This document shows, piece after piece, positions 1 through 35,395 of a stretch of DNA of 35,395 nt. How positions within the stretch are numbered: position 1 is the first letter of the stretch; every line of letters begins with the position of its first letter. A model generated the notes under the pieces. It saw only the letters and a program-made list of their open reading frames with translations. It searched no databases and was not told the origin of the DNA. The DNA is from an uncultured Phenylobacterium sp. (lineage in GTDB: Bacteria; Pseudomonadota; Alphaproteobacteria; Caulobacterales; Caulobacteraceae). A program made the translations under genes and the position numbers. The stretch covers positions 1 to 35,395 of the forward strand of contig NZ_CADEGK010000016.1 in the NCBI RefSeq assembly GCF_902826855.1, given 5' to 3'.

Positions 1-378
1 ATCGGAAAGCAGATCGCGGCCGTGCAGGCGCGGCTCGATGACCTCGCTGACCGGTCGGTTGACGGCGTAGTTGATGCTGAAGAACGCGCGCTCTGCGACC
101 GCCTCGCGGATCTCGACACCCGTCTCACCTGGACCAGACCGCAGTCCCTGGCCGGGGTGTGCCTCCTGGTCGCGCAAATCGGAGTGGTGGCTGACATGCT
201 GGGGGATGAGGCTGACCCGGTGCGACGCGAAGCCGACCTGCGCCAGGTGCAGCGGCTCGGTCGCCTTGCGATCGACGGGCTGGAGCGGCTCGGGGGGCTG
301 GACCGCGCGGCGATAGGAACCGCGATGAAGGTGGTCGACGCGCCGGATTTCTGGCCGTTGGTCGAGCCAGTAGCTTGA
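1..378 (+). CDS. Hypothetical mobile-element protein, probably 5'-truncated by window edge
   Basis: The reading frame is open from the first base, so the gene may begin upstream of the window; a GTG at position 22 is an alternative start that would give 118 residues. The protein is acidic and mostly helical by composition. Heptad-like stretches rich in Asp, Leu and Arg near the N-terminus suggest a short coiled coil, followed by a 'SLAGV' segment. That layout recalls small uncharacterised proteins common in alphaproteobacterial mobile elements, but the resemblance is from memory and no domain is recognised. It sits at the left end of the accessory block and points the same way as the ART-like gene that follows after 39 bases. 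The function is unknown. Confidence 0.55.
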   Translation: MGKQIAAVQARLDDLADRSVDGVVDAEERALCDRLADLDTRLTWTRPQSLAGVCLLVAQIGVVADMLGDEADPVRREADLRQVQRLGRLAIDGLERLGGLDRAAIGTAMKVVDAPDFWPLVEPVA

Positions 379-417
379 TCCTCAAAAGGCCGAGGCGGAG
401 GAAGGGCTGGGGACAGC

Positions 418-897
418 ATGCGGTTCTACCACTTCACGGCGGAGGAGAACCTTCGGGGCATTGCTGCAGAGGGGCTTAGGTTCGGCGACGTCCCAACCTC
501 GCCGACTGACGGAGTGCAGGCCGTCTGGCTCACGACGAGCCCCGACTCGGCTGGCCATGGACTACCTCGGGTCTCGCGAGTGATGACCGAGGCTGAACGC
601 GCCATGCAGCAAGCTCGACTTGGTGTGCCGGTGCCGGCCGGCCTATTTTGGCCTGACAAGCAACGCTTTCGGTTTTCAATAGATCTAGAGCCGGACTTGG
701 CGCTAGCTCAATGGAGTGAGTGGGCGGTGCTTCGAGGTATCCCCCGCAGCTGGCGCAAGACACTGGAGCGTGCAGGTGGTCGCCAAGCGAAGACCTGGTG
801 GCTGTATTTCGGAACTATAGCACCGGAGGCCTTAGGCGGTGGCCCGATCGACTTACGCACGGGGCTCGTGTGGCCGGGTTGGCCCGATGTGTTTTGA
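418..897 (+). CDS. ART-like (DarT/HFT-type) protein of unknown function
   Basis: This 159-residue soluble protein opens with MRFYHFT, then ENLRGIAAEGL, then VWLTT around residue 36. This order (His-aromatic-Thr, a helix ending in Gly-Leu, then a strand) is the pattern of ADP-ribosyltransferase-fold proteins such as DarT-like and 'HYT' families. The fold call is inferred from motif order only, and no catalytic Glu has been assigned. The C-terminal half is rich in Trp (WWLYFGT). It is followed after 64 bases by a HigA-type antitoxin gene, and a near-perfect palindrome lies between them. A toxin role is therefore plausible but unproven. The alternative is a phage or element accessory protein with no toxin activity. 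Confidence 0.7.
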   Translation: MRFYHFTAEENLRGIAAEGLRFGDVPTSPTDGVQAVWLTTSPDSAGHGLPRVSRVMTEAERAMQQARLGVPVPAGLFWPDKQRFRFSIDLEPDLALAQWSEWAVLRGIPRSWRKTLERAGGRQAKTWWLYFGTIAPEALGGGPIDLRTGLVWPGWPDVF

Positions 898-913
898 AAT
901 TCTATGACGCAGG

Positions 914-936
914 GGGCGCGCACGGCGTGCGCGCCC
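914..936. promoter_or_regulatory. Perfect 10-bp inverted repeat, candidate HigA operator or hairpin
   Basis: Bases 914-923 and 927-936 are exact reverse complements (GGGCGCGCAC / GTGCGCGCCC) separated by GGC. The repeat lies in the 64-base gap between the ART-like gene and the HigA-type gene, 26 bases before the latter's ATG. HigA-type antitoxins usually bind palindromes in their own promoter, so an operator is the first reading. No T-run follows, which argues against an intrinsic terminator, although an attenuating hairpin is possible. Confidence 0.45.
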
Positions 937-961
937 AGGTCGCTTGCTCTAGCCTGAGGCC

Positions 962-1291
962 ATGGCGAAGCCTCTGAAACGCGGCCTGGCGCCGAACCAC
1001 CCCGGCGAGATCCTGCGGCTCACGGTCCTGCCGTCGCTGCTGACCGAGCGCGACATGCCCAAGGGCGCGTTCGCCGAGCGCCTGGGCGTCAGCTACGACG
1101 TGCTCGACAACCTGGTGAGCGGCAAGACGAACATGACGCCGTCGCTCGCCCTCCGCCTCGGCCGCGTGCTCGGCAACGAGCCGCAGTTTTGGATGAACCT
1201 CCAGGCGAACTACGACCTGTGGAAAGCGGAGGCGGCGATGGGCGAGCATCTGGCGGCATTGAAGCCCGTCGGGAAGCTGAAGGCCTGGTAG
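962..1291 (+). CDS. higA: HigA-type addiction module antitoxin (XRE-family HTH)
   Basis: This 109-residue protein has the typical HigA opening, NHPGEILR at about residues 13-20, followed by a helix-turn-helix (AFAERLGVSYDVLDNLVSGK) and the family tail around QFWMNLQANYDLWKAE. In the family, HigA neutralises the RelE-like RNase HigB and represses the operon. No HigB-like gene of about 90 residues lies upstream or downstream here; the neighbour is the ART-like protein at 418-897. Either this is an orphan antitoxin or it has been recruited to a different partner. The inverted repeat just upstream fits autorepression. The family call is strong; the partner is inference. Confidence 0.9.
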   Translation: MAKPLKRGLAPNHPGEILRLTVLPSLLTERDMPKGAFAERLGVSYDVLDNLVSGKTNMTPSLALRLGRVLGNEPQFWMNLQANYDLWKAEAAMGEHLAALKPVGKLKAW

Positions 1292-1420
1292 GCTGCGCCG
1301 CGGGCGGCTGCACGAGGGGGCGATATCGAGAATCCCCACCAGCTGTTGCGGTCCTTCGTATTGCTTCGCGCTCTTTCGTGGGTGCAGCATGCCCGCCTCG
1401 AAGATGGGGCGGGCGTGGCC

Positions 1421-1804
1421 ATGAAGCTCGACGACTATGTGAAAGAGACGCTGCTCTCGATCTCACGCGGAGTGCGCGCCGCTCAAGAGGACCCAGACCA
1501 CGGAGAACACGTGGGGCGAGTGCCGGTGACGAGTACCCAAGACCTCCAGGGGAACACCGTCACTACTGTTAGCTTCGACTTGTCCACGACCAGCGAGGAC
1601 AAGGGGAGCGTAGGAGGCGGCATCAGCGTCGTTCCCTTCAGTGCTAAGGCGGAGTCGTCCAGCGGTAGCAGGGCCGCGAACCGCATTCAGTTCTCACTGC
1701 CGTTGGCAATCCCGAAGCCACAGGCCCAGCGGAATGATGACGATGCGCGGCGTCAGCGCGAAAGCGCCGCTATTCGGCGGAGGCCGCCTAGCGACTTCGG
1801 TTAG
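1421..1804 (+). CDS. Small conserved protein of unknown function (amphipathic helix plus beta domain)
   Basis: The preferred start is the ATG at 1421, giving 127 residues; upstream codons in frame do not look protein-like. The N-terminus (MKLDDYVKETLLSI) is an amphipathic helix. A middle segment runs from about TVTTVSFDLSTT to a Gly/Ser-rich turn and ends NRIQFSLPLAIP, which suggests a beta-sandwich-like domain. I recognise the layout from bacterial hypothetical proteins that often occur near conflict genes, but I cannot name a family with certainty. The last 17 bases overlap the convergent gene at 1788-2117. The Arg-rich tail may be a read-through extension typical of element genes. Confidence 0.7.
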   Translation: MKLDDYVKETLLSISRGVRAAQEDPDHGEHVGRVPVTSTQDLQGNTVTTVSFDLSTTSEDKGSVGGGISVVPFSAKAESSSGSRAANRIQFSLPLAIPKPQAQRNDDDARRQRESAAIRRRPPSDFG

Positions 1805-2117
1805 CTGGCGGGCTCAGGGTCCACGCCAGCACGGCCGCGCCCCGATACCACCCCAGCGGCTCCCCGCTGCTTCGCTGAGGCTCGGTGGACACGCCGATCC
1901 GGTAACCGCGCGCAACGTCCTGCAGCCCCGCAGGCACGTAGCCGCCGCGGATCTCGCCCACTAGGTCCAGGACCCGCGCGAAGCCGTCGGGCGTCCCTCC
2001 GAGGGCCTCCAGCGTGTAGGCGATCTCCATGGGCCCGCACGTGCGCCAGGCATCTCGCGGCGCCCACTCGTGCATGAGCCGGTCTCGGTCCCAGAACTCG
2101 GCGGCGCTCTCGCTCAT
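1788..2117 (-). CDS. Hypothetical protein, about 109 residues
   Basis: The ATG at 2117 gives a protein beginning MSESAAEFWDRDRLMHEW; a start at 2153 is possible but the added residues look non-coding. The sequence is soluble and acidic, with a Trp-rich N-terminal half and a compact body (GGYVPAGLQDVARGYRIGV). No family is recognised. It overlaps the end of the convergent plus-strand gene by 17 bases. It could be a real element gene or a chance open frame; codon use in this frame looks coding-like. The function is unknown. Confidence 0.55.
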   Translation of the reverse strand: MSESAAEFWDRDRLMHEWAPRDAWRTCGPMEIAYTLEALGGTPDGFARVLDLVGEIRGGYVPAGLQDVARGYRIGVSTEPQRSSGEPLGWYRGAAVLAWTLSPPANRSR

Positions 2118-2194
2118 GCAACGAACGAATACGGAACGGCTGGTGACAGTCAACTGACGGGATCACCTGGCCGCGGTGGCGGCCTCGGTGCGCC

Positions 2195-2887
2195 TTAAGC
2201 CGGCAGCGGCTCGTCGCTCAAGATTCGCAGCAGTTCGACGCCGTAGCTGCTCAGGACCGCGCGGCCGATGAAGACGGCGCGTTCGCCTCGACTGCCATCA
2301 CGATCTCGAATGCAGCCGAGATCCGCCAGCCGATGAAGCGAGATGTCCGCCTCCTCTCTGCTGATGCCGAGTAGATTGGCCGCGATGATATAAGCATTTT
2401 CAGAGCTGTCCTGGCCTCGCTTGAGGTCGGGGACGCGCAGGAGCACGAGCGCGTCCACCGGATCCAGGCTCTTCAGCGTGTCGAGGAACGTCTGCCGCAC
2501 GCGCTTGCTGCGCGCCGGGTCCATCGCCGCGGCCAGGAGCCTCGCCCAGAGGTCCAGCAGCTCTTCGCGGCTTTCGTCTGCTGCATGCTCAAGCAGCGGG
2601 ATCGCGACGCTCAAGGACACCGGTTCCGGATCGACGCCTCTAGCGTCAAGACGCTCTTTGGCGGCGCGGCCGAGGTTGATCATGTTTTCGACGCGGCGGG
2701 CGCGTATCCAATCGGCGCCCAGCAGACCGACTAGGTCCTCGGGGAGGGAGCCTAAGATACTCGTCAGGTAACCGCCCAAAGCCTTCGCCGAGTCGAGCCC
2801 CTTACCCCCCAGCTTGAAGGCCTCCTGGAGAGCCTTCGCCTGTTCGTCCGTCACGGGGATCAGGCTGCCGCCTGCGGGTTCGCTCAC
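2195..2887 (-). CDS. Abi-alpha (DUF4393-like) abortive infection protein
   Basis: The GTG at 2887 gives a 230-residue protein starting MSEPAGGSLIPV. The upstream gene's TGA (2891-2889) ends one base before this GTG, so the two are translationally coupled; longer frames into the upstream gene give Arg/Ser-rich shadow sequence. Residues about 40-150 carry the Abi-alpha pattern: a hydrophobic helix with Asp-Trp (GLLGADWIRARR), then an 'ep.sl..a.pLLe.aadEs.eEL.dLWA.LLAaamdp' block, then FLDTLKSLDP. A C-terminal helical region (ADISLHRLADLGCI) resembles a winged helix. Members were first described in lactococcal phage abortive infection. A role in phage defence is inferred from the family and from the linked HEPN-like genes. 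Confidence 0.82.
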   Translation of the reverse strand: MSEPAGGSLIPVTDEQAKALQEAFKLGGKGLDSAKALGGYLTSILGSLPEDLVGLLGADWIRARRVENMINLGRAAKERLDARGVDPEPVSLSVAIPLLEHAADESREELLDLWARLLAAAMDPARSKRVRQTFLDTLKSLDPVDALVLLRVPDLKRGQDSSENAYIIAANLLGISREEADISLHRLADLGCIRDRDGSRGERAVFIGRAVLSSYGVELLRILSDEPLPA

Positions 2888-2888
2888 G

Positions 2889-3596
2889 TCAGGCCAATTC
2901 AGCTGGGGGAGGGGGCAGCACTGGCGCGTGCGGCTGGGCCGCGATCTTCGCCGGCAACTCGAAGGCCACCTCGAAGAACAGTCTGAGGAAGTCGACGTGT
3001 TCGATGGCTCGGTCCATGTCGGCCTGCAGGTCGTGAGTCGCGTCGGAACCTTCCTCCCAGAGCTCCTGCGCCCAGGCCGCGATGCTAGCGGTGAGCAATC
3101 CGGCGGTAGCGAGATTATTGATACGTTCGCGCCGTCCACCTGTGGTTTGGCCCAGACCCTTGAGGGCTACGTCTAAGCACGACCTCGCGCCGCTCATAAT
3201 CCCGGGGGCGTTGCGACGCCGCCCTGCGTCCTCCTGGACGAACCTGAATGCGTCAGCGACCAAGGTTGGTACATGGCGGAAGGTCGCCGAGCCAGGCGCG
3301 GAATCTGGGACGGTCTCGATCATCACGGTGCGCAAGGCCACGTCGGTCTCGTTGGGCCCACTGTGTTGCCACACCGCAAAGAGCGTACCCCCTGGTGACT
3401 GGGTCGTGAGGAGCACGGCGAAGGGCATTTGGCAGGCCGGGCAGACGGCGGCCGAAGCGCAGCAGCTCGCGTTGCCACTGTTTCCACTCGGGATCGACCT
3501 ACGGGCATCCGACCACCACTTGAGTGGTTGTGCTAAGGGCATGCGCTCAGTCGCGCCACATATCGGGCAATTCAGACGCGCAAGGGGCAGTGCCAT
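2889..3596 (-). CDS. Zinc-ribbon DUF4145-like (HEPN-type) protein
   Basis: This 235-residue protein has a zinc ribbon at the N-terminus (C10-P-I-C13 and C52-P-A-C55). A helical domain follows, with the DUF4145 layout: GARSCLDVALKGLG, an INNLATAGLLT helix, then WAQELWEEGSDATH. In DUF4145 the last motif normally reads R..GN.A.H, a HEPN RX6H. Here the Arg is Trp and the Asn is Ser, while the His remains, so RNase activity may be lost. DUF4145 proteins are frequent in restriction and defence loci. It is the first gene of a minus-strand pair with the Abi-alpha protein, with one base between stop and start, and it is divergent from another HEPN-like gene at 3687. Confidence 0.75.
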   Translation of the reverse strand: MALPLARLNCPICGATERMPLAQPLKWWSDARRSIPSGNSGNASCCASAAVCPACQMPFAVLLTTQSPGGTLFAVWQHSGPNETDVALRTVMIETVPDSAPGSATFRHVPTLVADAFRFVQEDAGRRRNAPGIMSGARSCLDVALKGLGQTTGGRRERINNLATAGLLTASIAAWAQELWEEGSDATHDLQADMDRAIEHVDFLRLFFEVAFELPAKIAAQPHAPVLPPPPAELA

Positions 3597-3686
3597 AGCC
3601 GGAACAAGCAGGTGGCCCGCCGGAGAGTCAACGGTGGCGCTTCCTCTGCCGTGTGATGCAGCCTGACGAACACGGGGTAATCGACG

Positions 3687-4286
3687 ATGGCGAACAGCCT
3701 GAGGGGCACGACGGGCGGAGGAAAACAGCTTCGGGCCCTAGCCTCGAGGATCCCCGCTGACACCGACTTTCACGGCATGGTTCTCGGCCTTGAGCAGCCC
3801 GGCCACACAGTGGCATCCCGCGACAGGTACATAGCCATCGTCGGATCTGGCGCCGTCGAATACGCGCTCCAAACCGCAATATCTAAGCACCTCACTCCAA
3901 CCCTTAGCTCGAGCGAGCGGGAGACGCTATTCCAGCAGACCATTGGCGATTTCGCTCGTCGAATCGCCATAGCCCGCGGGCTAGGAATTGTGAGCGCCGA
4001 AAATGCGCTTGAGTTGAACCGTCTGCGGGTGGTTCGAAACGCCTTTGCTCACACCGTCGCGCCGGTGACGTTTGACGACCCCGCGGTTGCCGACGTGATG
4101 CATAGAGTTTGGCACATCCCGGTGGCCAGTTGGGACACGTACTTCTTCACCAGCTTCCCCCTACACCGCCAGTACATCATCATCTGCGCCGCCTTCTACA
4201 GCTACCTAGACGGGTACCTCCCCGGGCAAATGCCCCCGCGGAGGGCCGAGCGCAAACCCGCAGCCGAGGGCGACGCGAGATCTTAG
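3687..4286 (+). CDS. HEPN/MltR-like protein with RX4H motif
   Basis: This 199-residue protein is all-helical by composition. Its central block (IGDFARRIAIARGLG ... ELNRLRVVRNAFAH ... PVTFDDP) matches the mannitol-repressor MltR style of HEPN protein. R117-N-A-F-A-H122 is a classic RX4-6H, the catalytic motif of HEPN RNases. Regulatory MltR proteins normally sit in mannitol operons, and none is present here. The location beside Abi-alpha and DUF4145 inside an integrative element suggests a toxin or defence role, which is inference. The 90-base gap to the divergent gene at 3596 probably holds both promoters. The C-terminal tail is basic and disordered. Confidence 0.72.
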   Translation: MANSLRGTTGGGKQLRALASRIPADTDFHGMVLGLEQPGHTVASRDRYIAIVGSGAVEYALQTAISKHLTPTLSSSERETLFQQTIGDFARRIAIARGLGIVSAENALELNRLRVVRNAFAHTVAPVTFDDPAVADVMHRVWHIPVASWDTYFFTSFPLHRQYIIICAAFYSYLDGYLPGQMPPRRAERKPAAEGDARS

Positions 4287-4653
4287 CTGGCGACTGGGGT
4301 CAGTCGAATTTGGGACGCTTGAAGTCCGACGCAGCGTCGCCATATCGAGTGCGGCGGCGACAGGATCACCCTGATCCCCACGGTTTCTGAACACCCTCTG
4401 TTTACACGGTGCACATAGCCGATAGGTCGTGGGGCCTGACACCATTCGGGACCTGGCGTCGTCAACCTAGCCGACTTTGACGCGCTTCTTGTAAGGTCGC
4501 CGGGCGCATATGGCGTGGCCTCGACCCTACTGCCGGGCGACCAAGTTCCAGTTGCCCCGCAAGAAAAATGCTTAGGCCGAGCACTTTCCCCTTGCGGCCT
4601 CCTGGCGGATCGCTTCATGGATTGAAAAGTGCTCTTGCTGAGGCGCTTTTCGA
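4287..4653. other. Intergenic stretch with no convincing gene
   Basis: This 367-base stretch separates the HEPN/MltR-like gene from the integrase module. No open frame on either strand looks coding. It is less GC-rich in places than the flanks, which suits promoter DNA for the operon starting at 4654. A small perfect inverted repeat, GGATCA-ccc-TGATCC, occupies 4363-4377 and could be an operator for one of the two small DNA-binding proteins downstream. No tRNA-like end repeat, origin or transposase remnant was seen. Confidence 0.5.
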
Positions 4654-5190
4654 ATGTCGATGATCGAGCCATCGCTCCGCTTTTCTGAGGTCGCTGCGGC
4701 AGCGCTTGTTACGCCGAAGTCACTTCGCAACTGGCTTCAGCGGTATCCGGTAGAGCTGTACTCCGTCACGCCCGAGGGGCGTGATTGGCGGCGGTTCTGC
4801 CTTGCTGACTTGGCAGTGATTTCGCTGGCGCGTCACCTCTTGCCGTTCACTGGGGCCGTAGAGACGGCGAGCGCGGCGGCCAGGACCATCCTGAGGCACA
4901 TGCAGGGTGAGGACTGGCTGCACGCCTCGCCTAGTGGCTTTTTGAGCTTTTGGATGGTCCATCGCTACGTGGTGCTGCTCCCTAGCGGTGGCCCAGGCGA
5001 CTCTCCTCCGACGCGCGCCCAGTGGACAATATCGATCCCTGAGCCGGGGCGGCCGCCGCTGGTGGACGCGCCGGCCTACCTCACCATTGTTCCGTATGCC
5101 GTCCTGTCGCCGGCCTTCGAGCGGGCTGGCGCAATACCGGCCTCCTCGCGCCCGACCAGGCCGGGGCCAGTGCGGAGCGCGGAAGGGTGA
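4654..5190 (+). CDS. MerR-like HTH protein of the integrase module
   Basis: This 178-residue protein begins with a MerR/AlpA-style winged helix: LRFSEVAAAALVTPKSLRNW, then a basic segment and FCLADLAVISLARHLL. The C-terminal half (about 90-178) is a beta-rich region with a Pro-rich tail and no recognised domain. Its stop overlaps the GTG of the next gene (GTGA at 5187-5190), so it is part of a tight three-gene unit with the excisionase-like gene and the integrase. A role in control of excision or of element gene expression is likely from context only. The ATG at 4654 is preferred, though a second ATG lies two codons in at 4660. Confidence 0.7.
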   Translation: MSMIEPSLRFSEVAAAALVTPKSLRNWLQRYPVELYSVTPEGRDWRRFCLADLAVISLARHLLPFTGAVETASAAARTILRHMQGEDWLHASPSGFLSFWMVHRYVVLLPSGGPGDSPPTRAQWTISIPEPGRPPLVDAPAYLTIVPYAVLSPAFERAGAIPASSRPTRPGPVRSAEG

Positions 5191-5438
5191 CCCGCGCCGA
5201 CGCGCTCCCCCTCAGCCTGCCGCCGCGGGGCCTTGGTCGCGAGATCGCCGCGCAGTACCTCGGCGTCAGCGTCGGCAAGTTCGACGCGATGGTGGCGGAC
5301 GGCCGGATGCCCGCACCGAAACGGATCGACGCCCGCAAGGTCTGGGATCGCGAGGCGCTTGACCGTGCGTTCTTCGCCCTGCCCGAAGACGGGGAGGGGG
5401 AGGGCGCCTCCGGCAATCCGTGGGACGGCGCGAAATGA
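5187..5438 (+). CDS. Excisionase/AlpA-like small DNA-binding protein
   Basis: This 83-residue protein starts at a GTG that overlaps the upstream stop. Residues about 15-55 form an AlpA/Xis-type helix-turn-helix: GREIAAQYLGVSVGKFDAMV, then a turn with MPAPKRID and the recognition-wing pattern ARKVWDREALDRAF. The tail is acidic. It ends inside the integrase start (ATGA at 5435-5438). Small winged-helix proteins directly upstream of a tyrosine recombinase usually act as recombination directionality factors, and that role is inferred here. It may also regulate the upstream promoter. Confidence 0.8.
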   Translation: MTRADALPLSLPPRGLGREIAAQYLGVSVGKFDAMVADGRMPAPKRIDARKVWDREALDRAFFALPEDGEGEGASGNPWDGAK

Positions 5439-6520
5439 AGAGGCGACCCAAGGGCGTCAGCTCCTACCGAGATCGCCACGGCAAGCTGTGGTGGAAGTAT
5501 CGAGCCAAAGGCGTGAAGAGCGCCCAGACGCGGGCCTTGTTCGACTCTGCAGAATGGTGGGCCTGGTACTCTGCCGCCGCGAACGGCCAGCGCGCTTCGC
5601 TGGGGGCGGGGTCCGACCGCACTAAGCCGGGAACCCTAAACGCCTTGGCCGTGGCCTACTACACGTCGGCCGATTGGAAGCTGCTCAGCAAGACTACGCA
5701 GACCACCTATCGGGGCATCATCGACCGCTTCCGCGCCCAGCACGGAGATAAGCCTCTGCGGCGTCTGCAGGCGCAGCACGTCCGGGCGATGATGGACGCC
5801 CGTGCCGACACCCCGGCGGCAGCCAACAACCTCTTGAAGGTGTTGCGCGCGATGATGCGGTTCGCGGTTGACCGGGCGATGATCACGATCGACCCGACGG
5901 CCAACGTGAAGCCCCTGCGCTACAAGAGCGACGGTTTCCACACCTGGACCGAAGATGAGATCGCGCGCTTTGACGCGCGCTGGCCGCTCGGCACCCAGGA
6001 GCGGCTCGCCAAGGATCTTCTGCTCTACACCGCCCAGCGCAGCTCGGACGTGCGCACCATGGGCCTGCAGCACGTCAGGGGCGGTGTCGTGAAGGTCAAG
6101 CAGCAGAAGACTGGCACCAGTCTCGAGATCGGGCTGCACCAAGCGCTGCGCGCCTCGCTGGCGGCGCGGCCGACTAACCAGTTGACGTTCGTCACCACGC
6201 CGTCGGGCGAGCCCTACACGGCCGCCGGCTTCGGCAACTGGTTCAGGGAAGCGGCGCGCAAAGCGGGTCTCCCGGTTGGTGTCTCGGCCCATGGCCTGCG
6301 GAAGGCCGCGGCGCGTCGCTTGGCCGAGGCCGGGTGCACAGCTTCCGAGATTGCGGCGATCACCGGTCATCGCACCCTGAAGGAAGTGTCCCGCTACACC
6401 CAGGCCGCCGACCAGCGAACCATGGCTGACGCGGCCATGCTGAAGATCGGCGGCGGGACGCAGGGAGAACAAAATCTGTCTAACCTTGGGAACGGGTTAG
6501 ACAATGCGGGGGTCAAGTAG
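5435..6520 (+). CDS. int: Tyrosine recombinase (site-specific integrase)
   Basis: The ATG at 5435 overlaps the preceding stop and gives 361 residues, a normal phage-integrase length. An N-terminal basic segment and a SAM-like core-binding domain (about 65-160, TTYRGIIDRFRAQHGD) lead to the catalytic domain. Visible catalytic residues are R202 (TAQRSSDVRTM), K225 region (KQQKTG), H286-x-x-R289 (HGLRKAAARRL), H312 (ITGHRTL) and the nucleophile Y321 (VSRYTQ). All are intact, so the enzyme should be active. Its stop is 28 bases from the 3' end of tRNA-Ser, the expected target for this family. It probably integrates and, with the excisionase-like gene, excises the element covering the left of the window. 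Confidence 0.95.
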   Translation: MKRRPKGVSSYRDRHGKLWWKYRAKGVKSAQTRALFDSAEWWAWYSAAANGQRASLGAGSDRTKPGTLNALAVAYYTSADWKLLSKTTQTTYRGIIDRFRAQHGDKPLRRLQAQHVRAMMDARADTPAAANNLLKVLRAMMRFAVDRAMITIDPTANVKPLRYKSDGFHTWTEDEIARFDARWPLGTQERLAKDLLLYTAQRSSDVRTMGLQHVRGGVVKVKQQKTGTSLEIGLHQALRASLAARPTNQLTFVTTPSGEPYTAAGFGNWFREAARKAGLPVGVSAHGLRKAAARRLAEAGCTASEIAAITGHRTLKEVSRYTQAADQRTMADAAMLKIGGGTQGEQNLSNLGNGLDNAGVK

Positions 6521-6548
6521 TTGCTTTCGCATCGAAAATTAGGCGGGG

Positions 6549-6580
6549 TGGCGGACGGGGTGGGATTCGAACCCACGGTG
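6549..6580. other. Probable chromosomal attachment site (tRNA-Ser 3' end)
   Basis: The T-arm, acceptor stem and CCA of tRNA-Ser lie directly beside the recombinase stop at 6520. Tyrosine recombinases of this kind usually cross over in the 3' half of a tRNA and rebuild it on insertion. The matching repeat that would mark the far end of the element was not found between 1 and 6500, so the other boundary should lie left of the window. The exact core is unknown. Confidence 0.55.
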
Positions 6581-6638
6581 GGCTTTCACCCACGGCGGTT
6601 TTCAAGACCGCTGCCTTAAACCACTCGGCCACCCGTCC
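6549..6638 (-). tRNA. tRNA-Ser(UGA)
   Basis: Read on the minus strand this 90-base gene has acceptor arms GGACGGG (6638-6632) and CCCGTCC (6559-6553), a discriminator G and an encoded CCA at 6551-6549. The anticodon loop CTTGAAA gives anticodon UGA, which reads UCA codons. A long variable arm (GTGGG...CCCAC) and the T-loop GTTCGAATC are present, as expected of a class II serine tRNA. Its 3' end faces the integrase gene. Confidence 0.97.
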
Positions 6639-6745
6639 GGGAGGCGGTGTCTAGCAGACGAGTGACCGCGGCTCAAAACGCAACACCCAGTTAACCCTGT
6701 TGCAAGCTTCCGCGCCGACGATCGCCGGAGAGTCGGAGACCGGTG

Positions 6746-7783
6746 ATGGCGAATTCCATGAAGCTTGGGCGGAAAGCCCGCCTTGTCCTGCTGTTGATGG
6801 CGGGAGCTTCGCTTTCGGCCTGCGTGACGCCGAAGTATTCCACCCGGGCGACGGGACCGGGCGTGGGCGCGCCGGCGCCGGGGAAGGGCGGTTACAAGGT
6901 GGGCGCCCCCTATCAGGTGGGCGGCATCTGGTACGTGCCTAAGGAGGATCCGAACTATGATCGCACTGGGATCGCCTCCTGGTACGGCGACGCCTTCCAC
7001 CTGAAGGCCACCGCCAACGGCGAGGTCTTCGATATGAACGCGGTGAGCGCGGCTCACACCACCCTGCCGCTGCCATCCATGGTGGAGGTCACCAATCTCG
7101 ACAATGGCCGCAAGCTGGTCCTGCGGGTCAACGACCGAGGCCCGTTCGTGGACAACCGGATCATCGACCTTTCCCGCGAGGCGGCCCGCCAGCTGGGCGT
7201 CGAGCGCGCCGGCCTGGCCAGGGTGCGCGTGCGCTACGTGGGCCCGGCGCCGCTGACGGGACCGGACGCGGGCGTGCGCTACGCCGCCAGCAGGCCGCTT
7301 GCCACGCGCATGGCCGCGGCGCCGCTGCGTCCCGGCCCGGTGCGGTCGGGACCCGATTCGGTGATGGCGCTCGCGTCGAACGAGGCGCCGCCGCCGATGC
7401 GGGCTGCGCCACCGATGCGGGCTGCGCCGTCCGCCGGTGCGATCAGCGCCCAGGAGCTGCCGCCGCTGACTGGCGCCGCCTACATTTCCTCCGCCCCGAT
7501 CGCCGGCCCGGAGCCTGCGCCCACGGTGCTGGCGCGGACCGGAACGGCGAACTCGGCCCTGCGTGTCCAGGCCGGCGCCTTCTCCAGCGAGACCAACGCC
7601 CAGCGGGCGGTCTCGGCCCTGGCCCAGACTGGGCGGGCCTCGATCGAGCGGATGCAGCGCGACGGCATGACCTATTATCGCGTCACCCTGCCGGCCCCCG
7701 CCGACGAGGCGGCCGCGTACGAGCTGCGCGACCGGGTGGCCGAGATCGGCTTCGCCGACGCCAGGGTGGTGCGCACCTTCTAG
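6746..7783 (+). CDS. rlpA: RlpA-family septal ring lytic transglycosylase / lipoprotein with SPOR domain
   Basis: The ATG at 6746 is preferred because a GGAG lies 7 bases upstream; a GTG at 6743 is too close to it. The N-terminus is a lipoprotein signal (LVLLLMAGASLSAC), with lipidation expected at C26. A double-psi beta-barrel RlpA domain follows (GIASWYGDAFHLKATANGE, then VEVTNLDNGRKLVLRVNDRG and IIDLSREAARQLG). A Pro/Ala-rich linker with a small MRAAPP repeat leads to a C-terminal SPOR domain (LRVQAGAFSSETNAQRAV), which binds denuded septal peptidoglycan. The protein probably acts at the outer membrane or septum during cell separation. It is the first gene of the housekeeping block right of the tRNA. 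Confidence 0.92.
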   Translation: MANSMKLGRKARLVLLLMAGASLSACVTPKYSTRATGPGVGAPAPGKGGYKVGAPYQVGGIWYVPKEDPNYDRTGIASWYGDAFHLKATANGEVFDMNAVSAAHTTLPLPSMVEVTNLDNGRKLVLRVNDRGPFVDNRIIDLSREAARQLGVERAGLARVRVRYVGPAPLTGPDAGVRYAASRPLATRMAAAPLRPGPVRSGPDSVMALASNEAPPPMRAAPPMRAAPSAGAISAQELPPLTGAAYISSAPIAGPEPAPTVLARTGTANSALRVQAGAFSSETNAQRAVSALAQTGRASIERMQRDGMTYYRVTLPAPADEAAAYELRDRVAEIGFADARVVRTF

Positions 7784-7814
7784 ACAACGGGGCCGAACAC
7801 GCCATTTTGGCGGC

Positions 7815-8450
7815 GTGGCGCGCGGTCGGTTCATCACGTTCGAAGGCGGGGAGGGGGCCGGGAAATCCACCCAGGTCCAGCGCCTTGCCACGCGCCTGAA
7901 GGCCCAGGGCCGCGACCTGATCGCAACGCGGGAACCGGGCGGTTCGCCCGGCGCGGAGAGCATCCGCGACTTGGTCCTGAGGGGTGAGGCGGACCGCTGG
8001 AGCCCGGTCACCGAGACGCTGCTGATGTACGCCGCGCGGCGCGACCACGTGGAACGCGTCATCCGGCCTGCCCTGGAGCGCGGGGCCTGGGTCGTTTGCG
8101 ACCGCTTCGCCGACTCCACGCGGGCCTACCAGGGCGCGGCGGGCGGAACCGATCCGGACCTGATCGCGGCGCTGGAGACCCACGTCTTGGAGACCACCCG
8201 ACCTGACCTGACCCTGGTCTTCGACCTGCCAGTCGCGATGGGGCTGGCGCGCGCCCATGCGCGGGCCGGCGCGGAGATGCGGTTCGAGTCGAAGGGGACG
8301 GCCTTCCACGAGCGGCTGCGTGAGGGTTTCCGGGCCATCGCCGCGGCCGAGCCGCAGCGCTGCGTCGTGATCGACGCCACGGGGTCCATGGACGCCGTCG
8401 AGGCGCTGGTGTGGGCCACGGTGGCCGGACGGCTTGCGGTCCATGGCTGA
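7815..8450 (+). CDS. tmk: Thymidylate kinase
   Basis: This 211-residue enzyme phosphorylates dTMP to dTDP in the dTTP pathway. The P-loop GGEGAGKS is at residues 11-18, the DR(F/Y) motif at VVCDRFADSTRAYQG, and REPGGSPGAE is the typical thymidine-site segment. Length and motifs are normal. The GTG at 7815 is the only suitable start after the rlpA stop; it lies inside a small inverted repeat (7798-7803 with 7812-7817) that could hide it. The stop overlaps the holB start by 8 bases. A GTG start and the overlap suggest coupled, modest expression. Confidence 0.96.
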   Translation: MARGRFITFEGGEGAGKSTQVQRLATRLKAQGRDLIATREPGGSPGAESIRDLVLRGEADRWSPVTETLLMYAARRDHVERVIRPALERGAWVVCDRFADSTRAYQGAAGGTDPDLIAALETHVLETTRPDLTLVFDLPVAMGLARAHARAGAEMRFESKGTAFHERLREGFRAIAAAEPQRCVVIDATGSMDAVEALVWATVAGRLAVHG

Positions 8451-9444
8451 CACCGCAGTCCCGCATGCCCGCGAGGTTTACGACCTGCAGGGCCAGGAGC
8501 CGGCGGAGGCGGCGTTCGAGGCGGCCCGCGCGCGCGGGCGATTGCACCACGCCTGGCTGCTGACCGGACCCGAGGGGGTCGGCAAGGCCACCTTTGCCTA
8601 TCGCGCCGCGCGCCGGCTGCTGGGCGGGCTGAACGACCCGCGCTTTGGCATACTTGGCGTCGATCCGGAGCACCCGGTGGTCCGCCAGGTGGCCGCCCGC
8701 AGCCATCCCGACCTGCTGGTGCTGGAACGCGAGGGTCCGGACGGCAAGGCGCGCCGCGTGATCCCCGTGGACGACGCGCGGCGGTTGGGCGAGTTCTTCT
8801 CCAAGTCGCCGGCCAGCGCCCCGCACCGGGTGGCCATCGTCGACGCGGCAGACGACCTCAACCCCAACGCCGCCAACGCCATCCTGAAGACGCTGGAGGA
8901 GCCGCCGCCGCATGGGGTGCTGCTGATGGTGTCCCATGCGCCGGGGCGGCTGTTGCCGACCATCCGCTCGCGGTGCCGCCGGCTGGCCTTCCAGCCGCTG
9001 GGCGTCGAGGCAACCGCCGCCTTCGTCCGGGCGCGGACCGAGATGAATCCGGAGGAGGCGCTGCGGCTGGCGCACATGGCGCAGGGCGCGCCGGGCCGGG
9101 CGCTGCAGCTGGCGGCGACGAATGCGCTTTCCCTGGACGACGCGGCCCGCGAGCTTATCTCCGGGCTGCCGCAGGTGGACGAGAGCCGGGCGCTGCAGCT
9201 CGCCGAATCGTTCCGTGGCGGGGCCGGTGCGGCGCAGTTCCAGCTGCTGTTCGAGCGGCTGTCGGACCGGGTGCATTCGCTGGCCATGGACCGGGCCGGG
9301 CAGGGTATCGGGCCGCTTGATCGCTGGGCCGACGCATGGGAGACGCTGCAGCGCCTGCCGCGCGAGGTGGAGCAGCTCAACCTCGACCGCGCCGACGCGC
9401 TCTACACGGCCCTGGGGGAGCTCCGCCGGGCCGCCCAAACCTAG
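8443..9444 (+). CDS. holB: DNA polymerase III delta' subunit
   Basis: The ATG at 8443, inside the end of tmk, gives 333 residues. The protein is a clamp-loader AAA+ subunit: Walker-like GPEGVGKAT at 42-50, IVDAADDLNPNAANAILKTL (the Walker B and delta' core) and the sensor segment SRCRRL. The zinc-binding cysteine cluster of the E. coli protein is absent. With delta and gamma/tau it loads the sliding clamp. The tmk-holB pairing is conserved across proteobacteria. A TTG at 8434 is a less likely start. Confidence 0.93.
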   Translation: MADTAVPHAREVYDLQGQEPAEAAFEAARARGRLHHAWLLTGPEGVGKATFAYRAARRLLGGLNDPRFGILGVDPEHPVVRQVAARSHPDLLVLEREGPDGKARRVIPVDDARRLGEFFSKSPASAPHRVAIVDAADDLNPNAANAILKTLEEPPPHGVLLMVSHAPGRLLPTIRSRCRRLAFQPLGVEATAAFVRARTEMNPEEALRLAHMAQGAPGRALQLAATNALSLDDAARELISGLPQVDESRALQLAESFRGGAGAAQFQLLFERLSDRVHSLAMDRAGQGIGPLDRWADAWETLQRLPREVEQLNLDRADALYTALGELRRAAQT

Positions 9445-9453
9445 ATCCGGCGA

Positions 9454-10230
9454 ATGATCATCGACAGCCACGTCAACCTGCACGCACCTCAATTCGACGA
9501 GGACCGGGACGCCGTGATCGCACGCGCGCGTGCCGCCGGGGTCGGGCTGATGGTCAACATCTGCGACCGGGTCTCCAACTTCGCCGCATGCCGCGCCATT
9601 GCCGACGAACCCGACATCTGGGCGACCGTCGGCACCCATCCGCACGAGGCCAAGGAAGACCCGGACCTGGCGCCTTCGACGCTGGTGGACCTGGCCGCTG
9701 ACCCGCGCGTGGTGGGGATCGGCGAATGCGGCCTCGACTTCCACTACGATCTCAGTCCGCGCGATACCCAGGCGCGGGTGTTCCGCGCCCACTGCGCCGC
9801 AGCGCGCGAGACTGGCCTGCCGCTGGTCGTCCATACCCGCGAGGCGGATGAGGCGATGGGCGACATCCTGGAGGACGAACACCGGCGCGGGGCGTTCCCG
9901 ATCCTGATGCACTGCTACACGTCCGGCCCTGAATTGGCGCGGCGGTGCGCCAACCTGGGCGCCTGGTTCTCCGTCTCCGGCATCTCCACCTTCAAGGCGG
10001 CCGAGGACGTTCGCGCGGTGATCCGCGACATGCCGGCCGAGCGGATCATCATCGAGACCGACTGTCCGTATCTTGCGCCCGTGCCGCACCGGGGCCGTCG
10101 CAACGAGCCGGCCTACGTCCCCCACGTGCTGGCCAAGCTCGCCGAGGTGCGGGGCTGGAGCCTGGACGAGGCGGAGGTGCGGACGACGGACGCATTCTTC
10201 GCCCTGTTCCAGCGGATCCCGCGGCCATGA
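9454..10230 (+). CDS. tatD: TatD-family metal-dependent DNase/hydrolase
   Basis: This 258-residue TIM-barrel hydrolase shows the family signatures GIGECGLDFHY (E91), VVHTREA (H127), LMHCYTSG (H153) and ETDCPYLAPVP (D203). At the N-terminus the usual HxH metal ligands read D-S-H6-V-N8-L-H10, so the second His is Asn. The other ligands are intact, so at least one metal site should remain. TatD enzymes act on DNA ends or damaged DNA and on D-aminoacyl bonds. It starts 10 bases after holB and its stop overlaps the next gene. In many alphaproteobacteria metG sits between holB and tatD; it is absent here. Confidence 0.93.
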   Translation: MIIDSHVNLHAPQFDEDRDAVIARARAAGVGLMVNICDRVSNFAACRAIADEPDIWATVGTHPHEAKEDPDLAPSTLVDLAADPRVVGIGECGLDFHYDLSPRDTQARVFRAHCAAARETGLPLVVHTREADEAMGDILEDEHRRGAFPILMHCYTSGPELARRCANLGAWFSVSGISTFKAAEDVRAVIRDMPAERIIIETDCPYLAPVPHRGRRNEPAYVPHVLAKLAEVRGWSLDEAEVRTTDAFFALFQRIPRP

Positions 10231-11051
10231 GCGGGACGCTGGAGATCACCATCCTGGGCTGCGGGTCGTCGGGCGGCGTGCCGCGCGCCGACGGCGACTG
10301 GGGACTCTGCGACCCGGCCGAGCCGAAGAACTTCCGCACGCGCTGTTCGCTGCTCGTCCGGCGGCTGGGGGAGGGCTCCCAGGGTCCCGCGGAACAGACC
10401 ACCGCGCTGATAGACGCCTCGCCGGAGCTGCGGCTTCAGACCGCCAAGGCCGGGGTGAAGCGCGTGGATGCGGTGCTGCTGACCCACGACCACGCCGACC
10501 AGGTGCACGGCCTGGACGACGTGCGCGCCTTCTACCTTCGCCAGCAGGCGCGCATTCCGTGCTGGATGGACGCCGCCACCGACGCCACCATGATGCGCCG
10601 CTTCGGGTACATCTTCGAGGGTGAGGGCGGCTATCCGGCGATCTGCGACCGCCACGCGATCCCGGCGCACGGCGAGGCCTGGCAGGTGGCGGGGCCGACC
10701 GGCGCTATCCCGGTGGCCACCTTCGACCAGGACCACGGGGGCGTGCGTTCGGTGGGCTATCGCTTCGGCGGCGTGGCCTATTCCAGCGACGTGGTGAACC
10801 TGGACGAGGCGGCGTTCGCCGCGCTGGCGGACCTCGACATCTGGATCGTGGATGCGCTGCGCCGCCGGCCGCATCCGACCCACGCGCATCTCGACCGCGC
10901 GCTGGAATGGATTGCACGCGTGAAGCCGCGCCGTGCGATCCTCACCAACATGCACATCGACATGGACTTCGGCCAGCTTACAGCCGAGCTGCCGGCCGGC
11001 GTGGAACCGGCCTACGACGGGATGGTCGTCCTGCATGACCTGAAGGCCTAA
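10227..11051 (+). CDS. MBL-fold metallohydrolase, PhnP-like
   Basis: The ATG at 10227 overlaps the tatD stop (ATGA) and gives 274 residues. It begins with the PhnP-type strand ITILGCGSSGGVPR, has a Cys pair (C28, C40) and the motif H87-D-H89-A-D91-Q92-V-H94-G. The usual HxHxDH has Gln in the last position here. Later metal-binding segments are FDQDHGG and HPTHAHLDRA. Relatives include phosphoribosyl cyclic phosphodiesterase and RNase Z-like enzymes, but the substrate of this chromosomal TatD-linked group is not known to me. It is cytoplasmic and co-expressed with tatD. Confidence 0.9.
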   Translation: MSGTLEITILGCGSSGGVPRADGDWGLCDPAEPKNFRTRCSLLVRRLGEGSQGPAEQTTALIDASPELRLQTAKAGVKRVDAVLLTHDHADQVHGLDDVRAFYLRQQARIPCWMDAATDATMMRRFGYIFEGEGGYPAICDRHAIPAHGEAWQVAGPTGAIPVATFDQDHGGVRSVGYRFGGVAYSSDVVNLDEAAFAALADLDIWIVDALRRRPHPTHAHLDRALEWIARVKPRRAILTNMHIDMDFGQLTAELPAGVEPAYDGMVVLHDLKA

Positions 11052-11055
11052 AAGC

Positions 11056-11658
11056 GTGGTTGCTCAATCTCTTAATGTTGGTTTCCTCGCGTCCGGAAAC
11101 GGCTCCAGCGCACGCGCCATCGTGGAAGCAATGTCCGACGGACGGCTGAAGGGCCAGGCCCGGCTGCTGGTCAGCAACAAGAAGGACTGCGCGGCCTTCG
11201 CCTGGGCGGACGCCAAGGGCGTGCCGCGGGTCTGCATCCCGACCATGACCGATCCTGACGGCGCCGACGAGCGGCTCGCCAAAGTACTGGCCGCACACGG
11301 CGTGGAACTGATCGTGCTCTCGGGATACCTGCGCCGGCTTGGACCCAAGACGCTCGGCCGGTACGCGGGCCGTATCCTGAACATCCATCCCGGACCGCTG
11401 CCGCAGTTCGGCGGCGAAGGCATGTACGGCGCACGCGTGCACCAGGCGGTGATCGCCGCCGGCGTCTCCGAGAGCGCGATCGTCGTCCATGTCGTGGACG
11501 AGGTCTACGACCATGGGCCGGAACTGGCGCGCCGGACCGTGCCCGTGGCGCCCGGCGACACACCCGCCAGCCTGGAGAACCGGGTGAAGGCGCTGGAACC
11601 CGGCTTCTTTGTAGAAACGCTGACCCGGATCGCGTCGGGGGAGTTGATCCTGCCTTAG
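11056..11658 (+). CDS. purN: PurN-like phosphoribosylglycinamide formyltransferase
   Basis: This 200-residue protein starts at a GTG five bases after the MBL gene. It has the formyltransferase core: FLASGNGSSARAIVE near the N-terminus, LSGYLRRL, the catalytic N109-I-H111-P and VHVVDEVYDHGP with D152 as the expected catalytic Asp. PurN uses 10-formyl-THF to formylate GAR in purine synthesis. The insert QFGGEGMYGARVH matches one PurN subgroup. It is unusual outside a purM-purN pair, so it may be a second copy or a related enzyme. It is the last gene of the plus-strand run and is convergent with the kinase gene. Confidence 0.85.
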   Translation: MVAQSLNVGFLASGNGSSARAIVEAMSDGRLKGQARLLVSNKKDCAAFAWADAKGVPRVCIPTMTDPDGADERLAKVLAAHGVELIVLSGYLRRLGPKTLGRYAGRILNIHPGPLPQFGGEGMYGARVHQAVIAAGVSESAIVVHVVDEVYDHGPELARRTVPVAPGDTPASLENRVKALEPGFFVETLTRIASGELILP

Positions 11659-11754
11659 AACCGGAACGTCGAATTTCCGATAATCTTCCTTAGGCGCAAA
11701 CTGTCACACAGAAAGTCCGGGCGACCGAACAGCGGCAGTACGCCCCTTCCGCCG

Positions 11755-14127
11755 CTAAGCCGAGGCTGCCATCGGTTCGGCGTCGGCGTCGGCGTCGGCG
11801 TCGCGGCCCATTCCGGCCAGGCGGGAGATTTCCGCGAGGAGCGCGGTTGGCGAAATCGGCTTGCCGATGACCCCATCCATGCCGGCGCCCAGGTAGATAT
11901 GCCGCTGGTGGCTAAGCACGTTGGCGGTGAGCGCGATGATCGGCGTGGCGGCCGCCGGCCCATCCAGGGCGCGGACTTGGCGGGTCGCCTCCATTCCGTC
12001 GATCCCAGGCATCTGGATGTCCATCAGGATCAGATCGAAGCCGCCGCGAGCGGCCGCCTGTACGCCGCGTTCGCCGTCCTCGGCGGTCTCGATGCTGGCG
12101 CCCAGGCTTTCCAGCATCTTGGTGGCGATCATCCGGTTGGTGGGGTTGTCCTCCACCACCAGAATCCGCAGGCCCTCCAGCACGGTGGCCCCGCCCAGGT
12201 CTATGGCCACCGGCGGTTCACTCAGCGGTGCGGCGATCTCGAACCAGAAGGTCGAGCCCTGCCCCGGCGCCGAGACCACGTCGGTCTCGCCATCCATCAG
12301 TTCCACCAGCGTGCGGGTGATCGCCAACCCCAGGCCTGAGCCGCCGAAGCGTCGTGTGGTGGAAGCGTCGGCCTGCTGAAACCGCTGGAAGAGCCGAGCC
12401 TGCGCTTCCTCAGCGATTCCAATGCCGGTGTCCTGTACCTCGAAGCGAAGGCGCATGCCCTCGGCCGAGGGCCGCGCGGCCGCCCGCACGGTCACCGAGC
12501 CCTCCGCGGTGAACTTCACCGCGTTGCCCATCAGGTTGAACAGGCACTGGCGAAGCCGGACCGCATCGGCCAGCACCCACGCCGGGAGGCCGTCCATCTC
12601 GACGTTCAGCGATAGTCCCTTGGCCTCGGCCTGCGGCCGCAGCAGTCTGGCCACGCCTTGCACCACCGCCGCGGGATCGGTCGGCTCGCAGGAGAGCTCG
12701 AGACGCCCGGCCTCGATCTTGGAGAAGTCCACCACGTCGTCCAGGAGCGCCTGCAGCATCGCGCCGCATGCCAGCGCCTCGTCGATCAGCGCTCGCGCCG
12801 CCTGGGGATCCGGCTCGTCCTTCAGCAAATGCAGCACGCCCAGCACGCCGTTCATGGGCGTACGGATCTCGTGGCTCATGTTGGCCAGGAAGGTGGATTT
12901 GGCCTCGGCCCCTGCCTGGGCCGCCTTCTCGGCCTCCACCAGCGCCAGTTCTTGGCGCTTGCGTTCATCGATGTCCAACAGCAGGCCCACCGACCGCAGC
13001 CAGCGCCCGTCCTCGGTCATCTCGAACTGGAGGTAGAGGCGCGTCCAGATCGACTCGCCGTCCGGGCGCAGCATCCGTGCGTCTATCGGCGGCGGCTGCC
13101 CCTGCCCGCCCCATTGCAGCGTCATGCCCAGGACGGTGTCCGCATCGTCCGGGTGGACGATCGGCCAGACCGCCGAACAGGCCTCTTCGAAGGTCATGGT
13201 CCGACCGGTCAGGGCCAGGAATTCAGGTGACGTCCAGACCTGCCCGGCCTGGTAGTCGACCTCGATAACCGCGCCGCCGGCCGACCGCAGAGCGAGGTCC
13301 AACCGCTGGCTGTGGCCCTCCGACTGCGCCCGCGCCGCGGCCGCCGCCTCCAGCGCCTCCACGAGTTCCGTCACATTCTGGGAGATGCCGTGCACCATGC
13401 GGCCGCCGTCCAGGCGAGTCTCCAGCCAGATGTGGCAGCGGACGTGGAGCCAACGGCCGGAAGCCGCCTGGATCCGGTGGTCCATCGGCTCGGTGCCGCC
13501 CTCCCGGACCACCTTGTCGATCGTCGCCAGAACGCGGGGCAGATCCTCAGGATGGCACGCAGAGCGGCGATCCTCGCCCGTGGTCATGTCCACGCCTTCG
13601 CCCGCCAGGATCGAGCGCCACTCCGGCGAGTGATGGAAGACCTTCGTATCGGGGTCGAAGCGCCAGATGCCGATGCCGGCGGTCTCGCCGAGGCGCGAGT
13701 GGCCCTTCTGGACGCGCTCCATCTCCTCGGTCCGCAACCGCTCGGCGGTGACGTCGCGCAGCATGCCCATGATCTCGCCGCATGAACCGCGCCGGGCGTA
13801 GCCTTCCAGCCAGACCCATCCGCCATCTCTGTGGGCCAGGCGGAAGGTCGTGCACGCTGTGCCGGTCAGGACCACCTCGCGGCCGATTTCCCGTACCGCC
13901 TCTTGGCTGTCCGCGTGGATCAAGGTCATCATCGGACGACCGATCAGGTCCTCGTGGCTCCAGCCCGTCACCGTGCCCCAGGCTGGATTGACCGTCGTGA
14001 AGCGGCCTTCGGCGTCGACGACCGCGAACAGGTGGTCGGCGTTCTCGAAGAACCAACTGGCCGTGCGCGCTTCAGCGGCGCTCGGCGCGTTGGCCGCTGA
14101 CAGTACGGCTTTTGCATCGTTGGGCAT
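11755..14127 (-). CDS. Hybrid sensor histidine kinase with three PAS-like domains and receiver
   Basis: This 790-residue protein has no transmembrane segment, so it should sense a cytoplasmic signal. In order: PAS-like domains at about 22-130, 145-260 and 275-390; a HisKA domain with H419 (MSHEIRTPMNG); a HATPase with N535 region and G boxes (DTGIG, GGSGLGLA); and a receiver with acidic VVED near 657-660, D703 (LILMDIQMPG), T734 (ALTAN) and K756 (GKPI). All key residues are intact. The tail DADADADAE comes from four GGCGTC repeats. No partner response regulator lies beside it, so an off-site phosphotransfer protein is likely. The ligand is unknown. Confidence 0.95.
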   Translation of the reverse strand: MPNDAKAVLSAANAPSAAEARTASWFFENADHLFAVVDAEGRFTTVNPAWGTVTGWSHEDLIGRPMMTLIHADSQEAVREIGREVVLTGTACTTFRLAHRDGGWVWLEGYARRGSCGEIMGMLRDVTAERLRTEEMERVQKGHSRLGETAGIGIWRFDPDTKVFHHSPEWRSILAGEGVDMTTGEDRRSACHPEDLPRVLATIDKVVREGGTEPMDHRIQAASGRWLHVRCHIWLETRLDGGRMVHGISQNVTELVEALEAAAAARAQSEGHSQRLDLALRSAGGAVIEVDYQAGQVWTSPEFLALTGRTMTFEEACSAVWPIVHPDDADTVLGMTLQWGGQGQPPPIDARMLRPDGESIWTRLYLQFEMTEDGRWLRSVGLLLDIDERKRQELALVEAEKAAQAGAEAKSTFLANMSHEIRTPMNGVLGVLHLLKDEPDPQAARALIDEALACGAMLQALLDDVVDFSKIEAGRLELSCEPTDPAAVVQGVARLLRPQAEAKGLSLNVEMDGLPAWVLADAVRLRQCLFNLMGNAVKFTAEGSVTVRAAARPSAEGMRLRFEVQDTGIGIAEEAQARLFQRFQQADASTTRRFGGSGLGLAITRTLVELMDGETDVVSAPGQGSTFWFEIAAPLSEPPVAIDLGGATVLEGLRILVVEDNPTNRMIATKMLESLGASIETAEDGERGVQAAARGGFDLILMDIQMPGIDGMEATRQVRALDGPAAATPIIALTANVLSHQRHIYLGAGMDGVIGKPISPTALLAEISRLAGMGRDADADADAEPMAASA
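11779..11802. repeat. Four tandem GGCGTC hexamers
   Basis: Four exact copies of the six-base unit lie in frame near the 3' end of the hybrid kinase gene and encode the alternating Asp-Ala tail. Slippage here would add or drop Asp-Ala pairs without breaking the frame. The repeat is short and most likely of no regulatory importance. Confidence 0.8.
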
Positions 14128-14280
14128 GGACGTCCCCGCGCGATTTCGCCCGCTCTCTCCTTTGGCGGTTTCGACCCCTCTACCAGAGAGTTATGCACCG
14201 AAGACTTAATGCTCCCCGAGGCGACGTACGGGACCGGCCGGCGGGCATGAGGCCTGCCTGGATCTTCCTGTGCAATCGGG

Positions 14281-14318
14281 TGAACCGGAGGTTCAGGCGC
14301 CCAGGAGGCTTGGGCGCC
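14281..14318. terminator. Two adjacent hairpins at the end of the caspase-like operon
   Basis: Bases 14296-14303 and 14311-14318 are exact 8-bp arms (GGCGCCCA / TGGGCGCC) with a 7-base loop. Next to them TGAACC-gga-GGTTCA spans 14281-14295. Both sit at the stop codon of the minus-strand gene ending at 14293. No long T-run follows, so termination efficiency is uncertain; mRNA stabilisation is an alternative. Confidence 0.4.
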
Positions 14319-15141
14319 CGGTTGGGAAACGGCGTCGCCTACTTGGCGCGTGGTCAAGCTCGGCCGCCGCGACGTAAGCGATGAATCCGTGGCGCGGCTG
14401 CAGCTCGGTGGAGACCTCGCCGCGCAGGACGTAGGTCGGCGCGAGGAAACCCTGCGCCTCGGTCGGCGGCAGACACAGCAGGCCCAGCTCGATGCTCGTC
14501 AGCCGGACGGTGGCTCCAGGGGCCAGGTCGGCAAAATGGTCGCTGGCCTGGAACCGCTCGAGCGCCTGGCTCAGCGGGATCGTCTTCGCGATGCTCACCT
14601 CCCTGACCTCGCGGGAGAAACGGTAGGCCTGGGCCAACTCGCCCCCGAGGCCGACGGAGACCTGGGCCTTGGCCCCCGGCCCGACCAGTGGCAGCCCGTC
14701 GAGGGCGCAGCGGTAGTTGACCTGGAGTCCCACCACCCTCGCCTCTCCGTCCAGCTTCTCGCCCGTCGCCCGGCTCACTCTCAGTTCGGTCAGCGAATGG
14801 AATTCCGGCGTGGCCATGCTGGGGCCGGCCGCGGCCATGAAGCGGGAGGCGACCGCCATGGCCTTGTCGCGGTCCGGAGCGCACCGGCTGACGCCGCGGG
14901 CCTCGGCGTCGTAGTTGCTACGCTCGAGGCGCAGCGAGTGGCTGGCCTGGTAGACTTCCAGGGTCCAGGCGTCGTCGCGCGTGACGTACCAGGCGCCGGC
15001 ATCGACGCAGTCGCCCTTTACCCCGAAGCAGCGGGCGACGTCGGCCACCTTCTCGTCGGTCCAGCCGGGCGAGAGCGTCGCGTACAGGGGCAACTGAAGG
15101 GGAATCTGGATCAGGTCGGGGAATTCGATCTTCACGGGCAT
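14293..15141 (-). CDS. Protein of unknown function, partner of caspase-like gene
   Basis: The ATG at 15141 gives 282 residues (MPVKIEFPDL); sequence upstream of it in frame is Arg/Pro-rich shadow of the neighbouring gene. No signal peptide or membrane segment is seen. The protein looks like an alpha/beta or beta-rich cytosolic protein, with a possible repeat of a strand-rich unit: WYVTRDDAWTLEVYQASHSL near 51-70 and LTELRVSRATGEKL near 117-130. I do not recognise a family. It starts 11 bases after the stop of the DUF6345-type gene, so the pair is an operon, and it probably acts as substrate, inhibitor or sensor of that protein. The last bases overlap a hairpin at 14296-14318. Confidence 0.78.
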   Translation of the reverse strand: MPVKIEFPDLIQIPLQLPLYATLSPGWTDEKVADVARCFGVKGDCVDAGAWYVTRDDAWTLEVYQASHSLRLERSNYDAEARGVSRCAPDRDKAMAVASRFMAAAGPSMATPEFHSLTELRVSRATGEKLDGEARVVGLQVNYRCALDGLPLVGPGAKAQVSVGLGGELAQAYRFSREVREVSIAKTIPLSQALERFQASDHFADLAPGATVRLTSIELGLLCLPPTEAQGFLAPTYVLRGEVSTELQPRHGFIAYVAAAELDHAPSRRRRFPTGRPSLLGA

Positions 15142-15152
15142 GGCTGGGCTCC

Positions 15153-15818
15153 TCAGCAGGCGCCGCGGGCGTAGTAGAGGACGTTGGGGTTGGTTGGGTC
15201 GGCGCTGACCGCGCCCTTGCCCCACCAATGGTCGTTGTAGGTGTTGGTGCCTGGCGCGTCGGCGCGCAGGTAGGCCCACTGCGTGCCCGAGCTCTCGGTG
15301 TCCTGGCAGGCCTTGATCCAAGCCTGGCGCACGGTGTTCCCGGCGTTCAGGTATTGGGCCAGGATGCGGCCGCGGTCAGCCTCGGCGGAGGTCGTGGTGT
15401 GGAATCCCAGGATGTAGTGGAGACCCTTGAAGACCGGCCAGCCCCAGCGGCCGAAGACGCCCTTCTCTTCCAGCACGTTGCACGCGTCGAGGACGATGTA
15501 CTCAAGCTCTCTGTCGCCCCAGCGGATCTCGCCGGGCTTGGCGTCGGCCGATTTGCCGAACAGAGAGCCGCCAGCACCGCCGTGGCCGGAGAAAGACACC
15601 ATGTCGACATTGTCGGCCAGGTTGGGGTCGGCGCCGGACGCCGGCGATCCCGCACCCTGGGTCTTGAAGTCCTGATCCCAGGCCAGGTCATGACCCGCGT
15701 TGAACGAGCGTGTCGCCGAGAGCGTGTTGTAGAACCCCTCCGCCTGCGGCCTCGTATTGCTAAGATCGGACGCCAAGCCGTTGTATCTCTGGACCCATTC
15801 AATTCCAATCGTGGCCAT
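15153..15818 (-). CDS. DUF6345-type caspase-like (clan CD) protein
   Basis: The ATG at 15818 gives 221 residues starting MATIGIEWVQRYNG. The core has MVSFSGHGG (H79) and, 34 residues later, YIVLDACN (C113). A hydrophobic strand followed by His-Gly, then a second strand ending in Asp-Ala-Cys, is the catalytic dyad arrangement of caspase/metacaspase clan CD peptidases, and the whole resembles DUF6345 proteins. Downstream features are GFHTTTSAEADRGR and many Trp/Tyr. No signal peptide is seen. It is the first gene of a two-gene unit with the 282-residue protein. Protease activity is inferred from the dyad only; the substrate is unknown. Confidence 0.78.
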   Translation of the reverse strand: MATIGIEWVQRYNGLASDLSNTRPQAEGFYNTLSATRSFNAGHDLAWDQDFKTQGAGSPASGADPNLADNVDMVSFSGHGGAGGSLFGKSADAKPGEIRWGDRELEYIVLDACNVLEEKGVFGRWGWPVFKGLHYILGFHTTTSAEADRGRILAQYLNAGNTVRQAWIKACQDTESSGTQWAYLRADAPGTNTYNDHWWGKGAVSADPTNPNVLYYARGAC

Positions 15819-16085
15819 GCCGGCCTCCTTGCTGACGGGACGCACCGAGGTCGGCGAGCGAGGTGGCGACTGTGAACCACAGATGGGCTCGCTGCGTGTG
15901 CACACGCTTGGAGGGTGACGCCGACCTCTTGGCCTTGGTGTAGCCATGCACCAAATACGTGTGAAATATCGGGCAGATGCTCGCGCACCGCACATCTGAT
16001 CCACGGTTTGGTGCAGAGCCGCTCGGCGCTTTCGCCGCTTGCATCCCCGCTGCGCCTGCGCCCTGGCGGGCCTAGTGGGCTCGGA

Positions 16086-16244
16086 CTAGCCGAACACCTG
16101 TTGCGCGAGCCAGAAGATGCCAGCCCAGAAGCTGCACGACACCGCCGCGCCGAGCAACAGGCCGTAGCCGGTGGGGACCGCTCGGGAGCCCGACGCAGGC
16201 CGCTGTTCGGCCGCTCGAGTACGCTGAACCAGTGCATCGCTCAT
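16086..16244 (-). CDS. Small single-pass membrane protein, 52 residues
   Basis: An ATG at 16244 opens a 52-codon frame ending TAG at 16088-16086. It is preceded by CCGGAG eight bases upstream, a good ribosome binding site. The N-terminal half is polar and basic (MSDALVQRTRAAEQRP), and the C-terminal half is one hydrophobic helix (GYGLLLGAAVSCSFWAGIFW) ending in QQVFG. This is a plausible small inner-membrane protein with the N-terminus inside. No family is recognised and nothing in the context assigns a function. It would be missed by a 60-residue cutoff. Confidence 0.65.
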   Translation of the reverse strand: MSDALVQRTRAAEQRPASGSRAVPTGYGLLLGAAVSCSFWAGIFWLAQQVFG

Positions 16245-16409
16245 CGCGACGTCTCCGGAAGCTTCACCATGACCCTACCAAGATTCTCCTGTCAGGCGAG
16301 TGCTCATGACGCAAAAGCAGCCGTTGCGGCACGGCTTCACGTCCTTGTGCGCGGGCCAGTGGCCGCCTATATGTTAAGTTCTTACTGGATGTCACGTACG
16401 GAGCGTTCC

Positions 16410-16898
16410 ATGCGCCTGATCGCAATCGCCGCCGTCGCCGCCCTGCTCAGCGGGACAAGCGCCCTCGCCGCCCCAGCCGCGGTCAATGTCTCGCTGACGC
16501 CTCAGCTCCAGAAGAAGTTCGACAAGACCTTCGGCCAGCGCGAGGCCGAGCTCCTGACCCACGACCTGCGCACCAGCGTCGAGAAGCAGCTCGCGAAGAC
16601 CGGCGCCCATGACGGAGCGCGGATTGAGCTCACCCTCATCGATGCCAAGCCGAACCGTCCGACGTTCAAGCAACTGGGTGACAGGCCCGGCCTTTCCCTG
16701 GAAAGCATCGGGATCGGCGGGGCCGCCATCGAGGGCCGGATCGTCGCCGCCGACGGCGCCGAGACCCCGATCGCCTATCGCTGGTACGAGACCGACATCC
16801 GGCAAGTCCGCGGCGGCTGGACCTGGAGCGACGCGACTGAGACTTTCGACCGCTTCGCCCGGCGCCTCGCCAAGGGCGAGGAACTGGCCAGGCGCTGA
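16410..16898 (+). CDS. Secreted protein of unknown function
   Basis: The ATG at 16410 has GGAG upstream and yields 162 residues with a clean Sec signal peptide (MRLIAIAAVAALLSGTSALA, cleavage near AAPA). The mature part is about 140 residues of mixed alpha/beta, with charged segments (QKKFDKTFGQREAELLTHDL) and IELTLIDAKPNRPTF. It ends with WYETDIRQVRGGWTWSD and an amphipathic helix. It has no Cys. It is probably periplasmic. No family is recognised with confidence. It is followed after 74 bases by mazG on the same strand. Confidence 0.85.
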   Translation: MRLIAIAAVAALLSGTSALAAPAAVNVSLTPQLQKKFDKTFGQREAELLTHDLRTSVEKQLAKTGAHDGARIELTLIDAKPNRPTFKQLGDRPGLSLESIGIGGAAIEGRIVAADGAETPIAYRWYETDIRQVRGGWTWSDATETFDRFARRLAKGEELARR

Positions 16899-16972
16899 TC
16901 GCCCCAAGCCTCGCTTGCGCCAACCCACGGCGCGCGGTCTGATCGCCGCGCGCCGTTTTCTCGAGTCCTGCC

Positions 16973-17794
16973 ATGCCGCGACCCGCACCGCCCGCCGACC
17001 TGCCGCCGATGGAGCGGCTTTTGGCGATCATGGCGCGGCTGCGCGACCGGGCCGACGGCTGCCCGTGGGACCTGACGCAGACGTTCGAGACCATCGCGCC
17101 CTACACCGTCGAGGAGGCCTATGAGGTCGCCGACGCCGCCGAGCGTGGCGACCTGGCGGACCTGAAGGACGAACTCGGCGACCTGCTGCTGCAGGTGGTC
17201 TTCCACGCACGCATGGCCGAGGAACAGGGCGCCTTCGCGTTCGCAGACGTGGCCCGCGCGATCAACGACAAGATGGTGCGCCGCCATCCTCACGTCTTTG
17301 CGGATGAGAGCTATGCGTCGCCCGCCGATCAGAAGCAGGGCTGGGAAGCGCTGAAGGCTGCCGAGCGGGCGGAGAAGGGCCGCGCCGAAGGCCTGCTGGA
17401 CGACGTGCCGGTGGGGCTGCCCGGCCTCACGCGGGCGGTGAAGCTGTCCAGGCGCGCGGCGACGGTGGGCTTCGTCTGGCCGACCGTGCAGGACGTGGTG
17501 GCCAAGCTGCATGAGGAAGTGGGCGAGCTGGTCGCCGAGGTCGAGGCCGGCGACCTGGAAAAGGCGCGCCATGAACTGGGCGACGTGCTGTTCGTGGTCG
17601 CCAACCTGGCCCGCACCCTGGACATCGATCCGGAGGATGCCATCCGCTACACCAACGCCAAGTTCGTACGGCGTTTCAATCAGATCGAGGTGGAACTTGC
17701 GCGGCGGGGCAAGACACTGGACCAGTCGGACCTCGCCGAGATGGACGCCATCTGGGAAGACGTGAAGGCGCAGGAGCGGGCTGCGGCTGAGTAG
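16973..17794 (+). CDS. mazG: Nucleoside triphosphate pyrophosphohydrolase MazG
   Basis: This 273-residue protein contains two MazG domains, the normal arrangement. The first carries CPWDLTQTFETIAPYTVEEAYEV and DELGDLLLQVVFHA, and the second has LHEEVGELVAEVEAGD and HELGDVLFVVANLAR, so the EExxE...ExxD metal-binding patterns are intact. It hydrolyses NTPs to NMP and PPi and so cleans nucleotide pools. It is convergent with hflX and ends one base before that gene's stop. The hfq-hflX-mazG neighbourhood is common in alphaproteobacteria. Confidence 0.95.
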   Translation: MPRPAPPADLPPMERLLAIMARLRDRADGCPWDLTQTFETIAPYTVEEAYEVADAAERGDLADLKDELGDLLLQVVFHARMAEEQGAFAFADVARAINDKMVRRHPHVFADESYASPADQKQGWEALKAAERAEKGRAEGLLDDVPVGLPGLTRAVKLSRRAATVGFVWPTVQDVVAKLHEEVGELVAEVEAGDLEKARHELGDVLFVVANLARTLDIDPEDAIRYTNAKFVRRFNQIEVELARRGKTLDQSDLAEMDAIWEDVKAQERAAAE

Positions 17795-19114
17795 CTAGTG
17801 GCCCCGCACCTCTGACGTCGGGAACATCTGTTCGAACTGGCCGAGCGCCTGGGGCGTGAGGCTGACGGCCAGGCGGGTCGAGCCATCTTTGCCGACCACG
17901 CGCTCCAGCACGCGGCCGTTGCGGTAAAGCCAGGCGATAGCCGCCCCCTCCCCGGCCGGCGCGTAGACGTCCACCGGCGGGGCCTCGTCAACCAGGGCCG
18001 AGACGGCGGTCAGCAGGGCCTCGCAGCCGGCGCCGGTCACAGCAGACACCGGGATCGCCGGCGGCTCGGCGCGCCGCGCATCGCCCGCCAGGGCATCGCG
18101 TTCTTCTGGGGGCACGAGGTCGATCTTGTTCCAGACCTCCAGGATGCGTCGCTCGTCCAGGTCCACGCCCAGCTTGCTCAGCACGGTGCGCACGTCACCG
18201 GCCTGGGCGGCGCTCTCGTCGCTGGCGATATCGCGGACGTGCAGGACGACGTCGGCCTCCTTCACCTCTTCGAGCGTCGCGCGGAAGGCCTCCACCAGCT
18301 CGTGCGGCAGGTCGGAGATGAACCCCACCGTGTCCGACAGGATCGCCGGCCGGCCGTCAGGCAGCTTCAGGGTGCGCAAGGTCGGGTCGAGCGTGGCGAA
18401 CAGCATGTCCTCGGCCACCACCTCCGCATCGGTGAGGCGGTTGAACAGCGTCGACTTGCCGGCGTTGGTGTAGCCGACGAGGGCCACGGTCGGGAACGGC
18501 ACGCGCTTGCGCTGCGAGCGCTGCAGTGTGCGGGTGCGGCGCACCTCCGCCAGCTCCGCCTTCAGCTTACGGATCTTCTCGGCGATCAGGCGGCGATCGG
18601 TTTCGATCTGGGTTTCGCCGGGCCCGCCCATGACCCCGAAGCCGCCTCGCTGGCGTTCCAGGTGGGTCCAGGTGCGCACCAAACGCGAGCGCTCATAGGT
18701 CAGCCGGGCCAGCTCCACCTGCAGGCGCCCCTCCCGGGTCCGCGCGCGTCGGGCGAAGATCTCCAGGATCAGTCCCGTGCGGTCGATGACCTTGACGCCC
18801 CAGGCCTTCTCCAGATTGCGCTGCTGCACGGGCGTGAGCGCATCGTCGATGACCACGACGTCCAGGTCCTCCGCCTCCACCAGGATGCGGATCTCCTCCA
18901 CCTTGCCCTTTCCGAACAGGGTGGCGGGCGTGAGCTGGCGCAGGTTCACGACCAAGGTCTCGCGGACCTCCAGGTCGAGGGCGAGGGCGAGGCCGGCGGC
19001 CTCCTCCAGCCGGGCTTCCGGACGGCGCGCGGAGCCGCGGCCCTCCCGGTTCGGATGGATCACCAGGGCGCCCTGGACGGGCGCTTCACGGTCTACGGAT
19101 TTTGAAGTGCTCAA
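17795..19114 (-). CDS. hflX: GTPase HflX
   Basis: A TTG at 19114, overlapping the hfq stop (TTGA), is the only suitable start and gives 439 residues, the usual length. The N-terminal HflX domain ([27 protein letters not shown]) is followed by a coiled coil with [15 protein letters not shown]. The G domain has GYTNAGKS (214-221), DTVGFI and NKID. HflX binds the 50S subunit and splits stalled ribosomes, notably in heat stress. The TTG start implies low, hfq-coupled translation. The order ntrX-dat-hfq-hflX is the usual alphaproteobacterial arrangement. Confidence 0.95.
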
Positions 19115-19356
19115 TCGGCCTCGTCGTCCGCCGGCTCGTACAGCTGCACGGGCTGCGACGGCATGATCGTGGAGATGGCGTGCTTGTAGACGAGCTGGGA
19201 TTGCCCGTCCCTGCGAAGCAGAACGCAGAAGTTGTCGAACCAGCTCACAACGCCCTGCAATTTCACCCCGTTGACCAGGAAGATGGTCAGGGGCGTCTTC
19301 GACTTCCGCACGCTGTTGAGGAAGGTGTCCTGCAGGTTCTGCTTCTTCTCGCTCAC
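19111..19356 (-). CDS. hfq: RNA chaperone Hfq
   Basis: The GTG at 19356 gives 81 residues ([18 protein letters not shown]); a longer frame to 19425 is unlikely because the extra residues do not match the family. Sm1 ([18 protein letters not shown]) and Sm2 ([10 protein letters not shown]) motifs are intact. The C-terminal tail is short and acidic (EPADDEAD), as in alphaproteobacteria. Hfq forms hexamers that pair small RNAs with mRNAs. It overlaps hflX by 4 bases and starts 101 bases after the end of dat, so it probably has its own promoter in that gap. Confidence 0.97.
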
Positions 19357-19457
19357 GGGCTTTCCGCCTTTTGGTTTTTGTCGGACGGCAAATCCGCCCA
19401 CACACAGGGTCACGCTATGCTGCAAAGCGGCGCCGGTGCAATCATACGTTATGCCAC

Positions 19458-20321
19458 TTAGATGGCGCTGGCCTTCGCGCGCTCGATATAGAGGCGGCGC
19501 AGCCTCAAGGCCACCGGGCCTGGCGACCCGTCGCCCACCCGCTTGCCGTCGACCTGGACCACCGGCAACACCAGCGTGCCGGCTCCGGTGATGAAGGCTT
19601 CCTTTGCGCCGATCGCCTCCGCCGGGGTGAACGGCCGCTCCTCGACCTTCAGTCCGGCCTCCCGCGCCACGTCCAACAGCGACAGGCGGGTGACGCCGCG
19701 AAGAATGTTCGCGTTGGTGTCGCGGGTCCGCAGAATACCGTCAGCGTCGACGATCCAGGCGTTTGATGAGCCCCCCTCGGTGACCAGGCCGAGGTCGTCG
19801 ACGAACCAGGCCTCCACCGCGCCGACCTCGCGCGCCTTCTGCTTGGCGAGCGCGTTGGGCAGAAGGCCGACGGTCTTGATATCGCAGCGGCCCCAGCGGT
19901 TCTCGGGTGTCGTGATGACGGCCACGCCCTTGGCCGCGCGGGCCTCGCTTGCGGCGCGGTCCACCCGGCTGACCGTCACGACCACGGCCGGCGGCGTGCC
20001 GGCCTGTGGGAAGGCGTGGTCGCGGGTGGCCACGCCGCGACTGACCTGCAGGTACACCAGACCCTCGCGGACGCGGTTGCGGCGCACCGTCTCCTTCAGC
20101 ACCATGGTCAGCGCCCGCTCGCTCATCGGCGGGTCGATGGAAAGCTCGGCGAGGCTGCGTTCCAGGCGCGCAAAGTGGCCCTTCGGATCGGCCAGCTTGC
20201 CGTCGAACAGCGCCCAGACCTCATAGACAGCATCGGCGAACTGGTATCCCCGGTCCTCGATGTGGACCACGGCCTCGCGCTTGGGCACGAAGCGGCCGTT
20301 CACGTACGCGATGCGCGACAC
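19458..20321 (-). CDS. dat: D-amino-acid aminotransferase
   Basis: This 287-residue protein is a fold-type IV PLP enzyme. It opens with YVNGRFVP, has [10 protein letters not shown], an [16 protein letters not shown] strand, and the PLP lysine K149 in [12 protein letters not shown]. The later segment [13 protein letters not shown] fits D-alanine transaminase. It makes D-Glu or D-Ala from keto acids for peptidoglycan and related uses. It lies 3 bases after ntrX and shares the nitrogen-regulatory unit. Confidence 0.92.
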
Positions 20322-20324
20322 TCC

Positions 20325-21716
20325 TCAGGCCTCCTCGGCTTCCAGCGAACGGGCCCCCGACAGGCCCAGCGACTTCAGCTTACGGTGCAGCGCCGAGCGC
20401 TCCATGCCGATGAAAGCTGCAGTGCGTGAAATATTGCCCGAGAAGCGCAGCATCTGGGCGTTCAGATACTCTCGCTCGAACACCTCACGCGCTTCCCGCA
20501 GCGGCAGAGCGATGATCCGTTCGGCGCCCAGCGACGTGGCGCTGTCGTTCACGGCGGCCTCCGGCGGCAGCATGTCGGCGGTGATCGGATCGGACGGCGC
20601 GCCGGAGGCCAGGATCAGCATCCGCTCCACGTTGTTGCGCAGCTGGCGCAGGTTTCCCGGCCAGGCGCGGACCTGCAGCATGGCCAGCGCATCGTCCGAC
20701 AGCCTGCGCCGCGACATCCCCGAGGCCTCGCAGATCTTGACGATGAAGTCCTCGATCAGCTCCGGGATGTCCTCGCGCCGCTCCGAGAGCCCCGGCACGT
20801 TCACCGGCACCACGTTCAGGCGGTGGAACAGGTCCTCGCGGAAACGACCGGCGGCGATCTCGTCGCGCAGGTCCTTGGACGTCGAGGAGATCACCCGCAC
20901 GTCCACCTGCACGTCCTGGTCGCCGGCGACGCGGCGGAAACGCTGCTCCACGAGCACCCGCAGGATGCGCCCCTGCGTCTCCCGGGGCATGTCTGCGACC
21001 TCGTCGAGGTAGAGGGTGCCGCCGTGGGCGCGTTCGAAGACGCCGATCTTGGCGGGGCGGCCGTTCGCGCCCTCCTCGCCGAACAGCTCCACGTCCATCC
21101 GCTCTGGCGTCATGCCGGCCGCGCCGATCGGTACGAACTCGTTGCGTGAGCGGTGGCTCGCCCCGTGGATCAGTCGCGCCACGGTCTCCTTGCCGGCCCC
21201 GGCGGGGCCGGAGATCAGCACGCGGCTGTTGGCCCCCGCCAGCTTGGCGATAATCTGGCGCAGCTGCTGGGCCGCCATGGACTTGCCCATCAGGCCCTCG
21301 GGCGTGATCGCCTGGGCGCGCAGCCGGCGGTTTTCGCGTTTCAGGTTGGCCGCCTCCAGGGCGCGCTCGACCACCAGGATCAGCCTGTCGGACTTGAACG
21401 GCTTCTCCAGGAATTCGTAGGCGCCGCGCTTGATGGCGCTGACCGCGGTCTCGATGTTGCCGTGACCACTGATCATGATCACCGGCAGGTCGGCGTCGAG
21501 GGTCTTGACCAGGTCGAGCAGTTCGAGCCCGTCCATCCCGCCGCCCTGCATCCAGATGTCGAGGATCAGCAGCGCCGGCTTGCGCGCACGCACGGCCGCC
21601 AGCGCGCTCTCGCTGTCGGCGGCGGTGCGCACGTCATAGCCCTCGTCGGTCAGGATGCCCGCGACCAGCTCGCGGATATCCGCCTCGTCGTCGACCACCA
21701 GAACGTCAGCCGCCAT
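20325..21716 (-). CDS. ntrX: NtrX response regulator lacking GAFTGA
   Basis: The ATG at 21716 gives 463 residues (MAADVLVVDDEAD). The receiver has D53 (LLILDIWMQGGG) and K105. The AAA+ domain has a Walker A GPAGAGKE at 170-177 and GGTLYLDEVAD, and a Fis-type HTH ends the protein (ISRTAAFIGMERSALHRKL). After ELFG (210-213) the L1 loop reads EEGANGRPAKIG, so the GAFTGA needed to remodel sigma-54 is missing. It probably acts as a DNA-binding regulator of sigma-70-type promoters, paired with NtrY just upstream (15-base gap). Confidence 0.95.
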   Translation of the reverse strand: MAADVLVVDDEADIRELVAGILTDEGYDVRTAADSESALAAVRARKPALLILDIWMQGGGMDGLELLDLVKTLDADLPVIMISGHGNIETAVSAIKRGAYEFLEKPFKSDRLILVVERALEAANLKRENRRLRAQAITPEGLMGKSMAAQQLRQIIAKLAGANSRVLISGPAGAGKETVARLIHGASHRSRNEFVPIGAAGMTPERMDVELFGEEGANGRPAKIGVFERAHGGTLYLDEVADMPRETQGRILRVLVEQRFRRVAGDQDVQVDVRVISSTSKDLRDEIAAGRFREDLFHRLNVVPVNVPGLSERREDIPELIEDFIVKICEASGMSRRRLSDDALAMLQVRAWPGNLRQLRNNVERMLILASGAPSDPITADMLPPEAAVNDSATSLGAERIIALPLREAREVFEREYLNAQMLRFSGNISRTAAFIGMERSALHRKLKSLGLSGARSLEAEEA

Positions 21717-21731
21717 AGGTCCAGTCCTCAA

Positions 21732-23951
21732 TCAGCTCGATGCGGCCGCGACAGTAGCCTCGACGCGCGCCGCCGGAGCGGCTGGTAGCCTCAGGATGGC
21801 CATCGCCCCCTGCCCGCCAGGCGCGTCGGCCAGTTCCAGATCGCCGCCGTGATCTTCCAGAATGCGTTTGACGATCGCGAGGCCCAGGCCGGTCCCCTTC
21901 TCCCGCGTCGTCACATAGGGTTCGGTCAGCCGGTCGCGGTCCTTGGCCGGCAGGCCTACGCCGTTGTCCTCGACCTCGATGGTGACGCCCGTGTCGTCGG
22001 TCAGCAGGCGCACGGCGATCCTGCCCTTGACCTTGGGCGAGCGGGCGCGACGGGCCTCTATCGCCTCCGAGGCGTTCTTCAGCACATTGGTCAGCGCCTG
22101 GCCGAGCATGCGGATGTCGGCGAAGAGCGCGGCCCCGGGGGGCGGATCGGCAAGTTGCACGGCGATGTCGGGACTGGCCACCCGCTGGGCGAAGACCGCC
22201 GCACGCAGCAGTTCACCGGCGTCCACCGGGGCGAACTTCGGCGCCGGCATGCGGGCGAAGGCGGAGAACTCGTCGACCATTCGGCCGATGTCGCCGACCT
22301 GGCGCACGATGGTGTCGGTGCAGCGGTCGAAAGTCTCCAGCTCGGAGGGTGCGATGTCCTTGCGGTATTTGCGCCGCAGTCGCTCCGCTGACAGCTGGAT
22401 CGGGGTCAGCGGGTTCTTGATCTCGTGGGCGATGCGCCGAGCTACGTCGCGCCAGGCGGCGTTGCGCTGGGCGGCCACCAGCCGCGTGACGTCATCGAAC
22501 GTCAGCACCAGCCCGCCCTCGCTCTGGCTGGCCCGCACCCGCAGGCGGCGCTGGTCGCGCCCGCGCGTCACGTCGATCTCCTCCTCGGCGTCGCCGCCAC
22601 GCGCGGCAGAGACGAGCTCCGCGAACTCGGGCGCAGCCTCGGCGAGCTTGCGGCCGCGCCCGTGATCGCGCGGCAGGGCGAGAAGGGCGGCGGCCTGCCG
22701 GTTGGCGACCTCGATGCGACCCTCGGGGTCCAGGCCGATCACGCCGGCGCTGACCTCGGCCAAGACCGTCTCGATGAACTGGCGGCGCTCCTCGGCCTCT
22801 TCCCCGGCGCGGCGCAGGGCTTCCTGCTGCACCTGAAGGTCGTGCGTCATGCTGTTGAACGCTCGGGACAATACGGCGATCTCGTCCGGGTCTGCGTCCG
22901 CGTCGACGCGCGCGCTGAGGTCTCCGCCTGCCACCCGCCCGGCCGCCTGCACCAGTCGCGCGATCGGGGCTGAGATGCTGTTGGCGGCCGCCATGCCCAG
23001 CCAGATGGCCCCCACCAGCACCAGGAACGCGGTCTCGATGTAGCTGAGCGCGAAGATCGCCTTCACCCGTGCGCGGTTGTTGTAGGCCTCGCCGTACGAG
23101 ACCAGCCCGCCCTGCGCCTCGCGCAGGTGGCCCATGATCCCCTGCTGCAGCGGCCGGGTCACATACAGGTAGAGGTTGTCGAACCCGCGCAGCCGATAGA
23201 AGCCGCGCATCACGTCGGCATTGGGCGGGTTGATCACATAGATTTCGCCGGCGTTGGCCGAGGCATAGGCGACCGGCGTCGGCGGCATATAGGCCGGGGC
23301 GTTGGCGACCTCCGCCTTGGCGACCACCCGGCCCTCGCGGCTCACGAGGTAGGCGGCAGGGAAGGCATGGTAGGACGCCAGGGCCTCAAGGTAGGATTCC
23401 ATCGCCGCCGGCCTGGCCTGCAGCCCGCCCGCCTCGCGGTTGAGATCGGCCCCCATCTGGGTGACGTGGTCGCCAATGTAATTGGTCTGTTCGTCGTAGT
23501 AGGATTGGAAGACGGTGGCGGAATTCTCGACGATCGTCTGAACCCGCTGGCTGAACCACTTCTCGACCCCTTGCGTGACCAGCACGCCGTAGAAGCCGAA
23601 GATCACCAGCGCGGGCACGACGGCGGTCCCCGCGAACAGCAGTACGAAGCGCATGTGCAGCCGGGCGCCGGCGTCGCGGGAGCGCGCGTCCAACAGCTCG
23701 AAGACGCGCAGCGCCATCGAAACGACCAGCAGCGCAACCAGCACCATGTTCAGCCACAGGAGCGTCAGGATGGTGCGCCCGGCAGGACCCAACGGCCCCT
23801 CGGTCGGCGGAAAGGCGGCCAGCACAATGGAGAGGATCGTCAGCCCCGCCGCGATTCCGAAGCCCACGCCGAGCACGAGGCGCGACTGGAGCGCACTGCG
23901 GATCCGGGCGAGGGCCGGATGCTGGAGCGCGGGATGCGTAAGCAACGCCAT
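21732..23951 (-). CDS. ntrY: Membrane histidine kinase NtrY
   Basis: This 739-residue protein has about four membrane segments: three near 24-46, 59-80 and 101-125, then a periplasmic sensing domain to about 300, and a fourth near 303-325. A HAMP domain (about 326-380), a PAS domain (390-490) and a kinase core follow, with H509 ([16 protein letters not shown]) and ATPase boxes NVLKNASEAIE, VEDNGVGLP and GTGLGLAIV. NtrY phosphorylates NtrX in response to an envelope, redox or nitrogen signal. It lies 103 bases after ntrC, so a second promoter is possible. Confidence 0.95.
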   Translation of the reverse strand: MALLTHPALQHPALARIRSALQSRLVLGVGFGIAAGLTILSIVLAAFPPTEGPLGPAGRTILTLLWLNMVLVALLVVSMALRVFELLDARSRDAGARLHMRFVLLFAGTAVVPALVIFGFYGVLVTQGVEKWFSQRVQTIVENSATVFQSYYDEQTNYIGDHVTQMGADLNREAGGLQARPAAMESYLEALASYHAFPAAYLVSREGRVVAKAEVANAPAYMPPTPVAYASANAGEIYVINPPNADVMRGFYRLRGFDNLYLYVTRPLQQGIMGHLREAQGGLVSYGEAYNNRARVKAIFALSYIETAFLVLVGAIWLGMAAANSISAPIARLVQAAGRVAGGDLSARVDADADPDEIAVLSRAFNSMTHDLQVQQEALRRAGEEAEERRQFIETVLAEVSAGVIGLDPEGRIEVANRQAAALLALPRDHGRGRKLAEAAPEFAELVSAARGGDAEEEIDVTRGRDQRRLRVRASQSEGGLVLTFDDVTRLVAAQRNAAWRDVARRIAHEIKNPLTPIQLSAERLRRKYRKDIAPSELETFDRCTDTIVRQVGDIGRMVDEFSAFARMPAPKFAPVDAGELLRAAVFAQRVASPDIAVQLADPPPGAALFADIRMLGQALTNVLKNASEAIEARRARSPKVKGRIAVRLLTDDTGVTIEVEDNGVGLPAKDRDRLTEPYVTTREKGTGLGLAIVKRILEDHGGDLELADAPGGQGAMAILRLPAAPAARVEATVAAASS

Positions 23952-24054
23952 AAGCCGCGGAGCCTAGGGGGCTGTGGTCAAAAATCAACAGCCATGTTGC
24001 GCGATTACCAGTGACGCTTGGTTTCCCCCTGCAACGAGGCCTTGGTCGCCGTCG

Positions 24055-25472
<1,418 letters not shown>

Positions 25473-25476
<4 letters not shown>

Positions 25477-26591
25477 TCAGGAAGATCCTCTTGCGCCGCG
25501 ATCGGCAGCAACACCCGGAAGACGGTGCGGCCGGGCTCGGACTCGAAGTCGATGAGGCCGCCGTGGCCGGCGACCAGCTTGGCCACCAGCGCCAGGCCGA
25601 GGCCCGCGCCATTGGTCTTGGAGGTGACGAACGGCTGGAACAGGCTCTCGCGGATGTGCTCGGGCACGCCGGGGCCGTTGTCGACGATGCGCACCTCTAT
25701 CGGCGCCCCGCGAAGGACCTGGCCCTTGGCCGAGCGCACCCGCACCCCATGGCGGTAGGCGGTGTGGATCGAGACCTCACCGCGCCCGTCGCCGCGCGCG
25801 TGGGCGGCCTCGGCGGCGTTCTTCACCAGGTTTAGGAAGACCTGAATCAGCTGGTCCTCGTCGCCCATCACCGGCGGCAGGGAGGGGTCGTAGTGCTCCT
25901 TCAGGCCGAGGCCGTCGGCGACGCCGTTGGCGGCGAGCGCCCGGATGCGGTCCAGGACCTGGTGGATGTTGATCGGACTGAGTGACGGCAGGGCGTCGTC
26001 GGAGAAGGCCTCCATCCGGTCGACGAGGCGGCGCACGCGGTCGGTCTCATCGACGATCAGTTGGGCCAGCGGCGCGTCCTCGGCCTTGGCGCCCGACTTC
26101 AGAAGCTGGGCCGCGCCGCGGATGCCGGCCAGCGGGTTCTTGATCTCGTGCGCCAGCATGCGGCCCAGGCCTACGAGCGAGCGCAGCCCGGCCGCCTCAT
26201 GGGCGCTGCGCTCGTTGCCCAGCCCGTTCTTTACCGACAGCGTCAGCAGCACCGAACCGTCGCCCAGGGGCGCGGCGGCGCCGTCCGCCTCGAACGGGGG
26301 CAGGCCGAAGAGGCTGATCTGCACCCCGCGCTCGCGCACCCGGGCGCCCTCCTCGATGGCCCGGTCGAGCAGCGACACCATCGCCGAGCCGTGCGGCAGG
26401 GCGGCGCGAAACCGCCCGCGCGCGAGGAGACCCAGTCCCTGTCCGAACAGGGTCTCGGCCGCCTCGTTGACCGCCACCAGGCTGCCGTCGGCGTCGACCA
26501 CCAGGGCGGGGTCGGGACTGAGCTCGAAGGCCGCCGACTTCAGGGCGTCCATGTCGACGCCACGGGCCTTGATCCGGGTCGTGCCGTTCAT
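25473..26591 (-). CDS. ntrB: Nitrogen-sensing histidine kinase NtrB
   Basis: The ATG at 26591, overlapping the dusB stop, gives 372 soluble residues. A PAS domain (about 18-120, [20 protein letters not shown]) precedes a HisKA with H148 ([16 protein letters not shown]) and ATPase boxes [19 protein letters not shown] and GAGLGLALV. NtrB is controlled by PII proteins through the kinase core and phosphorylates or dephosphorylates NtrC. The dusB-ntrBC operon is the standard alphaproteobacterial layout. Confidence 0.95.
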
Positions 26592-27595
26592 GCTGCAAGC
26601 CTGTGATCTGGAGTTCGCCAAAGGGCGGCCAGGCCGTCCTCGACCGATCGGGCGTCCTCCAGGCGACATAGCGCCGAGCGTGCGTCTCTCCGGGCCTGCG
26701 GGTCGGCGGGCCAGGGGGCGCTTTCGATGTAGGCGGCCAGGTGCTTGCGGAAGATCCGCAGGCCCAGCCGCTCGCCGTAGAAATCCAGGCTGTCACGGAA
26801 GTGAGCCAGCGCGATCGCGAGCCGCGTCTCCGTTCCGGGCTCGGCGAAGGGCCGGCCGTCTAGCTCCGCCTCGATCTGCGCGGCGATCCAGGGTTTGCCG
26901 TAGACGCCGCGCCCCACCATCACCGCGTCGGCTCCGGAAGCGGCCAGGGCGGCCCGCGCGCTCGCGCCGTCGATAATGTCGCCGTTGACGATCACCGGAA
27001 TCGAGACCGCGGCCTTGACCGAGGCCACCGCCGCCCAGTCCGCCTGGCCCTTGTAGAACTGGCATCGCGTGCGGCCATGGACCGTCACCGCCTGGATGCC
27101 GAGCGCCTCGGCGCGGGCGGCGAGTTCCGGGGCGTTCCTTGAGGCGTCGTCCCACCCAAGGCGCATCTTCACCGTGACCGGAACGTCCACCGCCTCCACC
27201 GCGGCGGCCATCAGGGTCGCGGCCAGCTCAGGTTCCCGCATCAGGGCCGAGCCAGCGAGCGCGCCCGTGACTTCCTTGGCGGGACAGCCGAAGTTGAGGT
27301 CGATGATCTGCGCCCCGGCCGCGACTGCCAGCCGGGCGCCGCTGGCTATATGCTCCGGCGTGCGCCCGACCAGCTGCACGACCATCAGCGGGAGCCCCTC
27401 GCCTACCGCAGCGCGGCGCACCACATCGGGACGGCCCTTGGCGAACTCGGCGCAGGCGACCATCTCGGTGGCCACGTAGCTGGCCCCCAGGCGACTTGCG
27501 GCCCGGCGGAATGGCAGGTCAGAGACGCCGGTCATCGGCGCAATCCAGACCCGGCCCCCGACGACCATTTGACCGAGCTTGAGCGAATTGCTCAT
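26588..27595 (-). CDS. dusB: tRNA-dihydrouridine synthase B (NifR3)
   Basis: This 335-residue flavoenzyme reduces uridine in the tRNA D-loop. It has APMTGVSDLPFR, the VQLVGRTP strand, the active-site segment NFGCPAKEVTG with catalytic Cys, KMRLGWDD, VHGRTRCQFYKG and the FMN-binding end GADAVMVGRGVYGKPW. It is the first gene of the ntrB-ntrC unit, historically named nifR3. It is divergent from ispDF across 98 bases that must hold both promoters. I see no clear -35/-10 in that gap. Confidence 0.95.
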   Translation of the reverse strand: MSNSLKLGQMVVGGRVWIAPMTGVSDLPFRRAASRLGASYVATEMVACAEFAKGRPDVVRRAAVGEGLPLMVVQLVGRTPEHIASGARLAVAAGAQIIDLNFGCPAKEVTGALAGSALMREPELAATLMAAAVEAVDVPVTVKMRLGWDDASRNAPELAARAEALGIQAVTVHGRTRCQFYKGQADWAAVASVKAAVSIPVIVNGDIIDGASARAALAASGADAVMVGRGVYGKPWIAAQIEAELDGRPFAEPGTETRLAIALAHFRDSLDFYGERLGLRIFRKHLAAYIESAPWPADPQARRDARSALCRLEDARSVEDGLAALWRTPDHRLAA

Positions 27596-27693
27596 TTTGT
27601 ACGCATGTCCATCGCCGACTTTTTAGGCAGATGTTGCGGCGCAGTAAAGCCTGAATGCTGGCGTCCCACGGCGGCGCTCCTTAGAAACGCATC

Positions 27694-28839
27694 ATGAGTT
27701 TTTCCGCGGTGATCGTGGCGGCTGGCGAGGGCCTGCGCGCCGGGCCGGGCGAGCCCAAAGCCTGGCGCGACCTTGGCGGAAGGCCGATCGTGCGCTGGTC
27801 GGTGGAAGGACTGCTGGCCGCGGGAGCGCGCGAAGTGGTCGTGGTCGTCGCCCGCGATCGCCTGGCGCAAGCCGACGAGGCGCTGGCGGGGCTCGTCGGC
27901 TGGAAGGCAGTCACCGGCGGCAAGACCCGCGCCGAATCGGTGCAGGCGGGGCTGGCGGCGATTACCGCGGCGCGCACCCAGCCGGTGCTGATCCATGACG
28001 CCGCGCGGCCCTTCGTCACCCGCGCTCACGTCGAGCGCCTGCTCGCGGCCCTGGACCTCGCGGATGGCGCCATCCCCACGCTGCCCGTGCCGGACACCTT
28101 GAAGCGCGGCGAGGGCCTGGTGGACGAGACCGTTTCGCGTGAGGGTCTGCACCGCGCGCAGACCCCGCAGGCCTTTCGACTCGGCAAGCTGAAGGCCGCC
28201 TACCGGCGCTGGCCCGCGGGCGAGGAACCGACGGACGATGCGGCGGTCATGGAGCGGGCGGGCGGCAACGTGGCCATGGCGCGCGGCGACCCGATGCTGA
28301 TGAAGCTGACTTGGCCGGAAGACTTCTTGCTGGCCGAGCAACTGGCTGCGGGCCGTCGGATCGTGCGCATGGGCCAGGGCATCGACGCCCACCGCTTCGG
28401 ACCGGGCGACGTGGTCTGGCTGGGCGGCATCCGCATCCAGCACGATCTGGGGTTGGTCGGGCATTCCGACGCCGACTGCGGCCTGCACGCCCTGACCGAC
28501 GCGGTGCTGGGCGCCATCGCCGACGGCGACATCGGCGAGCACTTTCCGCCCAGCGATCCCCAGTGGAGAGGCGCCTCGTCAGATCAGTTCCTGACGCACG
28601 CCGTGCGGCGTGTGGCGGCCCGCGGCGGGCGGATCCTCAACGCCGACCTGACGCTGATCTGCGAGCGCCCCAAGATCCGGCCCCACCGCGACGCCATGCG
28701 GGCCCGTATCGCCGAATTGCTCGGCATTCCGGTCGACCGCGTCTCGGTCAAGGCGACCACCACCGAGGGCATGGGGTTCACCGGCCGCGAGGAGGGCCTC
28801 ATGGCCCAGGCCGTCGTCGCCGTCGAGACGCCGCTCTAG
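27694..28839 (+). CDS. ispDF: Bifunctional IspD/IspF (MEP pathway)
   Basis: This 381-residue fusion has an N-terminal cytidylyltransferase (about 1-225): [10 protein letters not shown] with [12 protein letters not shown] and [10 protein letters not shown]-terminal MECDP synthase (about 226-381) carries GIDAHRF zinc ligands, [25 protein letters not shown] and [16 protein letters not shown]. It performs the third and fifth steps of isoprenoid precursor synthesis. IspDF fusions are typical of alpha- and epsilonproteobacteria. Its TAG is shared with the stop of the convergent gene (CTAG at 28836-28839). Confidence 0.96.
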
Positions 28840-31139
28840 GGCAGCCAGGCCCAGCGGCCCTGCATGTTGAGGTAGAGGGCGCCGGCGAGGTTGGTGTAGT
28901 CGTCGGTCCAAGGGCGGGCGAGGAACGGATTGACCGTGCGCCACTTGCCCGAGGCGGTGAAGCCCGCCAGCGCCCCGTGACTTCGGGCGACGATCACCGC
29001 GTCTTCCGGAGAGTCCCAACTCTTGTCCTCTTTCGGCCCGGGCCGGTAATTCTGCGCCAGCGCCCATCCGCCCGCCTTGCGCGCCACCGCCTGGGCGGGC
29101 CCCATCAGGTCCAGGTTGCGGTTCGAAAGGTGCAGGATCAGCACGCCATCGGGCTTCAGCTTGGTCAGGTAGCCGCGGACGGCCTCCACGGTGAGCAGGT
29201 GGGCCGGCACCGCGTCCGACGAGAAGGCGTCGATCAACAGGATGTCGAACTGGTCCGCAGGTTGCTGCGCCACCGTCAGCCTCGCGTCGCCGATGACGTA
29301 GTCGATCGGACCCTTGGCGCACTCGGTCGTGTAGCTGAAGTTCGCCGGATCGCTCGCGATGCGGACCACGAGCGGGTCGATCTCGAAGAAGGTCAGGGCG
29401 TCGCCCGGCCGGACATAGGCCGCCACGGAACCGGTGCCGAGGCCGACGGCGCCGATCCGCAGCGCCTGGCTCTGCGCCTGCTTGGCGCGGAATACCTGCC
29501 CGATGGGCGTGCTCGGCGCGTAGTAGACCAGCGGACGGCAGCGCATGCCGGCGGCCTGGGCCTGGGCGCCGTGCAGGGTCGTGCCATGGGCCAGCATCTT
29601 CACCTGGCCGCCCAGGGCTGGGACCGTCGTTTGGGAGAGCTTCATAACGCCGAAGAAGCTGCGCCAGCTTTGCAGCGTATCCGTCCGGTCCGCCGCCGTT
29701 TGGGCGGCGTAGGAGAGGATGGCGATGATCAGGGTGAAGAACAGGGCCCGGCCGCGGACGACGAACGCGCAGACTACTGCCAGCGTCAGCAGAGCCTTCA
29801 TCCCCGTGTCGAACAGCTCGGCCTGATCGAAGGTCCCGACGACGGAGCGGGTGGTCAGGTTCGGCCCCACGAACGCCTCGGCCACGGGCGTCAGGGTCGC
29901 GGCGGCGACGCCGAGCAAGAACATCGCCCATATCCAGATCGGGACCCTCTGCAGGTCGCCCCATGGGCGCGCGAGGCAGGCGAGGACCAGGACGATCGGA
30001 TATTCGATCACGTCGTTGAAGATCACGGGGGCGACGAAGGCGTTGAACCCGCCGCCCACGACCCCGCCGATCGACAGGCAGAGATAGAACTCGGTCAGCC
30101 GCCGGGGATCCGGCCGCCCCTGCACCAGGCGCTGGTGGCACACCAGCGCGGTGAGGAAGAAGGCGACAAGGTGGATGGACAGCTGCAGGCCGTAGAACGT
30201 GGTCCGGAACGGCAGCATGGCCACACAGGCCGCCAGGGCGGCGGCCTGCAGCGCCAGCGTGAGCTCAGGCGAGATCGCCGGCTTCGCCTGGAAGGCGATG
30301 ACGAAGGTGCCAAGGTACAGCGCGAGCGGCAGCACCCACAGGAACGGCGCGGAGGCCACGTCGGTGGTGATGTAGGCGGTGACCCCCAGCATCAGACTGG
30401 ACGGAATGGCCGCAAGCGCCACCCACCCCAGGCGCTCGCGCCAGGCGCCGGGCGGAGCCGCCATCCGCGGGGCCTCCATCGCCGCCTCGGCGTGGACGCG
30501 TGAAATGGTGAGCGCCAGGGCCCCGATCAGCAGGATGAAGACCCCATAGCCCGTGCTCCAGCCATAACGCTGAAATACGACGGTTAAGGCGGGCTCCACG
30601 ATCAACGGATAGGCGAGCAGCGCGAGCAGGCTGCCCAGGTTGCTGGCGGCGTAGAGGACATACGGCTCCTTGCCCTGCGTCGCCCCGATGGTGCGCGCGT
30701 GCCACGCCTGGACCAGGGGCGCGGTGGCGGACAGGACGGCGAAAGGTGCGCCTATCGACAGGGCGAGCACACTGAGCAGCCAAAGGTTCGGATGCTCGGA
30801 CGAGGGCGGGCCGGCCAGGCTGTTGACCCTGAGCGGCAGGGCGATGGCAGCGGTCAGCAGCAGGGCGATGTGCGTGATCGCCTGGCCGCGTACGGAGCGG
30901 ATGCGCTGCAGGGCGTGGGCGTAGGCGTAGCCGACCAGCAGCGCGATCTGGAAGAACGCCTGGGAGGTGTTCCAGACCGACGGGCTACCGCCCAGCAGTG
31001 GCAGCACCAGCTTGGCCACCATGGGCTGCACCAGGAATACCAGGGCCGCGCTGGAGAAGACCGTGATCGCAAACAGGGCCGGCGGGACGCTCCCGGTGGA
31101 GGATCCGGCAGAGGCGACTTTTCGGGCGGCGTCACTCAT
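28836..31139 (-). CDS. Fused MFS / spermidine-synthase-like membrane protein
   Basis: This 767-residue protein has an N-terminal membrane half with many hydrophobic helices from about 20 to 480, the first being [20 protein letters not shown]. The C-terminal cytosolic half carries a SAM-binding Rossmann motif, [15 protein letters not shown], followed by [12 protein letters not shown] and a DILLIDAF strand. This matches the 'fused MFS/spermidine synthase' group. Whether it makes or moves polyamines is not established. It is cell-membrane located and stands alone on its strand. Its start is 79 bases from the divergent cinA gene. Confidence 0.9.
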
Positions 31140-31217
31140 CGGGCTCGAATCGCCTTGATCGGAATGTGCGGCCGATGCTCTGTGGTCCCAACCCAGCCGT
31201 AAAGAGACCTCGCGCCC

Positions 31218-31715
31218 ATGTTCAACCTGGAGATCGTCACCCTGGCCCGCCTGCTGATCGACGAGGCGCGGGAACGGTCGTTGCGAATCGTAACCGCCGA
31301 GAGTTGTACCGGCGGCCTCGTGGCGGGCGCCATCTGCTCGATCTCCGGCTCGTCGGACGTCTTCGAGCGCGGCTTCGTCACCTATTCAAATCGCGCGAAA
31401 CAGGAGCTGCTGGGTGTGCCTGGCGACCTGATCGCCGACCTGGGCGCGGTCTCCGAGCCGGTGGCGCGGATGATGGCCGAAGGCGCCCTTGAGGCTTCCA
31501 ACGCTCACCTCGCCGTGGCGATCACCGGCGTCGCGGGCCCCGGCGGCGGCACCAAGATGAAGCCGGTAGGCACCGTCCATATCGCCACGGCGCGCACCAA
31601 CCAGCGGCTGGTGCACGAGGAACACTTCTTCGAGGAAGAAACCCGCGAGGGCGTCCAGCTCGCGGCCGTGCAGGCCGCCCTGCAGATGATGCGCGACCGC
31701 CTGGTTTCGAACTGA
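31218..31715 (+). CDS. cinA: CinA-family nicotinamide-nucleotide amidohydrolase (PncC)
   Basis: This 165-residue protein is the stand-alone CinA C-terminal domain: VTAESCTGGLVAGAICSISG with the active Ser region, FVTYSNRAKQELLGVP, AITGVAGPGGGT and PVGTVHIA. It deamidates nicotinamide mononucleotide for NAD recycling. It has no N-terminal MoaB-like half. It is divergent from the fused MFS gene and convergent with the gene ending at 31726. The call is firm; the older competence name is historical. Confidence 0.93.
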   Translation: MFNLEIVTLARLLIDEARERSLRIVTAESCTGGLVAGAICSISGSSDVFERGFVTYSNRAKQELLGVPGDLIADLGAVSEPVARMMAEGALEASNAHLAVAITGVAGPGGGTKMKPVGTVHIATARTNQRLVHEEHFFEEETREGVQLAAVQAALQMMRDRLVSN

Positions 31716-31725
31716 TCGACCAGAC

Positions 31726-32811
31726 CTAAGCCGCCAGGTTGTTCGATAGCCGCTGGAAGACGGGGTTGTTGTAGTAGCCGCGCAGCCGCCCCGCCGCGGC
31801 CTTTCCGGCCGTCATCAGCGCCTTGTGGTCCGGTGTAGCCGGCGTCCCCGCCGCCAGTCCGCTCAAGGCTGCCCAGGCGATCAGGCTCGCCCGCACATTG
31901 TTGACGAGGCAGAACTGGCTGCCCCGGTTCCAATTGGAGTCCCTGGGGTGCCGCATCATCAGCAGGGCGCCGTGTTGCGGATGGGCCAGCGCATAGTCGC
32001 CGCGGCCCAGGCGGATGACCGAGAAGGGGCTTGTCCCGAGATCGATCGCGTTGATGTCGGCCAGCGCCAGCGGCTTCCCGGCCAGGACCGATGCGATCTG
32101 CGCGCGCTGGCTGTCGGACCACCGGTCTGGGATCAGGGGGGGCTGGAGAGGCGGCGGGCTCGCCTCGAAGCCCTTGTACGCCTGACCTTGGGCCGCAACG
32201 AAGCCGATCACCAGCCGGCGCGGCACCCGCAGGACGTCGATCGATTGCGATCCGGCCGCCGGCACGTCGGCTTTCACCGCCTTCGCCATCGCCGCGAACA
32301 GGTCCACCAGAGATAGCGGCTGTCCGTTGATCTCGAACGGCTGGCCGCCACCTCCCGAAAGCGCCGCGGTCGCCTGCCGGACCTGTGCGAAGGCGATTGG
32401 TCCGCCGAGCCGCACCTCGACCTGGCTGGACCAGCCGAAGGGCCACAGCCAGATCGTGAGATGAGCTTTAACCGCCGGGTGTCCCGCCAGCCGGAACGTC
32501 GCAGGGAGGGCCTTTGGCCGGCATCGAAGCGGCGCCAGCCACTCCCGCGGACCGGGCGAACCGGCGGTCGCCAGCTTCAAGGCTTGCACATAGCGCCACC
32601 AGAAATGCTCATGGACCTGATCCCCTGCGAGGGGAAACAGCCGCAGCGCCGCGCCGTCCTTGGGCCCCGCGCCCTGACGCATCGCGCGGTACTCGGCGGG
32701 CGAGGCCAGGAAGGCGAGGTCGGGCGAGAGGTCCGACACTTGCAAAAGCGGTGTCGGCCAAAGGTGCGTATCGAAGGCCGAAATGATCAGCCGGCCTGCG
32801 TCGGGCAACAC
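31726..32811 (-). CDS. Hypothetical protein, 361 residues, possible 5' frameshift
   Basis: A GTG at 32811 opens a 361-residue frame (MLPDAGRLIISAFDTHLW). The protein is soluble, rich in Pro, Trp and Ala, without recognised domains; it has a VEVRLGGPIAFAQVRQATA strand-helix near 130-150 and a C-terminal helical tail. Upstream, the frame from 32953 reads a coding-like peptide (KDPPSHYRAVVLWVKLAE) in a different phase that would join smoothly to this protein if one base were changed near 32810. The real gene may therefore begin at 32953 and be frameshifted, or this is an independent GTG start. The function is unknown. Confidence 0.65.
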   Translation of the reverse strand: MLPDAGRLIISAFDTHLWPTPLLQVSDLSPDLAFLASPAEYRAMRQGAGPKDGAALRLFPLAGDQVHEHFWWRYVQALKLATAGSPGPREWLAPLRCRPKALPATFRLAGHPAVKAHLTIWLWPFGWSSQVEVRLGGPIAFAQVRQATAALSGGGGQPFEINGQPLSLVDLFAAMAKAVKADVPAAGSQSIDVLRVPRRLVIGFVAAQGQAYKGFEASPPPLQPPLIPDRWSDSQRAQIASVLAGKPLALADINAIDLGTSPFSVIRLGRGDYALAHPQHGALLMMRHPRDSNWNRGSQFCLVNNVRASLIAWAALSGLAAGTPATPDHKALMTAGKAAAGRLRGYYNNPVFQRLSNNLAA

Positions 32812-32968
32812 AACGCGCCTCCGCCAGCTTGACCCAAAGAACGACGGCCCGATAATGCGAAGGCGGGTCCTTGAAGTCCACGGAAATCCTGGAGTCGCAA
32901 AAGCGGATGGCGATAGCGTCCGCCTCGGGAGACCCGCGAGGGTCCTCCATCATGAAAGAAACGATTTC

Positions 32969-32994
32969 CCACGCCGGCCGTCAGGCCGGCGTGG
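32969..32994. terminator. Perfect 11-bp hairpin, likely bidirectional terminator
   Basis: CCACGCCGGCC (32969-32979) and GGCCGGCGTGG (32984-32994) are exact reverse complements around GTCA. The hairpin lies just after the stop of the minus-strand gene ending at 33012. A CTGTTT follows on the plus strand and GAAATCGTTTC on the minus strand, so the T-runs are weak. It is the strongest terminator-like hairpin in the window. Confidence 0.65.
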
Positions 32995-33011
32995 CTGTTT
33001 CGGGCACGGGT

Positions 33012-34259
33012 TCAGGCCGGCCCGATGACCAACGGTGGATCAGTGATTCCCAGGCCTGCGACCGCGCCCCTGGCGATCTCCGGCGCCTCCTTGGCCGCGA
33101 CGCGCTTGACGTTGCCCGCCGCGCTGGGCCGCCACGTGCCGTCGGAGGCCAACTCGCGCAGGGTGTTCGATGGGGCCAGGGTCGTCGGGCCGAGGTGGCG
33201 CAAGGCTCCGACGTAATCCCCTTCCGAGATCAGCGCGGCAAGGCTCCCCCGCAGGGCCGGATCCTGCGCCTCGAGTTGATACCAGCCCAGGACGACAACA
33301 CCGCCGGACGCAGTGCGAGCGGCGGCCGCGCCCACGTAGGTCACCGCGCCCGCTGTCACCGTGACCGGGTCCAGGTCATCCCCGGCCGTCTGCAGCGCGC
33401 GGATCAGCATCTGACGCTCGTCATCGCCCTCCGTGACGATGAGGGCCCGTTGGGCCGCCGACTTCGATTGCAGCGCCAGGGCGCGCGCCTTCATCACCAA
33501 CAGGTTCCCGACGATCATCACCATGGCCAGTCCAACCGCCAGCAAGATCGCGGTCACCAGCGCCCCCATGCTGACACCGGTCTCCTGGGCAAGGCCCGCC
33601 ACCCAGCGGTTGGCCGCCAGCCAGCCGACCATGAGGGAGAGCCCGATCGAGATGAGGATCGACGCGATGGCGGCGTTCGTGCCGCTGAGGCGGTCGACGT
33701 AGGGAAACTTGGCAAGCGTCAGCAGCATCAAGAGCAGCGCCCCGGGCAGGAAGAAGCTGGTGAGCCGCAGCGAAATCCCGGCGACGGTGTCGGTCCCCAG
33801 GAGGCCGACGCTCAGCTTCTTTTCCACGATCACCGCTGACGGTCGGGAGGGCGTTCCGATGCTGTAGGTGAGGACGGAGCCGACGTTGACGTCCCTTTCC
33901 TCGACGCTCTGCCTGGCCTGCACGCAGAGTGCGACCGGCGCCGCGGTGTGCGCCGGCAGGGACCCGGCGACAGTGACAGCCGCGTGTCCGGCGGCCGCGC
34001 ATCGGGCGGGGTCGCCGCTCATGCGGCCCAGCATGAGGAATTGCGGGCCGGCCAGCCTGATCTGGACATCCTTCAGCTCGGCGTCGCCGGGGTTCTCGAT
34101 CCAGGCGTGAACGCCCATGGTCTGCCCGGCCAGCAGGCTGTTGCCTTCCTGCACGATCGTGAGCACCGCCTTGGGTGGCGGCGCGGCCGTTGCACCCATG
34201 GCGAACGCCGCCAGCAGCACGGCGGCGACCTTCCCCCACAGCCGGCGCAGCCCCGTCAT
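33012..34259 (-). CDS. Membrane protein with Ig-like N-terminal and three TM segments
   Basis: The ATG at 34259, overlapping the upstream stop (ATGA), gives 415 residues. A signal peptide (RRLWGKVAAVLLAAFAMGAT) is followed by a beta-rich extracytoplasmic domain (about 28-150) of DUF11-like or Ig-like style (QTMGVHAWIENPGDAELKDV). Three hydrophobic helices follow near 165-184, 196-216 and 231-253. The C-terminal 150 residues are soluble. No catalytic motif is seen. It is co-transcribed with the Coq10/RatA-like gene, which may be coincidence or point to an envelope or respiratory role. The family is not recognised. Confidence 0.8.
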   Translation of the reverse strand: MTGLRRLWGKVAAVLLAAFAMGATAAPPPKAVLTIVQEGNSLLAGQTMGVHAWIENPGDAELKDVQIRLAGPQFLMLGRMSGDPARCAAAGHAAVTVAGSLPAHTAAPVALCVQARQSVEERDVNVGSVLTYSIGTPSRPSAVIVEKKLSVGLLGTDTVAGISLRLTSFFLPGALLLMLLTLAKFPYVDRLSGTNAAIASILISIGLSLMVGWLAANRWVAGLAQETGVSMGALVTAILLAVGLAMVMIVGNLLVMKARALALQSKSAAQRALIVTEGDDERQMLIRALQTAGDDLDPVTVTAGAVTYVGAAAARTASGGVVVLGWYQLEAQDPALRGSLAALISEGDYVGALRHLGPTTLAPSNTLRELASDGTWRPSAAGNVKRVAAKEAPEIARGAVAGLGITDPPLVIGPA

Positions 34260-34714
34260 GACCCGGGCCCCGGGCCATAGAGCGCCTTCGCCCGATCCTC
34301 GAAACAAGTCATCAGGCGCTCCACGGCGTGGTGGAAGTTGGCCGCGAGCAGGGCCTCCAGGAGCCGTGACTTGAACTGGAAGTCGATGTCGAACTCAACG
34401 CGCGTCCCCGCGCCCTCAGGAACGAAGCGCCAGCGGTTGGTGAGCCTGCGGAACGGGCCGGAGATGAGGCCGACGTCGATCTGCCGGTTGACGGCGTCGC
34501 GCCGCACACGGGTGGAGAACCGCTCCTTGAGGAACGAGAAGCCCACGCCGGCCTCTGCATCCAGGGCATCGACGCCCTCGCCCGCCGCCCGGGCGTTCCA
34601 GGTTCGCATGGACGTGATCCACGGCACGAAGTCCGGATAGCGCTCCACGTCGCCGATCAGCTGGAAGAGCTGGTCCGGCGTGTAGGGCAGGAGCCGGGTG
34701 ACGTGGTGCTGCAA
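34256..34714 (-). CDS. Coq10/RatA-like START-domain protein
   Basis: This 152-residue protein begins MQHHVTRLLPYTPDQLFQLI and has DVERYPDFVPW, FSTRVRRDA, a GPFRRLTNRWRF strand and ending FHHAVERLMTCFEDRA. This is the polyketide-cyclase/START fold of Coq10 and RatA. In mitochondria and bacteria Coq10 binds ubiquinone; E. coli RatA can block 70S assembly. In alphaproteobacteria the lipA-linked copy is generally taken as Coq10-like. It starts 7 bases after the stop of lipA and overlaps the next gene. Confidence 0.88.
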   Translation of the reverse strand: MQHHVTRLLPYTPDQLFQLIGDVERYPDFVPWITSMRTWNARAAGEGVDALDAEAGVGFSFLKERFSTRVRRDAVNRQIDVGLISGPFRRLTNRWRFVPEGAGTRVEFDIDFQFKSRLLEALLAANFHHAVERLMTCFEDRAKALYGPGPGS

Positions 34715-34721
34715 GGGAGGC

Positions 34722-35395
34722 TTAGGCCGCCGTCTCGCGCTCGCGCCGGGCCGCCTGCAGCCGGGCGAAGTCCTCGCCGGCGTGATGCGATGAGCGGGTG
34801 AGCGGGCTCGACGCCACCATCAGGAACCCCTTGGCCCGCGCGATCTCCTCATAAGCGGCGAACTCGTCGGGGTGGACGAAGCGGTCGATGGGCGCGTGCT
34901 TGCGGGTCGGCTGCAGGTACTGGCCGATGGTGATGAAGTCGACGCCCGCGGAGCGCATGTCGTCCATGACCTGCATCACCTCCTCCTTGGCCTCGCCCAG
35001 GCCCACCATGATCCCGGACTTGGTGAACTGGGTGGCGTCGCGTTCCTTCACGCGCTCGAGCAGCCGCAGCGAATTGTAGTAGCGCGCGCCCGGTCGGATG
35101 GAGAGGTAGAGCCGCGGCACGGTCTCGAGGTTGTGGTTGAAGACGTCGGGCCTGGCGTCGATGAGGCCGAACACGTCCGCGAGCGGCCTGCCCAAGAAGT
35201 CCGGCGTCAGGATCTCCACCGTCGTCTCCGGCGACACCGCGCGGATGGCCCGCACGACCGCGGCGAAGTGCCCTGCCCCGCCATCGCCCAGGTCGTCGCG
35301 GTCCACCGAGGTGATGACCACGTGCTTCAGGCCCATCTTGGCCACCGCGTCGGCGACCCGAGCGGGCTCGGTGGGGTCCAGCGGATCGGGCTTGC
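34722..35395 (-). CDS. lipA: Lipoyl synthase, C-terminal part (5' end off window)
   Basis: The frame is open to the right edge, so the start and the first CxxxC [4Fe-4S] motifs are not visible. The visible 224 or so residues contain [54 protein letters not shown] and the C-terminal [10 protein letters not shown], all typical of this radical SAM enzyme that inserts sulfur into octanoyl groups of lipoyl-dependent enzymes. The gene continues left into the Coq10-like gene with 7 bases between them. Confidence 0.96.

What the first reader, a model, noticed from the sequence alone, without database searches (positions are those of the whole stretch)
2195..4286. Candidate defence cassette: Abi-alpha, DUF4145-HEPN and an RX4H MltR-like protein
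Three genes in a mobile block combine an Abi-alpha family member, a zinc-ribbon DUF4145-like HEPN protein (coupled one base before it) and a divergent MltR-like HEPN protein with an intact R117-x4-H122. HEPN RNases and Abi-alpha are both linked to abortive infection. I do not know a described system made of this trio, so it is the best novel-system candidate. The DUF4145 protein may be a catalytically dead HEPN sensor or partner, because its motif Arg is Trp.
Basis: partly seen in the sequence, partly recalled or inferred. Interest (0 to 1): 0.72.

Follow-up and report, generated by a model that had tools for sequence, protein, structure and literature searches.

The report
Prophage's anti-phage cargo: HEPN with Abi-alpha
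Next to the integrase of a mobile element inserted in a tRNA gene, likely a prophage, sit three genes of families linked to bacterial self-sacrifice against viruses; they likely protect the element's host from rival phages, but the trio was found together in no other genome searched.

Summary
The three genes are real. 2195-2887(-) is Abi-alpha (Pfam, above cut-off). 2889-3596(-) is a zinc-ribbon HEPN of the DUF4145 kind, joined to Abi-alpha as TGA-C-GTG. 3687-4286(+) is an MtlR-like HEPN with an intact R117-x4-H122.

The three-gene system is not supported. All three families met only in the window's own genome (249 family genomes per query), and Abi-alpha with HEPN nowhere else in 385 class genomes. 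The HEPN occurs without Abi-alpha in other chromosomes and a viral contig.

New here is the setting. The genes lie beside the AlpA-like gene and integrase of an element in tRNA-Ser(UGA). A perfect 16-nt copy of that tRNA end lies on another contig, where phage genes meet chromosome, and one relative shows a likely empty site. So the cassette is likely prophage cargo. Some elements with related integrases carry known defence genes (Shedu SduA, UG29 reverse transcriptase).

Best reading: separate abortive-infection units stacked as prophage cargo. Function is untested. Ordinary in kind, useful as a mapped locus.

The parts
2195..2887 (-). Abi-alpha (DUF4393) protein, 230 aa, GTG start; predicted N-terminal helices and C-terminal winged helix
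2889..3596 (-). Zinc-ribbon (C10xxC13, C52xxC55) + HEPN (DUF4145 kind) protein, 235 aa; W180/G183 replace the motif arginines, H188 kept
3687..4286 (+). MtlR-like HEPN protein, 199 aa, intact R117-N118-x3-H122
   Evidence: 55% and 37% identical homologues; alignment A4; profile matches MtlR 6kcr/3brj
4654..5190 (+). MerR-like ORF between the cassette and the AlpA-like gene
   Evidence: MerR_1 0.0025, below cut-off; phrog_3470 0.0017
5187..5438 (+). AlpA-like regulator/excisionase
   Evidence: phrog_25900 transcriptional regulator 1.4e-14 and phrog_66 excisionase 2.4e-4; homologue next to the integrase in 8 of 20 sister loci; the name AlpA is recalled
5420..6520 (+). Tyrosine integrase of the element
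   Evidence: PF00589 6.7e-18; related integrases abut a tRNA gene in 19 of 20 loci
6549..6564 (.). Likely attachment core: 16 nt of the tRNA 3' end with a perfect copy at contig G000:C6:9734-9749
6549..6638 (-). tRNA-Ser(UGA), insertion site
   Evidence: ARAGORN
1788..2117 (-). ORF of 109 aa downstream of Abi-alpha on the same strand; no Pfam, PADLOC or NCBIfam hit
1421..1804 (+). Trypco2-like ORF in the element
   Evidence: PF19631 1.5e-4, 22.4 bits vs cut-off 24.2
962..1291 (+). HigA-family antitoxin-like gene in the element, no toxin gene identified beside it
   Evidence: TIGR02607 78.9 bits vs cut-off 47.7

Best explanation
The three genes sit beside the AlpA-like gene and integrase of an element inserted in a tRNA-Ser gene, likely a prophage or phage satellite, and they likely serve as its anti-phage cargo, each predicted to act as its own abortive-infection unit rather than as one three-part machine. 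Shown: the families, the coupled HEPN/Abi-alpha gene pair, the tRNA/integrase setting, and a matching end on a second contig where phage genes meet chromosome. Inferred: during infection by a rival phage the zinc-ribbon HEPN protein would recognise a phage product with its N-terminal zinc-ribbon/beta part and respond through its HEPN domain, cutting or only binding RNA since both motif arginines are lost while His188 and Asp185 stay; co-expressed Abi-alpha would bring early lysis or membrane failure, as premature lysis is reported for the Enterococcus faecalis family member; the divergently transcribed MtlR-like protein, with an intact Rx4H, would be a separate RNase.
For: Families and folds. 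Abi-alpha of E. faecalis V583 prophage 6 aborts phage infection by premature lysis (PMC6356687, abstract and passages). PADLOC's PD-T7-4 model matches 3 of 20 members of the HEPN alignment, best 1.4e-5; [quoted passage not shown] that these two are the same protein is my inference). Element: tRNA-Ser 6549-6638, integrase, 16-nt copy on contig C6 with tape measure, head protease, portal-like and replication-initiation genes on its element side. In relative G172 the tRNA is followed, from about 2.4 kb on, by the same chromosomal genes as on C6, mostly 61-90% identical and collinear. Sister integrases: 19 of 20 at a tRNA; among cargo picked by eye, PADLOC defence hits in 5 of 6 sister loci tested and phage structural or packaging genes in 5 of 7 loci tested. 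Separate action: the Trp-bearing HEPN subfamily occurs without Abi-alpha within the 8-kb flanks in Phenylobacterium, Brevundimonas, Ruegeria and Caulobacter, and in a 7.4-kb viral contig.
Against: No functional data. The window HEPN itself does not match PD-T7-4. Its motif arginines are lost, so RNase activity is doubtful. The element is split over two contigs with an unassembled middle, and tandem elements are not excluded. The chromosomal gene next to the C6 attachment copy is not near a tRNA in any of 29 fetched non-own loci, 6.3 kb beside the copy is not shared with the relatives compared, and three relatives with the tRNA lack the C6 genes nearby. The tight TGA-C-GTG coupling hints at joint action of HEPN and Abi-alpha, against full independence.
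Confidence: 0.5

Rival explanations
1. HEPN and Abi-alpha form one two-protein abortive-infection switch: the Arg-less zinc-ribbon HEPN senses the phage and turns on Abi-alpha; the MtlR-like gene is unrelated.
For: The stop and start are one base apart. Both motif arginines are lost while the fold and His188 stay, as a sensor would allow. One metagenome contig length (3973 bp) is shared by a HEPN and an Abi-alpha cluster.
Against: The pair recurs in no other of 249 family and 385 class genomes. The same HEPN subfamily lives without Abi-alpha. The contig-length match is what chance gives (0.29 expected).
Confidence: 0.22
2. The genes are prophage maintenance or regulation functions, not defence: Abi-alpha's winged helix and the MtlR-like protein regulate, and the HEPN binds RNA.
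Against: The third protein keeps Rx4H in 9 of 9 aligned sequences. The one tested Abi-alpha that I found aborts infection. Related elements carry defence genes near the integrase.
Confidence: 0.2
3. The trio is one new three-gene defence system, as first proposed.
For: Adjacent genes, two HEPN proteins and one Abi protein. In genome G026 a 55% identical MtlR-like gene also stands divergent from a DUF4145 HEPN gene (9.5e-8) followed by another ORF.
Against: G026's two partner genes are not detectably related to the window's HEPN and Abi-alpha (hhalign probabilities 0.3% and 0.7%), though this test is weak: it also gives 0.1% for the two HEPN families of the window against each other. No other fetched locus holds two of the three families.
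Confidence: 0.05

Closest known systems
Abi-alpha (EF2833) of Enterococcus faecalis V583 prophage 6, Pfam PF14337/DUF4393
   Same: Same Pfam family above its cut-off; likely prophage-borne too
   Different: Caulobacteraceae host (inferred), 230 against 272 residues, coupled to an upstream HEPN gene; function not tested
PD-T7-4 (E. coli, Vassallo 2022)
   Same: Its PADLOC model matches 3 of 20 members of the window HEPN's alignment; [quoted passage not shown]
   Different: The window protein itself does not reach E 1 with the model; whether PD-T7-4 has the Arg-to-Trp change was not looked at
RAZR, a zinc-finger HEPN RNase triggered by ring-shaped phage proteins (nature and function recalled; only the PDB title of 9y9c was seen)
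DUF4145 gene at the end of a candidate PICI at tRNA-Leu in Mycobacterium abscessus (PMC10465359, passages)
   Same: DUF4145-type gene in a small tRNA-inserted element, linked to phage resistance
   Different: Different host; there the link is transposon insertions upstream of the gene, with overexpression proposed by the authors
MtlR, mannitol operon repressor (6kcr, 3brj)
   Same: Profile of the third protein's family matches at 5.4e-6
   Different: Here beside integrase and Abi-alpha genes, no mannitol gene seen; intact Rx4H, which the HEPN review gives for 60% of MtlR proteins

Membership tests
Abi-alpha (PF14337) | Score above the Pfam gathering cut-off | tested here: met
   64.7 vs 29 bits
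Abi-alpha (PF14337) | Aborts phage infection with premature lysis | not testable with these tools
   Reported for EF2833 (PMC6356687)
DUF4145 (PF13643) | Score above the Pfam gathering cut-off (2889-3596) | tested here: not met
   16.9 vs 23.1 bits; precomputed PF13643 hits on 13 of the 29 listed proteins
HEPN superfamily fold (2889-3596) | Four-helix HEPN fold | tested here: met
HEPN RNase (2889-3596) | Rx4-6H active-site motif | tested here: not met
   G183 at -5 and W180 at -8 from H188, invariant in 20 of 20 aligned sequences
HEPN RNase (3687-4286) | Rx4-6H active-site motif | tested here: met
   R117-N118-x3-H122, invariant in 9 of 9 aligned sequences
MtlR (3687-4286) | NCBIfam MltR model above its cut-off | tested here: not met
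   12.5 vs 149 bits; remote profile match to MtlR structures
PD-T7-4 | PADLOC model match of the window protein | tested here: not met
   No hit at E<=1; 3 of 20 alignment members match
RAZR | Sequence match to the solved RAZR chain | tested here: inconclusive
Conserved three-gene system | Co-occurrence of the three families in other genomes | tested here: not met
   All three in 0 other genomes of 249; Abi-alpha with HEPN in 0 others of 385; 0 other loci of 178
tRNA-inserted prophage or satellite | Integrase at a tRNA 3' end, direct repeat at the far end, phage genes inside, empty site in a relative | tested here: inconclusive
   Integrase and tRNA met; 16-nt repeat and phage genes on contig C6; likely empty site in G172; middle unassembled

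The most novel reading that the evidence does not exclude
A prophage-borne two-protein suicide switch in which a HEPN protein that has lost its catalytic arginines serves as a zinc-ribbon phage sensor and releases Abi-alpha, with an active MtlR-like HEPN RNase as a second barrier beside it.
Probability: 0.13. Interest if true: 0.62.

Novelty: new member of a known kind. Interest (0 to 1): 0.36.

Why it matters
Abi-alpha has one tested member that I found in print (then), and its trigger is unknown to me. A natural operon pairing it with a zinc-ribbon HEPN gives a concrete trigger candidate to test. The uniformly Arg-less HEPN subfamily is a clean case for asking whether HEPN domains can defend without the classical motif. 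The tRNA/AlpA-like/integrase site is a place in Caulobacteraceae where further defence cargo can be looked for.

Tried and rejected
Metagenome co-occurrence: a shared longest-contig length (3973 bp) between a HEPN and an Abi-alpha cluster looked like a linked pair, but 0.29 such coincidences are expected, so it is not used as evidence. The lists in that script leave out the window's own cluster and two Abi-alpha rows without a contig length.

G026 (L042) has the same layout (MtlR-like gene divergent from a DUF4145 HEPN and a further ORF), but hhalign finds no relation of the partners to the window's genes. That test is weak, as it also misses the HEPN-to-HEPN relation of A1 and A4. It counts only as another HEPN next to an MtlR-like gene.

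Abi-alpha neighbours: ORFs around 14 of the 16 non-own Abi-alpha places were viewed (the two weakest, G611 and G375, were not). Possible HEPN neighbours are G060 (Abi_2 in two ORFs, E 0.019 and 0.093, below cut-off), G390 (HEPN, E 0.094, below cut-off) and G116 (RNAVAH motif seen by eye, no Pfam hit). Too weak to claim a rule. Two loci (G007, G141:C6) start at a contig end, so their upstream gene cannot be seen.

Contig-end overlap to link C16 to another contig: none. Empty site: of 7 relatives fetched, G172 clearly and G633 and G178 partly show C6 genes beyond the tRNA; G631, G187 and G144 do not, and the G199 stretch holds no tRNA. Direct repeats delimiting sister elements were found in only 5 of 18 tested, with no shuffled control.

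Full report
What is there. Three genes lie at 2195-4286: Abi-alpha 2195-2887(-), a zinc-ribbon HEPN 2889-3596(-) and an MtlR-like HEPN 3687-4286(+). The HEPN stop and the Abi-alpha GTG start are one base apart (TGA-C-GTG). The mechanical ORF start at 3139 is not the Abi-alpha start; homologues begin near the GTG. Abi_alpha is above Pfam's cut-off (64.7 vs 29 bits) and matches PADLOC's candidate PDC-S47 (1e-7). Both other proteins touch DUF4145 below its cut-off.

The third protein. It has few close relatives: none besides itself in 5.8 billion proteins by word search, but 10 of 249 family genomes at E<=1e-3, the own included, the best non-own 55% identical. Nine aligned sequences, the window's included, keep R117, N118, A121 and H122, and their profile finds MtlR structures. 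The review's table lists MtlR under the DUF4145-like heading, with the motif in 60%.

Co-occurrence. each searched 249 genomes of the family: HEPN 13, Abi-alpha 9, MtlR-like 10, each count including the window's own genome. Only the own genome has all three. G026 has a weak HEPN-profile hit and the MtlR-like gene, on different contigs. In 385 class genomes: Abi-alpha 7, HEPN 2, shared only by the own genome. These searches score a limited number of candidates per genome, so misses are possible. HMM searches over the ORFs (60 aa or more) of 178 loci found two or more of the families together only in the four loci that are copies of the window. In named genomes the HEPN stands without Abi-alpha within the 8-kb flanks in a Phenylobacterium MAG, Brevundimonas nasdae, Ruegeria halocynthiae and Caulobacter sp. 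17J65-9. It also occurs in a viral contig beside a minor tail protein gene, and a more distant relative lies in Paracoccus phage vB_PbeS_Pben1. Abi-alpha relatives lie near methyltransferase/helicase/nuclease genes on one plasmid and near a type I restriction gene on another.

The element. tRNA-Ser(UGA) is at 6549-6638(-) and the integrase ends at 6520. The window starts at the first base of contig C16 (38,830 bp), so the element runs off the left end. GC is 0.61-0.69 up to 6500 and 0.71-0.73 over 7001-11000. A perfect copy of window 6549-6564 lies at G000:C6:9734-9749 on the other strand, with no tRNA gene there; base composition gives about 0.03 such copies by chance (my arithmetic, not a call). 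On the element side of that copy are a tape measure protein, a head protease, a portal-like protein and an O-like replication protein (PHROGs); the other side looks chromosomal. In relative G172 the same tRNA is followed, from about 2.4 kb on, by orthologues of C6:16058-34984 in order, mostly 61-90% identical, with no integrase seen beside the tRNA; G178 and G633 show parts of this; three relatives do not. Against an exact match of the junction: the gene nearest the C6 copy is not beside a tRNA in 29 non-own loci, and 6.3 kb there is not shared. So the two contigs very likely flank one insertion site, and the window holds the integrase arm of a likely prophage or satellite; tandem elements remain possible.

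Sister elements. Of 239 family genomes, 29, the own included, have an integrase at E<=1e-40. Of 20 places fetched (of 30 non-own listed), 19 have a tRNA gene within about 120 bp of the integrase end (10 Ser, 5 Arg, 2 Glu, 2 Met) and 8 carry the AlpA-like gene. Ten cargo proteins picked by eye from six loci were scanned with PADLOC: hits at E<=0.001 in 6 of 10, in five of six loci, including SduA (4.3e-88), a type IV restriction-like protein (best hit Orf5 5.4e-91, mREase_IV 3.9e-87), a type II methyltransferase (3.7e-87), SoFic (1.8e-44) and the UG29 reverse transcriptase (E 0). Ten others from seven loci were scanned with PHROGs; five loci have head, packaging or tail genes. Because these were picked by eye and most element ends are unknown, this shows that defence cargo occurs in this zone, not how often.

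Mechanism. Shown: the families, the coupling and the place. Known for relatives: Abi-alpha EF2833 causes premature lysis and aborts infection (PMC6356687, abstract and passages); a DUF4145 gene in a tRNA-inserted candidate satellite of M. abscessus is tied to phage resistance (PMC10465359, passages); [quoted passage not shown] Inferred: sensing by the zinc-ribbon part, HEPN action on RNA by cutting or binding, lysis or membrane failure by Abi-alpha, RNA cleavage by the MtlR-like protein. I favour separate units because each family occurs elsewhere without the others; the coupled HEPN/Abi-alpha pair is the main rival.

Verdict. The three-gene system is not supported. The cassette is best filed as new members of known defence-linked families in a likely prophage cargo zone; kinship to Abi-alpha and to zinc-ribbon HEPN defence makes an anti-phage role plausible but untested. 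The window's family is Caulobacteraceae by inference: same-family genomes G201 and G003 have contigs of the same lengths as named Brevundimonas nasdae and Caulobacter contigs.

Noticed in passing
L005:8001-8378 and 8436-10382: In Caulobacter sp. 17J65-9 a relative of the HEPN gene lies directly upstream of cobT (CobT Pfam hits); the gene before it looked like cobS by eye only.
   Followed up: partly
window 418-897: ORF of 159 aa starting MRFYHFTAEENLRGI with no convincing family hit; the start resembles ADP-ribosyltransferase-like proteins from recall only.
   Followed up: no
window 1421-1804: Trypco2-like protein just below the Pfam cut-off (22.4 vs 24.2 bits) in the same element; that this domain is conflict-linked is recalled.
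   Followed up: no
window 962-1291; L002:5263-5421; L003:8692-8946: A HigA-family antitoxin-like gene or match lies within about 3 kb of the HEPN gene in the window and in two relatives; could be chance.
   Followed up: no
L117:3499-10908: A 2469-aa UG29 reverse transcriptase (PADLOC E 0) near a related integrase at tRNA-Ser, inside a possible 13.6-kb element.
   Followed up: partly
L053:3111-5525: On a Vibrio algicola plasmid an ApeA-like HEPN gene precedes a DUF4145 gene distantly related to the window's HEPN.
   Followed up: partly
L042:7127-9515: G026 carries three neighbouring genes: an MtlR-like gene (55% identical) divergent from a DUF4145 HEPN gene (RNIAAH) and an unknown 244-aa ORF.
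   Followed up: partly
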